Made by a program: the position numbers and the translations under genes. DNA of 64,000 bases, from contig NZ_DS560019.1 in the NCBI RefSeq assembly GCF_000154825.1, positions 620,001 to 684,000 of the forward strand, given 5' to 3'. The DNA comes from Anaerofustis stercorihominis DSM 17244. Its GTDB lineage: Bacteria > Bacillota > Clostridia > Eubacteriales > Anaerofustaceae. Below, piece by piece: positions 1-64,000 of the stretch (the first letter of the stretch is position 1; the number at the start of each line of letters is the position of its first letter). The notes under the pieces are model-generated. The model saw nothing but the letters and a program-made list of their open reading frames with translations. It did no database searches and was not told the origin of the DNA.

Positions 1-305
1 TTATACTCTTTTGTTTTTTCAATGGCTATAAGGTCTTTTGATTCACTTACAACCAATATCGTAGACTTATCTCTTTTAGTACTTGAACAAATATCACAAG
101 GGTCTTTATCCGTTATGTTATAGCAAATAGAACAATACTTTAATTCTTTCTTTGCTACTTTGATAGCTTCGGATAAACTATCAACATCGCTTTGCTCCAT
201 ATTTATTATATAATAAGCAAGTCTGCTTGCGGTTTTTCTGCCTACACCGGGAAGTTTTGAAAGTTCGTTTATTAAATTAAGTATAGGTTTAGAATAAACG
301 CTCAT
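1..305 (-). CDS. recR: Recombination protein RecR, N-terminal part (runs off the window)
   Basis: Translating the minus strand from the ATG at 305-303 gives MSVYSKPILNLINELSKLPG followed by VGRKTASRLAYYI, the helix-hairpin-helix start of RecR. A four-cysteine zinc finger follows (CSIC, then CDIC, about residues 57-72), then the beginning of the Toprim domain (STILVVSESKDLIAIE). About 101 residues are visible, half of the usual 200, because the gene continues past base 1. RecR works with RecO and RecF in recombinational DNA repair. It sits one base downstream of ybaB and is the last visible gene of the dnaX operon, the arrangement usual in Firmicutes. Confidence 0.95.
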   Translation of the reverse strand, partial: MSVYSKPILNLINELSKLPGVGRKTASRLAYYIINMEQSDVDSLSEAIKVAKKELKYCSICYNITDKDPCDICSSTKRDKSTILVVSESKDLIAIEKTKEY

Positions 306-306
306 T

Positions 307-654
307 TTATAGTCCCGGGATATTAAGTCCGCCAAGTCCTCCCGTCAAAGAACCCATTTTGCTGTTTGCATCACTTGACGCTTTATTTAAAGCTTCGTTT
401 ACGGCAGCTGCAATCATATCACATATGATTTCGGCATCTTCTTCTTTTAACATATCAGGGTCTACTTCAATGGACTGAACTAGCTTTTCTCCGCTAACTA
501 CTGCCTTGACAGCACCGCCGCCGCTTGTTGCTTCATAATTTGTTTCTTCAAGTTCCTTTTGCATTCTTTCCATATCAGCCTGCATTTTCTGCATTTGTTT
601 CATCATACCCTGCATATTGCCGCCGCCCATTCCATTCATTCTTCCTTTAGCCAT
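307..654 (-). CDS. ybaB: YbaB/EbfC family nucleoid-associated DNA-binding protein
   Basis: This 115-residue protein begins with a Met/Gly-rich stretch (MAKGRMNGMGGGNMQGMMKQ), then an amphipathic helix rich in Met, Gln and Lys, and the conserved beta core GGGAVKAVVSGEKLVQSIEV, ending in a Gly/Leu tail. Family members form dimers that bind DNA and coat the nucleoid. Its place between dnaX and recR is the classic dnaX-ybaB-recR order. The start has a GGAGGT ribosome site a few bases upstream (reverse complement of 661-666). Confidence 0.95.
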   Translation of the reverse strand: MAKGRMNGMGGGNMQGMMKQMQKMQADMERMQKELEETNYEATSGGGAVKAVVSGEKLVQSIEVDPDMLKEEDAEIICDMIAAAVNEALNKASSDANSKMGSLTGGLGGLNIPGL

Positions 655-669
655 CTAAATTTACCTCCA

Positions 670-2607
670 TTATTCTTCACTGGCACCAAATATTTCCATT
701 ATCGATGCATCATAATCTTCATCTACATCCATGATATCTTCATCCACAACTATCTCATTGCTGATTTGAGATAATTCCTCATCGGAAATATACTCTTCTT
801 CGTTGCTTGACATTATCTCGTCAAGATTGTAATCAGAAGCGATATTATCATTTACCGGTGGCTTCGAAACAACATCTTCTTCTACAGAGATATTCGAAGT
901 TGCTTCCGGTTCTGGTTTGATATCATTTTTAATGTTTAAATCTTTTTTAAGACTCTTAAGACTGTTTTTACTGCTATCATTTTTATATCGTAATTTTATC
1001 TTTTTGTCAATATAAACAACATCTAAATTTCTGCCCGACTTCTCTTTTAAAATATCTTTAAATATTTTATCTCCGTCATTATCGAAATAAAAATCCATCA
1101 TATTGAGTGCTTCACCGGGATATACAGTAAGCACATTATCTTCAAGAGATATAACTTTAAATTTATTTACACTCATACCGACGAGCGGATCCTTTGCACT
1201 GTTGATGATATAACGCTGTGTAAGGGATAAAATCTTATCAGCTTCTCTGATTTCTTTTTTATCCACCACTATTTCATTACTGTCGGGAGCTAACTTTTTA
1301 GGTTTATCTTTTAGCTCTATGATTTCTTCCTTCACGGGCATAACCCCACCGGAAAAATCCATATTCTTGATTTTTTCGATTTCTGATTTTAAATAAGATA
1401 AGCTGTTTACTTCTCTCTCTAAAGATCTTATCCTATCATTCAAAAGTTCGATTTGTTCGTTATCAACATTAACAGAAGTATTTGCACCGGTTTTATTATC
1501 AGAAGTATTATCCGCTGCACCGGAACATAAATTTATTATCTTTGCCGTAAATAAGAATTCCGGTTCGCTGAAAAACCTCATATCATTTTTAAGCTTAGCC
1601 AGCGAATATAAAATATCACTTATTCTTTTACTGTCTTCAAGTCCATTAAAACTTTCCTTTAATGAAGAGATATACGTACTGCTTTTATTTATTATTTTCT
1701 CAGGCTCTTTAACATTTACCGCTATGATTTTATTTGAGTAATATTCCATGAGCTGAGTTATAATGCTCCCGACTTCTCTGCCTTTGTTTAAAAAGTCATG
1801 AACGGCATTAAGGCTCTTATCCACATCATTTTCAAGAATACCCTTAGCTAAAAGGAATATTTCCTCATCGCTTATTAAACCCAGTATATCATCTGCTGTT
1901 TCTTTTGTTATCTTATTGTCTTTAACGACGGATATAGCCTTATCCAGTAAACTTAACGCATCTCTTAAGGCACCTTCTGTATTTAATGCAATAAGCTCCA
2001 AAGCTTCTTTTTCATACTCTATTTCTTTTTTATCAAGTATACTGGCCAAATGATTTACGACAACTTCGCTGTCTATCCTGTTAAAGTCAAAACGCTGACA
2101 TCTCGATAGGATAGTGGGTAATATTTTATTTGGTTCCGTGGTTGCAAATATAAATACTATATGAGAAGGGGGTTCTTCCAAAGTTTTAAGAAGAGCATTG
2201 AAAGCTTCTGTCGTAAGCATATGGACTTCATCGATGATATAAACTTTATATCTGCCGAAATTTGGCATATAATTAACTTTCTCTTTCAAGTCTCTTATTT
2301 CATCGATACCTCTGTTTGAAGCTGCGTCTATTTCTACTATATCCGCACCGTCTCCGATATTAATATCATTACATGAAGCACATTCATTGCAGGCTTCACC
2401 CTCTTTATTATTTAAACAGCATATACTTTTTGCAAATACTTTTGCGGTAGAGGTCTTACCGGTACCCCTTATCCCGCTGAAAAGATAGGCATGAGAAATA
2501 GAATCATTTTTTATCTGATTCTTTAAAATGTTTACTATATTGTCCTGACCTATTATTTCCTCGAAATTTTTAGGCCTGAATTCTCTATACAAAACAGTGT
2601 AGCTCAT
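670..2607 (-). CDS. dnaX: DNA polymerase III subunit gamma/tau
   Basis: This is the 645-residue clamp-loader ATPase. Visible landmarks are Walker A GIRGTGKTSTAK (about residues 45-56), four zinc-binding cysteines just after it (CCLNN...CNECASC), Walker B IIDEVHML, and the sensor-1/arginine-finger region ATTEPNKILPTILSRCQRF. The C-terminal third (from about residue 370) is low-complexity and acidic, consistent with a tau-type tail that contacts polymerase and helicase. The start codon overlaps the stop of mrnC by one base, so the two are translationally coupled. I saw no internal frameshift that would give a shorter gamma form. Confidence 0.97.
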   Translation of the reverse strand: MSYTVLYREFRPKNFEEIIGQDNIVNILKNQIKNDSISHAYLFSGIRGTGKTSTAKVFAKSICCLNNKEGEACNECASCNDINIGDGADIVEIDAASNRGIDEIRDLKEKVNYMPNFGRYKVYIIDEVHMLTTEAFNALLKTLEEPPSHIVFIFATTEPNKILPTILSRCQRFDFNRIDSEVVVNHLASILDKKEIEYEKEALELIALNTEGALRDALSLLDKAISVVKDNKITKETADDILGLISDEEIFLLAKGILENDVDKSLNAVHDFLNKGREVGSIITQLMEYYSNKIIAVNVKEPEKIINKSSTYISSLKESFNGLEDSKRISDILYSLAKLKNDMRFFSEPEFLFTAKIINLCSGAADNTSDNKTGANTSVNVDNEQIELLNDRIRSLEREVNSLSYLKSEIEKIKNMDFSGGVMPVKEEIIELKDKPKKLAPDSNEIVVDKKEIREADKILSLTQRYIINSAKDPLVGMSVNKFKVISLEDNVLTVYPGEALNMMDFYFDNDGDKIFKDILKEKSGRNLDVVYIDKKIKLRYKNDSSKNSLKSLKKDLNIKNDIKPEPEATSNISVEEDVVSKPPVNDNIASDYNLDEIMSSNEEEYISDEELSQISNEIVVDEDIMDVDEDYDASIMEIFGASEE

Positions 2608-3020
2608 TATATTACCTCTGCCTTTTTGTATTCAAATATTTTATCCATAAGTTCTTTTATTCTATCCGTATCATCGAGTAAATACAAATACCCGAAAACA
2701 CATTCCAGAGCCGTAGCAAGCCTGTATGTAGAAATATTTACACTTTTTGATGAATGCTTTATTTTCGTATTTCTTCCCCTTAGGGCTACTTTCATTTCCT
2801 CTTCGGTAAAATAATCCTTTAAAAAAGAAAAAATATCGGCTTGATAAAGGGCAGAGACGTAATTCATACTCATTTTGTTCAAGTCTTTTACGCCTCTTAT
2901 ACCAAGCCTGATTAATGTCTTTCTTATATTTACTTCGTAGACACTGTCACCGAGATAAGCAAGTTCCTTGCTTCCTATAGATAAAATATCTTTCTTATTA
3001 TCTACTTCTCTTTGTGCCAC
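2607..3020 (-). CDS. mrnC: Mini-ribonuclease 3 (MrnC)
   Basis: This 137-residue protein is an RNase III catalytic domain without the double-stranded RNA-binding domain. The signature ELAYLGDSVYEVNIR (about residues 19-33) carries the conserved acidic residues, and the second acidic helix TALECVFGYLYLLD is near residue 107. MrnC matures 23S rRNA ends in Firmicutes. It begins with GTG inside the last codons of cysS (19-base overlap) and its stop overlaps the dnaX start, so it belongs to one transcript. The cysS-mrnC pairing is conserved in Bacillus and Clostridia. Confidence 0.95.
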   Translation of the reverse strand: MAQREVDNKKDILSIGSKELAYLGDSVYEVNIRKTLIRLGIRGVKDLNKMSMNYVSALYQADIFSFLKDYFTEEEMKVALRGRNTKIKHSSKSVNISTYRLATALECVFGYLYLLDDTDRIKELMDKIFEYKKAEVI

Positions 3021-4408
3021 TTTACACCTTCTCTGGTATCTTCCAAAACTATGCCTTTATCAAGCAAATCATCTCTTATTTTATCTGCGAGTGCAAAGTC
3101 TTTATTCTTTCTTGCGTTCTGTCTTTTTTCAATCAGTTCAATGATTTCATCTTCAAGGATCTCATCTTCCTTTTCTTTTGTAAGTAAGCCCAAGACTCCG
3201 TTTAGCTCCATATACATTTCATAAGATTTCATTATCATTTCCTTAGATGAGTTTTCATTTACATTTGAATTTATATCTTTACTGAGGTCATAGATAGTAC
3301 TTACCGCATTTGCAGTATTGATATCATCTTCCATCGCATTCTTGAATTCTTCTCTGTATTTAGGAAGCGAGTTGATAAATTCTTTTTCATCTTCTTTTAA
3401 ATCTTTATCTTTTGCTTTATCAAGCAAGTATAAAAGATTTTCCTTTGTATTATATAGTCTGTTAAGACCGCTTTGTGTCTGCTTTAATATATCAAAAGAA
3501 AAATTAACGGGAGTTTTGTAATGAGCTGACAGCATAAATAATCTTACGACTTCCAAATCAAAATCTTTTGAAATGTCTCTTACCATAAAAAAATTACCTT
3601 TTGATTTAGACATTTTCTCGTTATTTATATTTATATATCCGTTATGAACAAAATAATGAACGAAATCTTTTCCGTTAGCACCTTCGGACTGTGCTATTTC
3701 ATTTTCATGATGAGGGAAAATCAAATCCTCACCGCCGCCGTGGATATCAATAGTCGAACCCAGATATTTTCTGCTCATGGCAGAACATTCGATATGCCAT
3801 CCGGGTCTTCCTTTTCCCCACGGAGAGTCAAAAGCTATTTCACTGTCTTCTTTTTGTTTTTTCCAAAGAGCAAAGTCCAATGGAGATTCTTTTTCATCGT
3901 TGACTTCCACTCTCGCACCAGAGATAAGTTCATCAATAGGTTTCTTGGAAAGTTTTCCGTAATCTTTAAATTTACTTACTCTGTAATATACATTTCCGTC
4001 TACATTATAAGCGTAACCGTTCTTTTCCAAGTCACTGATCAAATCTATGATATCTCCGATACATTCGCTTACTCTCGGATGAACGGTAGCTTCTTTTATT
4101 CCAAGCCCTTTAGCATCCGTAAAATATTCTTTTATATATTTATCCGCAACCGCTTTACTTGTCGTATGTTCTTCTTTTGCTTTATTTATTATTTTATCAT
4201 CAATATCAGTAAAGTTTTGAACATAATTGACCTTATAGCCTTTGTATTCCAAATATCTTCTCAAAGTATCAAAAATAATGAAGGGTCTGGCATTTCCGAT
4301 ATGGAAAAAGTTGTATACGGTAGGACCGCATACATACATATTTACTTCCCCTTCATTAATAGGTACAAATTCTTCTTTTTTTCTCGTTAAAGTATTATAT
4401 AATTTCAT
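3002..4408 (-). CDS. cysS: Cysteinyl-tRNA synthetase
   Basis: This 468-residue class I synthetase charges tRNA-Cys. It shows the zinc-ligand cysteine in MYVCGPTVYNFFHIGNARPF, whose HIGN is the ATP-binding HIGH variant (about residues 37-40), the zinc-site motif GWHIECSAMS, HGGGEDLIFPHHENEIAQSE, and the KMSKS loop (about residues 265-269). The length is normal for the family. It is packed directly against ispF upstream and overlaps mrnC downstream. No T-box leader is visible in front of it, so regulation is likely through the whole operon. Confidence 0.97.
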   Translation of the reverse strand: MKLYNTLTRKKEEFVPINEGEVNMYVCGPTVYNFFHIGNARPFIIFDTLRRYLEYKGYKVNYVQNFTDIDDKIINKAKEEHTTSKAVADKYIKEYFTDAKGLGIKEATVHPRVSECIGDIIDLISDLEKNGYAYNVDGNVYYRVSKFKDYGKLSKKPIDELISGARVEVNDEKESPLDFALWKKQKEDSEIAFDSPWGKGRPGWHIECSAMSRKYLGSTIDIHGGGEDLIFPHHENEIAQSEGANGKDFVHYFVHNGYININNEKMSKSKGNFFMVRDISKDFDLEVVRLFMLSAHYKTPVNFSFDILKQTQSGLNRLYNTKENLLYLLDKAKDKDLKEDEKEFINSLPKYREEFKNAMEDDINTANAVSTIYDLSKDINSNVNENSSKEMIMKSYEMYMELNGVLGLLTKEKEDEILEDEIIELIEKRQNARKNKDFALADKIRDDLLDKGIVLEDTREGVKWHKEK

Positions 4409-4885
4409 TTATTCCTTCTCCTTAAGCAAACAAACACTGTAGGCTTTTATACCTTCTTTTCTGCCACTAAAACCTAGTTTCTCTTCCGTGGTAGCTTTTA
4501 TACTTATGTTTTTAACAGGAGTATTCATAATAAAAGAAATATTTTCGCGCATTTTATCTATATAAGGCGCTATTTTAGGCGCCTGCATGACTAGTGTGAC
4601 ATCAGCATTATTAAGTTCATAACCCTCTTTAGCGATTAGATTACAAACTTCCTTTAATAAAAGCATACTGCTTATGCCTTTATATCTATCATCAGTATCC
4701 GGAAAATGCTTGCCTATATCTCCCAGAGCAAGTGCGCCAAGGATAGAGTCCATTAAAGCATGAACCAACACATCCGCATCGGAATGTCCTATAAGTCCTT
4801 CCGGATAATCTATTTTTTCACCGGCTAAAATGAGATCTTCATTCTTACCCAGTCTATGAACATCATATCCAAATCCTATACGCAT
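4409..4885 (-). CDS. ispF: 2-C-methyl-D-erythritol 2,4-cyclodiphosphate synthase
   Basis: This 158-residue enzyme of the non-mevalonate isoprenoid (MEP) pathway forms the cyclic diphosphate of methylerythritol. Its motifs are GYDVHRLG (metal ligands Asp and His near residues 8-10), IGHSDADVLVHALMDSILGA (third metal ligand), HFPDTDDRYKG, and the C-terminal KATTEEKLGFSGRKEGI. Length and motifs are complete. Its stop lies immediately before the cysS start, which implies co-transcription. Confidence 0.96.
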   Translation of the reverse strand: MRIGFGYDVHRLGKNEDLILAGEKIDYPEGLIGHSDADVLVHALMDSILGALALGDIGKHFPDTDDRYKGISSMLLLKEVCNLIAKEGYELNNADVTLVMQAPKIAPYIDKMRENISFIMNTPVKNISIKATTEEKLGFSGRKEGIKAYSVCLLKEKE

Positions 4886-4912
4886 TTTTTTACCTCTTTA
4901 TTTATTTTATTT

Positions 4913-5125
4913 TTACGATTTCGGCACGAGCAGTCTTGTAAAAAATTTAGTAAAGCCTTTTTCTTTCTTTATACGAGGTGAGGGTCTGTGAAGCATGATC
5001 TCATTATCGCACTGAAGACATGTCAGTTTTACTATTTCCCCATCTTTATAAACGGCTCTGTGCATCGTATCTTCTAAACAATTTTCACAAAATAAATATG
5101 TTTCTACAACAAATTCTTTTGACAT
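4913..5125 (-). CDS. Small zinc-ribbon protein of unknown function
   Basis: This 70-residue protein has two CxxC knuckles, YLFCENCLED near residue 13 and KLTCLQCDNE near residue 35, a spacing typical of a single zinc ribbon. It ends in a basic tail (RPSPRIKKEKGFTKFF). It is the first visible gene of the ispF-cysS-dnaX operon, 28 bases upstream of ispF. Proteins of this type are common in Firmicutes but I do not recognise a tested function. A nucleic-acid or ribosome-associated role is only a guess. Confidence 0.7.
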   Translation of the reverse strand: MSKEFVVETYLFCENCLEDTMHRAVYKDGEIVKLTCLQCDNEIMLHRPSPRIKKEKGFTKFFTRLLVPKS

Positions 5126-5193
5126 ACGAATTACCCCATTTCTTATAGTTTATCATATTATGATGTAAAAATAAATTTATTTTTTCTTTAATG

Positions 5194-6267
5194 TTACAGA
5201 AGGATATCGTCGTTTATAATAACCAATTTAGAAGAAAAAGTTTTAGTAAACCCGCTTTTTTTATCAAAAATATTATACACATTTTCAAGTGAGAAAATAT
5301 TTTCTTTTTTAAATACCAAATATCTTCCTTCGATCTCTCCGAGAAACATAAATGCACTGAATAAATCATTCTTTTGCCAAGAAAAAACTTTATTTATTTC
5401 ACTATCATAAATTATTTCATTATCATAATTATTAGTAGCTTTAAAATAAGTATCTTCACCTAAATCTATGCTGTTTAAAAATATATTATTTGTTTTAACT
5501 TTTTTACTTATTTTTCCATTTAAAACATCGTAATATAAAATTTCATTTTCATAAAATGGTTTTGATAAAAATAAAACTACTTCATTAATTGTTTGTCCTA
5601 TTATTGTTATATAATTCAAACCTTTATTTGACCTTAAAATATCATAAAAAATATCCTTTTTACTTACTATACTATGTATAAGTTCTCTTAAAGGTATCAA
5701 ATAAATATTATTTTTAAAATTATTTTCATCATTTAAATCAAATGAAGTAAAAAAGTTTTTTATATAAAATTCTTCAATAACCACTATATCTCTGTTTTCA
5801 TCACTGAAAAGCAACGGCGCATTTAATAAATTTTTCAAAACTATGTCCTCAACTAATATAAAATTATCTTTTTTATCATACATATATAGTACAAGCTCAC
5901 TGTAATCAACGGATCTTAAGTAGAAAAAAACATATCCCTTCATCACAAAAAAATCTATAATCTTATCATAAGTCTTGATTTTAAAATCAAAAACATGAAT
6001 GATGACATTTTTTTTAATTTTATAAACCGCAAGTTTATTCATCATCCTTCCCATAATATATATACTGTTGTCGTAATCATCTATTTTAAAATCAAAGTAA
6101 TTATCGAACACTAAAATATCTCGTGCGATTCCTTTATCTTTATCATATTTTACCAATGAATATATATCATTTTCTGCGTCTTCACAAAATAAATAATACT
6201 CACTGTCAAAATGAGTAATATAACTGTAAAGCTTCCTATTATTAAAATGTAAGCATTGTAATTTCAC
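5194..6267 (-). CDS. Unrecognised protein with repeated beta-strand/Tyr-Asp segments
   Basis: I do not recognise this 357-residue protein. It has no signal peptide and no membrane segment. The sequence alternates short hydrophobic strands with Asp/Asn/Tyr-rich turns (for example KYDKDKGIARDILVFDNYFD and YNIFDKKSGFT), a pattern seen in beta-propellers, but no repeat is regular enough to count blades with confidence. The start is a GTG preceded by AAAGGAGAG at about 7 bases. It is convergent with nothing and stands alone between the zinc-ribbon operon and pepV. Its base composition is even more AT-rich than its neighbours, which may point to relaxed constraint or recent gain. Confidence 0.6.
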   Translation of the reverse strand: MKLQCLHFNNRKLYSYITHFDSEYYLFCEDAENDIYSLVKYDKDKGIARDILVFDNYFDFKIDDYDNSIYIMGRMMNKLAVYKIKKNVIIHVFDFKIKTYDKIIDFFVMKGYVFFYLRSVDYSELVLYMYDKKDNFILVEDIVLKNLLNAPLLFSDENRDIVVIEEFYIKNFFTSFDLNDENNFKNNIYLIPLRELIHSIVSKKDIFYDILRSNKGLNYITIIGQTINEVVLFLSKPFYENEILYYDVLNGKISKKVKTNNIFLNSIDLGEDTYFKATNNYDNEIIYDSEINKVFSWQKNDLFSAFMFLGEIEGRYLVFKKENIFSLENVYNIFDKKSGFTKTFSSKLVIINDDILL

Positions 6268-6334
6268 ATCTCTCTCCTTTAAAAAGTCTTTATTTAAATG
6301 TATTCTTTTACCATTTCTTTTATTAATAAAAACT

Positions 6335-6362
6335 TTGCTTTATAATTTACGTGTGATACAAT
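6335..6362 (+). promoter_or_regulatory. Probable sigma-A promoter of pepV
   Basis: A TTGCTT box (6335-6340), a 16-base spacer and TACAAT (6357-6362) precede pepV. Transcription would begin near 6369, after the upstream in-frame ATG at 6361. This supports the start at 6397. Confidence 0.5.
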
Positions 6363-6396
6363 GTTATTGATTCATGTAAACAGTTGGAGGAACGAA

Positions 6397-7776
6397 ATGG
6401 ATATAAATAAAAAAGTAAAATCATATGAAGAAAATATGATAAATGATATCAAAAGGCTTGTAAGCATAAAAAGTGTAGAGGAAGAGCCAAAAGAAGGAAT
6501 GCCTTTCGGAGAAGGTCCCGCCAAAGCACTTAACGAGGCACTAAAAATAGCCGAAGAACTGGGATTTAAAACAAAAAATCTAGATAACTACTGCGGATAT
6601 GCAGAAGTCGGAGAAGGGGAAGAGCTAATAGGTATATTGGGACATGTTGATGTAGTACCCGAAGGTGACGGATGGGATAACGACCCATATACACCTGTAA
6701 TTAAAGACGGTGTTATTTACGCCAGGGGTGCAAATGACGATAAAGGTCCTGTCATAGCTTCACTTTATGCCGTAAAAGTACTTATGGATATGGGAACCAA
6801 ACTTAATAAAAGAATAAGAGTGATTTTTGGTGCAAATGAAGAAACAGGATTTAGATGTATGGAGCATTACAAGGAAGTCGAAGAAGATTTAACTATGGGA
6901 TTTTCTCCCGATGCGGCATTCCCTGTAATCTTCGGAGAAAAAGGTATCTGCCAAATAAATATAAAAGGTAAATACGAAGATGACAAAAAAATAAAAATAA
7001 TAGAATTAAAAGGCGGGGAAGCCGCAAATGTAGTTATCCCTAAAATGATAGTCACTTTAGAAAATGACAGCGATATCGATATCGAAACTAAGTTCATGGA
7101 ATATATTAAAGAACATAAGCTAACCGGAGAAGTGCTAGAAAAGAAAGATAATAAAATAACACTAAGACTAAATGCAGTGTCTGCTCATGCATCGACTCCG
7201 TGGGAGGGTAAAAATGCAGGAAGCTATTTAATGGAATTCTTAGGCTCTGTAATGAAAGATAATACTCTTGTAAATAACTATAACGACCTTATAGGAAAAG
7301 ATTATTTGGGCGAGAACTCCGGTCTTAAAATGGAAGATGAATACGGACCCCTTACATTCAATACGGGGGTTATGGAAGCTAAGGACGGAGAGTTAAAATT
7401 AACCATTGACATACGTTATCCACTGACAGAAGATTTTGAAAAAGTATTTAATATACTTAAGAAATCATTCAGCGAAACGGGATATGAATTTGAAGTAATA
7501 GAACATAAAGCTCCTCTTTATGTTGAGCCGGACTCTCCTTTGGTTAAAACTCTTCAAAGTGCATATGAAGAAGTAACGGGAGACAGTAAAAACAAGCCAT
7601 ATACACTTGGCGGAGGAACTTATGCAAGAGCATTCGATAATGTAGTTGCATTCGGTGCACTTTTGCCTGATGACGATGAAAATGCTCATCAAAGCAATGA
7701 AACCTTTAAAGTTTCTACTTTGCTTACCGCTACTGAGGTGTATGTAAACGCACTTGAAAAATTACTAAAATTATAA
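6397..7776 (+). CDS. pepV: Dipeptidase PepV (M20 family)
   Basis: This zinc dipeptidase has about 459 residues counted from the ATG at 6397, which has a GGAGG site 6 bases upstream. An in-frame ATG at 6361 lies inside the likely -10 box and is rejected. M20 motifs are present: GHVDVVPEGDGWDNDPYTP (metal His and Asp), ARGANDDKGP (bridging Asp), FGANEETGF (catalytic Glu pair), SPDAAFPVI, and the late NAVSAHASTPWEGKNA and GGGTYARAF with LPDDDENAHQ (last metal His). It would release amino acids from imported dipeptides in the cytoplasm. It is transcribed alone, between its own promoter and a strong terminator. Confidence 0.95.
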   Translation: MDINKKVKSYEENMINDIKRLVSIKSVEEEPKEGMPFGEGPAKALNEALKIAEELGFKTKNLDNYCGYAEVGEGEELIGILGHVDVVPEGDGWDNDPYTPVIKDGVIYARGANDDKGPVIASLYAVKVLMDMGTKLNKRIRVIFGANEETGFRCMEHYKEVEEDLTMGFSPDAAFPVIFGEKGICQINIKGKYEDDKKIKIIELKGGEAANVVIPKMIVTLENDSDIDIETKFMEYIKEHKLTGEVLEKKDNKITLRLNAVSAHASTPWEGKNAGSYLMEFLGSVMKDNTLVNNYNDLIGKDYLGENSGLKMEDEYGPLTFNTGVMEAKDGELKLTIDIRYPLTEDFEKVFNILKKSFSETGYEFEVIEHKAPLYVEPDSPLVKTLQSAYEEVTGDSKNKPYTLGGGTYARAFDNVVAFGALLPDDDENAHQSNETFKVSTLLTATEVYVNALEKLLKL

Positions 7777-7792
7777 TGATTGAATAAACAGA

Positions 7793-7826
7793 GGGCGCGG
7801 AATCTGCGAGAGCAGGCGTAGTGCCC
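7793..7826 (+). ncRNA. Small GC-rich structured element after pepV (possible RNA hairpin)
   Basis: In otherwise AT-rich DNA this 34-base segment folds on paper into an outer stem (GGGCGC at 7793-7798 with GTGCCC at 7821-7826, one G-U pair) and an inner 4-bp stem CTGC/GCAG closed by a GAGA (GNRA) tetraloop at 7808-7811, with an asymmetric internal loop. It lies between the pepV stop and the terminator, so it would be in the pepV 3' UTR. I know no family that fits with certainty. It may equally be a dispersed repeat. Confidence 0.35.
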
Positions 7827-7833
7827 GACAAAT

Positions 7834-7864
7834 AAAAAGACCGCTCGTTATCTGCGGTCTTTTA
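7834..7864. terminator. Bidirectional terminator between pepV and the hybrid kinase
   Basis: The stem AAAGACCGC/GCGGTCTTT has a 9-base loop, with an A-run on the left and a T-run on the right. It can stop pepV on the plus strand and the kinase on the minus strand. The kinase stop codon lies inside the loop side of the hairpin. Confidence 0.85.
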
Positions 7865-10391
7865 TATATTTCTCCATCGTATTTACAAATGTTTCTATAC
7901 TCAAAGGTTTTGCAATATGCTCATTAAGACCTGCATCTTTTGCAGCTCTTATATCTTCCAAAAACGCATTTGCAGTCATCGCTATGATCGGAAGAGATTT
8001 TACATCCTCCCTATCTAATCCTCTTATCTTTTTTGTTGCCTCATACCCATTCATTACAGGCATTTGTATATCCATAAACACTAAGTCATAATAATTTGGG
8101 CTTGTATTCTTAATCTTTTCATAAGCGACTTTACCATTTTCGGCAGTATCCACATTAACTTTTGTGATTTTTAATAATTCTTTTGCAACTTCCATATTAA
8201 GCTCATTATCTTCAACAAGTAAAATTCTTTTTGTACTTAAATTCACTTTTATATTTCCATTTTTATTTTCCTTATCTACTTCATTTTTAAGGAAATAATC
8301 AAGCTGATATAAAACCCTGGATTTAACCACCGGCTTTGAGCTAAACATAGAAACACCGGCAAGCTTTGCCTCATTCTCTTTATTTGTCCACTTACCGTTA
8401 TAATAAACAGTAATAGGTGTTTTATTATTTGTAATTTTTATTATATTTTTTATATCATCAACACTGTTTACATCTTTATATTCCCAGTCAACTATGATAT
8501 TAAAATATGATTTATCTTTATTTTTTATTTTATCTAAAATAAATAATAATTTTTCTTTTGAACTTATACTTTCTACATTTAATCCAATCTCTTCCAATAT
8601 ATTTTTTATATTATTTACAAAATTATTATCATCACTCAATACTAATATATTTTTATCTATAAATCTTTTGTTGTATATTTCACTTGCATCCTGAAGTTTC
8701 ATATTCACGATTACTGTAAATTTGGAGCCTCTCCCTTTTTTACTTTCAACTACGATATCTCCGGACATCAAATCAACTATACTTTTTGTAATTGCCATCC
8801 CAAGTCCGGTACCATGAACTTTATTTATCCTGCTGTCATCGGCTCTTTCGAATGGAGCAAAAATCTTATTTATAAACTCTTCATTCATTCCGATGCCATC
8901 ATCTTTAAAAATAAACTCATATCTTCCGTACCCCTCTAAAGTAGATTTTACTTCATTTACTTTTAATTCAATATTCCCGCCTTCGGGAGTATACTTCATA
9001 GAATTCGATAAGATATTTAGAAATACCTGTCTAAGCCTTAAAGAGTCACTTATCACATCAGAATGCGTCACTCCGGAAGTATCTAAAGATAAATTTTGAT
9101 GTTTTTTGCTTATATCCGGAGAAATTATAGTAATTGCATCTTCTACCAAGTGTAACAAATTTATTTTTTCCGATGTTAATGAAAGCTTTCCGCTTTCGAT
9201 TTTAGACATATCAAGAACTTCATTTATAAGATTTAATAAATGATCGCTGGAAATTGTTATTTTATCCAAACATTCCAATATTTTATCGGGATCATTTAAA
9301 TTATTCTTTGCTATAGATGTCATACCAAAAATTGCATTCATAGGTGTTCTTATATCATGGGACATCCTAGATAAAAACTCACTCTTTGCTTCATTTGCTC
9401 TTGCAGCAGATTCATATGCTTCTTTAAGTGCTATTTTATTATTTTCTTCTTTTTGTATCATATCCTGAATATCACGAAGTGTTATAAGGATCTTTTTATG
9501 ATTTTCAAAATAACAAATCCTGCATTCTTTATGTCTCGGAGGATTTTGATTTGACCTGAAATAAACATTTAACATTTCTTTTTCACTGTTTAGTTTATTT
9601 AAAATGTTATCTAAACTCATCTGCTTTCTATATTCATCTCTGTCTTCTTCATAAATCCAATCATCTCTCAACCTATCGTTTATCTGATTTTTATAACTTA
9701 TAGGTCTTGAGAAAGAATTTTCCAGCGACGAATATTTAATAGAATATTGTTGTTTTTCCAAATCCACAATACTTAAGAATTCATAATCCGAACGTATCAT
9801 AAATTCACTTATTGCGTTAAGTTCGACATTTTGAATTTCTGTAGATTTTTCCTTAGTGACATCTTCAACAATCCCTACAACAAGTTTAGGATTTCCTTCC
9901 TCATCAAACCTAACCGTCGACAAAGTGACTCTGCACCATAAATCTCTGTCTTTTGCTTTAAAAATTGAAACAGAGGTCTTTTCACCTCTATGAATATCAT
10001 TATACATCCTGTAATAATCTTCATAATAGCTTTTATCTATATATTCTTCTGCAAAATCTATAGGCATATTATCATATTTATCTTTACAGCCATAAACTTC
10101 ACTTGTCCTCTTAGGCATTACACATAACTTTTCATCAGGATAATATGTAAAATCACAAATATTTGTATTCTCCATAGACACCCTAAGAAGAGCATTGCTT
10201 GCAGCGATTTTATCCGATAGTTCTCTGTTTTCTTTTTCAGCTTTTATATGTTTATCTATATCCAAGAAAACGCTTTGAATTATTTTATCTCCATTTTCAT
10301 CCAATATTATCTGTGCATTTCTAAGGACCCAGCAAGTCGTTCCATCTGGACGTTTTATTTTGCACTCAAAAATAATCGACTTATCGCCCGC
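7848..10391 (-). pseudogene. Hybrid sensor histidine kinase, C-terminal part of a frameshifted gene
   Basis: This frame carries the end of one PAS domain, another PAS (about residues 45-150 of the part), a HisKA domain with the phospho-acceptor box FLSRMSHDIRTPMNAIFG, an HATPase domain (N box LRQVFLNILSNSMKYTPEGG, G boxes FKDDGIGM and GTGLGMAI), a degenerate pseudo-receiver and a full receiver (LVEDNELNMEV...FMDIQMPVMNG, acceptor Asp, Lys in AKPLS). No in-frame ATG precedes the PAS sequence: upstream codons read DKSIIFECKIKRPDGTTCWV back to a TAA just before 10391. Adding one G at the junction near 10388-10391 gives a continuous RIDKAGDKSIIFEC shared with the upstream part. The gene is therefore split by a one-base loss, real or artefactual. 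Confidence 0.8.
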
Positions 10392-11050
10392 TTATCTATC
10401 CTATTTCTGTCATCTTCTACATATACATCATCTAATGTCCAAAATTCCTTTTTATAGAATTCATCTTCTGTATAACCGAGGATTTTTATAGCTTCTCTGT
10501 TTATTCTCTTGAATTTAAGTTTTCCGTCTATATATTTATACTGAGCAATACCGCATAAAACAGATTGAAATAAATCATCATATCTGTTCTTTTCGGCTTC
10601 TATTTCTTTTAGCCTTTTTTCTTTTTTTAAATTATCTTCTTTTAAATTTCTTATATCACTGATATTTTGATGATATCCTTTTATAGTATAAATACCGTTA
10701 TCTTCACTTTCCACTTTACCTGCGCATCTTACATAAATTTCACCGAGAATGGGATGGTTCCATGGATATTGCACTTCAACAAGCTTTCCGGTCGTTATGA
10801 TTTTTTCAACCGCTTCCCATACATCGTCAAGATAACTTTCATTTATCCTACTATACCAATGAGCATAACAAGCCTCGGGCTCCAAAGCTTCTTTAAGTCC
10901 GAGTAAATCGAGCATGACATCTTCGCCGTACATTTTATTAATATTATTTTTCATGTCAATCGACATCATCCAAAGTCCCGTTTTTGAAGTGGATAATACT
11001 TCACTCATCCACTCGGGGCTAAACAATTCATTATTTATTTCATTTGGCAT
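10355..11050 (-). pseudogene. Hybrid sensor histidine kinase, N-terminal PAS part of the same frameshifted gene
   Basis: About 231 residues from the ATG at 11050, which has AAGGAAGG upstream (a farther ATG at 11080 lacks a ribosome site). It contains a PAS domain (LSTSKTGLWMMSIDMKNNIN, then a PAC-like stretch ending in GYHQNISDIRNLKED), a coiled linker and most of a second PAS (CGIAQYKYIDGKLKF to DDRNRIDK). It then runs out of frame into RAISRLFLSAK and stops within the sequence that in the other frame completes the second PAS domain. It has no membrane segment, so the intact kinase would be a cytoplasmic sensor. If truly broken, this fragment alone could not signal. Confidence 0.75.
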
Positions 11051-11180
11051 TGGAATTACCTTCCTTTTATACTTAATCATAGTAGTATAAAAATTATAAA
11101 TAATTAATAAAACGTACTATTAATTAAATTATATATTCATTCTGAAAGGGTGTCAATCAAAAGCTCTTAGTATAAGTAAA

Positions 11181-11212
11181 AAAGAAAGCAACATCTATTG
11201 CTTTCTTTTTTT
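11181..11212 (-). terminator. Terminator of the CmpB-like gene
   Basis: The perfect stem AAAGAAAGCAA/TTGCTTTCTTT has a 6-base loop. It overlaps the stop codon of the minus-strand gene and is followed on that strand by a T-run. Confidence 0.8.
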
Positions 11213-12019
11213 CATATTTTCTTTAATTTCATCTAATAAATCTCTGTATTTTGAAGTTTGAATTTTAGGATGAGTCTTTAAATAACTCAAATATCTAAAC
11301 TTCATTAAATAATTTTCTATTATATCTTTTCTTTCTTCACTTAGTTCCTTAAATGCAAGTTTTTCGAGATACATATCTTCTTTGAGTCTATCTGTTTTAT
11401 CAGCAACAATAAGGGTCTCATCGGAAATATGCTTTCCAATCCCATCTGAAAATTCAAGGAGTTTATCACCTATTTGTGATAATCTCTTTAGTTTGGATTT
11501 GAACTTAAGTATTGTAGAAACAGTAAGTATAGTATCAATAATAAACAGAACTGAACATATTATGACCGCTATAAACCCTACTTCTTCGGGAATAAATGTA
11601 ACAAACGTGTATATCAAAGGATGTATTATATTTAAAACAAATACACATGCAAGTCCCCATATAATCGAAAACTCGAGACATATATATCCATTTAAGTTAA
11701 ATTTCTCTTTGGAATAATCCCACCATCTGATTGAAAAAAGTTTTTCCAACACAAAACCCGTGATAAGTTCAAGCAGAGTGGTAAATATGACAGACCCTAT
11801 GAATAATACTGTTATATTGGATTTTAAAGGCTCCAAAAAATGAATGACCAGAAGTAATCCAAATCCATATATAGGACATACTGGACCTCTTAAAAATCCT
11901 CTGTTAATAAAATGACCTTCTTTGATGGTTTGAAAGATTACTTCCGTAACCCATCCAAGAAAAGCATATATCATAAAAAAACATAAATATTCATAAATCG
12001 TATATCCCAATCCGCTCAC
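11195..12019 (-). CDS. CmpB-like membrane protein (putative ABC transporter permease family, PF06541/DUF1113 type)
   Basis: A 274-residue integral membrane protein with five or six hydrophobic segments: near residues 9-27 (CFFMIYAFLGWVTEVIF), 45-65, 70-92, 112-135 and 142-170. A charged cytoplasmic tail of about 100 residues follows. The N-terminal GWVTEVIFQTIKEGHFINRG and LRGPVCPIYGFG, and the later RWWDYS, are the hallmarks of the CmpB-like family. Automatic annotation often calls this family an ABC permease, but no ATPase partner is nearby and the function is not established. It stands alone with its own terminator. Confidence 0.75.
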   Translation of the reverse strand: MSGLGYTIYEYLCFFMIYAFLGWVTEVIFQTIKEGHFINRGFLRGPVCPIYGFGLLLVIHFLEPLKSNITVLFIGSVIFTTLLELITGFVLEKLFSIRWWDYSKEKFNLNGYICLEFSIIWGLACVFVLNIIHPLIYTFVTFIPEEVGFIAVIICSVLFIIDTILTVSTILKFKSKLKRLSQIGDKLLEFSDGIGKHISDETLIVADKTDRLKEDMYLEKLAFKELSEERKDIIENYLMKFRYLSYLKTHPKIQTSKYRDLLDEIKENMKKRKQ

Positions 12020-12080
12020 CTCTTATATGTTAAATTATGACATATTATAACAAGATACAGTTAAAAAGTAAACAAAGCAG

Positions 12081-13604
12081 CTATTTATCTATTTTATAAT
12101 CAATGGACAGCTTTCCAAAACATCTTCTTCACTTTCAAAACCATTCATATTAAGAATATCTTCTTTTGCGATAAGATTTTTCTTCCCTATATCCCAAAGA
12201 CTTTCTATTTTTTTCTTTATAATAAACTTTGACCTTAATACTGTCTACATTTTCTTCTTCTGCTTCGATATTTTCTATTGTAGCTATATCACTGACTTCT
12301 TTTGTATCAAACATATATCCGCTTACAATCACTTCACCGTCTATACTGATAGTCTGGTTCAAACTAGTAACCACAAGGTTATTTACATTGACATCAACAA
12401 ATAAATCAAGATTCTCTCCGCCGCTTATTTCTTCCTTTAATTCAAAAGGAACATTTATGGTATCAACATAATATCTGCTGTCATTATCTATATATGTGAC
12501 CACTTGAGTAACAACACTTCCCTCTACCGAAAGTATGCTTTCATCAACGGAATAATCAAATTTAACATACTCCATATCACCGATGACTCCGCCGATCATA
12601 TCGGTATCTATCAATGTTTTGCTGTTTGTGACTTTCATCTTCTTTTCAAAATCGCTTCCGAGCATTACAATACTATGTTCTTTCAAAACAGGCAGAGAAT
12701 TTCTGTTTGTGCTGTAAGCATCTTCAATTATATTTACTTCTTTCTTTTCACAGAAAAGCGTACTTGAAATCAAGTCCATGGTTATTTCGATATATGAATC
12801 TTCATCATCCATGACATATTCTCCGCTTACACTTTCCACGCTCGGTACTATATTGTAATAATCACATTTTAATTTAGGGTCTTTTTCTATAAAATGATTG
12901 ATAGGATAAATAAGCTTTTCTATCTTTGTATCGCTGTCATCCTCGAAACCAACCTTATAAATCAAAGTAACCTCTACTTTAGCACTGTATAATACTCCCA
13001 CCCCTGAAGCATTTGTATTTACATCTCTGAGTTTGGCAAATACGAATAAAACACTTACACTGTCTGATAAAGGCACATCTTTTTTAAATGTAAAAGTCTC
13101 TTTGGTGCTGTTTAAATCAAATACCGAACATATATCTGAGTTGGTCTTTATTTCAAGTCCCTCGATATTATTATCGTTCATTACGTTTATATCTTCGGGA
13201 ATAATACTGACTCCGCTTATTTTAACATTCGCGCTTACTTCTATCCTTCTTTTCTTAATGACTCTCGTTTCGATACTTGCGATACTTGCCCTTAAGTTAA
13301 ATATCTTATCCCATTTTTCACCTTCGCCAAGGTTTACAAAAAATTCGATATTCTTATCTACCGATGCTAAAGCTTCGTTTTCGCCCAAATATAATATATT
13401 AAGCTTCAAAATCCCCTTTAAAACAAACTTACCGTTTTTAAGGGCAATATTTTTTATTACCGCTTCAGTATTGCTAAGTAATATCCTTTCTATATTAGAC
13501 ATATTGTCCAATATCTTAACGTTCTCAAATACCTCTGTGACTACTTCGATATTGTCTTCTTTACTAGTTAAATTTATCTTTTTTACCATTTGTTCAAATT
13601 CCAT
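12081..13604 (-). pseudogene. sipL: SipL-like spore morphogenesis protein (SPOCS domains plus LysM), interrupted by a frameshift
   Basis: The open frame from 13604 ends at 12150 after 484 residues. It contains three SPOCS (DUF3794) modules: about residues 30-150 (ILKLNILYLGENEALASVD), 165-300 and 330-455. At an A7 run (T7 at 12208-12214 on the plus strand) dropping one base continues the protein as EKIESLWDIGKKNLIAKEDI and LNMNGFE to a TAG at 12081. That stretch matches the LysM pattern (LWDIAK...DIL..N) which closes SipL proteins. In Clostridioides SipL binds SpoIVA through LysM during coat assembly. The zero frame instead ends in a basic tail, KSLGYREEKSYRKRRYS. The slip site reads A-AAA-AAT, a possible -1 heptamer, so recoding is an alternative to mutation or sequencing error. 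Confidence 0.75.
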
Positions 13605-13824
13605 TTTAATCCTCCTAAATATACTCCTTGTAAAATATATTTATATAAAAGAAAAATATTACTTATTTACAAAAATTTAAATTATAAATGTATAAAAATT
13701 TCTATTCATGGCAAATATTTTATTAGTAACATAGTTAAGTTTTTTCAAATATTATAATATGAACCTTATAAATTTGAAAAAGACAAAATAAATTAAAATA
13801 TAGCTAAAATTGGAGTATAGAAAT

Positions 13825-14172
13825 ATGGGTGTAAAAAGAGGAGACATTTATTACGCAGATTTAAGCCCTATTGTAGGCAGCGAACAAGGAGGTCTGAGAC
13901 CTGTCCTTATTATTCAAAATGATGTAGGGAACAAACACAGTCCGACAGTTATCGTTTCGGCAATAACTTCATCAATGGATAAAGCAAAATTACCTACACA
14001 TATTTCCCTTTCGGCAAACAGCGAATTACTTAATAAAGACAGTGTAATACTTCTTGAACAAATCAGAACAATCGATAAACAAAGACTTAGAGAAAAAATA
14101 GGTCATGTAGATATGAGTACGATGAATAAAGTAAACGAAGGGCTTTCTATAAGTTTTGGAATGTTTCAGTAA
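13825..14172 (+). CDS. mazF: MazF/EndoA-type mRNA interferase toxin
   Basis: About 115 residues from the ATG at 13825, with GGAG about 10 bases upstream. The typical opening [20 protein letters not shown] and [15 protein letters not shown] is followed by [11 protein letters not shown] and the conserved [20 protein letters not shown] and IGHVD motifs of the EndoA/PemK barrel. EndoA cleaves mRNA at short U-rich sites in Bacillus. The normal mazE-like antitoxin gene is not next to it: the 205 bases upstream hold no readable small reading frame, and the downstream gene is on the other strand. The antitoxin must be elsewhere or absent. Confidence 0.93.
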
Positions 14173-14185
14173 TTATATCAAACTT

Positions 14186-14214
14186 AAAAAGACAGATAAT
14201 ATTCTGTCTTTTTT
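14186..14214. terminator. Bidirectional terminator between mazF and the lipoprotein gene
   Basis: The stem AAAAAGACAGA/TCTGTCTTTTT has a 6-base loop and runs of A and T on either side. It serves two convergent genes. Confidence 0.85.
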
Positions 14215-14244
14215 ATTATTAAATTATATTTTGGTAAATTTAAA

Positions 14245-14721
14245 TTATGCATAATATATCTCTATCCAAGAAATACTCTGATCCAAATCAAGATAAACAA
14301 AATCTGCTTTTATATTGTTCATTTTATCGTAATAAGTACGCTTTCTCAGCGACTGCTTTTTATCCTCGGATACATCTTTAAAATCCGATCCAAGTAAATT
14401 AGTTACATCTCTTATCGTTTTAATATTTCCTTTTGAATTGATTTTAAATTCCGTTCCCTTTTCATCTAACCTTGTAAAGATAAAAGATACTTTATCTTTA
14501 TTTGTATTTATTAAAAGCTCATCAAACTTATATCTATAATCCCCGGAATACTTATTACTCCTGGTATATTTTGAAAAATCTATTTTATTTATATCACTGC
14601 CCATTTTTATATTATCTACAGTTAAATTTGATAAATCAACATGTTCCGATTTTGAATAAGAACAGCCTGTCAACAAACCCATAATCAAAAGTATCATAAC
14701 TACTATTTTTGTTCTTTTCAT
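14245..14721 (-). CDS. Small lipoprotein of unknown function
   Basis: A 158-residue protein with a type II signal peptide: basic MKRTK, hydrophobic core IVVMILLIMG, and lipobox LLTGC with the modified Cys at residue 20. The mature part is charged and soluble, with Lys/Asp/Tyr-rich strands and no domain I recognise. It would be anchored to the outer face of the membrane. It is transcribed divergently from the XRE/membrane-protein pair, with both palindromic operators lying in the shared upstream region, so it may share that control. Confidence 0.75.
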   Translation of the reverse strand: MKRTKIVVMILLIMGLLTGCSYSKSEHVDLSNLTVDNIKMGSDINKIDFSKYTRSNKYSGDYRYKFDELLINTNKDKVSFIFTRLDEKGTEFKINSKGNIKTIRDVTNLLGSDFKDVSEDKKQSLRKRTYYDKMNNIKADFVYLDLDQSISWIEIYYA

Positions 14722-14807
14722 TATGCCCTCCGCTAATTTGTTAAGTAAGTATATGCTCCATTTATTATTTTTAAGTTATACGATAATTAAATTATTATTA
14801 TAAATAT

Positions 14808-14874
14808 ATGTAAAGCACACTTGACATATATTATTTTGTATTGTATTATATATAATGTAAAGTATACTTAACAT
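14808..14874 (+). promoter_or_regulatory. Promoter with two 20-bp palindromic operators for the XRE/membrane-protein operon
   Basis: Two related palindromes of the form ATGT-N-AAG-NNNN-CTT-N-ACAT lie at 14808-14827 and 14855-14874 (17 of 20 bases identical). The second has the perfect core AAGTATACTT. Between and under them is a promoter: TTGACA at 14821-14826, 17-base spacer, TATTAT at 14844-14849. One operator overlaps the -35 box and the other covers the transcription start region, the geometry of a repressor site pair. The XRE protein encoded just downstream is the obvious candidate ligand. Confidence 0.7.
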
Positions 14875-14896
14875 TATATATAAGGAGGGAGTTACC

Positions 14897-15097
14897 ATTA
14901 AAAATAAAATAAATGAACTAAGAAAAATAAATTCAATGACCCAAATAGAATTGGCAAAGAAATTAAGTGTATCCAGACAAACTATAATATCTTTAGAGAA
15001 TGGGAAATATAACCCTTCTATAATGCTTGCTTATAAAATAGCAAAGATATTTGATTTAACTATAGAAGATGTTTTTATTTTTGAGGAGGAAGAATAA
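14897..15097 (+). CDS. Small XRE-family transcriptional regulator with a non-canonical ATT start
   Basis: 66 codons that the usual start rules miss. AAGGAGGGA at 14882-14890 is followed at the right distance by ATT AAA AAT AAA, with no ATG, GTG or TTG available. The protein reads [20 protein letters not shown], then [18 protein letters not shown], a complete helix-turn-helix of the Cro/cI (HTH_3) type. It ends [10 protein letters not shown], the tail of the short stand-alone YozG-like repressors. Its TAA shares one base with the ATG of the next gene, so the two are coupled. ATT initiation is rare but known (infC). A point change from ATG is the alternative. Confidence 0.8.
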
Positions 15098-15498
15098 TGA
15101 AGAAATATAATAATATGAAGAAAGTATTTATAATTTTATTTTTAACAGCAGTTATATTCTTAATATTTAGTATAGTAAAACAGAACTATTACATTATGGG
15201 ATTTACGACTTCGATTTCATTATGCAGTTTAATATGCCTTATAAGTTATAAAATAAAAGAAAAAAACAAAGATAAATTTGAAGCAATGATAAACGAATTT
15301 GAAGATGAAAGACTTATATTTATAGAAAACAGTGCAAAATCCATGACTTTAAATTTAAGTATTTATATACTTGCAATAGGATGTTTTATAACGGGACTAA
15401 TGGAATATAAAGAAATATCGATATTTTTAAGTATTCCAATGACAGTAATATTAGTTTTGTATTTAGGTTCATATTTATATTATAAAAAGAAATACTAA
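15097..15498 (+). CDS. Small four-helix membrane protein (DUF2178-like), partner of the XRE regulator
   Basis: 133 residues with four hydrophobic segments, paired as about 9-26 (VFIILFLTAVIFLIFSI) with 31-50, and 88-104 with 109-127. The central cytoplasmic loop holds FEDERLIFIENSAKSMT. A D-E-R followed by an Ile/Ala helix is the mark of DUF2178-like proteins, which are habitually encoded next to small XRE repressors in Firmicutes. Function is unknown. Start and stop are clean and the gene overlaps the regulator by one base. Confidence 0.75.
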   Translation: MKKYNNMKKVFIILFLTAVIFLIFSIVKQNYYIMGFTTSISLCSLICLISYKIKEKNKDKFEAMINEFEDERLIFIENSAKSMTLNLSIYILAIGCFITGLMEYKEISIFLSIPMTVILVLYLGSYLYYKKKY

Positions 15499-15505
15499 AA
15501 ACCTC

Positions 15506-15536
15506 TTGACTCTCCCGTAACTGGAGGGAATAAAAT
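15506..15536 (+). promoter_or_regulatory. MerR-type promoter/operator with 19-bp spacer
   Basis: TTGACT (-35, 15506-15511) and TAAAAT (-10, 15531-15536) are separated by 19 bases, CTCCCGTAACTGGAGGGAA, instead of 17. The spacer contains the dyad CTCC-N-GTWAC-N-GGAG that MerR-family activators bind and distort. It lies 20 bases upstream of the merR-type gene, which implies autoregulation. Confidence 0.88.
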
Positions 15537-15555
15537 TTAGTTAGGGAGGAAAGAC

Positions 15556-16359
15556 ATGTACAAGATAGGTCAATTTTCAATACTTTGCAGAACACCTATA
15601 AAGACTTTAAGATATTACGATGAAATAAATCTTTTAAAACCGGAAAAAGTAGATGAGTGTACAAACTATAGATTGTATACAACAAACCAACTGATTCAAA
15701 TACATTATATCAACTCATTAAGACAAATAGGATTCTCAATAAAAGATATAAAGTCAATCATGTCCGGTCATGATGTGGGACTTATATTAAACAGTAAAAA
15801 AAGTGAACTGCAAAAAGAACTTATCGAAATAAACAATAAACTTTCCAAACTGAATTTTATTTTAGATGAAAAAGAGGAGAAAGTTTTAATGGAATATCAA
15901 GCTGTGATAAAAAACACACCGGAATGTATCGTATATTCAAAAAAAATGATACTGCCAAACAATGATGCACTTTTTACTTTGATACCCGAACTTGGAAAAA
16001 AAGTGCAAAAAGCAAACCCGGATCTTAAATGTTTGAAACCGGAATATTGTTTTGTAGTTCAAATGGATAAAGAATATAAAGAAAAAAATATAAGTATTGA
16101 GTACTGTGAAGCCGTAACAGACTACGGAAACGAAACCGACGGTATAGAATTCAAGATGATAGAAAGCATAAAAGTAGCCAGCGCCATGCATAGAGGAAGT
16201 TATGATAGTATTTCAAATGTATTTAACTTCTTGTTTAAATGGATAAATGAAAATAATTATGAAATAAGGGATTACCCGAGACTTAGTTATATAGACAGGA
16301 TATGGAACAAAGATAGCGAAAATGAATGGCTTACAGAATTACAAATACCAATAAGATAA
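15556..16359 (+). CDS. MerR family transcriptional regulator with GyrI-like effector-binding domain
   Basis: 267 residues. Residues 1-70 are a winged helix of the MerR type (MYKIGQFSILCRTPIKTLRYYDE begins the motif; YRLYTTNQL is the wing). A coiled dimerisation helix follows (about 80-115), then a GyrI/BmrR-type ligand domain (VLMEYQAVIKNTPECIVYSK to the C terminus, including IDRIW). BmrR-like proteins sense small lipophilic or cationic compounds and activate efflux genes. No pump is adjacent here and a terminator follows directly, so the target beyond itself is unknown. Confidence 0.92.
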   Translation: MYKIGQFSILCRTPIKTLRYYDEINLLKPEKVDECTNYRLYTTNQLIQIHYINSLRQIGFSIKDIKSIMSGHDVGLILNSKKSELQKELIEINNKLSKLNFILDEKEEKVLMEYQAVIKNTPECIVYSKKMILPNNDALFTLIPELGKKVQKANPDLKCLKPEYCFVVQMDKEYKEKNISIEYCEAVTDYGNETDGIEFKMIESIKVASAMHRGSYDSISNVFNFLFKWINENNYEIRDYPRLSYIDRIWNKDSENEWLTELQIPIR

Positions 16360-16362
16360 AAT

Positions 16363-16391
16363 AAAAAGACTGCTATAAGCAGTCTTTTTTG
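16363..16391 (+). terminator. Terminator of the merR-type gene
   Basis: The stem AAAAAGACTGCT/AGCAGTCTTTTT has a 3-base loop and a T6 tail, directly after the stop codon. Confidence 0.9.
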
Positions 16392-16503
16392 TTTTGTACT
16401 ATACTTAAATTTAAAGTTCTATTATTAAATAAAAAAATAATTCATTTTTTATTACATTTTATCTGTATTATAAAGCAGTTTATTTTCTATGTATTTATAA
16501 TAT

Positions 16504-16527
16504 AAAAAAACTACCTAATCGGTAGTT
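16504..16527 (-). terminator. Terminator of the tRNA cluster
   Basis: On the minus strand, AACTACC/GGTAGTT with a 5-base loop is followed by T7. It lies 12 bases beyond the 3' end of tRNA-Glu. Confidence 0.8.
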
Positions 16528-16539
16528 ATAATTCTAACT

Positions 16540-16614
16540 TGGTGACCCCTAGGAGAATCGAACTCCTGTTTTCGCCGTGAAAGGGCGACGTCTTAACCGC
16601 TTGACCAAGGGGCC
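16540..16614 (-). tRNA. tRNA-Glu (anticodon TTC)
   Basis: The reverse complement starts GGCCCCTTGGTCAAGCGGTT and ends AGGGGTCACCA, giving a 7-bp acceptor stem with one G-U pair and an encoded CCA. The anticodon loop CTTTCAC holds TTC. The D arm and the T arm (GTTCGATTC) are normal. It is third in a three-tRNA transcript. Confidence 0.95.
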
Positions 16615-16621
16615 TTATATA

Positions 16622-16698
16622 TGGTAGCGGGAATAGGATTTGAACCTACGACACCACGGGTATGAACCGTGTGCTCTAGCCAACTGAGCTATCCCGCC
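16622..16698 (-). tRNA. tRNA-Met (elongator, anticodon CAT)
   Basis: The reverse complement starts GGCGGGATAGCTCAGTTGGC and ends TTCCCGCTACCA. The acceptor is a paired stem beginning G-C, CCA is encoded, the anticodon loop is TTCATAC and the T loop is GTTCAAATC. It lacks the initiator features found in its neighbour, so it is the elongator Met tRNA (a CAT tRNA-Ile2 cannot be wholly excluded). Confidence 0.9.
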
Positions 16699-16710
16699 AT
16701 ATTATCTTTT

Positions 16711-16786
16711 TGGTTGCGGGGACAGGACTTGAACCTGCGACCTCCGGGTTATGAGCCCGACGAGCTGCCAACTGCTCCACCCCGCG
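16711..16786 (-). tRNA. tRNA-fMet (initiator, anticodon CAT)
   Basis: The reverse complement starts CGCGGGGTGGAGCAGTTGGC. It has the unpaired C1 against A72 and the three G-C pairs at the base of the anticodon stem (GGGCTCATAACCC) that define initiator tRNA. CCA is encoded. It is first in the cluster, next to the promoter. Confidence 0.95.
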
Positions 16787-16798
16787 TCAGTACACAAT

Positions 16799-16828
16799 AT
16801 TATAGTCCACATAACATAGACTTGTCAA
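16799..16828 (-). promoter_or_regulatory. Consensus promoter of the tRNA cluster
   Basis: On the minus strand, TTGACA (16828-16823), an 18-base spacer and TATAAT (16804-16799) end 12 bases before the 5' end of tRNA-fMet. Both hexamers are perfect consensus, as expected for a stable-RNA promoter. Confidence 0.9.
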
Positions 16829-17082
16829 GTATTTTTTTTATTTTTTTAACAATATTTTAAGTGGGATAACTTAGCATTAATAATATACTATAAATAGTAT
16901 TATAAGTCAATTATTCCCATTTATTTTATTATATATACCTTAATTTACGATATTTATGAATTACAAATCAAATATAATAAGTCGAAAAATAAATTATCTT
17001 GTTACTACTCGGTTTATATATTATAATTAAACATATAGACAATTATATATAATAAAATATTAGCTAAAGTAAGGTGAATAAT

Positions 17083-18936
17083 ATGAAATACAAGCTTTCC
17101 AAAAATGATTTGTTAGTTGCGGGTTTAACCGCCTTAATTGTATTATTCTCATTTGCTTTAGTATTTTTTTATAATTATCAACAAACCCACGATGACATGA
17201 TAAAATCTCTTCAGGACCGAGCTCTTGCAATATATAACAGCGTAGACAGCAACCTTAATATAAAATCCTTTGACGCTGTAAAAAACAATAAAGACATGAA
17301 TAGTTCCATATATAAAGAGCAGCAAGAATTCTTAAATAATATCCGTCATGCGACGGGAGTCAGATACTTATACACAGCAAAGAAGAATAGTAAAGGAGAA
17401 ATAATTTACCTTGTTGACGGGCTGGATCTGAGAGCAGATGATTTTGCGTTCCCGGGAACAAAACTGGAAGACGAAGTGATTCCTGCAATGGAAAGAGCAC
17501 TGGAAGGTAAAGTAATACTTCCCGACTCGATAATAAAAACGAATTGGGGAAAAATTTTCGTTGCCTATTTCCCGATACATGCAGGAGAAAACCACAGAGG
17601 AAAAGTAATCGGACTTCTCGGTATGGAATTTGATGCAAATCATCAATATGATACATATCTTAAATCCGCTATATTTACTCCTATAGTTGCTATAATAACT
17701 TGCCTTTTTGCAATGTTTATTATGGTAAAATTCTACAGAAAAATCACAGACTTATACAATAAGGCAACTGTATATGCACAAAATGCAAGTAATGCAAAGG
17801 GAAGATTTTTATCCAATATATCTCATGAAATGAGGACACCGTTAAATGCAATAAGCGGAATGACCAGAATAGGAAAAGAAAACATAGATGATAAAAAGGA
17901 AGTTACTCAATGTTTCGAAAAAATAGATACTTCGGTTAATTACCTTACTAATCTTATAAATGACGTTCTTGATATTTCAAGGATAGAAAGCGGGAAAACC
18001 AAAATAGAAAACAGACCCTTTAATTTGGATACGCTTATTAAAAATATAATTACTATAATACAAAACCAAACAAATGAAAAAGAAATAAACTTTATATGTA
18101 AATATGATTTGAAAAGTCCATACCTGATAGGGGATGAACTTCATTTGCAGCAAATATTGGTCAATATAATAGGGAATGCAATCAAGTACACTCATAATAA
18201 AGGAAAAGTAGAAGTAATAATCAGTGATGATAATATAGATAATAATAAATCAAAAGTAAATTTCACTATAAGTGATAACGGTATAGGAATAGAAGCAAAA
18301 CAACTTCCTACTATATTTAAAGCGTTCGAAAGAGCAGATAATGCTATGGAGCAGCAATATAAAGGAACTGGACTGGGACTTGCTATTTCTTATAATCTGG
18401 TCAAAATGATGGGCGGAGAATTAAAAGTAAGAAGCGAAGTTGATAAGGGAAGCAGTTTTTTCTTCGATCTTGAGTTAAATAAAATCAATGAAGAAGAATA
18501 TGATAGATATATTAAATTAAAAAATAAATATCCAAATCACAATATAGATAAATTAAGGGGAATAAAAATACTTCTTGCAGAAGATAACGAAATAAATAGA
18601 GAAATAAGTAAATATGTCTTGGAGCAAAATGGAGTCATCGTTGAAGAGGCTGTTGACGGAAAAGAAGCGTTATATAAATTTGAGCAAAGTAAAAAAGATT
18701 ACTACAGTGCGATACTAATGGATATAAAAATGCCTGTAATGGACGGTCACGAAGCCACAAAAGCAATTCGTAACTTACCGCATCCCAATGCAAAAGATAT
18801 TCCTATAATTGCCGTTTCCGCAAACGCTTTTGAAGAAGATATAGAACGTTCTCTTATGTGCGGTATGAATGATCATATTTCAAAACCAATCGATTTTGAT
18901 GACTTAATAAAAGCATTGGATAAATATATAAAATAA
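17083..18936 (+). CDS. Membrane-bound hybrid sensor histidine kinase
   Basis: 617 residues from the ATG at 17083, preceded by AAGGTGA (a GTG nine bases earlier is part of that site). TM1 is about residues 10-31, an extracytoplasmic sensor about 32-190 (Cache-like, with FLNNIRHATGVRYLYTA), and TM2 about 192-214. HisKA has FLSNISHEMRTPLNAISG with His248. The ATPase domain has LQQILVNIIGNAIKY, ISDNGIGIEA and GTGLGLAI. The C-terminal receiver has LLAEDNEINREI and MDIKMPVMDG with Asp547. There is no HPt domain or partner regulator nearby, so the output protein is encoded elsewhere. Confidence 0.93.
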   Translation: MKYKLSKNDLLVAGLTALIVLFSFALVFFYNYQQTHDDMIKSLQDRALAIYNSVDSNLNIKSFDAVKNNKDMNSSIYKEQQEFLNNIRHATGVRYLYTAKKNSKGEIIYLVDGLDLRADDFAFPGTKLEDEVIPAMERALEGKVILPDSIIKTNWGKIFVAYFPIHAGENHRGKVIGLLGMEFDANHQYDTYLKSAIFTPIVAIITCLFAMFIMVKFYRKITDLYNKATVYAQNASNAKGRFLSNISHEMRTPLNAISGMTRIGKENIDDKKEVTQCFEKIDTSVNYLTNLINDVLDISRIESGKTKIENRPFNLDTLIKNIITIIQNQTNEKEINFICKYDLKSPYLIGDELHLQQILVNIIGNAIKYTHNKGKVEVIISDDNIDNNKSKVNFTISDNGIGIEAKQLPTIFKAFERADNAMEQQYKGTGLGLAISYNLVKMMGGELKVRSEVDKGSSFFFDLELNKINEEEYDRYIKLKNKYPNHNIDKLRGIKILLAEDNEINREISKYVLEQNGVIVEEAVDGKEALYKFEQSKKDYYSAILMDIKMPVMDGHEATKAIRNLPHPNAKDIPIIAVSANAFEEDIERSLMCGMNDHISKPIDFDDLIKALDKYIK

Positions 18937-18960
18937 AAAGAGCCTATATAGGCTCTTTAA
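18935..18960 (+). terminator. Terminator after the membrane kinase
   Basis: The stem AAAGAGCC/GGCTCTTT with a 6-base loop follows the stop codon. The T tail is short, so it may be leaky. Confidence 0.65.
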
Positions 18961-18984
18961 TATTTAAAATTATAAGGTATTTAC

Positions 18985-19464
18985 ATGAGAAAAAAGATAA
19001 AAAAAGAATTATTAAAACTATTTTTAGGAGAACTCTTAAGCAGTCTTTTATTTCTATTTTGTTATTTTATTTGGTTCAAAGAAAATCAAATACAAATAGC
19101 ATACCCTGTGGCATTATTATGCTTTATATTATTTCAAGGTTCTTTTTACTGGTTTATATGTTTACTGAAACTCAATAATAATTTTAATGATATCAAATAT
19201 ATCAAGATTTTTTTAATATTTAAATATGTTGATATCATATTATTGGCAGTATATATTCCTATACTTGTATTTTCTCCCTCTATTTCGAAACTATATTACA
19301 TAGGTTCAATTTTTTTAATATCATTTACTTTAATAGAATATATAAATTACTATATAGTAAGATTGTCATACCCTAAAATAAATATTCTTATGAAGAAAAT
19401 AACAAATAAAAAATTAACCAAGAGCAGTCTGGCAAAAGATATTGAACGAATAAAAAAGAAATAA
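18985..19464 (+). CDS. Four-helix membrane protein of unknown function
   Basis: 159 residues with hydrophobic segments at about 10-30, 38-60, 75-97 and 102-125, separated by short Lys/Asn loops, and a basic C-terminal tail (KKITNKKLTKSSLAKDIERI). I do not recognise a family. It lies 48 bases after the kinase, behind a weak hairpin, so read-through from the kinase gene is possible and a role in the same signalling pathway cannot be excluded. Confidence 0.6.
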   Translation: MRKKIKKELLKLFLGELLSSLLFLFCYFIWFKENQIQIAYPVALLCFILFQGSFYWFICLLKLNNNFNDIKYIKIFLIFKYVDIILLAVYIPILVFSPSISKLYYIGSIFLISFTLIEYINYYIVRLSYPKINILMKKITNKKLTKSSLAKDIERIKKK

Positions 19465-19495
19465 CTACTATATAAATATATTAGTTATTTGAACT

Positions 19496-19527
19496 AAAAA
19501 AAGACTTCCTTTAGGAAGTCTTTTTTC
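19496..19527. terminator. Bidirectional terminator between the membrane protein gene and ptsI
   Basis: The stem AAAAAAAGACTTCC/GGAAGTCTTTTTT with a 4-base TTTA loop serves two convergent genes. Confidence 0.9.
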
Positions 19528-19535
19528 TTTATATA

Positions 19536-21248
19536 TTAGTCTAAATATTTACCTAAGATAGCTTTAACTTCATCTTGAGTTTCAGCGTTTTCAAGTACTT
19601 CTTTGGCGATTTCCTGAGCTTTTTCGTATGTAAAGCTTCTGATTACTTTTTTAGCTCTTAGGATTGAAGGAGCAGACATTGAGAATTCGTCTAATCCAAG
19701 ACCTAATAATAATAACGCAGATGTTGGATCTCCTGCCATTTCACCGCACATACCTGTAAAGATACCTGCTTTATGAGAAGCGTCGATAACATTCTTAACA
19801 AGTCTGATGATTGCAGGTGAAAGCGGTTGATTAAGTTCGGAAAGATTTTGATTTTGTCTGTCAACAGCCAATGAGTATTGACATAAGTCATTTGTTCCGA
19901 TTGAGAAGAAATCAACTTCTTTAGCTATTATATCTGCAGTTACAGCAGCTGATGGGATTTCAATCATGATACCAACTTTAATATTTTCATCATATTCCAC
20001 GCCTTTAGCTTTAAGTTCTTCTTTACATTCTTCTAAAATACCTTTAGCTTTTCTAACTTCTTCAACGTTAGAAATCATAGGGAACATGATATGAGCGTTT
20101 CCGTATACACTTGCTCTAAGTAAAGCTCTAAGCTGAGTTTTAAACATTTCAACATTTTGGAAGCAAAGTCTTACGGCTCTGACACCAAGGAATGGATTCA
20201 TTTCTTCTTCCATTGGAAGATAAGGAAGTTTTTTATCCCCTCCGATATCAAGAGTTCTGATAATTACAGGTCTGTCACCCATACCTTCTAAAACTTTTTT
20301 ATAAGATTCATATTGAACATCTTCCGAAGGCATTTCTTTAGCATCCATATATAAGAACTCAGATCTGAACAGTCCAACACCGTCAGCACCATATTTATTG
20401 GCACCTTCCAAATCATTAGGACTACCGATATTTGCACAAAGCTCTACTTTATGTCCGTCAGAAGTTTCGCTTGCTAAATCTTTAAGTTTTGCAAGTTCTG
20501 CTTGTTCTTTTGCGTAAGCTTCTTTTTTAGCTTCATATTCTTTGATTTCAGCATCGCTAGGATTGATGATGATGTTACCGTCCGTACCGTCAACGATGAT
20601 TTTTTCTCCGCCTTTAACTTGGCTTGTGATATCACCAAGACCAACGACAGCCGGTACTTCCAAAGATCTTGCCATGATAGCCGAGTGAGAAGTTCTGCTT
20701 CCTTCGTCAATAGCAAAACCTATTACTTTATCTTTGTTCATTTGAGCTGTATCTGAAGGTGTTAAGTCTACCGCAACGATTACACCGTTATCACCGACTT
20801 GTGATAAATCCGCGCTTTCAATACCAAGAAGATGTCTTAAAATTCTATCGGCAACATCTTGGCAGTCAGCAGCTCTTGCTTTCATATATTCATCGTCCAT
20901 ACTTCCGAACATTCCAACAAACATTTCTGTGATTTCGTTTAAAGCTTGTTCAGCAACGATCATTTCGTTTTTGATTTTATTTTGAGCTTCACCTATGTAT
21001 CCGGGATCATCTAGGAACATCATATGAGCAGTAAATACTTCTGCTTCTTCTTCCCCAATTTCTTTGATTGTTTTTTCTTTTAAGGCTTGTAATTCAGTTC
21101 TTGATTTTTCAATCGCGTCATCTAATTTTTTTAGTTCAGCGTCCACAGCCCCTGCTTCAATTTTGCCCGGTGTTACAACTAGATCTTCCTTAACATATAA
21201 AAATACATTTCCAATCGCAACTCCAGGCGATGCATTAATTCCTTTCAT
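19536..21248 (-). CDS. ptsI: Phosphoenolpyruvate-protein phosphotransferase (PTS enzyme I)
   Basis: 570 residues, full length. The N-terminal GINASPGVAIGNVF is followed by the HPr-binding helical region and the phospho-histidine site GSRTSHSAIMARSLEVPA (about residue 189). The C-terminal PEP-binding domain has GVGLFRSEFLYMD, RTLDIGGDKKLPY, IMIEIPSA, FFSIGTNDLCQY and the catalytic Cys in GMCGEMAGD. Enzyme I starts the phosphate relay PEP - EI - HPr - EIIA. The gene for HPr is not adjacent, as is often seen in Clostridia. It would energise the galactitol-family EII systems further along this window. Confidence 0.97.
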   Translation of the reverse strand: MKGINASPGVAIGNVFLYVKEDLVVTPGKIEAGAVDAELKKLDDAIEKSRTELQALKEKTIKEIGEEEAEVFTAHMMFLDDPGYIGEAQNKIKNEMIVAEQALNEITEMFVGMFGSMDDEYMKARAADCQDVADRILRHLLGIESADLSQVGDNGVIVAVDLTPSDTAQMNKDKVIGFAIDEGSRTSHSAIMARSLEVPAVVGLGDITSQVKGGEKIIVDGTDGNIIINPSDAEIKEYEAKKEAYAKEQAELAKLKDLASETSDGHKVELCANIGSPNDLEGANKYGADGVGLFRSEFLYMDAKEMPSEDVQYESYKKVLEGMGDRPVIIRTLDIGGDKKLPYLPMEEEMNPFLGVRAVRLCFQNVEMFKTQLRALLRASVYGNAHIMFPMISNVEEVRKAKGILEECKEELKAKGVEYDENIKVGIMIEIPSAAVTADIIAKEVDFFSIGTNDLCQYSLAVDRQNQNLSELNQPLSPAIIRLVKNVIDASHKAGIFTGMCGEMAGDPTSALLLLGLGLDEFSMSAPSILRAKKVIRSFTYEKAQEIAKEVLENAETQDEVKAILGKYLD

Positions 21249-21376
21249 GATAAAAACCTCTTTTCTTTGTTATAGATATCTTATATTATATTATAAAATA
21301 AAATAAAATCCTAGTACTTTTTAATAAACTGTTTACATTTCCTTTATTTGCATTATAAAATCTAATGAAATTTTAT

Positions 21377-21405
21377 TTGATTACTTATAAATAATATGAT
21401 ATATT
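21377..21405 (+). promoter_or_regulatory. Promoter of tRNA-Arg
   Basis: TTGATT (21377-21382), a 17-base spacer and TATATT (21400-21405) lie 11 bases upstream of the tRNA. Confidence 0.75.
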
Positions 21406-21416
21406 AGTGTATATAC

Positions 21417-21493
21417 GCGCCCATAGCTCAGTAGGATAGAGCAATGGTTTCCTAAACCATGTGCCGGAGGTTCGAATCCTCTTGGGCGCACCA
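21417..21493 (+). tRNA. tRNA-Arg (anticodon CCT)
   Basis: It starts GCGCCCATAGCTCAG and ends TTGGGCGCACCA, giving a 7-bp acceptor stem with an encoded CCA. The anticodon loop TTCCTAA holds CCT, reading AGG. The T loop is GTTCGAATC. It stands alone between ptsI and the lipoprotein gene. Confidence 0.95.
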
Positions 21494-21625
21494 TAATAAT
21501 TATAAAGTTATTACCTTTTATTAGGTGATTTTTTTATAATTATTAAGATTTAATTATTTTTTGACTAAATATTATGATTTTTAAAATTTATATGGTATAA
21601 ATAAATATATCGGAGGGGATATGTT

Positions 21626-22813
21626 TTGAAAAAAAGATTAACAAGCTTAGTTATTTTACTTTTAACTATATTATTCTGCTTTTCAGCCTTTGGATGCGAA
21701 AAAGCCGATAATAAATTTAAAGGCAAAGTAATCAAATATGAAAATCTGGACAGCATCGATAAAAAAATGTTCAGTCAATTAAATAAAATTTTATATAACT
21801 CTAAAGAAACTTTATGGAAAGATTATAACTTAAAAGACAAGTCGTTTATTTTAATAAGAAAAGATGAAGAAGATGAAAACGGAAGCAAAAACAGAAAAAA
21901 TGTATCTTATTATGCAATAAATGTAAACGGAATGGAAGACCAGGATGCAAAAGAAGTCAAAATGCCTAAAGGCTTTTACTTTAAAAGTGTTTACAGGTTT
22001 AACAAAGCACCTCTTAAAATTGAAAATATAAGAGGAAATTTTTCCGATACAGGTTCTGATTTAACCATAGGTAACAGTAAAAATATTTTCTGTTTTAAAT
22101 ATAATACCGATAACTTTAGAAAAGCAGTCGATCCCGCATATGCTTTTTCACCTTTCTTCACCCATGAAGCATTTCACCATTACATGCAAAATGACTGGAA
22201 AATTGAAGGAGCACCTTCAAGTGTGGCTTTGACAAAAAAAGAAATATCTTGTATAGGACTAAAGTATAAAGTGCTTGATAAGATGAGGACAGAAAACGAA
22301 AAAGATAAAATAAGCAAAAAGAAACTAAATAAATTGATAAGTGAATATATTTCCATAGAAGAAAAAAGGAAAGAAATCAACGAAAGGTACTTAAACGAAG
22401 AGCATTCAAAGGAAACTGCCGAAGGAACTGCATGTTATGTGGGATTAAAAGCTGCAAGACTTACAAATACAAGGTACGGTGTTTTGGCTTTTACCAACAA
22501 TAAAGAAAAAGTTACATTTTCTGACGTACTGGATGCAATGAGCAAAGACAAATACCCTACGACTTTTATAGGCGACTGGGAATTATATAATACAGGAATG
22601 GAACTTTGTATAACATTGGATAATCTGGGAATAAAAAATTGGCAGAAAAAACTTAATAGTCAAACACCTGATAAACCTATAAATCTATATGATATTTTAA
22701 AAAAATATTATAAACAAAATAAACTTGAAGAAATCTCAATAGAAAAAATAGAAGATAAATATAATTATAAAGAAATATTTAAGAAAAGTGAAAAAATTCA
22801 AAGATTATTATAA
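21626..22813 (+). CDS. Lipoprotein with an HExxH zinc-peptidase motif
   Basis: 395 residues from a TTG start preceded by CGGAGGGG. The signal peptide MKKRLTSLVILLLTILFCFS ends in the lipobox AFGC. The mature domain contains FFTHEAFHHYMQ with H180-E181-x-x-H184, followed about 80 residues later by ETAEGTACYVGLKAARL. There E263 or E266 could be the third zinc ligand of a gluzincin-type peptidase. A charged coiled segment (EKDKISKKKLNKLISEYISI) separates the two. No named family comes to mind. The fold and substrate are unknown, but a surface-anchored metallopeptidase is a reasonable reading. Confidence 0.7.
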   Translation: MKKRLTSLVILLLTILFCFSAFGCEKADNKFKGKVIKYENLDSIDKKMFSQLNKILYNSKETLWKDYNLKDKSFILIRKDEEDENGSKNRKNVSYYAINVNGMEDQDAKEVKMPKGFYFKSVYRFNKAPLKIENIRGNFSDTGSDLTIGNSKNIFCFKYNTDNFRKAVDPAYAFSPFFTHEAFHHYMQNDWKIEGAPSSVALTKKEISCIGLKYKVLDKMRTENEKDKISKKKLNKLISEYISIEEKRKEINERYLNEEHSKETAEGTACYVGLKAARLTNTRYGVLAFTNNKEKVTFSDVLDAMSKDKYPTTFIGDWELYNTGMELCITLDNLGIKNWQKKLNSQTPDKPINLYDILKKYYKQNKLEEISIEKIEDKYNYKEIFKKSEKIQRLL

Positions 22814-22815
22814 AT

Positions 22816-22842
22816 AACAGCCTTAATATAGGCTGTTTTTTT
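22816..22842 (+). terminator. Terminator of the HExxH lipoprotein gene
   Basis: The stem AACAGCC/GGCTGTT with an 8-base loop and T7 follows the stop. Confidence 0.85.
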
Positions 22843-22916
22843 ATGCTTAAATATATAGTATATAATAATATAACATGTCATAATGTTAAGTTTTGTTATA
22901 ATATTGACAAGTTTTA

Positions 22917-22945
22917 TTGACACAACACTTGTATTATGCTATATT
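22917..22945 (+). promoter_or_regulatory. Promoter of the DUF6442-like/XRE operon
   Basis: TTGACA (22917-22922), a 17-base spacer and TATATT (22940-22945) lie 37 bases before the first gene. An ACAAGT/ACTTGT dyad flanks the -35 box (22907-22933), a possible site for the operon's own XRE protein. Confidence 0.65.
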
Positions 22946-22982
22946 ATTTACATAGTAATATACAAACTTAAGGAGTTCTAAA

Positions 22983-23297
22983 ATGGATAAAGATAAAATA
23001 CTCGAAAAGAGCAGAAAAGAAAATGAACTTGGTGACGAACGAGAAAAACTTATAAACGATAAATCAAATGCACTGTATTTAACCTTTTTAATGATTACGG
23101 GAATCGTAATTATAGCATGGGATTTATATCATGATATTGATGTAAGCGGGATACTTGCAATGTTTTGGGCGGGATGCCTTGGACAATATATATTCAGATA
23201 CTGTAAGACTAAAAACAAAACAAACATGACCATTTCTATCCTATCATTTATATTACTCATAAAAAATCTAGCCGAACATTTTATATATACCAAATAG
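22983..23297 (+). CDS. Small membrane protein, DUF6442-like, copy 1 of 3
   Basis: 104 residues opening with MDKDKILEKSRKENELGDER, the charged N-terminal signature shared by all three tandem genes, followed by four short hydrophobic helices (about 37-52, 56-70, 77-90 and 86-100, closely spaced). It is likely a small integral membrane protein with a cytoplasmic N terminus. The RBS is AAGGAG. It is the first gene of an operon of three paralogues ending with an XRE regulator. Function is unknown. The family name is from memory of the EILEKSRKEN motif. Confidence 0.7.
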   Translation: MDKDKILEKSRKENELGDEREKLINDKSNALYLTFLMITGIVIIAWDLYHDIDVSGILAMFWAGCLGQYIFRYCKTKNKTNMTISILSFILLIKNLAEHFIYTK

Positions 23298-23306
23298 GAG
23301 GAAAAA

Positions 23307-23651
23307 ATGAACAAAGAAGATATCTTAAAGAAAAGCAGAGAAGAATATAAGATTAGTGATGAAAGAGATAAAAAAATAGAAACGGAAGCATATTCCAATG
23401 CTTATTTAGCTATAATCGGAGTTAACGCGATTTTAATTTTAATATTGTTTTTTCAAAAATTATTTACGGGAAAAGCTTTTGCAGACTACAGAGTATTCTT
23501 TTTAGCTTTATTAATAGGTCTGTGTGCAAAAAGCTATACTAATTATAAATATAATAAGAAAAAGACGGATTTATATTCTTTTATATTATCTTTATTGGCA
23601 AGTATATTAACGTTAATAACTATAATCATGAGCGGTATGAATATATTCTAG
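23307..23651 (+). CDS. Small membrane protein, DUF6442-like, copy 2 of 3
   Basis: 114 residues opening MNKEDILKKSREEYKISDER, homologous to its neighbours. It has four hydrophobic segments, including YLAIIGVNAILILILFF (about 31-47) and a C-terminal SFILSLLASILTLITIIMSG. The RBS is AGGAGG 8 bases upstream. It lies nine bases after copy 1 and nine before copy 3, so all are on one message. The three copies differ strongly outside the first 20 residues, arguing for an old duplication. Confidence 0.7.
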   Translation: MNKEDILKKSREEYKISDERDKKIETEAYSNAYLAIIGVNAILILILFFQKLFTGKAFADYRVFFLALLIGLCAKSYTNYKYNKKKTDLYSFILSLLASILTLITIIMSGMNIF

Positions 23652-23660
23652 AGGTGTAAA

Positions 23661-23969
23661 ATGAAAAAAGAAGAAATATTAGAAAAGAGCAGAAAAGAAA
23701 ATAAAGATGAATATATTGAAAAAATAATAAGTGATTCAAAAAACTTTGGAATCATAACTTTAACTATTGCAATTATATTTTTTGCAGTAACAAAAGTTAT
23801 CAATAACGGACAGCCATTTTTTGAGCTGCCGGCGATATTATTTGCTTATACTGCCGGAATTAATTTTTTCAGTTATGTTAAACTTAAAAAGAAAGAATAT
23901 TTAATAAGCTCCTTTAGTTTTATATTTGCATTTATATGTATGACTGTGTTATATTTTATTAACTGGTGA
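23661..23969 (+). CDS. Small membrane protein, DUF6442-like, copy 3 of 3
   Basis: 102 residues opening MKKEEILEKSRKENKDEYIE, then hydrophobic helices near 31-46 (FGIITLTIAIIFFAVT), 54-70 and 79-98. The N-terminal motif is the closest of the three to the general family form. It lacks the D-E-R that follows the motif in copies 1 and 2. Its TGA overlaps the upstream reach of the XRE gene, placing the regulator last in the same transcript. Confidence 0.7.
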   Translation: MKKEEILEKSRKENKDEYIEKIISDSKNFGIITLTIAIIFFAVTKVINNGQPFFELPAILFAYTAGINFFSYVKLKKKEYLISSFSFIFAFICMTVLYFINW

Positions 23970-23974
23970 TAAAT

Positions 23975-24184
23975 ATGAATAGTGAATTAATATTAAAAAA
24001 CAAATTAAAAGTAGCAAGAGCAGAAAAAAATTTATCTCAAGGAGATTTGGCAAAAATGGTAGGGGTATCGAGACAGACAATAAGCTCTATAGAAACCGGA
24101 CAGTTTAATCCTACAGCCAAACTTGCACTTATCCTATGTATTGCCCTTGATAAAAAATTTGAAGACTTATTCTATTTTGATTAA
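23975..24184 (+). CDS. XRE-family transcriptional regulator
   Basis: 69 residues from the ATG at 23975, with GGTGAT upstream; a GTG at 23966 is less likely. It is a complete HTH_3 domain: NKLKVARAEKNLSQGDLAKM, VGVSRQTISSIETGQFNPTA, ending KKFEDLFYF. It has the same architecture as the XRE protein at 14897. As the last gene of the three-membrane-protein operon it most likely represses that operon. Confidence 0.9.
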   Translation: MNSELILKNKLKVARAEKNLSQGDLAKMVGVSRQTISSIETGQFNPTAKLALILCIALDKKFEDLFYFD

Positions 24185-24278
24185 AAGCACTTTAATGTAC
24201 TTTTTTAATAATTTATAATACCCTTTTAATGGTAATAAAACCTACTACTTTATTATTATAATCAAAGAGGGATAATAA

Positions 24279-24752
24279 TAGAAAAAATTAAATATATTTA
24301 TAGAAAACAATTTATTATTTATAATTGCAATATTTTCACAAATTCTTAATGTTGTTATTTACTTAAGCATTAAAAATTATAACTTTGAAACATTTAAAAT
24401 TTTAAATATCATCATTTTACTATCTGCTTCTTTAACCCAATTATATAAAAATGGAGATTATAACTTTAAATATATGTATTATTTTTTCTTCGTTTATTTT
24501 GTTATTTTCTTTTATATTAATTTCTCATTTGAAAATAAAGACACAACCTTACTTATTTTATCCCGGCTAATATTACCCATTTCATTTTTATTTTACTTAT
24601 CATCGTTTGGGATTTTATTTGGGATTTCTTATTTTATATTTATAATTATATTAATTTTAATTTTGAATTTTTTCATAACATTTATACCTTATATTATTTT
24701 TAATATAACAACTTGTTTTATTAACTATTTTATAAAAAAAAGAAGCAGTTAA
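24279..24752 (+). pseudogene. Membrane protein gene whose start codon is destroyed (ATG to ATAG)
   Basis: An uninterrupted frame from 24282 to 24752 encodes KKLNIFIENNLLFIIAIFSQ followed by about five hydrophobic segments and a basic end (FIKKRSS). A ribosome site AGAGGG (24266-24271) lies seven bases before TAG AAA AAA TTA. Deleting the A at 24280 would restore ATG AAA AAA TTA at exactly the expected place. No other start codon lies near the ribosome site. An internal ATG at 24474 would yield only the last 92 residues. The gene is thus start-lost, or the base is a sequencing error. Function is unrecognised. Confidence 0.6.
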
Positions 24753-24766
24753 ACTGCCTCTTTATT
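24735..24766. terminator. Bidirectional terminator before the isochorismatase gene
   Basis: The stem AAAGAAGCAGT/ACTGCCTCTTT has one mismatch and A/T runs on both sides, between convergent genes. Confidence 0.7.
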
Positions 24767-25391
24767 TATTTAGCATACTCTCTGCATATTCCACCATAAG
24801 TCCGTAAACTCCGCCGTTTTCTTTTGCTATACTCATAACTTTTGTATAAGTTTCCTGGTTAGACCAATCTTTTTGGAATTCAAGAAGTACCTGCATCCAT
24901 GTTACGGGAACGGCTCCGGCTTGAGCCATTCTTATTACAGCCATGTCATGAGCTTCTTTTGAGACTCCGGCACACGCATCGGTCACGATATATACCTGAT
25001 ATCCGTCTTCCAAAGCACTTAAAGCAGGGAATGTAACACATACTTCTGTCCATAAACCGGCTATTATTAATTTCTTTTTACCCGTTTCGCTAACGGCCCT
25101 TTTAAAATTATTATCTTCCCAAGCATTGATAGATGTTCTGTCTATAGGATTGACTTTAGGATATAAAGACTTGACCTTTGAGTAAAGCTCTCCGCTGAAC
25201 TTTTTACTTTCCACTGTTGATAATATACATGGAACATTAAAAGATCTCGCAGTTTTTGCAAGTCCCACAACATTGTTCATTACATTTTCTCTATTTTTTC
25301 CTTCAACCGCAAAGAACATTGCAGGTTGTTCATCTATAATAAGAATAACAGATTCATCCGGGTCCAATAAACTATTTGAATAATTCCTCAT
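24762..25391 (-). CDS. Isochorismatase-fold hydrolase (YcaC-like)
   Basis: 209 residues. The catalytic set of the cysteine-hydrolase superfamily is visible: Asp20 in VILIIDEQPAMFFAV and the nucleophile Cys118 in IIAGLWTEVCVTFPA, preceded by the RTSINAWED loop. The ending VTWMQVLLEFQKDW is typical of YcaC rather than of nicotinamidase. YcaC proteins form octameric rings and their substrate is not settled. It is transcribed alone, convergent with the start-lost membrane gene. Confidence 0.88.
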   Translation of the reverse strand: MRNYSNSLLDPDESVILIIDEQPAMFFAVEGKNRENVMNNVVGLAKTARSFNVPCILSTVESKKFSGELYSKVKSLYPKVNPIDRTSINAWEDNNFKRAVSETGKKKLIIAGLWTEVCVTFPALSALEDGYQVYIVTDACAGVSKEAHDMAVIRMAQAGAVPVTWMQVLLEFQKDWSNQETYTKVMSIAKENGGVYGLMVEYAESMLNK

Positions 25392-25465
25392 TTCATTTTC
25401 CTTTCTTTTTTTAATATTTTTACCACTAAAAAAAATAATATGTGATTATGAAACATTTAAAATAA

Positions 25466-25496
25466 AATAAAAAGATAGTACTTGACTATCTTTTTA
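25466..25496 (-). terminator. Terminator of the PAP2-like gene
   Basis: The stem AAAAAGATAG/CTATCTTTTT has a 7-base loop, with a T-run on the minus strand. Confidence 0.8.
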
Positions 25497-25567
25497 TCTA
25501 AATTTTTTTTCTATTTATTTAAACTATGAAATTCAAGAAATTGCTCCTAAAAAATTTTAATAATTCT

Positions 25568-26143
25568 TTAAAAATGAAATTTATCACTCAAATCCAATAT
25601 CTCTTCATATTCTTTTTTCTTCTTCAAGTGAAATAATATAAGTATTCCTCCAACTAATAAACCTAACCCGACCCCAATTATAAAATCCACAGGATAAGTG
25701 GTTATGATATAAAGCTTTGTAAAGCAGATTAAAAGTGTCAGTCCGAGAGCGTACTTCCCAAACTGAAATTCATTATAATATATAAGAACAGTTGAACATA
25801 CACTCATCATTATGTATCCTGCGGGGAAAGTATATCTTCCGATTTCGGGAAGATAAATACCTACATTATGTTCACTCAAAAAAGTTCTGAAATGAAATAA
25901 AACAGGTTTCATCACCTCATTACCAATGATAGAACAAAGGAATAAACCAACTATTATAAGAATAGAAAATTTTGCATCTCTTTTATAGAAGTAAAGATAA
26001 ATACTTGCGGCAATCCATAAAAAACCCATAACTAATACATTGCTCAGTACCGGAATGATATGCCCGGATAATATTTTATTAAGTGAAATAGGCATTGCCA
26101 GATTATCTACAAAAGCGACCAGTGTATCTAATAATTCATCCAT
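25568..26143 (-). CDS. PAP2-fold membrane protein lacking the phosphatase histidines
   Basis: 191 residues with five or six hydrophobic segments. The PAP2 frame is recognisable but altered: the first motif K79-x6-R86 is followed by T instead of P. The second, PSGH, reads PAGY (107-110). The third, SRx5Hx3D, reads T142-K143, T149 in place of His, and D153. Both catalytic histidines are therefore missing, so lipid-phosphatase activity is unlikely. It may act as a lipid-binding or structural protein. It is a single gene with its own terminator. Confidence 0.65.
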   Translation of the reverse strand: MDELLDTLVAFVDNLAMPISLNKILSGHIIPVLSNVLVMGFLWIAASIYLYFYKRDAKFSILIIVGLFLCSIIGNEVMKPVLFHFRTFLSEHNVGIYLPEIGRYTFPAGYIMMSVCSTVLIYYNEFQFGKYALGLTLLICFTKLYIITTYPVDFIIGVGLGLLVGGILILFHLKKKKEYEEILDLSDKFHF

Positions 26144-26539
26144 ACAATAAAACCCCTTAAATTCTTTTTCATGTCAATAATACAATATACGATTTTTAGA
26201 TATTATAAACCATTATATCCATTAGGTCTACCGATTAATAAAATCTTTAATCATTTTTTATTATATATAATTGTTTCAATCATAATATCATAAATTTTTT
26301 TTATTAAAATAACATTAAATCACAATTATAAGATATATTTTCTTTAATTATATCATTATATGTAAAATAATATGTTGTATTTTACATTAAAAAGTTTATT
26401 TTAAATATGTTATAATATAAAAACAGTAAAGTTATCGATGTAGTTATTCAGCAAATATTTAAAAGGAATAAACAGTAATTTAACCGATAAAAATAATATT
26501 ATTTTAATTAAACATTAACACAAATAGACGGAGATAAAT
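26144..26539 (+). promoter_or_regulatory. Intergenic region with a 26-bp perfect palindrome upstream of the FGGY kinase operon
   Basis: No reading frame is visible in these 396 bases. TGTAAAATA (26361-26369) and TATTTTACA (26378-26386) form perfect 9-bp arms around 8 bases. A TATAAT follows at 26411-26416 with no good -35 box at the right distance, which would suit an activated promoter. The 120 bases between that -10 and the gene form a long leader in which I see no convincing riboswitch. Confidence 0.5.
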
Positions 26540-28078
26540 ATGAAAGATGTTGTTTTGATCATTGACTGCGGAACACAAAGCATAAGAGCTATGCTTATAA
26601 ACAAAGACGGAGAAATACTAAATAAAAAGAAAAAAGAGTATTTTTACATAACAAAAGACAAAGGAAGCATAATTGAATTTGACGCAAATGACTTCTTTGA
26701 AGATATCATAAATTTACTAAAAGAGCTTAGAGATGACGATGTCAATTTATATGATAAAATCAAAGGGGTTACGGTAACGACACAGAGAGATACTTTTGTA
26801 CTCGTAGACAGGAACGGAGAACCCGTTAGGAATGCAATATCCTGGTTGGACAGAAGAAAAGCTAAAGAATACGAGAAGCTAAATCCACTATATAATTTAT
26901 TATTTAATATAGTTGGTATGAAAAAAATGGTCAAAAACTTTATGGAAGATGCAAGGTATAACTGGGTAAAAGAAAATGAACCTAAAATATGGCATAAAAC
27001 TTATAAATATCTCCTTCTCCCTCAGTACATAAACTATAAATTAATAGGAAAATACATAGAAAGCGACGCGGGGACTGTAGGACATATACCTTTTGACTAT
27101 AAAAAAAGAATATACGATAAAAAGTTTGGAGTAAAAAGACAGATATTTAATATCGAACAGTCAAAGCTTGCAAGAACAGCTCCTACTACTACGATAATGG
27201 GATATATTACCGAGGAAATATGTGAAAGGACACATCTTAAGAAAGGGACACCACTGATTGCAAGCGGAAGTGATAAAGCCTGCGAGACCGCAGGGGTAGG
27301 ATGTATAAAAGAAGGGATAGGAAGCATATCACTGGGAAGTCAGGTAACCATGCAGGTTACGACCGACAGATACTATGAACTTACAAGATTTGTTCCTCCA
27401 TTCGACAGCGTTATACCAAATATGTATAATCCGGAAATAATACTCTACAGAGGCTTTTGGCTGGTTACTTGGTTTATTAAAGAATTCGGATATAAAGAAG
27501 AACTATTTGCAACCGAACAAGAAAAAGATATATTTTCTATAATGGATGAAAAACTAAATGAAGTTCCCATAGGATGTGACGGCTTGGTACTTCAGCCTTA
27601 CTGGGGACAGGATATACTTCGCCCGGGCGCTAAAGGGAGTATACTTGGATTTAACGATAAACATACCAGATTTCACATATACAGAGCCATTATAGAAGGA
27701 ATAGGATATTCCCTAAAAGAAGGAATTGATAGGATAGAACACGTTTCCAAAGTGAAAATAGAAAAAATTGCTCTTTCCGGAGGAGGATCAAAAAGCGAAA
27801 TCATATGTCAAATATTAAGTGACATATTAAATAAAGAAGTTTATTTGATCCAAACATACGAAGCAACCGGTATAGGTGCGGCTATGGCTTGTTTCATAGG
27901 ACTTAATATATATAAAGATTTTAATGAAGCAAGTGAAAATATGGTAAGAGTTAAAAAGACTTTTCAACCTAAACCTGCAAATGTAAAAAAATACGATGAT
28001 ATATACCATAATGTATATACAAAGATATATAAAAATGTAAAAAAGATTTACAAAAAATTAAATAAAATAAATATATAA
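26540..28078 (+). CDS. FGGY-family carbohydrate kinase
   Basis: 512 residues, full length. The N-terminal phosphate loop VLIIDCGTQSIRAMLIN, VTVTTQRDTFVLVDRNG and AISWLDRRKA belong to FGGY domain 1. Domain 2 shows IASGSDKACETAGVGC, a substrate-side GCDGLVLQPYWGQD, and the ATP-site KIALSGGGSKSEIICQILSD. Glycerol kinase, xylulokinase and rhamnulokinase belong to this family. The sequence does not tell me which sugar is the substrate. It is followed after 13 bases by an acetyl-esterase gene, suggesting a two-gene operon for an acetylated sugar or glycoside. Confidence 0.9.
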   Translation: MKDVVLIIDCGTQSIRAMLINKDGEILNKKKKEYFYITKDKGSIIEFDANDFFEDIINLLKELRDDDVNLYDKIKGVTVTTQRDTFVLVDRNGEPVRNAISWLDRRKAKEYEKLNPLYNLLFNIVGMKKMVKNFMEDARYNWVKENEPKIWHKTYKYLLLPQYINYKLIGKYIESDAGTVGHIPFDYKKRIYDKKFGVKRQIFNIEQSKLARTAPTTTIMGYITEEICERTHLKKGTPLIASGSDKACETAGVGCIKEGIGSISLGSQVTMQVTTDRYYELTRFVPPFDSVIPNMYNPEIILYRGFWLVTWFIKEFGYKEELFATEQEKDIFSIMDEKLNEVPIGCDGLVLQPYWGQDILRPGAKGSILGFNDKHTRFHIYRAIIEGIGYSLKEGIDRIEHVSKVKIEKIALSGGGSKSEIICQILSDILNKEVYLIQTYEATGIGAAMACFIGLNIYKDFNEASENMVRVKKTFQPKPANVKKYDDIYHNVYTKIYKNVKKIYKKLNKINI

Positions 28079-28091
28079 AGGAGAAATAATA

Positions 28092-29054
28092 ATGCCACTC
28101 AAAAGTACTATTGATAATTATAAAGATTATCTAGGAATTTCACCGAAAGCAGAAGATTTTGAAGAGTATTGGAAAGAATCCGTTGAGGATATGAATAAAA
28201 CGGATTTTACTTATACCCTTGAAAAAAAAGAATTCCCAATGAAAGACATCGAAATATTTGATTTATATTTCAAAGGGATGAATAATGAAAGAGTACACTG
28301 CGAATTAGTTAAGCCAAAAGAAACAAAGGGGGAAATACCTGCGGTAATGTCTTTTCATGGATATACATCAAATGCCGACAGCATATATTCTAAAGTCCCT
28401 TATGCATATAATGATATGGCATTTTTAGCTTTTGAAGTACCGGGACAAGGGGGTAAAAGCGAAGACAATTATACAGCCGACGGTCCGACGCTTTACGGAC
28501 AAATCATAAGAGGCGTTGATGACAAGGATAAAAAGAAACTATTTTTCAGAAATATTTATTTAAATGCTCTCAAAGCTTCAATAATATTAGGTAATATGGA
28601 TTTTATAGATGAAGACAGGATCGGTACGACGGGGAAAAGCCAAGGGGGTGCGTTAAGTCTTGTAGTTGCTTCATTAAATAAGAAAATAAAATCAAGTGCG
28701 GTTATTTATCCGTTCTTATCTGATTTTAAAAAGATATTTGAAATGAATATGTGTGAAGATGTATATGTGGAATTTAAAAACTGGTTTAGAAAATATGATA
28801 CGCTTCATGAAAAAGAAGATGAATTTTTTGAAAGGTTATCTTACATAGATGTACAAAACTTTGCCGACAAGGTTGACTGTAACGTTTTATTTATAACCGC
28901 TCTTTTGGATACAACATGTCCGCCTATAACTCAGTTTGCTATTTACAATAAACTAAATTGCAGTAAAGATTTAAAAGTATACTGCGAATACACACATGAA
29001 AGACTGCCTTATTCCGATGATATAATATATAAATTTTTCAAAAAAGAACTGTAA
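28092..29054 (+). CDS. Acetyl-xylan esterase / cephalosporin-C deacetylase family hydrolase
   Basis: 320 residues, the normal length of the AXE1 (CE7) family. The oxyanion segment VMSFHGYTSN, the family's conserved VPGQGGKSEDN, the nucleophile Ser183 in GTTGKSQGGALS, Asp273 in ITALLDTTCPP and His302 in EYTHERLP form the alpha/beta-hydrolase triad. There is no signal peptide, so it acts inside the cell on imported acetylated oligosaccharides. The RBS AAGGAG follows the kinase stop directly. Confidence 0.9.
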   Translation: MPLKSTIDNYKDYLGISPKAEDFEEYWKESVEDMNKTDFTYTLEKKEFPMKDIEIFDLYFKGMNNERVHCELVKPKETKGEIPAVMSFHGYTSNADSIYSKVPYAYNDMAFLAFEVPGQGGKSEDNYTADGPTLYGQIIRGVDDKDKKKLFFRNIYLNALKASIILGNMDFIDEDRIGTTGKSQGGALSLVVASLNKKIKSSAVIYPFLSDFKKIFEMNMCEDVYVEFKNWFRKYDTLHEKEDEFFERLSYIDVQNFADKVDCNVLFITALLDTTCPPITQFAIYNKLNCSKDLKVYCEYTHERLPYSDDIIYKFFKKEL

Positions 29055-29115
29055 ACATTGTCAAAGTTCATAATAATTTAATATATTATTATTAGATAGA
29101 AATACGGAGGCAGAA

Positions 29116-29373
29116 ATGGAATACATATATAAAACAAAAGGTACTTGTTCAAGCAAAATAAAATTTAATATAGACAATGATATAATAACAGACGTTGAAT
29201 TTACGGGAGGATGCAACGGAAACCTACAGGCTATTGCAAAACTCATAGACGGATTAACCGTAGACGAGATCGAAAGAAAATGCAGCGGAATATTATGCGG
29301 AAATAAAGCTACTTCATGTGCGGATCAGTTAGCCAAAGCTGTAAGATGTGCATATAAAAAATCAAATAAATAA
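29116..29373 (+). CDS. TSCPD-domain protein (TIGR03905 type)
   Basis: 85 residues: YKTKGTCSSKIKFNIDNDII, VEFTGGCNGNLQAIAKLIDG, KCSGILCGNKATSCADQLAK. The four or five conserved cysteines and the final TSCADQL give the TSCPD name. Similar domains occur at the end of some B12-dependent ribonucleotide reductases, but the stand-alone form has no tested function that I know. It may bind metal or a thiol partner. It is a single gene with a GGAGG site and a strong terminator. Confidence 0.88.
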   Translation: MEYIYKTKGTCSSKIKFNIDNDIITDVEFTGGCNGNLQAIAKLIDGLTVDEIERKCSGILCGNKATSCADQLAKAVRCAYKKSNK

Positions 29374-29399
29374 AAAAAGACAGATATCTGTCTTTTTTA
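29372..29399. terminator. Bidirectional terminator between the TSCPD gene and the Na/Pi transporter gene
   Basis: The perfect palindromic stem AAAAAAGACAGAT/ATCTGTCTTTTTT has no unpaired loop bases beyond its centre and lies between two convergent genes. Confidence 0.9.
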
Positions 29400-29401
29400 T
29401 T

Positions 29402-30988
29402 TTAATCGTTATTAAAAATCAAATCATAATCTCTTGAAATTGTCATTATGTGGTCACTTATACGTTCAATATCATTTACAACCTGTGAAAAGAATAACGT
29501 AATTTCGAAAGATATACTTTTTTCTTTCATTCTTATTATTTGTTTCTTTTTTATTTCTCTTAAGAATTCCTTTATCTCATTATATTTTTTCTCTGTTTTT
29601 TCTAAATTGTTTAAAGAAAAAGTTATATCTGTTATCAATTCTTTGATTTTTATAATCCTTTCTTTCTCGGTTTCATTTAACCGAACTTTGTAATCTTTAA
29701 GTTTAAAAGAATAATTGGATATACTTTCTATATCAATAAGCAAGTGATAATATATACTCATTATAAAACTGTTCTCACTGTTTTGCTCTATTCCAAGTGC
29801 TTCCGTTATGTACTCAGAAAGTTTTCTGCTTAAAGATTTTACTTTATTTTCTCTGTCAGACAAATCTTTCTCTCTTTGTTTGTTAAAAGCTATTATCTGT
29901 GATAATCCGTCATCGATATTTTCAAACGACATCTTACTGATATAACTTATTTCCTGCTCTATTTGTTCAACAAGTATCGCAGAGGTTCCTATTTGATATC
30001 CGCTGGCAGGAAGAGGTGATAAATAGTCCTCTTCTTTTTCTTCTTTCTTTGAAGGCAGGATTTTCTGAGCGAATGTTGCGAGGTATCCCCCAAAAGGAAG
30101 CAAAAGCAAAGTAGTGACGATATTAAATAGTGTATGCATATTTGCTATTTGTGACGCAGCATTATTCGGAGTAAGCGAACCTACAAAGTCTGCAAGAGGA
30201 GTAAACATACAAATAGCAGTAAATATTAATGTTCCTATTATATTAAATGATAAGTGGATTACAGTTGTCTGTTTAGCCTCTCTATTGGTTCCTATCGAAG
30301 CTAAAACAGCCGTAATACAAGTACCTATATTCTGTCCGAACAATACATAAACTGCGCCGTCTAAACCTATGAGCCCGTTTGCGGCAAGAGCCTGAAGTAT
30401 ACCGACCGATGCACTTGAAGACTGGATAACCGCAGTAAATACCGCTCCCGCAATAATCCCAAACAAAGGATTTGAAAATGTAGTCATTAAACTTATAAAC
30501 CCTTGTGAATCTCTAAGCGGCATCATGGCTGTACTCATCATTTCCATACCGATAAATAAAACACCCAATCCCGCTAAAATCTGGCCAAAATAATTTGCCT
30601 TTTGGTTTTTAATGAATACAACCATCACTACCCCTAAGAAAGCTAAAACAGGAGCAATCGCACCTATATCCAGTGCAATAAGCTGTCCTGTTATGGTAGT
30701 ACCGATATTCGCACCCATAATGATCCATACGGCCTGTCTGAGGCTCATCATACCTGCGTTAACAAATCCTACGACCATAACCGTAGTAGCACTGGAAGAC
30801 TGGATAACCGCAGTTATTATAGCACCTACAATAACTCCCAAAAATCTATTTGATGTCAGCTTTTCAAGAATACCCTTTATCTTGTCACCCGCTGCATTTT
30901 CAAGCCCGCTGCTCATCATCTGCATTCCATATAAAAATAAAGCAAGTCCTCCCAGGAGGCTAATAAAATTTAAAGTAGTCATAATCAT
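29402..30988 (-). CDS. Na+/phosphate cotransporter family protein with PhoU-like tail
   Basis: 528 residues. The N-terminal 310 hold eight to ten helices with the two inverted QSSSA motifs of the family (AVIQSSSATTVMVVGF near residue 62 and AVIQSSSASVGILQAL near 190) and GQNIGTCITA. The last 200 are a helical PhoU-like domain. Such NptA/YjbB proteins move phosphate with sodium; the PhoU tail is presumed regulatory. It is a single gene facing the TSCPD gene. Confidence 0.92.
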   Translation of the reverse strand: MIMTTLNFISLLGGLALFLYGMQMMSSGLENAAGDKIKGILEKLTSNRFLGVIVGAIITAVIQSSSATTVMVVGFVNAGMMSLRQAVWIIMGANIGTTITGQLIALDIGAIAPVLAFLGVVMVVFIKNQKANYFGQILAGLGVLFIGMEMMSTAMMPLRDSQGFISLMTTFSNPLFGIIAGAVFTAVIQSSSASVGILQALAANGLIGLDGAVYVLFGQNIGTCITAVLASIGTNREAKQTTVIHLSFNIIGTLIFTAICMFTPLADFVGSLTPNNAASQIANMHTLFNIVTTLLLLPFGGYLATFAQKILPSKKEEKEEDYLSPLPASGYQIGTSAILVEQIEQEISYISKMSFENIDDGLSQIIAFNKQREKDLSDRENKVKSLSRKLSEYITEALGIEQNSENSFIMSIYYHLLIDIESISNYSFKLKDYKVRLNETEKERIIKIKELITDITFSLNNLEKTEKKYNEIKEFLREIKKKQIIRMKEKSISFEITLFFSQVVNDIERISDHIMTISRDYDLIFNND

Positions 30989-31116
30989 CTCCCTTTATTT
31001 GGTAAAATTTCTCTATATAAATCGTATAAATATTGTAAAATGACAAAATCAAAAAGTATATAGAATATTCTTAAGTTTTACGATGACTTTACCAACATTT
31101 TACTTTTGACTATAAA

Positions 31117-31144
31117 AATAAAAAACACCTATTAGGTGTTTTTA
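31117..31144 (-). terminator. Terminator of the ClC gene
   Basis: The stem AAAAACACCT/AGGTGTTTTT overlaps the stop codon and is followed by a T-rich tract on the minus strand. Confidence 0.85.
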
Positions 31145-32742
31145 TTATCTATATATTTTTTCTTTTTATCACAACACATCTCTGTAAGTATCTCATTCAT
31201 ATAATCCATTTCTCCCTCATTTATCAAGACGGTAATAAAATCACCGGCTTTGATCCTGTTATAACCTCTCGGTATAAACTCATGATGTCCTCTCTCGATT
31301 GCAACGACCAGACAGTTATGAGGCCACTCTATCTCATTCAATTTTTTATTGTCCACTTCACTGTCAAAAGTAACATTATAAGTTATAAGCATAGTCTCAT
31401 CGGAAGGATCTGCAAGTTTTGTTCCCTGCTTTTCCAAGATACCTTCAAGCAAACTGGAATAAATCGGTTCGCTTTTACATAAATAAGCTACCACATATGC
31501 AACAACGCTTACCAAGCTTATGGATATCATATGCTCAAGAGAACCTGTCATTTCCGCAATCAGTATTATCCCGGTAATAGGTGCTCTTACCGTAGCGGCG
31601 AAAAATCCTGCCATAGCAAGTATAATAAACTTATCCATAAAAATATCGTTTACTCCCAAAGAACTTATACAAACGATTCCGAAACTTGCACCTATAAAAG
31701 AACCGAGAACGAGCAAAGGATAAAATATACCTCCGGGAGCTCCCGAACCGAAACAGATAACGGAATATAAAAATTTTATAATAAGCATCGTAAGAAGTGC
31801 GGATAAAACAAAATTATTTTTTACAAGTATATCTACCATCACACTTCCTCCCGCAAGTACTTTGGGATATACTAATGCAAATACTCCCGCAACTAAAAAC
31901 GGAATGATAATCCTGTATTCCGGTTTTATCATCTTTAATTTAGCATAAAGCTTTTGCCCTTTAACCATGCACTTATTATAAAAAGCGCCGGATACTCCGA
32001 CTATTATCCCCAGGATTATAACAAGCCCGTAAAGAGTGAGAGGTATAGGGGTAGAGCTGTTATATTGAAAGACAGTAGACAGACCAAAAACACTTTTGGC
32101 AAGGAAATCGGCAGTTACAGCCGCCGTCATTACACTGACTATTACACGTCCGTCAAAATTTTTGTGTATTTCCTCCAATGTAAACATCACGCCCGCCAAA
32201 GGTGCATTGAACGCCGCGGCAAGTCCCGCACCCGCACCGCAGGATATATAAGTCTTTTCTTTTGTTTTTCCCTTTTTTTGAACCTGAGCGAGTTTTTTAC
32301 CTGCCATTGCACCAAGCTGTATGGAAGGGCCTTCTCTTCCGAGGGATAAGCCTCCTACTATACTAAGTGTCCCTCCTATTATTTTTGCTATGATTACTTT
32401 AACGGGATTTTGAGACAGATAGCCTTTCATTTCTCCGCTTACCTGAGGGATACCGCTACCAGATATCATAGGCTCCCATTTTACAAGTTTGCCTACAATA
32501 ATCGCCAGCACAGTCAAAAATAACATCCATAAAATTATTTTAACTACATCTCCGTGAATATAATCTACGGCGAAGAATAAAAGCTTCTCAGCCTTTGTTA
32601 ATAATAATCTATAAATAATTGCGACCAAGCCTGCAACGATACCTATTAAAAAACCTTCAATAATAAACTCGATTTGTGAACGTCCTTTTTTGTTATGTAA
32701 TCTTGTCTTTATATTCTTAGCCATTACATCGTTCATTTTCAT
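31132..32742 (-). CDS. ClC-family chloride transporter with C-terminal RCK_C domain
   Basis: 536 residues. The three ClC selectivity motifs are present: GSGIPQVSGEMKG, SLGREGPSIQLGAMAG (with the gating Glu) and GSGAPGGIFYPLLVLG. There are about ten membrane helices, followed by a cytoplasmic TrkA-C/RCK_C domain (from about residue 450; HEFIPRGYNRIKAGDFITVL). The gating glutamate suggests a proton-coupled chloride exchanger rather than a channel. Such proteins serve acid resistance or anion balance. It is a single gene; its last codons form part of the terminator hairpin. Confidence 0.93.
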   Translation of the reverse strand: MKMNDVMAKNIKTRLHNKKGRSQIEFIIEGFLIGIVAGLVAIIYRLLLTKAEKLLFFAVDYIHGDVVKIILWMLFLTVLAIIVGKLVKWEPMISGSGIPQVSGEMKGYLSQNPVKVIIAKIIGGTLSIVGGLSLGREGPSIQLGAMAGKKLAQVQKKGKTKEKTYISCGAGAGLAAAFNAPLAGVMFTLEEIHKNFDGRVIVSVMTAAVTADFLAKSVFGLSTVFQYNSSTPIPLTLYGLVIILGIIVGVSGAFYNKCMVKGQKLYAKLKMIKPEYRIIIPFLVAGVFALVYPKVLAGGSVMVDILVKNNFVLSALLTMLIIKFLYSVICFGSGAPGGIFYPLLVLGSFIGASFGIVCISSLGVNDIFMDKFIILAMAGFFAATVRAPITGIILIAEMTGSLEHMISISLVSVVAYVVAYLCKSEPIYSSLLEGILEKQGTKLADPSDETMLITYNVTFDSEVDNKKLNEIEWPHNCLVVAIERGHHEFIPRGYNRIKAGDFITVLINEGEMDYMNEILTEMCCDKKKKYIDNKNT

Positions 32743-32908
32743 TCCTCTTTTCCAATTTTAATTATAATATAAAGACTTTTTATTGACAATATAAAACTTA
32801 ATGACCAAACAGCTTATATAAATGAACTTTAAAGGAATAAATAATAAGGAAAAGAAAATTTATTTTATTAAAACTTTATTAATTTGTAATTAGAATTATA
32901 TAATACCA

Positions 32909-32938
32909 TTGACAAATTATATACATAGTTGTATAATT
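32909..32938 (+). promoter_or_regulatory. Perfect consensus promoter with overlapping inverted repeat for the RHH-clpB operon
   Basis: TTGACA (32909-32914), exactly 17 bases, TATAAT (32932-32937). The spacer edges form AATTATA (32915-32921) and TATAATT (32932-32938), an inverted repeat over the -10 box where a repressor could bind. I saw no CIRCE or CtsR-type heat-shock site. Confidence 0.85.
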
Positions 32939-32966
32939 TTTAAAAATAAGGAAAGGTGAAGGTAAG

Positions 32967-33629
32967 ATGGGAAAAAGTGTATATAGTTTAGTATTAATGG
33001 ATGAAGTAGTCGATAAAGTAGATGAGGCGGCTTACCAGCTTGGAACAAGCAGATCCGGACTTATAAATCAAATCCTTGCGGATTATGTATCTTATACCAC
33101 TCCGGAAAAACACGTCGAAGGCATATTCTCTTCATTGGAAAATATGTTTAAAGAAATGAATACTTTTCAAGTTTTAGCAAATCCGTCTCCTTATTACATG
33201 AATATAACAAGCTCTTTAAGATATAAATACAGACCTACAATAAAATACGGAGTGGAACTTTACGACAATTCCAAATATTCATTCGGGGAGCTTAAAGTGA
33301 CTTTAAGAACAACGAATCAGACATTAATAAGAGATATGAATACTTTCTTGAATTTCTTTGCCAAGTTGGAAGAGAAATATATAAGAGGTATTTTGGAGGA
33401 AAATTTATGTTACAAGATAGAAGAAAAGAAATACACAAGACAGTTTGTAATGCCGAAAGAACAAGGTGTGGACAAGGTTGATCTGGGGGTACTTATCGGA
33501 GAGTACATTCAAGTTTTTGACAGCGTACTTAAAGTATTCCTAAATAATTTACCATATATAGAAGATGCATGTTCCGACGCAGAAAAAGAATATATAACTT
33601 TGATGCAAAAAGTACATGCGATTATTTAA
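32967..33629 (+). CDS. Ribbon-helix-helix protein with an uncharacterised C-terminal domain, upstream of clpB
   Basis: 220 residues. Residues 1-45 look like a ribbon-helix-helix DNA-binding unit (SVYSLVLMDEVVDKVDEAAY, then GTSRSGLINQILADYV). The remaining 170 residues match nothing I know: a mixed alpha/beta stretch with RYKYRPTIKYGVELYD and GELKVTLRTTN. The gene precedes clpB by 15 bases under a strong promoter that carries an inverted repeat. The simplest inference is an autoregulated repressor of clpB that uses its large domain to sense stress or a partner. Confidence 0.7.
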   Translation: MGKSVYSLVLMDEVVDKVDEAAYQLGTSRSGLINQILADYVSYTTPEKHVEGIFSSLENMFKEMNTFQVLANPSPYYMNITSSLRYKYRPTIKYGVELYDNSKYSFGELKVTLRTTNQTLIRDMNTFLNFFAKLEEKYIRGILEENLCYKIEEKKYTRQFVMPKEQGVDKVDLGVLIGEYIQVFDSVLKVFLNNLPYIEDACSDAEKEYITLMQKVHAII

Positions 33630-33644
33630 GAGGAGGACAATATT

Positions 33645-36233
33645 ATGAATGCAAATGATTATACGGAAAAATCGCTTCTCGCAATACAAAATGCACAAAA
33701 CATCGCTATGGATAATAATAATTCTGTAATAGAAGCCGAACATCTGTTATATGCTCTGTTAGAAGATAACGGTGGATTAATAGGTGAAATTTTATCCAAA
33801 ATGGGTGTAGACCTTAACGGATTAAAAAGAGAAGTAAAAAATAAAATCGACAGTTTCCCGAGAGTGTCGGGAGGAAATGAAAATAATTTATACGCAAGCA
33901 ATAATCTAAACAGAGTTATAAATTTGGCTGAAAAGATTGCTAAAAATATGAAAGACGAATACGTTTCGGTAGAACATCTATTTCTGGCTTTATTTAATGA
34001 AGGAGGAAGCTTTATCAAAGACGTATTTAACAGATATAAAGTAACAAAGGAGATGTTTACAAAACAGCTATCCTTAGTGAGAGGGGGAAGAACAGTGACT
34101 AATCAAAATCCTGAAAACACATATAACGTACTTGAAAAATACGGTTCCGACTTGGTAGAACTCGCTAAAAACAATAAACTTGATCCTGTTATCGGCAGAG
34201 ATGATGAAATAAGAAATGTTATAAGGATACTATCAAGGAAGACCAAAAACAACCCTGTATTGATAGGAGAACCGGGGGTTGGTAAAACGGCTATCGCTGA
34301 GGGCTTGGCTCTTAGAATAGTAAGAGGCGACGTGCCAAATAATCTAAAAGACAGAAGCATATTCTCTCTTGATATGGGCGCTTTGGTTGCCGGAGCCAAA
34401 TTCAGAGGAGAATTCGAAGAGAGGATCAAAGCAGTTCTGGATGAAATCAAGAAAAGCGAAGGCAAAATAATATTATTCATCGATGAACTCCATACTATCG
34501 TCGGAGCAGGGAAGACCGACGGAGCAATGGATGCTGGTAATCTTCTAAAACCTCTTCTTGCAAGAGGAGAGCTTCACTGCATAGGTGCTACCACTTTGAA
34601 TGAATACAGACAATACATTGAAAAAGACGCTGCTCTGGAAAGAAGGTTCCAGCCTGTAATGATAGGAGAACCTACTGTAGAAGATACCATAGCCATACTT
34701 AGAGGTCTAAAAGAAAGATATGAAATATATCACGGAGTAAAAATCACGGACCAAGCATTGATATCCGCCGCAACATTATCAAACAGATATATCACAGACA
34801 GATTTTTACCCGATAAGGCAATCGACTTGATCGATGAAGCCTGCGCTTTAATAAAGACCGAAATGGACTCCATGCCGACGGAGCTCGATGAAGTAAACCG
34901 AAAGATAATGCAGTATCAAATTGAAGCTACCGCACTTAAAAAAGAAAAAGATGAATTATCTAAAAAACGCCTTGAAGAAATAAACAAAGAAATTGCTGAA
35001 CTTCAAAGTAAATTCAATGAAATGAAAGCTAAGTGGCTCAAAGAAAAGGATAATATAGGGAAAGCTCAGAGACTCAGAGAAGAGATCGACAAAGTAAATG
35101 TTGAAATCGAGCAGGCACAAAGAGTAAACAACCTCAATAAAGCAGCAGAACTTAAATACGGAAAGCTTCCCGATTTACAAAAGCAACTAAAAGAAGAAGA
35201 AGAAAAATCCAAAGAAAAGAATAATACTCTTTTAAGAGATAAGGTATCAGATGAAGAAATAGCTAAAATCGTTTCTAAATGGACACATATTCCGGTATCG
35301 AAACTCGTTGAAGGAGAAAGAGAAAAACTCCTTCATTTAGAAGATACACTTCACGAAAGGGTAATAGGTCAGGATGAAGCGGTAAGACTGGTATCGGACG
35401 CTATAATCAGATCTCGTGCAGGTATCCAAGATCCGTCAAAACCTATTGGTTCATTCCTGTTCCTAGGTCCTACAGGTGTAGGTAAAACAGAACTTGCCAA
35501 AACGCTCGCTTATACTCTATTCGATAATGAACAAAATATCATCCGTATAGATATGAGCGAATATATGGAAAAATTCAGTGTATCCAGACTAATCGGAGCA
35601 CCTCCGGGATATGTTGGATACGATGAAGGCGGTCAGCTGACCGAAGCGGTAAGAAGAAATCCATACAGCGTGGTTTTATTCGATGAAATAGAAAAAGCTC
35701 ATCCTGATGTATTCAATATACTCCTTCAAGTCCTTGACGACGGAAGAGTTACGGATTCACAGGGAAGAACTATAGACTTTAAAAATACCATCATCATTTT
35801 AACTTCAAACCTCGGAAGCGATTATTTACTGGAAAGCACCGAAAAATATGGTGATATTACAGATGAAACAAAAGATAATATAGATAAATTACTTAAAGCA
35901 AATTTCAGACCTGAATTTTTAAACAGGCTCGATGAAATAGTAATTTATAAACCACTTAAGAAAGACGAAATCTCTAAGATTGTAGATTTAATGCTTAAAG
36001 ATCTTGAAAAGAGAATGGAAGATAAATTCTTACATTTAAATATTACAGATAAAGCAAAAGAATTTATAATAGATAACGGATACGACCCAATATTCGGAGC
36101 AAGACCTCTTAAGAGATTTATTCAAAGCAAAGTGGAAACTCTTATTGCAAAATCAATTCTTTCCAATAACTTTGAAAGCGGAACGACACTTACAGTAGAT
36201 ATTAAAGACGGAGCTTTAGCCGTAACATTCTAA
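33645..36233 (+). CDS. clpB: ATP-dependent disaggregase ClpB
   Basis: 862 residues, full length. There are two Clp_N repeats (about 1-145), then AAA1 with Walker A GEPGVGKTA and Walker B IILFIDELHTIVG. The long coiled M domain (about 405-525) separates this from AAA2 with GPTGVGKTELAK, VLFDEIEKAHPDVFN and the C-terminal small domain ending in FGARPLKRFIQ. The M domain and the absence of a ClpP-binding IGF/L loop distinguish it from ClpC/ClpA. It works with DnaK to rescue aggregated proteins. Its pairing with an RHH protein replaces the usual CtsR or HrcA control. Confidence 0.97.
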   Translation: MNANDYTEKSLLAIQNAQNIAMDNNNSVIEAEHLLYALLEDNGGLIGEILSKMGVDLNGLKREVKNKIDSFPRVSGGNENNLYASNNLNRVINLAEKIAKNMKDEYVSVEHLFLALFNEGGSFIKDVFNRYKVTKEMFTKQLSLVRGGRTVTNQNPENTYNVLEKYGSDLVELAKNNKLDPVIGRDDEIRNVIRILSRKTKNNPVLIGEPGVGKTAIAEGLALRIVRGDVPNNLKDRSIFSLDMGALVAGAKFRGEFEERIKAVLDEIKKSEGKIILFIDELHTIVGAGKTDGAMDAGNLLKPLLARGELHCIGATTLNEYRQYIEKDAALERRFQPVMIGEPTVEDTIAILRGLKERYEIYHGVKITDQALISAATLSNRYITDRFLPDKAIDLIDEACALIKTEMDSMPTELDEVNRKIMQYQIEATALKKEKDELSKKRLEEINKEIAELQSKFNEMKAKWLKEKDNIGKAQRLREEIDKVNVEIEQAQRVNNLNKAAELKYGKLPDLQKQLKEEEEKSKEKNNTLLRDKVSDEEIAKIVSKWTHIPVSKLVEGEREKLLHLEDTLHERVIGQDEAVRLVSDAIIRSRAGIQDPSKPIGSFLFLGPTGVGKTELAKTLAYTLFDNEQNIIRIDMSEYMEKFSVSRLIGAPPGYVGYDEGGQLTEAVRRNPYSVVLFDEIEKAHPDVFNILLQVLDDGRVTDSQGRTIDFKNTIIILTSNLGSDYLLESTEKYGDITDETKDNIDKLLKANFRPEFLNRLDEIVIYKPLKKDEISKIVDLMLKDLEKRMEDKFLHLNITDKAKEFIIDNGYDPIFGARPLKRFIQSKVETLIAKSILSNNFESGTTLTVDIKDGALAVTF

Positions 36234-36235
36234 AT

Positions 36236-36260
36236 AAAAAGGACCTTACGGTCCTTTTTA
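36236..36260 (+). terminator. Terminator of clpB
   Basis: The stem AAAAAGGACC/GGTCCTTTTT with a 4-base loop lies immediately after the stop. Confidence 0.9.
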
Positions 36261-36324
36261 TTTTAATAATATATAAATAAATATTGTAAAAACTAAAACT
36301 TATCAACATATCCACATTTATAAT

Positions 36325-36903
36325 TTATCTCTTTGTTAATATGTCTAAATCACTCTCTTCATACTTATTATGACCTTTTAAACTCTTTTTATATTTCCAG
36401 CATTTTATTGCGTCTTCAAGTGTTTTACCTTTATTATCGTTAAAAAAGTCTCTAATATATGTATTGTATTCAAACTGCTTATCTATCTTAGTCTTTCCTT
36501 TTTTCTTATCTTCCAATATTTTATAATAAGCTTCAACTGCTTCATGATAAGTTTTCCCGCTGTTGGATTTGAGCCACTTCTGAAATAAAACATTAAAAGA
36601 AAAGGAACTTCCTATTTGTTCTTTAAAGAATTTTCTATGATGTTCGGAGCAAACAAAGTTTTCCTCAATGATACTGTTTAAAGTTATTTTTTTGTTTAAA
36701 TGACTTTTCTTTATTGCGGTTTTACTTTCTTTTTTCTCTCCCGTATCCAAATAATGACTTATCCTATCCGTAAGTTCAAGTTTACTCCCGGAAGTTTGCA
36801 GTCCTTCTTTTCTTAAAAAATTTACTAACTCTTCCTTCAAATAATAATAACTTTTAAATGTTTTACTATCTAAGTTTTTATTTAAATCCGGTCTTTCGCT
36901 CAT
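36325..36903 (-). CDS. SAP-domain protein (DUF6434 type)
   Basis: 192 residues. Residues 20-55 form a SAP-like helix-extension-helix (LKEELVNFLRKEGLQTSGSK, LELTDRISHYL). Two related blocks follow, FVCSEHHRKFFKEQIGSSFS...GKTYHEAVEAYYKI and YNTYIRDFFNDNKGKTLEDA, both built around an F-x-D/K-x-GKT/S-x-x-EA pattern. SAP units bind DNA or RNA. The role of this bacterial family is unknown to me. It lies just downstream (minus strand) of a small membrane protein. Confidence 0.7.
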   Translation of the reverse strand: MSERPDLNKNLDSKTFKSYYYLKEELVNFLRKEGLQTSGSKLELTDRISHYLDTGEKKESKTAIKKSHLNKKITLNSIIEENFVCSEHHRKFFKEQIGSSFSFNVLFQKWLKSNSGKTYHEAVEAYYKILEDKKKGKTKIDKQFEYNTYIRDFFNDNKGKTLEDAIKCWKYKKSLKGHNKYEESDLDILTKR

Positions 36904-36924
36904 AATAAGTTCCTTTTTAATTTA

Positions 36925-37392
36925 TTATTGTAATTCTTTTAAATGCTTTAAATGTATTCCTATATGACCTATCCCGAGTATTATGGTTGAAATTATAAGC
37001 CATATTACTTTACCGTATATCCCAAGAAACAAAAATCCCAATATAGGAAGTGTTGCTCCGGCAACCGGAATACCAAACAGCGGGCTGTAAAAATCTTTTA
37101 ATATTTTACTGCTCTTAAAATATCGAACCCACCAATATTCATAAAGAAGCATGAATATAAATGATACTATAAACCATATACTCCAAATCGAAAAAGTATG
37201 GATATTAAAATCTCTAAATATCAAAACCGTACAGCTCACCAAAACTTGACCTATTCGCTCAAACATTATAAATATTTTATTCTCGTTTTCAGAGTTATAA
37301 CCTGCAGGCTGATTTTTGCTCCATATAATATTGGGGATAAAAAGCATAAGTAAATATATTAACCCCACATAAGAAAATCCTAAATGTCCCAT
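36925..37392 (-). CDS. Small multi-pass membrane protein of unknown function
   Basis: 155 residues with hydrophobic segments at about 6-22, 45-60, 66-86, 107-124 and 127-147. The N-terminal GLIYLLMLFIPNIIWSKNQP and the final GIGHIGIHLKHLKEL suggest a family of small membrane proteins often listed only as hypothetical. It may be translated with the SAP gene 21 bases downstream and the methyltransferase 53 bases upstream, though each has its own ribosome site. Confidence 0.65.
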   Translation of the reverse strand: MGHLGFSYVGLIYLLMLFIPNIIWSKNQPAGYNSENENKIFIMFERIGQVLVSCTVLIFRDFNIHTFSIWSIWFIVSFIFMLLYEYWWVRYFKSSKILKDFYSPLFGIPVAGATLPILGFLFLGIYGKVIWLIISTIILGIGHIGIHLKHLKELQ

Positions 37393-37445
37393 ATCATTTT
37401 CCTTTTTTCATATTTATATATCTTAACATAAATAAAATATATGTC

Positions 37446-38072
37446 TTACTTTTTTCCAAAATAATAAAATCCATTGGAAGTATGTCCGTTCATCGTTTTA
37501 AAAGTAACTCTTTCAAATTTCAATTTTTTATAATCCGAAAGTAGTTCTTTTATATAATCAACGTCATGATGTCTTAAAACAGCTCCCTCTTTAAGTTCAA
37601 AGACTCCGTAATTATCATATTTAGCCCTATAAGCATTATATCTATTTATATTTCTTTCATCATCATTCAGTAGAAAATCATTGACATATATTATTCCATT
37701 AGGTTTTAAGACCCTATAAATTTCTTGTATCAAATCCCTTTGGGTATCATCATCACTGATACATGTAAGAACGGCAAACAAAATCACAGAGTCGAAAGTG
37801 TCATTTTTATAAGGTAAATCTCCCTCATTAACTTCAAAATCAATATTGGGATTGTTAGCTTTTGCTCGTTTGATCATATTTTCGGAAAAGTCTACTCCAT
37901 AAAGATTTTTATACCCAAACTCATACAGCTCACTTAACGTTCTTCCGTAACCGCACCCAACATCAAGGATTTTCATATCTTTTTTGACATAATTACTAAA
38001 TTCATTTAAATCGAAAGGTGTTGTAAATTCTTTTTTATCTGCTATACTGTTCCAATACTCTTTTTGTTACAT
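37446..38072 (-). pseudogene. Class I SAM-dependent methyltransferase with a stop at codon 2
   Basis: From the ATG at 38072 (GGAGT six bases upstream) the frame reads ATG TAA, then runs open for 206 residues: QKEYWNSIADKKEFTTPFDL, then MKILDVGCGYGRTL (SAM motif I), LYGVDFSENMIKRA, VILFAVLTCI and RVLKPNGIIYVND. The first 31 residues after the stop are a normal methyltransferase lead-in. No other start codon precedes them, so a sense codon (AAA, CAA or GAA) seems to have changed to TAA. Initiation at the ATG at 37976, directly before motif I, would give 176 residues without the lead-in helix and has no good ribosome site. Substrate unknown. Confidence 0.7.
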
Positions 38073-38110
38073 TTTTTACTCCTTTTAATTTTATATAATA
38101 CCACTATTTA

Positions 38111-38146
38111 TAAAAAAAGAACACATTTATATAAATGTGTTCTTTA
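38111..38146 (-). terminator. Terminator of the OPT/PqqD operon
   Basis: The 15-bp perfect stem AAAGAACACATTTAT/ATAAATGTGTTCTTT is followed by T7 on the minus strand. Confidence 0.85.
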
Positions 38147-38162
38147 AATTACTAATAATAAT

Positions 38163-38516
38163 TTATTTCTTTTCTTTAACGTATCCGATAAATTGATTTT
38201 TAAATAATATCCTAAAAAACTCCGTCAGCCTCGGGATCAATGGTTCGGCTTCTTCTCCGAACTGTTCTTTAACAAGTAAACTTATTTCATAAATAGTTCT
38301 TTTTCCGTCCATTTGCTTCCATACAAAACTTCCGAATTCATCCAAATTGATATTACTTACCTTCGGACGTTTATAAATCTTTTGTGCGATTTTATTATAA
38401 AACCCTTTATGTTCCTGATGTATCACAACGATACCGTCTTTACGAACCGTAAACTCATGATCAGGGGCACAAATCGGGATATAATCCAAATAATTTTCGC
38501 TGTTTTTATTCTTCAT
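38163..38516 (-). CDS. PqqD-family peptide-binding (RRE-type) protein
   Basis: 117 residues with the PqqD fold signature: LDEFGSFVWKQMDGKRTIYE, then ISLLVKEQFGEEAEPLIPRL ending in LFKNQFIGYV. In RiPP pathways this winged-helix domain binds leader peptides for radical-SAM enzymes. Here none is nearby. Instead the gene overlaps the 3' end of the OPT transporter by 11 bases, so the two are translationally coupled. The pairing suggests that it binds or gates peptide substrates of the transporter, but that is inference. Confidence 0.85.
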   Translation of the reverse strand: MKNKNSENYLDYIPICAPDHEFTVRKDGIVVIHQEHKGFYNKIAQKIYKRPKVSNINLDEFGSFVWKQMDGKRTIYEISLLVKEQFGEEAEPLIPRLTEFFRILFKNQFIGYVKEKK

Positions 38517-40449
38517 TACTCTTAGCCTTCTTAAATAATGTTAATTTGAAGAATATAGCAATCAAAATCAAGAAGAATACTATACCACCTAAATTAGAAT
38601 TTAAGAATGTTTGAGAACCGAAGTTTCCTAAGATTTCACCAAGGTTCGAACTTCCGCCTTTCATTGGGATTATAGCGAATACTGCAAGAAGGATACCTAT
38701 AAGACCTTCACCTGCAATCAAACCGGATGAGAAAAGTACACCGTCTTCAACGACAGCTTTCTTCTTAGCTTCATCCATGTCTTTTTTCTTTTCAATAATC
38801 CAACGAATAGCTCCGCCAATCATCATAGGTACACTTAAATGAATAGGTAAGTATAGACCTACTGCAAAAGGAAGAACAGGAATACCAAGGATTTCAACAA
38901 CGATACCTATAAATACTCCGACAAAAATCAAGTTCCATGGAAGGTTTCCGCCCATAACACCTTCTACAATCATCTTCATAAGAGTAGCTTGTGCAGCGGG
39001 AAGCTGAGTTGAACCATATCCCCATGCAGCATTTAATAAGTAAAGTATAGCACCGATTGCAACAGCAGACGCAACAACACCGATTAGTTCACCGATTTGC
39101 TGACGTTTAGGTGTAGCACCTACAATATAACCTGTCTTTAAATCCTGAGACGTATCTCCGGCTATAGCAGCTATGATACATATGACCGCACCGATTGCAA
39201 TGGCTGCTATCATACCTTCTCTGCCGGTTTGACCGGTAAGTTTTAATAAAATACTTGCAATCAATACTGTGGCTATTGTCATACCCGATACCGGATTGTT
39301 ACTGCTTCCGATAAGTCCGACCATACGAGATGATACGGTTGCAAAGAAAAATCCGAATACAACAATCATAAATGCAGAAAATAAGTTGATAGGTACTAGA
39401 GGAATCAGCCATAATATCAAGGCGAAAATAACTATTCCCGCAAGGATAAATGACATAGGTAAATCTCTGTCTGTTCTTAGAGTATCATTATCACTTGATG
39501 TTTTACCAAAGTCTTTTATAGCATCTTTAAATGTAGTAACTATAAGTGGCAATGATTTTATAAGACTTATAAATCCACCTGCGGCAACTGCTCCGGCACC
39601 TATATATTTAATATAGTTTGACCAAATTCCCATAGAACCAAGTTCAGCGTATATTTGACCTATAGTTTGAGAGGTAGAAGGGAAGAGTACTATATTGCTT
39701 CCAAAAAGTACTATCATTGGCATTAATACGAACCAGCCAAGAACACCGCCTGCAAATAAGTAAGACGAAATCTTTGTTCCGCAGATATATCCCACACCAA
39801 GAAGTGCAGGAAGAACATCCGCACCTGCTCCGGCTCCCGGATATGCAGGGATCTCATAGTGAACTTCACTTGGGAAAAGTTTAAGTCCGTCTGCGATAAA
39901 CTTATAAAGAGCAGCTATACCGAGTCCTTTAAATACAAGACCGGCTTTTGCTCCGCCTTCTTCTCCCGCAAGAAGTACTTCCGCACAAGCTTGTCCTTCA
40001 GGATAAGGAAGGGTCCCATGTTCTTTAACGATCAATGCTTTTCTCAGCGGTACCATAAAGAGTACCCCCAAACATCCGCCGATTGCGGCAATAATCGCGA
40101 TTTCAAGCAAAGAAGGGAATGCTGTTTTCCATTCGTTTGCCCATAAGAAAAGTGCAGGAAGGGTAAAGATAGCACCGGCTGCTACGGACTCTCCCGCAGA
40201 ACCAATGGTCTGCACCATATTATTTTCAAGCACTGAATCTCTTTTAAGGATTACTCTGATAATCCCCATTGAAATAACCGCCGCCGGAATGGAAGCGGAT
40301 ACTGTCATACCTACTCTAAGTCCCAAGTAGGCATTAGCCCCACCGAACAATACAGCTATGATGATACCTAATATAATAGATGTCGCTGTAAACTCTGGCA
40401 ATGTCTTTTCGGCAGGGACAAAAGGTTTAAAATTTTCTTGTTCCTTCAT
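38506..40449 (-). CDS. OPT-family oligopeptide transporter
   Basis: 647 residues with about 15 hydrophobic segments. FKPFVPAEKTLPEFTATSII, ANAYLGLRVGMTVSASIPAA and GTLPYPEGQACAEVLLAGE are hallmarks of the bacterial OPT (YSL-related) branch. AGDTSQDLKTGYIVGATPKR and LPFAVGLYLPIHLSVPMMIGG near the C terminus confirm it. OPT proteins import small peptides or metal chelates with protons. It is co-transcribed with a PqqD-family protein and is most likely a peptide importer. Confidence 0.93.
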   Translation of the reverse strand: MKEQENFKPFVPAEKTLPEFTATSIILGIIIAVLFGGANAYLGLRVGMTVSASIPAAVISMGIIRVILKRDSVLENNMVQTIGSAGESVAAGAIFTLPALFLWANEWKTAFPSLLEIAIIAAIGGCLGVLFMVPLRKALIVKEHGTLPYPEGQACAEVLLAGEEGGAKAGLVFKGLGIAALYKFIADGLKLFPSEVHYEIPAYPGAGAGADVLPALLGVGYICGTKISSYLFAGGVLGWFVLMPMIVLFGSNIVLFPSTSQTIGQIYAELGSMGIWSNYIKYIGAGAVAAGGFISLIKSLPLIVTTFKDAIKDFGKTSSDNDTLRTDRDLPMSFILAGIVIFALILWLIPLVPINLFSAFMIVVFGFFFATVSSRMVGLIGSSNNPVSGMTIATVLIASILLKLTGQTGREGMIAAIAIGAVICIIAAIAGDTSQDLKTGYIVGATPKRQQIGELIGVVASAVAIGAILYLLNAAWGYGSTQLPAAQATLMKMIVEGVMGGNLPWNLIFVGVFIGIVVEILGIPVLPFAVGLYLPIHLSVPMMIGGAIRWIIEKKKDMDEAKKKAVVEDGVLFSSGLIAGEGLIGILLAVFAIIPMKGGSSNLGEILGNFGSQTFLNSNLGGIVFFLILIAIFFKLTLFKKAKSNEE

Positions 40450-40543
40450 TTTCGATCTCCTTTGTTTAACATATGCCAGACTATTATAGCAAACAATTTC
40501 ATAAAAATAAAATTTTTTTACAAATTATAATATTTCCACAACT

Positions 40544-40577
40544 AAAAAGTGCCAAGACTGGCTTATCTTGGCACTTT
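40544..40577 (-). terminator. Terminator of the orphan EIIC gene
   Basis: The stem AAAGTGCCAAGA/TCTTGGCACTTT has an 8-base loop, with T5 on the minus strand. Confidence 0.85.
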
Positions 40578-40598
40578 GATGTTTTTTTTAGATTTTAT

Positions 40599-41978
40599 TT
40601 AATTTTCACTTACTTCTTTTGTCTTTTTAACTTGTTTTCTGATCCTGATACCATTTGCGATTGCACATACCAAACTCGTTACCGCAAAGAATATGGCAGC
40701 ACCGTAAGATCTGAGTATTTCAGATACTTTAACCAGTATGAAGTTAAGTGGTGTAGATGCGTTTGATATACAGCTTACCAAACTAAAACCTTCCGGAAGC
40801 TGATAAGAAGCACTTAGCGCAGCCTGAGTAAATATAGGAGCGATGGCTGTGGATAAAAGTACACCGATTGCCATCATAGATATAGCTATAAGTAAACTTC
40901 TAAAAGCATTTTCATTACACATAGGTACAATCAAAGCCATTATGTATGGAGCAGAACCAAGGTCCGCAAAAGGAAGGAATTGATTGTGAGGAACGATCAA
41001 AGCAAGAAGTATGATTATAGGTGTGAGTATTAGTGCGGTAGCTATTGTTGTTGAATTACCCAGAGCAACAGCAGCATCCATACCTATATATATTTTACCT
41101 CTGTTTTTAAATTTCTTATTTACGATCACCTGAGCTCTTTCAGAAATAGGAGTAAGCGATTCTCCGAAATATTTTGCCATTGCAGGGATAAGAACAAGAG
41201 TAGCTCCGAGTGTAATGGCGATTAAAAGATATTTATCATAGGCTTTAATACCATATGCAAGTATACCTATCACAAGCCCGATAACAAAACCTATAATAAG
41301 CGGATCTCCGAGAACCCCGAGCTTTTCTTCCATTTTTTTAGCATTTATATCTATTTTGTTAAGCCCCGGTATTTTATCAATTATTTTATCCACTACGAAT
41401 GAGATCGAAGCCAAAACTACAGTCATCGTATGAGGAAAGCTTATTCCATCCATCTTCGTAACTTTAGCGATTTTATCTGCCGTTAAGTCTGCAAGGACTA
41501 AAGCTATTACGAATTCGCAAACAGCCGCAAGAAGTCCCAATGCTACGGAAGAAGTAACTATGGCAACAAGTGAACCCGTAAACGCCAACTGCCAAAAGTT
41601 CCAAATATCGATATCTGCGGTTTGTGTAAGATTAAAGATCAGCATGACTACATTTACAAGAAGACAAACCGGAATAATAATTGCTCCTACTTTTGTTGAA
41701 AATGCAATCTGAGCTGCTGTAGGCCATCCGACATCAAGGATATTTAAATTTAAATTAAGATTTTCCACCATTTGCTGTGCGGCCGGTCCGATAGTATTTC
41801 CAAGCAAATTGATTACAAGATTTATCCCTATAAAAGCAACTCCCATGGTAAGACCGGATTTAAGTGCTTTTCCAAATCCCGTACCCAGGCAAAGAGCGAT
41901 GACAAAAATAATTATAGGCATCATAACACTTGCGCCAAGGTTAGAAAGGATATCAAAAAAACCTAGTATGTAACTCAT
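40599..41978 (-). CDS. PTS galactitol-family EIIC permease (orphan)
   Basis: 459 residues, a member of the EIIC-Gat family. Landmarks are GTGFGKALKSGLTMGVAFIG, ILDVGWPTAAQIAFSTKVGA, DIDIWNFWQLAFTG and the C-terminal GMDAAVALGNSTTIATALIL with a final basic tail. No IIA or IIB gene is adjacent: the neighbours are the OPT transporter and a PPC-domain protein. It must borrow IIA/IIB from elsewhere, perhaps from the clusters at 51-58 kb, or transport without phosphorylation. It differs in detail from the two EIICs there. Confidence 0.92.
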   Translation of the reverse strand: MSYILGFFDILSNLGASVMMPIIIFVIALCLGTGFGKALKSGLTMGVAFIGINLVINLLGNTIGPAAQQMVENLNLNLNILDVGWPTAAQIAFSTKVGAIIIPVCLLVNVVMLIFNLTQTADIDIWNFWQLAFTGSLVAIVTSSVALGLLAAVCEFVIALVLADLTADKIAKVTKMDGISFPHTMTVVLASISFVVDKIIDKIPGLNKIDINAKKMEEKLGVLGDPLIIGFVIGLVIGILAYGIKAYDKYLLIAITLGATLVLIPAMAKYFGESLTPISERAQVIVNKKFKNRGKIYIGMDAAVALGNSTTIATALILTPIIILLALIVPHNQFLPFADLGSAPYIMALIVPMCNENAFRSLLIAISMMAIGVLLSTAIAPIFTQAALSASYQLPEGFSLVSCISNASTPLNFILVKVSEILRSYGAAIFFAVTSLVCAIANGIRIRKQVKKTKEVSEN

Positions 41979-42191
41979 AACGTACCCCCTAAATGAATAT
42001 TTATTAATTTTATTATATACTCTTTTTTATATGCAGTCAAAGAAAACATAATAATGAATTAAATTAATTGTTAGAGTTTTATTTATATTTGATTAAATAT
42101 ACATTAAGAATCAAACACTTGCTTGTTCTTTTATTTTAGAAGAAGTATAATTATGATAGCATTAAATAATTTCTTGAGGGGAGAGATTAAA

Positions 42192-42614
42192 ATGGAATTT
42201 AGAAAATTTAAAGAAAAATACATAATCAGACTCAATAAAGGAGATGAAGTAATATCCAGTATAACGGATTTATGCAGGAAAGAAAATATTAAGCTGGGAA
42301 GTTTCGTTGGACTCGGGGCTGCAAGTAAAGCAACGATAGGATTATACGATACCGAAAATAAATTATATCATCAAACCACCATGGAAGAACCTATGGAAAT
42401 AACTTCCCTTGTCGGCAATATTTCAACATTTGACGATGAAGTCTACTTGCACGTACATATAAATCTTTGCAATAAAGATATGCAGATTTTCGGAGGACAC
42501 TTAAATGAATGCATCATCTCCGCTACCAGTGAAATCACACTTCTTAATATAGAAGGAAAAGTTGAAAGAGAATACGATGAAGAAACCGGACTTAATTTAT
42601 ATAAATTCTTATAA
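42192..42614 (+). CDS. PPC (DUF296)-domain protein
   Basis: 140 residues from the ATG at 42192, with GAGGGGAGAG upstream; an in-frame ATG at 42123 has no ribosome site. The PPC fold is visible: RKFKEKYIIRLNKGDEVISS, GSFVGLGAASKATIGLYD, and the conserved LHVHINLCNKDMQIFGGHLN with EITLLNIEG. In plants the domain is joined to AT-hooks. Bacterial stand-alone forms are trimers that bind metal through the histidines, with no clear DNA role. Single gene. Confidence 0.88.
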   Translation: MEFRKFKEKYIIRLNKGDEVISSITDLCRKENIKLGSFVGLGAASKATIGLYDTENKLYHQTTMEEPMEITSLVGNISTFDDEVYLHVHINLCNKDMQIFGGHLNECIISATSEITLLNIEGKVEREYDEETGLNLYKFL

Positions 42615-42615
42615 T

Positions 42616-42650
42616 AAAAAATCTCATAGAAAATTCTATGAGATTTTTGT
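42616..42650. terminator. Bidirectional terminator between the PPC gene and the Opu operon
   Basis: The stem AAAAATCTCATAGAA/TTCTATGAGATTTTT with a minimal loop lies between convergent genes. Confidence 0.9.
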
Positions 42651-42661
42651 TTTTTCTAAAA

Positions 42662-44221
42662 CTATTTTATAAGCCCTTTTGATAATAAGAATTCATGAGC
42701 AACATCTTTAGCTTTTTTACCCTCTACATCTACTTGATAATTAAGGTCAATCATTACATCTTCATTTAGATATTTTGACAATTTTTCCATTAATCCTTTT
42801 ACTTCGGGACACTCTTCATTAACCGTATCATTTACTACAGGTACGGCTTCGTATCTAGGGAAAGCCCCTTTATCATCTTCAAGTACAACAAGGTCATACT
42901 TCTTTAACAGTCCGTCAGTGGAATAAGCGTCAATCACATCACAGTTCTTATTTTTAAGAGCTGTATATCTAGGAGAACCGTCTATAGGAACCACTTCTTT
43001 AAAGTTCATCCCATAAGTCTTTTGAAGTGATTTATAACAGTCCTTCCTTTCCATAAATGTTAAAGTAGGTGATAAAGTAAGTTTATCCGCAACTCTTTCA
43101 AGGTCACTGAACTTCTTCAAATTATACTTTTTAGCCGTATCTTTTCTTACCGCCAATGTATAAGTATTATTAAAGTTCAAACTATCATAAACATTTAAAT
43201 TATATTTGGATTTCATTTCTTTTTTGCATGTATCAAGAACTTTTTTCATATCATTTATATTTTCATGTGCCAGTACACTTCCAAACAATGTACCGGTATA
43301 ATCGATATACATATCTATATCACCGGATTTCATTGCGTCAAGAACGATACCGCTTGCACCCAATGACAACGATTGTTTAACATTTATATCCGTATTTTCT
43401 TCTATAAGTTCTTTTGTCATGTAAGAAAGAACTTCCTGTTCGGTAAAGTCCATAGAACCTAAATTTATAGTTTTCCCTCCGGAACTTTGTTTAAAGTTAT
43501 AAAAACTTCCAAAAATCAAGGCTATGCAAGTAAGTATTATAACTATATTATCAAAATTCTTCTTAAATTTGCTTGTAGGATTGGAAAGTTTCATATTCTT
43601 AGGTATCAATTTATTTTCAAATATACCAAAAATATAATCTATAAATAACGCTAAGAAACAAGCCGGTATGGCTCCGGATAATATTTGATTGTTATTAACT
43701 GTCCTAATTCCGGCATATACCAAATAACCAAGTCCGCTTGCACCTATAAATGCGGCAAGGGTCATAAGTCCTACGGCACTTACAGCACTTATCCTTACTC
43801 CAGCAAGAATTACCGGAAGAGCAAGAGGAAACTGGACTTTATATAATATCTGCAGCTTAGTGAGCCCTATACCTTTTGCAGCTTCCAAAGTATCCGAGTT
43901 TACATTCGATAGCCCTGCATAAGTATTCTTTACTATAGGAAGAAGCGAATATAATATAACCATTATAATTGCAGGCTTTGTACCGATACCCACAAATGGA
44001 ATTAAAAAGCCGAGCAATGCCATTGAAGGAATAGCCTGGATTATATTGGTAAGAGCCATTATAGGTTTCTTAGCAGGTTTCACATAGGAAATCAAAATAC
44101 CTAAAGGAACGCCTATTACTATTGAAGCTATGATAGCTATAAAAGTAAGCTCAATATGTTTTATAAACAAATCTAATATGGTAGAAGCATTAGCCGAAAA
44201 ATAATCTATAAATCCACTCAT
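42662..44221 (-). CDS. Glycine betaine/carnitine/choline ABC transporter, fused permease and binding protein
   Basis: 519 residues. The N-terminal 200 are a permease of the OpuCB/ProW type with five or six helices and the EAA loop TLEAAKGIGLTKLQILYKVQ. The last 270 form an OpuCC-type binding domain (GGKTINLGSMDFTEQEVLSY, then DIDMYIDYTGTLFGSVL and TLSPTLTFMERKDCYK). The fusion is known in this family and tethers the substrate-binding domain to the membrane. It starts on the last base of the ATPase gene and would take up compatible solutes for osmoprotection. Confidence 0.93.
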   Translation of the reverse strand: MSGFIDYFSANASTILDLFIKHIELTFIAIIASIVIGVPLGILISYVKPAKKPIMALTNIIQAIPSMALLGFLIPFVGIGTKPAIIMVILYSLLPIVKNTYAGLSNVNSDTLEAAKGIGLTKLQILYKVQFPLALPVILAGVRISAVSAVGLMTLAAFIGASGLGYLVYAGIRTVNNNQILSGAIPACFLALFIDYIFGIFENKLIPKNMKLSNPTSKFKKNFDNIVIILTCIALIFGSFYNFKQSSGGKTINLGSMDFTEQEVLSYMTKELIEENTDINVKQSLSLGASGIVLDAMKSGDIDMYIDYTGTLFGSVLAHENINDMKKVLDTCKKEMKSKYNLNVYDSLNFNNTYTLAVRKDTAKKYNLKKFSDLERVADKLTLSPTLTFMERKDCYKSLQKTYGMNFKEVVPIDGSPRYTALKNKNCDVIDAYSTDGLLKKYDLVVLEDDKGAFPRYEAVPVVNDTVNEECPEVKGLMEKLSKYLNEDVMIDLNYQVDVEGKKAKDVAHEFLLSKGLIK

Positions 44222-45369
44222 TATTCTTCATCCTCGCTTTCATCATATTTTTGTTTAAGTGCGGTAAATAATATACTCTTTGTGATAAGCCCCACTAATT
44301 TATTATCCTTGTCAACAACGGGAATAGTATATATATTTGTTTCATCGGTCTTATTAAGTACATCTATTATAGAATCTTCCGGAGAAACGTATATAAAGTT
44401 TATATGATATTTTTCTTTGTGTCTGTTTAATACTTCTCCAACGGTCAAATCTTTATTTCTTTCTTTCAATGCTCGTCTGGCATCCAAAAGACCCAAAAAT
44501 TCTCTTTTCCTGTTTATGACTATAATACTGTCAATTTTTCTATCCGCCATAATAGTACCGGCTTTAAAGCATTTTAAATTATCAAAACACGTTACAGGAT
44601 TATCCATCATGATATCTTCTGCTCTTATAAGTTCAGGAGATTCCCATATCCTTTTTTTACCTATGAAATTCTGTACAAAATCATTTGCAGGATGTTTCAA
44701 TATATCTTCAGGAGAAGCATACTGCTGTATCCTTCCTTCATTTATAAGACATATCCTATCTGCAAGTTTTATTGCTTCGGAAATATCATGAGTAACAAAA
44801 ACAATTGTTTTCTTTACCCTTGATTGGATTTCCAATAGTTCATCCTGTAGATTATTTCTTGTAATAGGGTCGAGCGCACTGAAAGGCTCGTCCATAAGTA
44901 TGATATCCGGATCATTTGCAAAAGCCCTCGCAACACCTATCCTTTGCTGCTGTCCGCCGCTCATCTGCGTAGGATATAAGTCTAGATATTCATCTGCTTC
45001 AAGACCTATCATATCGAGAAGCTCATAAGTCTTTTTATTTATCTTCTCTTTATCCTTTTTTTGTAGCTTTGGTATAAGCTCTATGTTTTCTCTTACCGTC
45101 ATATGAGGAAACAATCCGGTTTGCTGGATTACATAACCGATTTTTCTTCTCAGCTCAATATCATTTATCTTGCTTATATCATCATCGTTAATGCTTATTT
45201 TACCCTCTGTCGGAGTTATGAGTTTATTTATCATCTTTAGGATCGTAGTTTTCCCGCAGCCGCTAAGGCCTAATAAACAAACAAATTCACCATCTTCGAT
45301 TTCAAATGAGACGTCCTTCAGTACTGATTTTTTCTTGTACGATTTGGAGACATCTTCAAATTTAATCAT
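44221..45369 (-). CDS. Betaine-type ABC transporter ATP-binding protein with CBS domains
   Basis: 382 residues. Walker A GLSGCGKTTILKMI (about residue 35), Q-loop YVIQQTGLFPHM, signature MSGGQQQRIGVARAFAND, Walker B IILMDEPFSALDP and H-loop VFVTHD define the OpuCA/ProV ATPase. Two CBS modules (about 255-305 and 315-370) form the C terminus. In OpuA the CBS pair senses ionic strength. It forms a two-gene operon with the fused permease/binding protein. Confidence 0.94.
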   Translation of the reverse strand: MIKFEDVSKSYKKKSVLKDVSFEIEDGEFVCLLGLSGCGKTTILKMINKLITPTEGKISINDDDISKINDIELRRKIGYVIQQTGLFPHMTVRENIELIPKLQKKDKEKINKKTYELLDMIGLEADEYLDLYPTQMSGGQQQRIGVARAFANDPDIILMDEPFSALDPITRNNLQDELLEIQSRVKKTIVFVTHDISEAIKLADRICLINEGRIQQYASPEDILKHPANDFVQNFIGKKRIWESPELIRAEDIMMDNPVTCFDNLKCFKAGTIMADRKIDSIIVINRKREFLGLLDARRALKERNKDLTVGEVLNRHKEKYHINFIYVSPEDSIIDVLNKTDETNIYTIPVVDKDNKLVGLITKSILFTALKQKYDESEDEE

Positions 45370-45569
45370 TTAATTACTCCCTTTCCATAAAATGTTATTT
45401 TTTTACATATATATTATAATTATCCTACTTTAACATTAAATAAAACTTAAATAAATATGAATATATAATTATAATTTTATTTAATAATTACATATCTATA
45501 TTATTAATCATATAACATAATACAAATTTAGTCAAATTATGTAATATTCTTAAATAATAATGATACTGT

Positions 45570-45598
45570 TTGATTTATACTTTATTTTAATATAAAAT
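45570..45598 (+). promoter_or_regulatory. Likely promoter of upp
   Basis: TTGATT (45570-45575), 17 bases and TAAAAT (45593-45598) lie 31 bases before the gene. The rest of the 259-base intergenic region is plain AT-rich sequence. Confidence 0.5.
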
Positions 45599-45628
45599 AA
45601 ATAACAGAATAACAACGAGGTAATATAT

Positions 45629-46258
45629 ATGTCAAAGATAGTAATAGTTGAACACCCTATAATCAAGGATTATTTAAGTAAGATAAGGAATAAAGAAACA
45701 AATACAAAAGAATTCAGAAATGCAGTAAAACAGCTTTCCGTATTGATTGGATATGAAGCGACAAGAAATTTAAAGACACAAAACATCAAGGTTCAGACAC
45801 CATTATGCATGACACAATGCGAAGAACTTGTTAATGAAGATATAACCATAGTTCCCATTCTTCGAGCAGGTCTCGGTATGCTTGAGGGCATGCTGGAACT
45901 TTTACCAAGCGCAAGGGTAGGTCATATAGGGCTGGAAAGAAACGAAGAAACCTTAAAACCACGAGAGTATTATTTTAAAATGCCGGGGAATTATGAAACC
46001 ATGCAAACATTTGTAATAGACCCTATGCTGGCTACCGGAGGATCAGCCGTAGATGCAATAGATAAGATAAAAGAAAAAGGAATAAAAAATATTACATTTA
46101 TATGTGTGATAGCAGCTCCGGAAGGGGTAGATAGACTCAAAGAAGCACACCCTGATATAAATATTTATATGGGTACATTAGATGATCATTTAAACGAAAA
46201 AGGATATATCGTCCCGGGACTCGGAGATGCGGGGGATAGGATTTTCGGAACACTATAA
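45629..46258 (+). CDS. upp: Uracil phosphoribosyltransferase
   Basis: 209 residues, full length: IVEHPIIKDYLSKIRNKETN, TVPILRAGLGM-type segment IVPILRAGLGMLEGMLELLP, GHIGLERNEETL, and the PRPP-binding loop FVIDPMLATGGSAVDAI, ending GLGDAGDRIFGTL. It salvages uracil to UMP. Single gene with its own terminator. Confidence 0.97.
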   Translation: MSKIVIVEHPIIKDYLSKIRNKETNTKEFRNAVKQLSVLIGYEATRNLKTQNIKVQTPLCMTQCEELVNEDITIVPILRAGLGMLEGMLELLPSARVGHIGLERNEETLKPREYYFKMPGNYETMQTFVIDPMLATGGSAVDAIDKIKEKGIKNITFICVIAAPEGVDRLKEAHPDINIYMGTLDDHLNEKGYIVPGLGDAGDRIFGTL

Positions 46259-46261
46259 AAT

Positions 46262-46288
46262 AAGGGACTAACTTTAGTTAGTCCTTTA
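46262..46288. terminator. Terminator between upp and the PNPOx-like gene
   Basis: GGACTAAC/GTTAGTCC with a 4-base loop and flanking A/T runs lies between convergent genes. Confidence 0.75.
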
Positions 46289-46780
46289 TTCATCTTTACC
46301 ATATTTTAACTCTTTTCCGTCAGAGCCATATTTTTTTCTTTTCCCATAAATCTCTTCTATTTTTATCTTTATGACATTGGTTCTATGTAAACTTCTGTTA
46401 ATAGCATTATCAAAGTTTTCCATATTAGATAAAGCATATCGCTTACATATCAATTTAAGTGCATGAATTTTCTCATCCTCGTCTGTAACCAAAGCCCCTT
46501 TTCCATTCACGACAGCACTTTCATATTCCAAAGTAAAATCCACAGGTCTTGGTTTACATTTACTTACCGCAGTTAATGTAATATTATTATTCTTATTTAA
46601 AATATCTATCTTACTTCCTTCAAAAGCACAATGAAAATATAAAACATCATTATCTCTTACTATCGAAACCGGTACAGAATAAGGTTTATCTTCATTCACC
46701 ATGGATAAAGTGACAAAAGGAGCTTTATCAAGCACACGAAGAGCAAAGTCTTTATTCATTTCTCTGTCTTTTCTTCTCAT
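46286..46780 (-). CDS. Pyridoxamine 5'-phosphate oxidase-related (NimA-like) flavoprotein
   Basis: 164 residues of the split-barrel FMN-binding fold: FVTLSMVNEDKPYSVPVSIV, VLYFHCAFEGSKIDIL, VTAVSK-type strand ITLTAVSKCKP, then ESAVVNGKGALV and IKIKIEEIYGKRKKY. NimA-like members include nitroimidazole reductases. The true oxidase has other residues, so the substrate is uncertain. It lies nine bases downstream of the pyridoxal-kinase-like gene, a context that supports a B6-related role. The start has GGAG six bases upstream. Confidence 0.85.
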   Translation of the reverse strand: MRRKDREMNKDFALRVLDKAPFVTLSMVNEDKPYSVPVSIVRDNDVLYFHCAFEGSKIDILNKNNNITLTAVSKCKPRPVDFTLEYESAVVNGKGALVTDEDEKIHALKLICKRYALSNMENFDNAINRSLHRTNVIKIKIEEIYGKRKKYGSDGKELKYGKDE

Positions 46781-46789
46781 TTTATTCTC

Positions 46790-47623
46790 CTATTTTAAAA
46801 ACTGCAAATTATCTTCTATATTCATTCCTTTTCTCTTATCAACAACTATCTTTTCATCTTTTTCCATAGCTTTTCTGACAAAGTCTGAAGCTATTTTACA
46901 AGCCTCTTTAAGAGTTTTACCCTCCAAAACTTTTCCTACCATGACACCAGAAAATACATCTCCGGTTCCCGGAAATCTTACATTTATATAATCGTAAGGT
47001 ACAGAAAAATATTCATCTTCAGAGTAAGAATAACCTTCTATGGAATAATTGCCACTTTCTTTATTTTTAACACTTGTTATCACCACAGATTTTGAACCCA
47101 GTTTTCTGAATTCATCGATATATTCTTTTATTTCATGACTATCAAGTTCATCCTTTTTCATTTCATCATAGAGTATAAAAGAAGCTTCGGTAAAATTCGG
47201 AGTAACGATATCCGCAAGGGCACACATTTCCCTCATATTCTTAACTACATTTTTACTAAGTCCCAAATATAAATTACCGTCATCTCCCATTATCGGGTCG
47301 ACCATAACCAGAGGATCATTCTCTTTGTTATCACTTATTATCTTTTCTATCAATCCGACTTGCTCATCGGAATTTATAAATCCGGTACAGATAGCATCAA
47401 ATTTAAAACCAAGTTCGTCCCATATACCGATAGTCTTTTTCATATATTCGCTCATATCGAGTATTTCGAATAGTCCGTAATCAAGAGTATTCGAAACTAT
47501 TGCAGTAGGAAGATTATGCACCCTAAAACCCATTGAAGATACAATAGGCATCATAGCCGACAATGCAACCTTACCCACACCCGGCAAATCATTTATTAAA
47601 AGTATATCTTTATTCTTATCCAT
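46790..47623 (-). CDS. Pyridoxal/pyridoxamine kinase-like protein
   Basis: 277 residues of the ribokinase-like PdxK/PdxY group. The N-terminal ILLINDLPGVGKVALSAMMP, the substrate-side TAIVSNTLDYG, VMVDPIMGDDGNLYLG (magnesium/ATP site), VTPNFTEASFIL and the C-terminal anion hole RFPGTGDVFSGVMVG with catalytic Asp are visible. It would phosphorylate B6 vitamers in salvage of pyridoxal phosphate. It is the first gene of a two-gene operon with the PNPOx-like gene. Confidence 0.9.
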   Translation of the reverse strand: MDKNKDILLINDLPGVGKVALSAMMPIVSSMGFRVHNLPTAIVSNTLDYGLFEILDMSEYMKKTIGIWDELGFKFDAICTGFINSDEQVGLIEKIISDNKENDPLVMVDPIMGDDGNLYLGLSKNVVKNMREMCALADIVTPNFTEASFILYDEMKKDELDSHEIKEYIDEFRKLGSKSVVITSVKNKESGNYSIEGYSYSEDEYFSVPYDYINVRFPGTGDVFSGVMVGKVLEGKTLKEACKIASDFVRKAMEKDEKIVVDKRKGMNIEDNLQFLK

Positions 47624-47708
47624 TTTATGCTCCTTTTGCTTATGTATTTATTGTAGATTATATAACTTTTACACTTCTTTTATCAACACAATCTTATAGA
47701 AAACAAAT

Positions 47709-47734
47709 AAAAAGGAGGTATAATCCTCCTTTTT
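47709..47734 (-). terminator. Terminator of the zinc dehydrogenase gene
   Basis: The stem AAAAAGGAGG/CCTCCTTTTT has a 6-base loop and is followed by a T-run on the minus strand. Confidence 0.88.
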
Positions 47735-48770
47735 ATGGTACTAAAACTATTTTAATCGCTTCTCCTGCTTTTGCAATATTTAATGCTTCATCAATATCTT
47801 TCATAGGCATTACTTTGGTAATAAATTTTTCCGGAGTAAACTCCTCTGAAATTGCCAGTCTAAATGCTTCCTGCTGATCCTTTACATTTGCACCGAAATG
47901 TCCGTAAATCCATAAGTTATTATAATGAATTATATTTGTATCAAGAGGAGTTAATGTACCTTTAGGAACACCGCCAAAGAATGTAATTACTCCGCCGTTC
48001 CTTGCCATTTCCAGCGCCTGCTGCTGTGTTTTAACTACGGGAGTAGCAGAAATAACATGATCGGCACCTTTTTTATTTGTTATCCTCTTAACTTCTGCTA
48101 TCGGATCTATTTCCAAGCTGTTAATTATATAATCCGCTCCCAGTTCTTTTGTAGTATTAAGCCTGTTTTGAGCTATATCTATTGAAATAACGGTTTTGGC
48201 ACCTCTGAGTTTTGCCAGGCGAACATGAAAACAACCTATAGGTCCCGCTCCTATAATTACTACCGTATCACCGAATTTTATATTTAGTTTTCTTTGACAA
48301 GAATAAACCGAAGACAAAGGTTCTCCAAGTGTAGCATATTCATATTTTATGTCTTTTGGTATTTTAGCCCACATTTTTGCTTTTAATACTCTTCCTGATA
48401 CTGCCGCATATTCTGCAAACCCGCCGATTTCAGGCTCTTTTATATTTTGACATTGTTCGCTTCTTCCGTCTATGCAAGCTTCACACTCCATACAAGGTAC
48501 CGGTCTTGGGCTGAATATCCTATCTCCTATTTCAAAACCTGTACACTCCGCTCCTATTTCAACTATTTCACCGACTTCCTCATGACCATATACAAACGGA
48601 TAATTACCTTTTTTCGAATCGGTTGTCAAATTTCTGATATCCGAACCGCAAAGCCCCACAGCCTTCACTTTAATTAAAAATCCGTCTGTTGGACATTCCG
48701 GTTTTTCTATTTTTTCATATCTGATATCGTTTGGTCCGTACATCAAAAGAGCATTCATCATTTCTTTCAT
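47733..48770 (-). CDS. Zinc-dependent medium-chain dehydrogenase (polyol-phosphate/GatD type)
   Basis: 345 residues. The catalytic zinc site is VGLCGSDIRNL and YGHEEVGEIVEIG. The structural zinc cysteines are in PRPVPCMECEACIDGRSEQC, and the Rossmann motif is VVIIGAGPIGCFHVRLAKLR. Galactitol-1-phosphate, sorbitol and threonine dehydrogenases all have this form. It is transcribed divergently from the PRD regulator of a Gat-type PTS operon, 214 bases away. That makes oxidation of the phosphorylated polyol to a ketose phosphate the likeliest job. The start has AAGGAG seven bases upstream. Confidence 0.85.
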   Translation of the reverse strand: MKEMMNALLMYGPNDIRYEKIEKPECPTDGFLIKVKAVGLCGSDIRNLTTDSKKGNYPFVYGHEEVGEIVEIGAECTGFEIGDRIFSPRPVPCMECEACIDGRSEQCQNIKEPEIGGFAEYAAVSGRVLKAKMWAKIPKDIKYEYATLGEPLSSVYSCQRKLNIKFGDTVVIIGAGPIGCFHVRLAKLRGAKTVISIDIAQNRLNTTKELGADYIINSLEIDPIAEVKRITNKKGADHVISATPVVKTQQQALEMARNGGVITFFGGVPKGTLTPLDTNIIHYNNLWIYGHFGANVKDQQEAFRLAISEEFTPEKFITKVMPMKDIDEALNIAKAGEAIKIVLVP

Positions 48771-48984
48771 AAGTTTTCTCCTTCTTTTTCCTTTTTATAA
48801 TTTTAGACTACATAAGAAAATAAGTATGTTCAAGTCAAAAAGCTTTCTAAAATCACGGAAAAGGTTTTGTCTTGATTATTAATATAATTGAAATTATATT
48901 TAAATTAAGAAAAGCGAGATATAGACAGTAGTGAAAGAAAAACGGGTATAATAATAGTATTCAATCATACTTAAGGAGATAAAT

Positions 48985-50979
48985 ATGAAAAAACGAAGCT
49001 GTCAAATATTGGAACAACTATTATACAGAGGTAAAAATTATAAAATCGAAGAATTAGCAAAATATTATGATGTATCTCAAAAAACTCTTCAAAATGATTT
49101 TTCGGATATAAATACTTTTTTAAAAGAAATTAATATACCCCAATTAACAGTATTGAAAAGCGGAGAAATAAAATTATTTGATAAAAAATTTGATGAGTAT
49201 ACTATAGAAAAATTAAATAAACTCGGAAATATACAGTACATTATGGAAAAGAAAGAAAGAGTAAATTTAATAATAATTATACTGCTTAAAGAAAGCAAAT
49301 TTATAACAATGAATCAACTGGCGGAAAAACTATGTGTTACAAGGATAACTATTCTTAACGATATGATAGAAGTAAATTTAAAACTTAACAAATATAATAT
49401 AGAAGTTCTAAGCAAACCGGGAAAGGGAATAATAGCAGCTTATGATGAATATGATGCCAGATGTTTGATTACACATTTATTATTTGACAGTTACCATTCC
49501 AATGAAAGAGAAAGTAATATTTCAAATGTATATTTTATTAAACTAATTAAAGAAATTGAAAATAATTATACTTTGGAAAGTTTAAAAAATATATTGGATG
49601 AAATAATTATTGATAAAAAATATGATTTTAGAAATAGAGGTTATTATGCTATTTTATTCAGTTTATTTGTAATTTTAAACAGGAGATCCAACGAAATCAC
49701 GTACATTGAAGAAAACAAAAGATATTCAAACAAAGAATATGATATCGCAAAGGAGATATATGAAATATTAACAAAAAAATTAGATATCATTCCAAATAAA
49801 AACGATATTCATTACCTTGCGGGATTTATATCAAATAAAGATATATTAAAACCTTTGATTAATGTAGATGACTATGTAGAGCTTCATACTACAGTAGCTA
49901 CATTTTTATATAAAATTTCGGAACAATTGGATATAAGTTTATATGATGAATATTCTCTTTTTGAATTTTTAATAAAACATCTAAATGCAATGGCAATGAG
50001 AATAAAAAATGAAGAACTGCTGATTAATCCTATATATGAACAATTAAAAGAAAAATATGATTATGTCTTTAAAGCAGTAAAAGAAAATATAAGACTAATT
50101 GAAGATTTCTACAAATTAAAAATCGATAAAAATGAACTTTCATATATTGTAATGCATATATGTGCGGAAATAGAAAGAGAAACAACAAAAATGAGAAAAC
50201 CTTCAATCTTAATAGTATGCCCAGAAAGCATGGCAGCGGGACAGCTGATTGCCGCACAGCTTGAAAAGTATTTCGACTTTAATATAAAAGCTATTATAAC
50301 CGATAGTTATGAGATAAGCGATAATTTAAATATAGATTTTATTATTTCTACGGTAGTACTTCCAAGATTAAAATATCCAGTACTAATTATAAATACTATT
50401 ATAGATGCAGAAGACTATAACAGAATTCAGACAATAATATTTTCTCTGATAAAGGACTACAAAAAATTAAAAAAAAGCATAGAAAATAAAGAAAGTCTTA
50501 CTTTACCGGGGATTAAACATAGATTGTATCAGTCAATCAATCCCTCTTTGATAAAAATAACGGATGATATTACTTCATGGGAAGAAGTATTAAGGCAAGG
50601 TGGTGATTTACTGATAAATGCAGGATATGCTTCAAAAGATTTCAGTGATGATTTGATAAAAAGTGCAAATTTAAACGGACCGTATTTTGTGATCAGAAAG
50701 GGTGTCGGACTAGCCCATGCACTTTCAAAAGACAGTAATTATGAAAGTGCAATAAGCCTTACGGTTTTAAAAAACGGAGTAAAGTTTAATCATCCTTATA
50801 ACGACCCCGTAAAACTATTATTCAGTTTAGTTATCAAAGATTCCAAATCTTATTTAAATATATTTAACGATGTTCTTAAATTAAGTACAAACAAGGATTT
50901 TACACATGGAGTAATTAATGCAAAAAGCGAGAAAGAAGTATATGACATAATAGTAAAAGAAAGTTTAAAACTGAATTAA
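48985..50979 (+). CDS. PRD-containing transcriptional activator with PTS IIB and IIA domains
   Basis: 664 residues. Two N-terminal helix-turn-helix units (KIEELAKYYDVSQKTLQNDF and TMNQLAEKLCVTRITILNDM) are followed by two PRDs (about 170-270 and 280-385, with conserved histidines such as DIHYLAGF, FEFLIKHLNAM and YIVMHICAEIE). A IIB-Gat-like domain follows (ILIVCPESMAAGQLIAAQLE, Cys in the phosphoryl loop), then an EIIA type-2 domain (about 505-660; VGLAHALSK keeps the His). This is the MtlR/LicR design, which couples PTS phosphorylation state to operon activation. It heads the cluster IIB-IIC-IIA-aldolase. Confidence 0.92.
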   Translation: MKKRSCQILEQLLYRGKNYKIEELAKYYDVSQKTLQNDFSDINTFLKEINIPQLTVLKSGEIKLFDKKFDEYTIEKLNKLGNIQYIMEKKERVNLIIIILLKESKFITMNQLAEKLCVTRITILNDMIEVNLKLNKYNIEVLSKPGKGIIAAYDEYDARCLITHLLFDSYHSNERESNISNVYFIKLIKEIENNYTLESLKNILDEIIIDKKYDFRNRGYYAILFSLFVILNRRSNEITYIEENKRYSNKEYDIAKEIYEILTKKLDIIPNKNDIHYLAGFISNKDILKPLINVDDYVELHTTVATFLYKISEQLDISLYDEYSLFEFLIKHLNAMAMRIKNEELLINPIYEQLKEKYDYVFKAVKENIRLIEDFYKLKIDKNELSYIVMHICAEIERETTKMRKPSILIVCPESMAAGQLIAAQLEKYFDFNIKAIITDSYEISDNLNIDFIISTVVLPRLKYPVLIINTIIDAEDYNRIQTIIFSLIKDYKKLKKSIENKESLTLPGIKHRLYQSINPSLIKITDDITSWEEVLRQGGDLLINAGYASKDFSDDLIKSANLNGPYFVIRKGVGLAHALSKDSNYESAISLTVLKNGVKFNHPYNDPVKLLFSLVIKDSKSYLNIFNDVLKLSTNKDFTHGVINAKSEKEVYDIIVKESLKLN

Positions 50980-51016
50980 ATAAAAGTTCATGAATTTTAT
51001 TTAATATATATTTATC

Positions 51017-51031
51017 AAAAAAGCGCTTGGA
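51017..51031 (+). promoter_or_regulatory. Possible catabolite-responsive (cre-like) element before the IIB gene
   Basis: The palindromic core AAGCGCTT (51021-51028), in an A-rich left flank, fits the centre WAARCGYTW of CcpA sites but not the outer bases. It lies 26 bases upstream of the IIB start codon. Confidence 0.35.
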
Positions 51032-51053
51032 TTAAACTTATAGGAGGAAAAAA

Positions 51054-51353
51054 ATGAGCAAACATATCAATATCGTAGTTTCCTGCGGTACGGGAATGGC
51101 GACATCAACAATTGTAGAACAGGAAATCAAACAGATATTAAAAGAAGAAAACATTAATGCGAGTATAATAAAATGCTCTACTATGGCACTTGACTCTAAT
51201 TTAGAAAATGCAGATGTAGTATTTTTATCAACAAATTATAAATTACCGGATACTGTAAAGTGGATGAGTGTATTTTCTCTTATCTCGGGGATAAATGAAG
51301 ACGAAGAAAGAGATAAGATAAGAAAATTACTTCATGAAGTATCGGATAGTTAA
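51054..51353 (+). CDS. PTS galactitol-family EIIB (cluster A)
   Basis: 99 residues, the normal size of a separate GatB-type IIB. The phosphocysteine loop is NIVVSCGTGMATSTIVEQEI with Cys11. The second strand ADVVFLSTNYKLP and a short C-terminal helix complete the Rossmann-like fold. It passes phosphate from IIA to the sugar bound by IIC. The RBS AGGAGG is strong. The IIC gene follows after 11 bases. Confidence 0.93.
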   Translation: MSKHINIVVSCGTGMATSTIVEQEIKQILKEENINASIIKCSTMALDSNLENADVVFLSTNYKLPDTVKWMSVFSLISGINEDEERDKIRKLLHEVSDS

Positions 51354-51364
51354 GGAGGAATAAA

Positions 51365-52636
51365 ATGGAACTTTTAACTAAAATAGTAAAAATAATTATA
51401 GATTCCGGCTACATTATTATGCTTCCGATTATGATAACAATAATAGGGGTCATATTTAGAATGAAATTCGGACATGCATTGAAAGCCGGATTAATGATAG
51501 GAATAGGTCTTCAAGGTATTAATCTTATTGCGGGATACATGATAGAATCACTGACTCCTGCTATAGAATTTTATCAAAAAATGAATTCAGGCACAGGTTT
51601 TCCTCTCTTGGATGTAGGATATGAGGTAGAATTCCTGCTTGACTGGTCGGTACCTTTCGCAGCTTTGGTTGTAGTGGTTGCAATTGTTTTAAATGTATTA
51701 TTGATTCGTTTTAATATTACTAAAGTAATGAATGTAGATGTTTGGAACTTTGCAAACTTTATTACGGTAGGAGTTATTGCTTACTATATATCAAACAGTT
51801 TCCTTATAGGCTTGTTGGTTTGTGCGATTATGAGTGTTGTTACGCTGTTTTACGCACAGTGGATGGCTCCCAAATGGCAGGAGTTTACCGGGATTCAAGG
51901 GGTAACATGCAGTACATATTCAATGTCCTTAGTTTACCTGTGCGGAATAATTGTAAATAAAGTATTTGATATGATACCCAGACTAAATAAGCTGGACTTA
52001 AATATAGAACACTTAAGAGAAAAAGTAGGAATATTGGTCGATCCCGCAGTTCTCGGTTTCATCGTAGGAGCATTTTTGGGAATACTTACAAAACAGTCAA
52101 TTCAAGATATTTTGATCCTGGGAGCCAAGCTTTCCGCGGCATTGGTACTTCTTCCTAAAATAGCAGGATTATTGATGGAGGGTTTAAATCCTCTCGGTGC
52201 CGGGATAAGAAAATATATGCAAAATAAAACCGGCGGAGAAAAAGAACTTATAATAGGTATGGATGTTGCAACCGGTATCGGAGAACCATGCGGAGTTACA
52301 GTTGCAGTACTAATAATCCCCGTAATAATATTATTAAGTTTTGTAGTACCGGGAATAAAGAGTTTTCCTGCAATGCTTCTGGGCGGAACGATTTACTGGT
52401 CTGTAATGGCTTCGATGGTTTCAAACGGAAACGTACTTAGAGCATTAGTCACAAACGCACTGTTTTTGGTAATAGCAATGATTGCATGTGCATACTTTGC
52501 TCCGCAGATAGGAATTATATTACAAAGTGCGGGCGTTGTCGACACTGCCGCAGGTCATACTTGTATAGGTCTTGCCGATAGGCTCGGAAGTATAATTATG
52601 CTCATAATAGGAAAATTTATGGGCTTTGGAGCGTAA
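51365..52636 (+). CDS. PTS galactitol-family EIIC (cluster A)
   Basis: 423 residues with about ten membrane helices: IMLPIMITIIGVIFRMKFGH, GIGLQGINLIAGYM, LLDVGYEVEFLLDWSVPFAA, and the substrate-side GMDVATGIGEPCGVTVAVLI, the Gat equivalent of the sugar-binding loop. It carries the polyol across the membrane during phosphorylation. It lies directly between IIB and IIA. GatC of E. coli is of similar length. Confidence 0.93.
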   Translation: MELLTKIVKIIIDSGYIIMLPIMITIIGVIFRMKFGHALKAGLMIGIGLQGINLIAGYMIESLTPAIEFYQKMNSGTGFPLLDVGYEVEFLLDWSVPFAALVVVVAIVLNVLLIRFNITKVMNVDVWNFANFITVGVIAYYISNSFLIGLLVCAIMSVVTLFYAQWMAPKWQEFTGIQGVTCSTYSMSLVYLCGIIVNKVFDMIPRLNKLDLNIEHLREKVGILVDPAVLGFIVGAFLGILTKQSIQDILILGAKLSAALVLLPKIAGLLMEGLNPLGAGIRKYMQNKTGGEKELIIGMDVATGIGEPCGVTVAVLIIPVIILLSFVVPGIKSFPAMLLGGTIYWSVMASMVSNGNVLRALVTNALFLVIAMIACAYFAPQIGIILQSAGVVDTAAGHTCIGLADRLGSIIMLIIGKFMGFGA

Positions 52637-52649
52637 GGATAGGTGAATT

Positions 52650-53084
52650 ATGGATATTATGGTTATTGACGGTAACGTAAAAACTTGGGAAGAAGCCATA
52701 TCACTGTCTGCCGATGCTTTATATGAACATAAATATGTAAAAGAAAGCTTTAAAGAAGCATGTATAAAAAGGGAGATCGAATTTCCGACCGGATTGCCCT
52801 GTAAATTCCCTGTGGCAATTCCCCATACAGACGCAGAACATGTCAATAAAGATTGCCTTTGCTTTTTGAGATTAAATCAAAATGTAAAATTTACCAGGAT
52901 TGACGATAAACTAAAATCTGTAAACTGTAAAATGATAATAAATATGGCTTTAAGTAAAAATGAGAGCCAGGTCGAAATGTTAAGTAAATTAATAAAACTG
53001 ATTAAAGATAATAATTTAATGGAAAATTGTTATTCTTTATCAGCAAGTAAAGCAGAAAAAGAATTAAGAAAAATTATAAAATAA
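52650..53084 (+). CDS. PTS EIIA (GatA/fructose type, cluster A)
   Basis: 144 residues of the type-2 IIA fold. EAISLSADALYEHKYVKESF is followed by the phospho-site FPVAIPHTDAEHV with His59 preceded by the usual Pro. It receives phosphate from HPr and hands it to Cys11 of the IIB. It is the only free-standing IIA in the window, so it may also serve cluster B and the orphan EIIC, which have none. Confidence 0.9.
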   Translation: MDIMVIDGNVKTWEEAISLSADALYEHKYVKESFKEACIKREIEFPTGLPCKFPVAIPHTDAEHVNKDCLCFLRLNQNVKFTRIDDKLKSVNCKMIINMALSKNESQVEMLSKLIKLIKDNNLMENCYSLSASKAEKELRKIIK

Positions 53085-53097
53085 AAGAGGTAATTAT

Positions 53098-53715
53098 ATG
53101 TTATTACAAAAAGAAAGACAACAAGTAAGAGAATATTGTATAAAAATGTTTGAAAGAGGATTGACAATAGGAACAAGCGGAAACATAAGTGTATTTAACA
53201 GAAACGAAGAATTGTATGCAATAAGTCCTTCCGATATGGATTATTATGAAGTAAAAGATGAAGATGTGGTAATAATGGATATAAACGGGAATGTGGTCGA
53301 CGGAAAACAACGTCCTTCCTCTGAATTCAGGACACATCAAATATTTTATCAAAACAGAGAAGACGTAAATTCCGTTATACATAATCACGCAAAAGCCGCA
53401 ACCGCAGTATCCTGTTTATATAAAGATGTTCCGCCTATACATGAAATGATAATCGTTAACGGCGGAGATGAAATTATTACTTCACCATTCACGAAATCAG
53501 GAGGACAGGAACTTGCCGATGTAGTTTTCAAAACCATGGGAGAACGAAACGGAATATTGGTCGGAAGTCATGGTATGGTCACTGTAGGAGCAGATGTTGG
53601 AGAGGCTTTATTTATAGCTGAAGAAATGGAATTTGTATGCGATATTTATTTAAAAACGGCACCTATTGGAGGGGCAAAAATTTTAACACATGAAGATGTA
53701 GTTTATTATAAATAG
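53098..53715 (+). CDS. Class II aldolase (L-fuculose-phosphate aldolase-like)
   Basis: 205 residues. TSGNISVFN (phosphate site), RPSSEFRTH with Glu76, VIHNHAKAATAVS with His95 and His97, and VGSHGMVTVG with His158 reproduce the catalytic Glu and three zinc histidines of FucA at a constant offset. The enzyme would cleave a ketose-1-phosphate to dihydroxyacetone phosphate and an aldehyde. Its place in the PTS operon implies that the ketose phosphate arises from the imported polyol through the nearby zinc dehydrogenase. Confidence 0.93.
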   Translation: MLLQKERQQVREYCIKMFERGLTIGTSGNISVFNRNEELYAISPSDMDYYEVKDEDVVIMDINGNVVDGKQRPSSEFRTHQIFYQNREDVNSVIHNHAKAATAVSCLYKDVPPIHEMIIVNGGDEIITSPFTKSGGQELADVVFKTMGERNGILVGSHGMVTVGADVGEALFIAEEMEFVCDIYLKTAPIGGAKILTHEDVVYYK

Positions 53716-53725
53716 AGGTAACAAT

Positions 53726-54115
53726 ATGAACGAATTCGGTTATATAAGCATTCAAACAAAAAACGTAGATAAAACAGCTGATTTTTATATAGATAATTTC
53801 GGATTTGAAAAAGTTAAGAGATATGAAATAGAAGAAAACCAAGAAAAAACCATACTTCAATTTATAAAACTCGAAAATACATTATTTGAAATATTTTCAA
53901 TATCAAATTCTGAAGAGGGAGAAAACGGTCCCTTTGCAATGATAGGCATATACGTCGACGACATAGAAAAAAAGATTAAAGAATTAAAAGAAAAAAATGT
54001 GGAAATAATTGATGAAACCCCTTGGAAAGGAAGTGAAGAGGGACAGCTGATAGCAGGTATCAGGGGAATCAACAAAGAACAAATTATGCTTGTACAAGGG
54101 AAGTTCCCGCTATAG
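53726..54115 (+). CDS. VOC-family (glyoxalase-fold) protein
   Basis: 129 residues with two beta-alpha-beta-beta-beta units: FGYISIQTKNVDKTADFYID, FGFEKVKRYEIEENQ, then NGPFAMIGIYVDDIEKKIKE. Canonical metal ligands are not obvious (the usual first His is Tyr/Ser here; Glu and Gln remain possible). It lies 10 bases after the aldolase and is last in the operon before a terminator. It might process or bind the aldehyde or dicarbonyl by-product of aldol cleavage. That is inference. Confidence 0.8.
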   Translation: MNEFGYISIQTKNVDKTADFYIDNFGFEKVKRYEIEENQEKTILQFIKLENTLFEIFSISNSEEGENGPFAMIGIYVDDIEKKIKELKEKNVEIIDETPWKGSEEGQLIAGIRGINKEQIMLVQGKFPL

Positions 54116-54141
54116 GAAAATACTTAAAATTAAAATTGTTT

Positions 54142-54165
54142 AAAAAGGAGGGCAGCCTCCTTTTT
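54142..54165 (+). terminator. Terminator of PTS cluster A
   Basis: The stem AAAAAGGAGG/CCTCCTTTTT with a 4-base GCAG loop lies 26 bases after the last stop. Confidence 0.92.
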
Positions 54166-54317
54166 ATCTGCATACTTTTCCTTTTCCCTATTTAAGTCAC
54201 TTGTTGCAAACAAAACATTTTTCTTAAGTTCTTTATTGAAATAAAAACATTATCAAATATATAATTTATAGGCATTATCTTAACATTTATCTTATATATT
54301 ACAATCTTATTTTAATG

Positions 54318-54640
54318 CTATTTATTTAAAGACCCAACATAAGCAATATTTATACTTTTCCCGGGTAATATTCCATTGAGATTAATTATTTTTCCATTTA
54401 CGATTTCTACTCTGCATTTAAAGATTTTAATATAATTAATACTCCCAAAACAAATATTAGTAAAGTTAAAAACACATTTATTAAATTATCACCTATTTTT
54501 ATACTGTTAAAAATATCTGTACTCCAAATACTAAGTACATCTTTTTGTATTTATCTTTTATATAATTCATTTTCATTAAATTAATTTCTTTCAGTAGTTT
54601 ATAATAGCCTTTTACTTTCAAACAAAATTTTTAGAATATT
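54318..54640 (-). pseudogene. Remnant of a small membrane protein gene with several frameshifts
   Basis: On the minus strand, pieces of coherent protein follow one another in changing frames: KGYYKLLKEINLMKMNYIKD near 54620-54560, then DVLSIWSTDIFNSIKIGDNL with the membrane segment VFLTLLIFVLGVLIILKSLN, then RVEIVNGKIINLNGILPGKS with IAYVGSLNK and a TAG at 54320-54318. Each block looks like real coding sequence (a membrane anchor followed by strands), but stops and shifts separate them and no start remains. I cannot name the family. This decayed gene explains part of the otherwise long gap. Confidence 0.5.
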
Positions 54641-54930
54641 TAAAATGTTTCTTTTTAGACCAATAGTAAAAACTAATAATTTAAAAAAATATACAATCCT
54701 ATACATCTTAGACTCTTTATAAAAACATTCTTGTTTTACTGATTTCGTTATTATCACTTACTTAGCATTGATTATATAAAATATATAATCAATATCAAAT
54801 TGAATATAATGTGTAAAAATCCGTATATAACTTTTCTTTCCAACAGAAAGTAATATTATATGGTTTTCATTGCAAAAGAAATAAAACGTAATATAAATGC
54901 ACGATAAACAACAAAAACAAACCTATTTTA
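54641..54930. other. Intergenic AT-rich region, no gene seen, with one palindrome
   Basis: No convincing coding frame on either strand. TGATTATAT (54769-54777) and ATATAATCA (54783-54791) form a perfect 9-bp inverted repeat around 5 bases, without a T-tail, more like an operator than a terminator. Confidence 0.4.
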
Positions 54931-54978
54931 TTTACTTTTCTTTTCTTTTAGGTATAATTAAGGTAAAGAGAAAAGAAA
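54931..54978 (+). promoter_or_regulatory. Promoter of PTS cluster B with DeoR-operator-like repeats
   Basis: TTTACT (54931-54936), 16 bases and TATAAT (54953-54958). The tracts TTTCTTTTCTTTT (54937-54949) and AAAGAGAAAAGAAA (54965-54978) are inverted copies flanking the -10 box. DeoR-type regulators often bind repeated TTTC motifs, and the next gene encodes one. Autoregulation is likely. Confidence 0.55.
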
Positions 54979-54995
54979 CAAAGGGTTAAATAGTT

Positions 54996-55757
54996 ATGTA
55001 TAAGAATAAAAGACAATACGCAATATTAGAATACATATACGAAAAGAAAGAAGCAACAGTAAATGAACTTTCAGAGAAATTTAATGTTTCTAAAGTAACT
55101 GTTCGAAAAGATTTGATCGAATTAGAAGAAAAAGGAAAGATAAAGAAAAATCACGGAGGAGCAATCCCCTCAGAAAATATATTTTTAAATGAAACACCTT
55201 ACTATAAAAAGAATATGACCGCAATAAACGAAAAAAGAAAAATCGGAGCTCTTGCTGCAAAGTTGATACAAGACAAGCAAATAGTAATAATAGACAACGG
55301 TTCAACGACAAACGAGATAGCTTCATACTTGAATGATAAAGAAATCGTAGTAGTTACAAATGACGTAAGAATAGCGAATAAGCTTGCCACATATCCGAGT
55401 ATGAGCGTTGTAATATGCGGAGGATATATAAAAACCCCGGGATATGCAATTTTCGGACCTATGGCAGAAGACCTTTTTAAACATACTTTAGCTGATATTT
55501 GTTTTTTATCAGTAGACAGTTTAAATATTAACGAGGGTTTATCTTATAACTTTTTAGACTCTGTAGCCGTAAAAAAACAAATGATAAAAAATGCAAATAA
55601 AGTAATTGTTCTATGTGACAGTTCCAAAATAGGAAAGAAATCTTTCGCAAAACTCTGCGATGTAGATAAAATAGATATAATCATAACAGATAAAATGGAA
55701 CCTGATTTAAAGAAACGATTTGAAGAAAAAGGAGTCAGAGTTTTGATAGCCAAATAA
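54996..55757 (+). CDS. DeoR/GlpR-family transcriptional regulator
   Basis: 253 residues, full length. The N-terminal winged helix (RQYAILEYIYEKKEATVNEL, FNVSKVTVRKDLIELEEKGK, IKKNHGGA) is followed by the DeoR sensor domain with the sugar-phosphate loop IVIIDNGSTTNEIASYL, VVTNDVRIANKL and a C-terminal VIVLCDSSKIGKKSF. The family represses sugar-catabolic operons until a phosphorylated sugar binds. It heads cluster B and its gene is 61 bases from the IIB gene. Confidence 0.93.
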   Translation: MYKNKRQYAILEYIYEKKEATVNELSEKFNVSKVTVRKDLIELEEKGKIKKNHGGAIPSENIFLNETPYYKKNMTAINEKRKIGALAAKLIQDKQIVIIDNGSTTNEIASYLNDKEIVVVTNDVRIANKLATYPSMSVVICGGYIKTPGYAIFGPMAEDLFKHTLADICFLSVDSLNINEGLSYNFLDSVAVKKQMIKNANKVIVLCDSSKIGKKSFAKLCDVDKIDIIITDKMEPDLKKRFEEKGVRVLIAK

Positions 55758-55818
55758 TTCAGCCAAATATATAAAAATTTTATATGTTTATATAACAAAT
55801 TGAAAGGAGGTTTATATT

Positions 55819-56112
55819 GTGGCAGTAAATGTGGTAGTCGCATGCGGAAGCGGAATAGCAACATCGACAGTTGTCGAACAGCGTCTTAAAGATATAGCAG
55901 AGGATAATAATCTTGATATTAATCTTAAGAAAACATCTATAAGCGGTCTTGAGGGAATGCTCGCTGATGCGGATTTGGTTGTGGTAACCAGCAGGTATTC
56001 CAATGATGATGTAAAAGTAAAAATATTATCGGGGACATCTCTTCTAACGGGAATAGGAGAAGATATTTTTATCGATAAATTCGTTGAAGCAGTAAAAGAA
56101 ATAAAAAAATAG
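55819..56112 (+). CDS. PTS galactitol-family EIIB (cluster B)
   Basis: 97 residues from a GTG start with a perfect AAAGGAGG eight bases upstream. The loop VNVVVACGSGIATSTVVEQR carries the phosphocysteine Cys9. ADLVVVTSRYSNDDVKV forms the second strand region. It belongs to the same family as the IIB at 51054 but is distinct in sequence. The following IIC begins after 77 bases. Confidence 0.92.
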   Translation: MAVNVVVACGSGIATSTVVEQRLKDIAEDNNLDINLKKTSISGLEGMLADADLVVVTSRYSNDDVKVKILSGTSLLTGIGEDIFIDKFVEAVKEIKK

Positions 56113-56189
56113 ATTTGTAAAAGGGAAAAAATATACAAATAAAAAAGGGAAAAATATTGTAATTTATAAGTTTTAATAAGGAGGATGTT

Positions 56190-57458
56190 ATGGATACATT
56201 ATTAACTATAGTAAAATATATTACAGATTCATTGGGAGCCATGGTAATCATGCCGCTATTCCTAATAGTACTGGGACTGGCGTTTAGAATGAAACCGCTA
56301 AAAGCATTTAGATCAGGTTTACTTGTAGGTATAGGGTTTCAGGGTATTAACTTGATTATAGGACTTTTAGGCAATGCAGTATCACCTGCAGCAACAGCAT
56401 TGGCAGAAAAAGTAGGTCTTAACTTTAATATAATCGATGTAGGATTTCCTACCGTCGGAGCAGCCGCATGGGCAACACCTATTGCAGCTTTAGTTATTCC
56501 TATAGCTATTTTGATAAATGTAATAATGATTACATTAAAATTGACAAAAACACTTAATATAGACATTTGGAATATGTTTCATTTTATATTGGCAGGAGGG
56601 ATAGCATACTTGATTTCCGGAAGTATAGCTGTTGGATTGGTAGTTTCAGCTATATTCTCTATTATCACACTGCTTCTTGCCGATTGGGACTCCAAAACAT
56701 GGCAGGAATATTTCGGACTTGAAGGTACGAGCTGTAGTACGCTTGCTACAATGACCAGTGCAATATGTTCATGTATAGTAAATAAAATAATTGATCTTAT
56801 TCCGGGTATCAGAGATTTTGATATAAATCCGGCAAAAATAAACAAATTAAAAGGAATAGGAGATCCTATGTTCTTAGGATTCTTTATAGGTATCGTATTA
56901 AGCTTACTAGGCGGACTTCCTTTGGATAAGGTCCTTAATACAGGCGTAGGTATTGCTGCAGCAATGGTTCTTCTTCCAAGAATGGTTTCACTATTAATGG
57001 AAGGTTTAGCTCCTATCTCAAGAGCTGCTTCTGATTTTACAAAGAAAAAACTCAAAGGAAGAACATTACTAATAGGTATGGACTGTGCTTTAGGTATAGG
57101 GGATCCTACAGTTATAGCAGCATCAACAATAATGATACCTTTCGCAGTACTTCTTGCAGTTTTACTTCCGGGCAATGGATTTTTACCTATAGTATCCCTA
57201 ACGGGTTTAACATACTTCTGTGTTCCTGCGGCGGCATACTCTAAAGGGAACCTATTCAGGACCATTGTTACAATGCTTATATTCTACACTCTACATATAT
57301 ATGTTATCAATGCGATATGTCCTCTTGTTACGGGACTTGCAACATGGGCGGGAGTAGATTTACCTGCAGGCGCATCACTTATTGCAGGCGGTAATCCTGA
57401 ACACGCATTCTTGTTATTAATAAAACCGATATTATCAATATTCGGACTAGCCGGCTAA
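56190..57458 (+). CDS. PTS galactitol-family EIIC (cluster B)
   Basis: 422 residues with about ten helices: MVIMPLFLIVLGLAFRMKPL, GIGFQGINLIIGLL, IIDVGFPTVGAAAWATPIAA, LNIDIWNMFHFILAG and GMDCALGIGDPTVIAASTIM. It resembles the orphan EIIC at 40599 more (V-G-W/F-PT, DIWN) than the cluster A EIIC. No IIA gene lies in this operon. It would import a polyol, sugar acid or modified sugar. The adjacent amidohydrolase hints at an acyl- or amide-bearing substrate. Confidence 0.92.
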   Translation: MDTLLTIVKYITDSLGAMVIMPLFLIVLGLAFRMKPLKAFRSGLLVGIGFQGINLIIGLLGNAVSPAATALAEKVGLNFNIIDVGFPTVGAAAWATPIAALVIPIAILINVIMITLKLTKTLNIDIWNMFHFILAGGIAYLISGSIAVGLVVSAIFSIITLLLADWDSKTWQEYFGLEGTSCSTLATMTSAICSCIVNKIIDLIPGIRDFDINPAKINKLKGIGDPMFLGFFIGIVLSLLGGLPLDKVLNTGVGIAAAMVLLPRMVSLLMEGLAPISRAASDFTKKKLKGRTLLIGMDCALGIGDPTVIAASTIMIPFAVLLAVLLPGNGFLPIVSLTGLTYFCVPAAAYSKGNLFRTIVTMLIFYTLHIYVINAICPLVTGLATWAGVDLPAGASLIAGGNPEHAFLLLIKPILSIFGLAG

Positions 57459-57469
57459 GAGGTTAAAAT

Positions 57470-57787
57470 ATGATTGACGTTTTATTGGTATCAAACGGAA
57501 ACAAAGATGATGTTGAAAATATTAAAGAAAAAATTTATAATTTAGGAGAAGACTTTTTTATAGAAAGTAACATAATAGCAGTCGATAGTATGGAGGCAGA
57601 AAACATAAATTTTGATTATGATTTTGCTGTTACGCTGGATAGTAAAGTAGTCTTAGATAAAAAAACAATTGACGCAACTTCTATATTATTAGACAGAGCA
57701 GGGGAAAAAACAGAAAAAGATATTCAAAATCAGCTTTTAAAAGCAAGAGCAACACATAAAAGACAAAAAGAAAGTCAGGAGAAGTAA
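57470..57787 (+). CDS. 105-residue protein resembling a cysteine-less PTS IIB domain
   Basis: I do not recognise it as a named family. Its start DVLLVSNGNKDDVENIKEKI has the strand-loop-helix outline of the IIB gene products here (VVSCGTG...), with Asn9 where the phosphocysteine should be. SNIIAVDSMEAENINFDYDF parallels the second strand and helix of the cluster A IIB (SIIKCSTMALDSNLEN). The C-terminal 25 residues are charged helix (KDIQNQLLKARATHKRQKES). It sits between EIIC and the amidohydrolase, whose ATG follows its stop immediately. A regulatory or scaffold role for the transporter or enzyme is a guess. Confidence 0.7.
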   Translation: MIDVLLVSNGNKDDVENIKEKIYNLGEDFFIESNIIAVDSMEAENINFDYDFAVTLDSKVVLDKKTIDATSILLDRAGEKTEKDIQNQLLKARATHKRQKESQEK

Positions 57788-58927
57788 ATGGTATATGATA
57801 TTATCATTGAAAACGGAACATTAATCGATCCGTTATATAATATACATCAAAAAGGAAACATTTATATCATTAATGATAAAATAGTATCTCCACCGAAAGA
57901 TAACGAAAAAATAGAGTATAAACAAAAGATAGATGCATCCGGACATTATGTAATTCCCGGACTTGTAGAAAATCATACACACATATATAACGGAGGCGGA
58001 GATCCGAATTTAAATGCAGATGTAATAATGCTCCCCAGCGGAGTAACTTCCGCTATAGATCAAGGTTCTTCGGGGTGGTCTAACTTTAATTTATTCTTTA
58101 AAAGCATCATTATGAGCTCTATGATGAACATAAAATGCTATTTAAACGTCTCTAATTCAGGGCTTATTACAGAAGATTACTTTGAAAACATAGACCCAAA
58201 ATATTTCAATAAAGAAATGCTTAAATTTTATACAAAGAAATATAAAGATACTATCATCGGACTTAAAATCAGATTATGCAGAGACTCAATAAAAGACATG
58301 GGTTTAAAACCTCTTGAAAAAACAATAGAACTTGCAGAAGAATTAAATCTTCCGGTTTCAGTACATATAAAAGATTTAGATGAAATAAAAGAAGCCGCTA
58401 ATATGCTGAGAAAAGGTGATATTTGGGTCCACATGTATCAACAAACTGGACCTACCATATTGGATAATCAAGGTAAAGTAATAAACGAAGTTCTAAAGGC
58501 TAAAGAAAGAGGCGTTTTATTCGACGTAGCAAGCGGAAGGGGAAGCTTCTCCTTTGACACCATAAATAAAGCATTTAAATGTGGTTTAAAACCCGATTTA
58601 CTCGGTACGGATTTAGTTGCTTATAATGTATATCAAAGACCTATATTTTCCATACCTTATACCATGTCTATATATTTAAATCTTGGTATGAGTATAGATG
58701 AACTACTAAAAATATGTATAAAAAATCCGGCTGAACAAATGAATCTAAGCGGAAAAATCGATACTTTAAAAGAAAATACAACCGCAGATATATGTATTAT
58801 GGAAATCAAAGAAAAAGATATAACATTCAATGATAAATATGGCGGCCGTTTAAATGGAAGCAGACTTATCGTTCCAAAGATGACAATAAAAGACGGAAAG
58901 GTAGTTTACAGAAATATAGAATTTTGA
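57788..58927 (+). CDS. Amidohydrolase/deacetylase-family metallohydrolase (COG3964-like)
   Basis: 379 residues of the amidohydrolase superfamily, with a small beta sandwich formed by both ends (YDIIIENGTLIDPLYN and RLIVPKMTIKDGKVVYRN). The binuclear metal site is readable: His63 and His65 in LVENHTHIYNGGGDPN, Lys160 in IIGLKIRLCRDS (carboxylated lysine position), His193 in LPVSVHIKD, His215 in IWVHMYQQT and Asp275 in LLGTDLVAYN. The group is reported to hydrolyse esters or amides, and the real substrate here is unknown. As last gene of the cluster B operon it probably acts on the imported phosphorylated compound. Confidence 0.88.
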   Translation: MVYDIIIENGTLIDPLYNIHQKGNIYIINDKIVSPPKDNEKIEYKQKIDASGHYVIPGLVENHTHIYNGGGDPNLNADVIMLPSGVTSAIDQGSSGWSNFNLFFKSIIMSSMMNIKCYLNVSNSGLITEDYFENIDPKYFNKEMLKFYTKKYKDTIIGLKIRLCRDSIKDMGLKPLEKTIELAEELNLPVSVHIKDLDEIKEAANMLRKGDIWVHMYQQTGPTILDNQGKVINEVLKAKERGVLFDVASGRGSFSFDTINKAFKCGLKPDLLGTDLVAYNVYQRPIFSIPYTMSIYLNLGMSIDELLKICIKNPAEQMNLSGKIDTLKENTTADICIMEIKEKDITFNDKYGGRLNGSRLIVPKMTIKDGKVVYRNIEF

Positions 58928-58947
58928 TTATATATTTTAAATCGTTT

Positions 58948-58977
58948 AAAAAGAACTCAATTAGAGTTCTTTTTTTA
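58948..58977 (+). terminator. Terminator of PTS cluster B
   Basis: The stem AAAAAGAACTC/GAGTTCTTTTT with a 5-base loop and T7. Confidence 0.9.
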
Positions 58978-59052
58978 TTATAATAATATTTAAAATTGAT
59001 TAATAAATACATAAATGATAAAATTATTTAAATAAAAACATAGGAAAAAGTC

Positions 59053-59538
59053 ATGAAACAAGAATTATTGATAAATGAAATGATTAACTACAACAAAAAC
59101 GATCCAAAAAGAATTCAGCATTTTATTAAAGTACACTCTTTTGCAAAAACTATCGGAGTACTTGAACATTTGGATAAAGAAACTTTATTTACATTGGAAA
59201 CTGCGGCCATTACACACGATATAGGAATAAAATTAAGTGAAGAAAAGTACGGAAAATGCACAGGAAAAATGCAGGAACAGGAAGGACCGCCCGAAGCCAG
59301 AGAACTTCTTACGAAACTTGATTATGAAAGCAAAATCATTGAAAGAGTCTGTTATCTTATAGGACATCATCATACATATACTGATATAAATGGATTAGAT
59401 TATCAAATTTTGGTCGAAGCAGACTTCCTTGTAAATATTTATGAAGATAACTTAAAAGAAGAAAGCATAAAAAATATTAAAAATAAAATTTTTAAAACAA
59501 AATCAGGAATAGATATATTATGTAATATATATCTTTAA
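59053..59538 (+). CDS. HD-domain phosphohydrolase
   Basis: 161 residues. RIQHFIKVHSFAKTIGVLEH supplies the first His, ITHDIGIK the HD pair, and LIGHHHTYTDINGLDYQILVEADFLVNIYED the distal ligands including the last Asp. These are the metal ligands of a small stand-alone HD phosphatase. The family acts on nucleotides or similar phosphates. The substrate is not evident. Single gene. Confidence 0.88.
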   Translation: MKQELLINEMINYNKNDPKRIQHFIKVHSFAKTIGVLEHLDKETLFTLETAAITHDIGIKLSEEKYGKCTGKMQEQEGPPEARELLTKLDYESKIIERVCYLIGHHHTYTDINGLDYQILVEADFLVNIYEDNLKEESIKNIKNKIFKTKSGIDILCNIYL

Positions 59539-59577
59539 AATATAAAAAAATTATAAATATTATTGATTGAAAGTTAT

Positions 59578-59611
59578 AAAGACAGGATTTTATATATCCT
59601 GTCTTTTTTTA
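59578..59611. terminator. Bidirectional terminator between the HD gene and the DUF2461 gene
   Basis: The stem AAAGACAGGAT/ATCCTGTCTTT with a 7-base loop and a long T tail lies between convergent genes. Confidence 0.88.
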
Positions 59612-59618
59612 TAAACAC

Positions 59619-60305
59619 TTATCTTTTTGGCATTTCAAAATCTACCAATGCTTTATTCAAATAGTCATTAAAAGGCTTCATCAGTTTAAATTTTTCTGCT
59701 GCATTTTTTATAAACGCTTTACTGTCTATGAAGTCATGGTCACTTATAGGATATTCTATGAACCAGCTTTTATGTTTAAGGAATTCTCCGTAAGGATGTT
59801 CCTTATCATATCCGGCTGGAACATTTTTAAGTTTTACTCCGCACATTTTAAAATTATTTTTAAAATCAGGGTCATTTGTTATTTCAGTTAATTCTTTTCC
59901 GTTTTTATCTATATATGCTCTTACCATATTTGTAGCTTCTTTAAACATATCGGCGAATAATCCTCCGCCTAAAAATGCAGTATTGTCACAGCCGATATAA
60001 ATATAATATCCCACAGGAATAGGAAGCTTACCTTTAGAAGATATATGAGCTCTGAATACGGGATTATAAGGAGATTTATCTTTGCTGAATCTCGTATCCC
60101 TAACCATTTTAAATGTTAAATCCTTTGGATCGTTACATAAAATACTCTGATCGAATTTACCTATTTCAATTATTAATTCCTGTATTAATTTTTCAAATTC
60201 ACTCTTGGCTTCAAGTCTCTCTTCTTTGTGTGCATGATACCATTCTTTATTATTATTTTCTTTAAGTTCCTTTATAAAATTCAAAATTTTCTTTGTGTCT
60301 ACCAT
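59619..60305 (-). CDS. DUF2461 (TIGR02453) family protein
   Basis: 228 residues: LNFIKELKENNNKEWYHAHK at the start, FKMVRDTRFSKDKSPYNPVF (the family's R-D-x-R-F-S-x-DKSPY motif) and GYYIYIGCDNTAFLGGGLFA in the centre. The protein family is widespread and cytoplasmic with no proven activity. It lies 10 bases downstream of the ECF sigma gene on the same strand, so the two are probably one operon. Confidence 0.9.
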   Translation of the reverse strand: MVDTKKILNFIKELKENNNKEWYHAHKEERLEAKSEFEKLIQELIIEIGKFDQSILCNDPKDLTFKMVRDTRFSKDKSPYNPVFRAHISSKGKLPIPVGYYIYIGCDNTAFLGGGLFADMFKEATNMVRAYIDKNGKELTEITNDPDFKNNFKMCGVKLKNVPAGYDKEHPYGEFLKHKSWFIEYPISDHDFIDSKAFIKNAAEKFKLMKPFNDYLNKALVDFEMPKR

Positions 60306-60315
60306 TATATTTCTC

Positions 60316-61152
60316 CTAGTATTCTTTAATCTTTTTCATGTGTTTTGAAGTGACCAAATCCGTAATAAAAGATTTAACATCAATATTTGAATTATATTTT
60401 GGTAAATCTTCAAAAACCGAAATCTTTTCGTCAAAAACTTCCATTGATTTCATATAATCTTCCAAAATATCTTCACTTAACGTTTCAAGTCTTGAATACT
60501 CCAAATCCTTTGGATTTAACCTATGCTGTTTCACCGCATACCCAACTCTTCTTTCGCAATTACAGCATCCTGTTTTGCTTAGACCGCAGTATTCACTTAA
60601 AAACTTGGACATTTTCTTTCTTGAGCGATGAAGTATTTGCCTATAATTTTCAGGTGTCATATCAAGGATTTCTCCCGCTATTTTACTGTCAACACCAAAC
60701 ATAGTCCCGATAATAAAAACACATCTGCTTTTAGCATCCAAGCATTGAAGCATTACATTTGTACATGATAATTTAAGCTCTTTTGAAAGCTCATTTTTAT
60801 CTCCCTCAAAAATAATCTCGTCATCCACATATCCCGCTTTGATATCATCTGCATAGTATTCAAAACTTAAAGGATATTTATAAAACATGGATTTCTTATA
60901 ATCTAATAGATAATTAACAGCAATCCTGTAAACCCATGTTTTAAATGAAGATAGTTTTTTAAATGAAGCCAGGTTTAACATGACTTTTATAAGTATATCC
61001 TGAGTAGCGTCTTCCGCATCATGTATCGTTCCCAACATTCTTAGAGAAAGATTGAATACAAAATCGTTTACCTCCGATAAAATAAGTTCCAAATCCTTGC
61101 TGTTGCCCTCTATAGCAGAATCAATCAGCTCGTTGATTTCTTTATTTTCCAT
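60316..61152 (-). CDS. ECF-type RNA polymerase sigma factor with a cysteine-bearing C-terminal extension
   Basis: 278 residues from the ATG at 61152, with AAAGGAGG upstream (an ATG 18 bases earlier lies inside that site). Region 2 is clear: LSLRMLGTIHDAEDATQDIL with FKTWVYRIAVNYLLDYKK. Region 4 is FGVDSKIAGEILDMTPENYR with QILHRSRKKM. About 90 further residues carry C189, C196, C197 and C199 (TGCCNCERRVGYAVKQH) and a helical acidic end. No anti-sigma gene is adjacent, so the tail may itself control activity. The normal ECF length is 170-190. Confidence 0.9.
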   Translation of the reverse strand: MENKEINELIDSAIEGNSKDLELILSEVNDFVFNLSLRMLGTIHDAEDATQDILIKVMLNLASFKKLSSFKTWVYRIAVNYLLDYKKSMFYKYPLSFEYYADDIKAGYVDDEIIFEGDKNELSKELKLSCTNVMLQCLDAKSRCVFIIGTMFGVDSKIAGEILDMTPENYRQILHRSRKKMSKFLSEYCGLSKTGCCNCERRVGYAVKQHRLNPKDLEYSRLETLSEDILEDYMKSMEVFDEKISVFEDLPKYNSNIDVKSFITDLVTSKHMKKIKEY

Positions 61153-61251
61153 ATCGTTTCCTCCTTTCATATAATTAGACTCTTTTTATTTTAAAATGTG
61201 ACACATAATAAGAAAATTTTTTACTTTTTTAAATATTTATATATAAAATTA

Positions 61252-61293
61252 AAAACCATATTAAAACCCTAAAGAGTTTAAAATATGGTTTTA
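61252..61293 (-). terminator. Terminator of pcrA
   Basis: The stem AAAACCATATT/AATATGGTTTT with a long AT-rich loop and a T-run on the minus strand. Confidence 0.7.
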
Positions 61294-61299
61294 TTTATA

Positions 61300-63525
61300 T
61301 TATTGAACTTTTTTGAATTTTGCTATACCCGCCATAAATTTCTTTATACCGATTTCAGGAAATGCTGCGGTTACTTTTGCATCTTCACCGCTTCCGTCAA
61401 CTCCCACAACCGTGCCTACTCCCCATGCACTATGATCTATTTTATCTCCTGGATTTAAATCAACATCGGAAAAACTGTTGTTCTGCTTAAATAAATTCTC
61501 TGTCTTTTTTGGAGATTGCTTATATGGGTCATATATTCTTTTTATGGAGCTTTTTAATAATTCTTTTTCTTTATTGCTTTCTTTGATAACATTTGTCCCT
61601 TCGATCAATTCATCGGGAACTTCAAGTAAAAATCTTGAAGGATTTCTGTATTCGTTTCTTCCGTAGACTCTTCTGCTTTCAGCGGAAGACATATAAAGCT
61701 GTTTTCTGGCTCTCGTTATACCAACATAGCAAAGCCTTCGCTCTTCTTCCATTTCGCTGTCTTCATTTACGGCTCTGTAAGTAGGGAAGAGGTTTTCTTC
61801 CATTCCCGGCATAAATACGATGTTGAATTCAAGACCTTTTGCATTATGCAAAGTCATTAATAATACTTTTGAGCTATCTTCATCATAAGAATCGACTCCC
61901 GCAACCAAAGCCGCATTTTCAAGGAACGCTTCCAATGTATTTTCTTCTTCGTTGCTTTCGAAATCCCCTGCGGCATTTACAAGCTCATCAAGGTTTTCAA
62001 GTCTGTTTGAAGCATTTTCTACTTTACCTTCTTTAAGCATTTCTTCATATCCGCTTAAATGAATGGTGTTTATTACTATATCCATAAGTCCGTTATTTTC
62101 CGGAAGCCTTCTGATTTCTTCAATGGTATCTCTAAAGTTCATCAGCTTTTCTTTTATGGCTCCTTTGAATAAAGGGGAAGAGTCTATATGCTTTATTACT
62201 TCATACATCGATGTACCTTTCATAAAAGCATAATCTTTGATTTTTTCCACACTTGCTGGACCGATGCCTCTTTTAGGCGTATTTATCACCCTTATCAAAG
62301 CAAGGTCATCCTGAGGATTAACTATAAGTTTTAAATAAGCAAGGATATCTTTGATTTCCATACGGTCATAGAACTTCGTTCCAGCAACTATTTGATAAGG
62401 TATGTTTCTTCTCATGAGTCCTTCTTCAAGCATACGAGACTGAGCATTGGTCCTGTATAATATGGCAATATCACTGTATGGGATACCATGATATTCATTT
62501 AAACAAAATATTTCCCTGGAAATAAGCGACGATTCTTCAAGGTCACTGTTTGCATTCAAATATTTTATTTTTTCTCCTTCGTCATTATCGGTAAATAATG
62601 TTTTCCCCATTCTTCTTTGATTATGCTCAATTACTCCGTTCGCCGCATTTAAAATATTCTTTGTACACCTGTAATTTTGTTCGAGTCTTATAACTGCCGC
62701 ATCCTCAAAGTCTTCTTCAAACTCTAAGATATTCCTGATGGACGCTCCTCTCCAGCCGTATATACTTTGATCGTCATCACCGCACACACATATATTCCTG
62801 TGATCTTCCGCAAGCTTACTGACTATAGCATACTGAGAAAGGTTAGTATCCTGATACTCGTCAACCAATATGTATTTAAATCTATTTTTATATTTATTAA
62901 GTACTTCCGGACATTTCGCAAATAATATGTTCATATTTAATAATAAATCATCGAAGTCCATTGCGTTTGAACTTAATAATCTCTTTTGATACTCTGCGTA
63001 AATCTGTGCTATCCTGGCTTCGGTATAGCCTCCTTCAAAATCATCATGCTCTTCCAAATAATCATCACTGGTTTCTAAATTATTCTTAAGTAATGATATT
63101 TGGGATTTAACACCCTCTACCGGGAATTCCTTATCAGAAATATCCAAGTCCTTTAATATCGACTTAACGACTCTTTTAGTGTCATCATCATCATAAATAG
63201 AAAAGTTACTTGTAAATCCTAAATTATGTCCTTCTATCCTTAATATCCTTGCACAGATAGAGTGAAAAGTACCCATCCAAATATCGGACGTAAAAGGTAT
63301 CCCCATACTATCTATTCTTTCTCTCATTTCTCCAGCCGCTTTATTTGTAAAGGTAAGAGCAAGTATCTCCCAAGGTTTTGCATAACCGTTCTCGATTATA
63401 TAAGCTATTCTATGTATTATCGTCCTTGTCTTACCGCTTCCCGCGCCGGCAAGTATTAAAAGAGGACCGTCCACACATGTGACTGCCTCTTGCTGTTTTT
63501 CATTTAACATGCTTAGTAAATCCAT
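61300..63525 (-). CDS. pcrA: ATP-dependent DNA helicase PcrA/UvrD
   Basis: 741 residues, full length. Motif I is LILAGAGSGKTRTIIHR, motif Ia LTFTNKAAGEMRERI, motif II ILVDEYQDTN, motif III CVCGDDDQSIYGWRGA, motif IV RLEQNYRCTKNILNAA, motif V LMTLHNAKGLEFNIVFMPG and motif VI RLCYVGITRARKQLYM. The C-terminal Tudor-like end (LNPGDKIDHSAWGVGTVVGV) is the RNA polymerase-binding part typical of PcrA. It functions in repair and removal of RecA filaments. The start overlaps the stop of the sensor kinase by one base. Confidence 0.97.
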   Translation of the reverse strand: MDLLSMLNEKQQEAVTCVDGPLLILAGAGSGKTRTIIHRIAYIIENGYAKPWEILALTFTNKAAGEMRERIDSMGIPFTSDIWMGTFHSICARILRIEGHNLGFTSNFSIYDDDDTKRVVKSILKDLDISDKEFPVEGVKSQISLLKNNLETSDDYLEEHDDFEGGYTEARIAQIYAEYQKRLLSSNAMDFDDLLLNMNILFAKCPEVLNKYKNRFKYILVDEYQDTNLSQYAIVSKLAEDHRNICVCGDDDQSIYGWRGASIRNILEFEEDFEDAAVIRLEQNYRCTKNILNAANGVIEHNQRRMGKTLFTDNDEGEKIKYLNANSDLEESSLISREIFCLNEYHGIPYSDIAILYRTNAQSRMLEEGLMRRNIPYQIVAGTKFYDRMEIKDILAYLKLIVNPQDDLALIRVINTPKRGIGPASVEKIKDYAFMKGTSMYEVIKHIDSSPLFKGAIKEKLMNFRDTIEEIRRLPENNGLMDIVINTIHLSGYEEMLKEGKVENASNRLENLDELVNAAGDFESNEEENTLEAFLENAALVAGVDSYDEDSSKVLLMTLHNAKGLEFNIVFMPGMEENLFPTYRAVNEDSEMEEERRLCYVGITRARKQLYMSSAESRRVYGRNEYRNPSRFLLEVPDELIEGTNVIKESNKEKELLKSSIKRIYDPYKQSPKKTENLFKQNNSFSDVDLNPGDKIDHSAWGVGTVVGVDGSGEDAKVTAAFPEIGIKKFMAGIAKFKKVQ

Positions 63526-64000
63526 TATTCTGTCTCCTCATATGAAATTAAAGGTAAAGCTATTATAACATCAGTTCCTTTATCTTCAATGCTTTCTATA
63601 TTTATAGTTCCATTTAAATTTTCCACTATCCATTTTGCAATAGGAAGCCCCAGGCCGCTTCCGTTTTCTCTTCTGCTTCTGGCTTTATCGATTCTGTAAA
63701 ATCTTGTAAAGACCTTTTCTATTTCATCTTTCTTCATTCCTATACCTTGGTCTTTTACTTTTATTACAACGCTATTTTTGTTTAAATTGACTTTAACGGT
63801 AATCATGATCTGAGTTTTATCTTCAGAGTATTTTATTGCATTATCCAAAAGTATCATCATTAACTGAGTAAACTTGTCTTCATCAATATTCACTTTTACT
63901 CTATTGTAAGGACAGGACATATAAACTCTTATTTCCCGCTTTACGGCAATAGGCTCGATTTTTTCAATAGCTTCTTTTATAAGATGAACTATATCATGTT
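63525..64000 (-). CDS. Sensor histidine kinase, C-terminal ATPase part (runs off the window)
   Basis: The open minus-strand frame continues to the window edge: HDIVHLIKEAIEKIEPIAVK, RVYMSCPYNRVKVNIDEDKF, then N box FTQLMMILLDNAIKYSED, G1 VKDQGIGMKKDEI, F box VFTRFYRIDKARS and G2 GSGLGLPIAKWIVENLNG. This is the HATPase_c domain of an ordinary (non-hybrid) kinase of the PhoR/VicK type. The HisKA and sensor domains lie beyond base 64000. About 158 residues are visible. The ATG at 63920 is internal and not the start. Confidence 0.93.
   Translation of the reverse strand, partial: HDIVHLIKEAIEKIEPIAVKREIRVYMSCPYNRVKVNIDEDKFTQLMMILLDNAIKYSEDKTQIMITVKVNLNKNSVVIKVKDQGIGMKKDEIEKVFTRFYRIDKARSRRENGSGLGLPIAKWIVENLNGTINIESIEDKGTDVIIALPLISYEETE

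Follow-up and report, generated by a model that had tools for sequence, protein, structure and literature searches.

In the galactitol phosphotransferase system (PTS; GatABC with GatD), IIB and IIC belong to the same Pfam families as those of the operon described here, IIB carries a cysteine, and membership of the Gat family (TC 4.A.5) implies an IIA gene accompanying those for IIB and IIC. Enzymes of the amidohydrolase superfamily have a barrel fold and the metal ligands HxH, Lys, His, His and Asp, and those of the EF_0837 type (PDB entries 2ics, 2ogj and 8wzy), which we take to belong to COG3964, are encoded next to DgaE-family, KDGP-aldolase, DUF4310-4312 or MupG genes. OngB, a GlcNAc-acid deacetylase, is described in PMC9537276 as closest to a D-aminoacylase. 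In lactobacilli, EII sets missing a subunit are common, and both Gat IIA and Gat IIC genes occur there on their own (PMC2848229).

We analysed a 64,000-nucleotide stretch of Anaerofustis stercorihominis DSM 17244 DNA (the window), in which a DeoR regulator, a Gat-type IIB, a Gat-type IIC, a 105-residue protein (p105) and an amidohydrolase form a five-gene set between a promoter and a terminator at 54931-58977 (Table 1). Open reading frames and profile matches agreed with the gene content and coordinates of the preliminary description, as well as with its view of a Gat-type PTS operon without IIA, as neither the open reading frames nor Pfam profiles over 54931-58977 revealed an IIA gene. With moderate confidence, we interpret the set as a DeoR-controlled catabolic operon in which a Gat-type PTS would work with an orphan IIA, the hydrolase would cut the phosphorylated product and p105 would act as a partner. 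IIC would import a polyhydroxy compound, most probably derived from a sugar acid or polyol and bearing an amide, acyl or lactone bond. IIB would phosphorylate this compound during uptake, using phosphate passed on by a Gat-type IIA whose gene lies outside the operon, for which an orphan IIA of 159 residues is the foremost candidate. The metal hydrolase would then act on the phosphorylated product and the resulting fragment would enter dehydrogenase and aldolase steps encoded elsewhere (a related operon of another class, L041, still has the dehydrogenase), while p105 may dock to or regulate the transporter, the IIA or the hydrolase.

Table 1 Features of the operon, in window coordinates.
Feature	Position	Strand	Evidence
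Promoter, -35 TTTACT, 16 nt, -10 TATAAT	54931-54958	+	Motif scan; conserved in three Anaerofustis genomes
Imperfect inverted repeat around -10 box, possible DeoR operator	54937-54978	.	Arms 54937-54949 / 54966-54978, 92% complementary
DeoR-family transcriptional regulator, 253 aa	54996-55757	+	Profile matches; dN/dS
Gat-type PTS IIB, 97 aa, GTG start, Cys9 in CGSGIATST	55819-56112	+	Profile match; alignment
Gat-type PTS IIC, 422 aa	56190-57458	+	PF03611 221.5 bits; identity to hydrolase-linked IICs
p105, 105 aa, no Cys, predicted IIB-like fold	57470-57787	+	Predicted structure; dN/dS
Amidohydrolase-superfamily metal hydrolase, 379 aa	57788-58927	+	Profiles, alignment, fold; begins immediately after p105 stop codon
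Intrinsic terminator, 11-bp stem, T tract	58948-58974	+	Terminator scan

Intergenic gaps were, in gene order, 61, 77, 11 and 0 nt, such that the tight spacing reported earlier applies to IIC, p105 and the hydrolase and fits DeoR, IIB and IIC less well. Promoter-like sites in the region were not above chance (23 versus 24.0 expected, s.d. 5.0); the site upstream of the DeoR gene aligned and was conserved across the three Anaerofustis genomes, which upholds the promoter of the preliminary description. The DeoR-like repeats of that description may correspond to the inverted repeat around the -10 box, which was also present in L039 (G008); a role as DeoR operator is predicted but only suggested, because the same repeat pair was not reported in L040 (G007). 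The terminator placed after the hydrolase was recovered as the sole one on the plus strand of the region, and both strands together held 4 versus 2.0 in shuffles (s.d. 1.6).

The five-gene order was common to the window, L039 and L040, that is, to three Anaerofustis genomes. In a genome of another genus (G010), DeoR, IIB, IIC and p105 were followed by the hydrolase N-terminus, of which only the first 57 residues matched (59%) before the contig end. The operon was found in 4 of 13 family genomes (these three and G010), and enzyme I exceeded its cut-off in the same four; in G010, whose assembly is 84% complete, searches for PF00359 (IIA) and HPr gave no match despite the presence of enzyme I. 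A genome of another class (L041; G242, Tepidanaerobacteraceae) had the order regulator-IIA-IIB-IIC-hydrolase-zinc dehydrogenase, with IIA encoded alongside IIB and IIC, without p105 and with sigma-54, PRD and EIIA domains in the regulator. The L041 form of the operon is more complete than the Anaerofustis form, and all three Anaerofustis genomes have, in a locus rich in Gat genes, a dehydrogenase 52% identical to that of L041. Whether the hydrolase is kept with the PTS genes had been left to a comparison of gene neighbourhoods: among six genomes with a hydrolase at least 57% identical, it lay directly behind IIC or p105 in five (the G010 copy being partial). The exception was G006 (L042), where a 57% identical hydrolase stood between rsgA and a rhodanese gene, apart from PTS genes, and where none of five Gat IICs was more than 39% identical to the operon IIC. 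Among the matches listed in open PMC text, no described operon of the same kind appeared, consistent with the earlier statement that no described pathway with this exact gene set was known to its author, though this is a weak negative with subscription journals outside its scope.

The regulator matched DeoRC (163.3 bits) and HTH_DeoR (66.5 bits), which places it in the DeoR family, and its gene had dN/dS of 0.013-0.094 in five of six genome pairs (one pair not computable). IIB matched PTS_IIB (PF02302, 43.3 bits, cut-off 23.6), and Cys9, as previously pointed out, was present and invariant in 16 of 16 aligned IIBs, providing the phosphorylatable cysteine in a CGxG loop that marks Gat-family IIBs. 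IIC matched EIIC-GAT as Gat-family (TC 4.A.5) IICs do (PF03611, 221.5 bits, cut-off 24.2), a profile that also takes ascorbate-type IICs (e.g. at L129). We called it Gat-type because TIGR00827 (galactitol) was its sole NCBIfam match (355 bits, cut-off 542) and the best match of IIB was galactitol IIB (46.5 bits, cut-off 95), both below cut-off. The operon IIC was 66-95% identical to four other hydrolase-linked IICs, with the next best at about 41%. At two further loci of the genome (L129 and L131), PTS genes adjoin PTE-family enzymes of the amidohydrolase superfamily.

The preliminary description had IIA lent by cluster A, the neighbouring gene cluster at 47733-54115, such that both clusters would be one functional unit. 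Cluster A does encode a Gat-type IIA (52650-53084; PF00359, 92.3 bits) and sits just upstream of the operon, but in L039 and L040 the counterpart of the window's pyridoxamine kinase gene (46790-47623; 266 bits, cut-off 231) is followed by the intact operon with no cluster A in between; L040 has one 151-aa ORF there. Nor was cluster A found around the PF00359 matches of these genomes (5 in G007 and 10 in G008, bar three in long frames of 632, 668 and 720 aa) or at the Gat IICs examined (all 5 of G007 and 6 of G008), with completeness of 100% for G007 and 92% for G008. The G008 IIC most like that of cluster A (L123) and the G008 IIA nearest to that of cluster A (47% identical) have their own counterparts in the window's genome (L127), and the nearest of two stand-alone IIAs in G007 was 35% identical. 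These results argue against cluster A as the lender, which we now regard as improbable.

A stand-alone Gat IIA of 159 residues, which has a PHTD motif and lacks an immediately adjacent IIB or IIC, is a better donor candidate than the cluster A IIA. This orphan IIA was conserved in G008 (100% identical to that of the window's genome) and G007 (94%) and was not found in G010, at 84% assembly completeness. It lies ~1.9 kb from another Gat operon with its own IIA in the window's genome and G008, and is kept in G007 without that operon (15 kb examined). Sharing of an IIA is plausible because G007 has five Gat IIC genes and only two stand-alone Gat IIAs. No Anaerofustis IIA grouped with the L041 IIA in a tree of 14 IIAs, whose long branches did not resolve the partner.

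The hydrolase matched Amidohydro_3 (46.1 bits) and Amidohydro_1 (32.8 bits), both above cut-off, and has the superfamily's barrel fold. H63, H65, K160, H193, H215 and D275, which from superfamily knowledge we take to be the metal ligands, were invariant in 13 aligned homologues hand-picked for the alignment, such that all six expected ligands of the complete metal site claimed earlier are present. Its best NCBIfam match was PRK12394/NF009060, outside membership at 413.8 bits (curated cut-off 442; the L041 homologue scored 446.7 bits), and its best PDB fold match was 8je0 ('A novel amidohydrolase', TM 0.90). It also fell outside the EF_0837 family (TIGR03583, 215.6 bits, cut-off 432.15), and a tree of 22 homologues (L074, L079, L081, L084, L088 and L090 among those left out) split the EF_0837/DgaE branch from that of the operon hydrolase with 100/100 support. 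Constraining the four PTS-linked hydrolases to group without L042 was not rejected (p-AU 0.307) and was not needed by the tree. The homologue search gave full-length relatives at 4 of 10 loci and matches over ~60 residues at the other six; we came across neither a characterised close relative of the hydrolase nor an assigned function for the PRK12394-like branch. Neighbourhoods of homologues were assessed for 16 of 17 stretches (L070 being the L041 genome), with that of the L074 hydrolase left out. Relatives in the same branch adjoined non-PTS carriers (MFS and DASS), and phosphorylation before hydrolysis is therefore not implied by the family. Some relatives adjoined a 2-hydroxyacid dehydrogenase and an RraA-like aldolase, and others a PdxA-like enzyme and a two-domain kinase-like protein (PF07005/PF17042), presumably a sugar-acid kinase. 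R162, nearly invariant in the aligned homologues, may serve to bind a carboxylate.

Because carriers and enzymes of hydroxyacid metabolism are encoded next to relatives of the hydrolase, the substrate is more likely to be an amide, acyl or lactone derivative of a sugar acid. Of the earlier proposal that an acylated or amide-bearing sugar or polyol is imported and then hydrolysed, the linkage between a Gat PTS and the hydrolase stands, while 'acyl or amide' is guesswork based on distant relatives, as the hydrolase lies outside the EF_0837/DgaE branch and the neighbours of nearer relatives point to acids. It is possible, if somewhat unlikely, that the substrate is a lactone or other sugar-acid ester and the hydrolase a lactonase or esterase of the phosphorylated compound, like UlaG and the phospho-furanose lactonases. 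The hydroxyacid-type and kinase-like neighbours and R162 would suit such an enzyme, and the PTE-family enzymes at L129 and L131 have phospho-furanose lactonase as second-best NCBIfam match, with all matches far below cut-off; however, PTE enzymes form another branch within the superfamily, and we know of no lactonase in COG3964.

N-deacetylation of an amino-sugar acid, possibly the activity of the EF_0837-type cousins, is in our view unlikely for the hydrolase. A related hydrolase adjoins DgaE-family or SelA-like and KDGP-aldolase-like genes at L072, L075, L082, L086, L095, L096 and L097, but the tree sets that branch apart and no DgaE/KDGP-aldolase-type gene was recognised by eye around the operon in the four family genomes and L041. 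The separate location in G006, together with the MFS and DASS carriers beside relatives elsewhere, would be expected if the hydrolase were a mere neighbour outside the transport pathway; its position directly behind IIC or p105 in five genomes, one of another class, and its start 0 nt after p105 in the window make this very unlikely.

p105 is a genuine gene that evolves under purifying selection (dN/dS 0.04-0.25 in four of six genome pairs, two not computable), and its C-terminal helix is conserved. All four sequences have Asn (N9) where IIB has its phosphate-loop Cys, and p105 has no Cys at all, which bears out one half of the earlier label 'cysteine-less IIB-like protein'; the other half has the backing of the predicted fold and finds no echo in sequence methods. 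The best Foldseek matches in the PDB were both IIBs (3czc, E 4.7e-3; 5gqs, E 1.7e-2; probability 1.00, none below 1e-3), and a second structural comparison returned the ComE receiver 4mld (Z 9.5, rmsd 3.0, 95 aligned), GatB 5gqs (Z 8.7, 2.9, 90) and 1tvm (Z 8.3, 2.6, 90). Receiver domains thus scored as high as IIBs in the latter. Homology to IIB by sequence was rejected (hhalign probability 0.8% with 5 IIBs and 0.7% with 16, from shallow alignments), whereas p93, a Cys-less IIB-like protein of the same genus, gave 42.6% against IIB, indicating that hhalign can signal, weakly, for such a protein; p105 and p93 showed no similarity to each other (0.13%). p105 had no Pfam match at E ≤ 1, nothing below E 0.25 among PDB sequences and nothing below E 0.05 among viral structure models, and we judged matches to a PHROGs family without known function (E 0.009) and to an NCBIfam CBASS lipase (E 0.017, below cut-off, the only one) to be chance. 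A 99-aa E. faecalis protein between IIC and MupG was dismissed as a counterpart, being a membrane protein. A search of 391 class genomes, which may or may not include the carriers G008 and G010, gave 2 matches.

Judging from the model, p105 is probably shaped like IIB but closed to the normal route of phosphorylation, and its most likely role is to dock to or regulate transporter, IIA or hydrolase. A bolder version, which we consider quite unlikely, is that p105 is an IIB mimic turned adaptor: bound where IIB would sit on IIA or IIC, it would tie the hydrolase to the transporter, and uptake, phosphorylation and hydrolysis would thereby be either joined physically or gated through the phosphorylation state of a shared IIA. 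Were it true, p93, as a second Cys-less IIB-like protein of the genus and one without sequence similarity to p105, would point to a general device in these bacteria. The favoured reading, a DeoR-controlled catabolic operon with an orphan IIA, would if right give the first physiological setting for a hydrolase branch for which only a structure was found. It would also exemplify a Gat-type PTS that relies on a shared IIA and make the reuse of a PTS subunit fold without phosphorylation open to testing. The substrate may be among the sugar-acid derivatives that occur in the gut.

Compared with the galactitol PTS, the operon lacks IIA, has a DeoR regulator, p105 and a metal hydrolase, and encodes an IIC well short of the galactitol cut-off (355 versus 542 bits). 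L041 shares IIA and a zinc dehydrogenase with the galactitol PTS, and galactitol-1-phosphate 5-dehydrogenase was among the matches of that dehydrogenase, below cut-off and not the best. The hydrolase has the fold of PRK12394/NF009060 and 8je0, with ligand residues shared by the relatives, whereas relatives have MFS or DASS carriers nearby. EF_0837-type hydrolases share its overall fold and ligand residues at 26-32% identity (24-26% for the PDB entries) and form a separate branch. Unlike the operon, the incomplete PTS sets of lactobacilli have no linked hydrolase or IIB-like companion described in the available part of PMC2848229. In its predicted fold p105 may resemble the IIB-like domain of Mga, and deleting that domain abolishes Mga multimerisation, indicating that an IIB fold can act as a protein-contact domain. 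In AtxA and RivR a Cys of the IIB-like domain is itself required for dimers, whereas p105 has no Cys and, in contrast to the Mga-type domain, stands as a protein of its own within an operon for transport.

The window holds a real, conserved operon, a narrowly distributed variant of the Gat-type PTS kind that includes a metal hydrolase and a small protein of puzzling nature. All five genes claimed in the preliminary description were found in place, in the order DeoR regulator, IIB, IIC, the 105-residue protein (p105) and hydrolase, and the observation of the operon was confirmed. Intergenic gaps were 61, 77, 11 and 0 nt, with the p105 stop codon immediately preceding the hydrolase ATG. DeoR, IIB, IIC and hydrolase all scored above Pfam cut-offs, while p105 had no Pfam match, and the Gat-type assignment of IIB and IIC rests on their best NCBIfam matches, both under cut-off. 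The promoter hexamers were kept in three Anaerofustis genomes, in a region where promoter-like sites were no more numerous than by chance. Two of these three genomes were reported to have an imperfect inverted repeat flanking the -10 box, and the operon ends in a terminator with an 11-bp stem.

The same five genes occur in two other Anaerofustis genomes (L039 in G008 and L040 in G007), and another genus of the family (G010) has DeoR, IIB, IIC, p105 and the hydrolase start in identical order up to the contig end, giving 4 of 13 family genomes (hydrolase sought in all 13; several other assemblies are incomplete). The locus of a Tepidanaerobacteraceae genome (L041 in G242) is ordered regulator (sigma-54, PRD and EIIA domains), IIA, IIB, IIC, hydrolase and zinc dehydrogenase, with no p105 among its genes. 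At L042, in G006, a 57% identical hydrolase is flanked by rsgA and a rhodanese gene, and the five Gat IICs of that genome reach at most 39% identity. Hydrolase-PTS linkage was thus kept in five of the six genomes with a hydrolase at least 57% identical, which came from searches of 67 order genomes, 398 phylum genomes and 26 genomes from G242's class, and from a single pattern scan across a collection at species level (10 loci, 4 full-length). IICs of the operon subfamily (≥66% identity) occurred in 2 of the 398 phylum genomes, those of the window and G242; IICs in the other 14 phylum genomes matching at E ≤ 1e-90 were 39–42% identical.

Coordinates of the operon and related features
Feature	Position
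Operon	window 54931-58977
Cluster A	window 47733-54115
Pyridoxamine kinase gene	window 46790-47623
Gat-type PTS loci, own genome	window 40599-41978, window 48985-53715, L127, L128, L130, L131, L132, L204
Stand-alone Gat-type IIA	G000:C5:461066-461542
PTE-family hydrolases beside PTS genes	L129:8594-9505, L131:12646-13620
Gat-type locus (genes of the BtpA/SgcQ and ribulose-phosphate-epimerase families)	L132:3621-5047
p93	L204:8714-8989 (own genome), L198:4691-4972, L202:11058-11333

The earlier suggestion that the neighbouring cluster A (dehydrogenase, PRD/EIIA regulator, IIB, IIC, IIA, class II aldolase and VOC protein) lends its IIA was not supported. In the window, cluster A separates the pyridoxamine kinase gene from DeoR, whereas in L039 and L040 the kinase counterpart is followed by DeoR without it (one 151-aa ORF intervenes in L040), reflecting either a gain here or losses there. 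No cluster A was seen around the IIA-family matches of G007 and G008, all surroundings being read except those of three in 632-, 668- and 720-aa frames, and none of the 11 Gat IICs read in these genomes was a cluster A counterpart. Their closest IIA to that of cluster A (L123) is 47% identical and has its own counterpart in the window's genome.

A shared IIA encoded elsewhere is the better candidate. IIA-family matches numbered 16 in the window's genome, 5 in G007, 10 in G008 and 11 in G242. They include a stand-alone Gat-type IIA of 159 residues that neither IIB nor IIC immediately adjoins; its counterparts in G008 and G007 share 100 and 94% identity with it. About 1.9 kb from it, the window's genome and G008 have a further Gat operon that includes an IIA; the 15 kb fetched in G007 showed none. 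Since G007 holds five Gat IICs versus two stand-alone Gat IIAs, a single IIA probably serves several PTS systems. Enzyme I exceeded its cut-off in exactly the 4 of 13 family genomes with the operon, which argues that the operon functions together with the PTS. Counting against a shared orphan IIA, G010 has enzyme I and yielded no PF00359, HPr or orphan IIA, an absence not proven because the assembly is 84% complete. Besides enzyme I, G010 (L149/L201) carries a Gat IIB-IIC. The 2.28-Mb genome of the window has many Gat-type PTS loci, in some of which no IIA was observed next to IIC.

The six expected metal ligands of the hydrolase were invariant across 13 aligned homologues. Among solved structures the closest is 8je0, an entry named 'Amidase' (E 9.2e-72) whose title reads 'A novel amidohydrolase' (Foldseek TM 0.90). 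In a tree of 22 sequences, PTS-linked hydrolases and L042 formed one group (support 100/99) within a nine-member branch (100/100) that contains the two top PRK12394 scorers and is separate from the EF_0837/DgaE-type branch. Hydrolase relatives in this branch adjoin an MFS carrier (L092), a DASS carrier, RraA-like aldolase and 2-hydroxyacid dehydrogenase (L093, L094), or an MFS carrier, PdxA-like enzyme and two-domain kinase-like protein (L071), and these neighbours suggest that the branch acts on acids.

PTE-family enzymes adjoin two other PTS loci of the window's genome, L129 (ascorbate-like IIC) and L131 (Gat-like); they resemble phospho-furanose lactonase with scores far under its cut-off. 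Another locus, L132, is listed in the table. Among nine Anaerofustis dehydrogenases compared with the L041 zinc dehydrogenase, the closest (52% identity) were three counterparts in another Gat-rich locus of the three Anaerofustis genomes (L198, L202, L204; no IIA seen in these stretches), versus 28% for that of cluster A. Because the closest dehydrogenases lie in a separate Gat-rich locus, the operon's pathway may, judging by similarity, be spread across several loci.

The p105 of the window shares 93, 69 and 66% identity with its three other copies, and conservation is strongest at residues 46–56 and 64–102. Its dN/dS of 0.04–0.25 (four pairs; two further pairs saturated at silent sites) is similar to that of IIB (0.05–0.22) and hydrolase (0.09–0.14). 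The structure predicted from three input sequences had mean pLDDT 88 and pTM 0.80, with five models spanning 47 to 88. Among PDB entries, Foldseek ranked two IIBs highest for the model: PtxB (3czc) with E 4.7e-3 and galactitol IIB (5gqs) with E 1.7e-2. Each had probability 1.00, and nothing fell below E 1e-3. In a second comparison the first match was a receiver domain (4mld), at Z 9.5 and rmsd 3.0 over 95 aligned residues, followed by galactitol IIB (5gqs), at Z 8.7 and rmsd 2.9 over 90, so that for the predicted fold the two are tied. Profile comparison of p105 with IIB found no kinship, and by sequence position Asn9 stands in place of IIB Cys9. A second small IIB-like protein, p93, has a Cys-less loop (AASMKDAKF replacing ACGTGIATS; hhalign probability 42.6% versus IIB) and adjoins two SDR genes in three Anaerofustis genomes. 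As described in PMC8560693, an IIB(Gat)-like domain is required for multimerisation of Mga and AtxA, and in AtxA and RivR a Cys within that domain is itself required. The Mga/AtxA domain offers a precedent for an IIB-like fold, such as that predicted for p105, as a contact domain.
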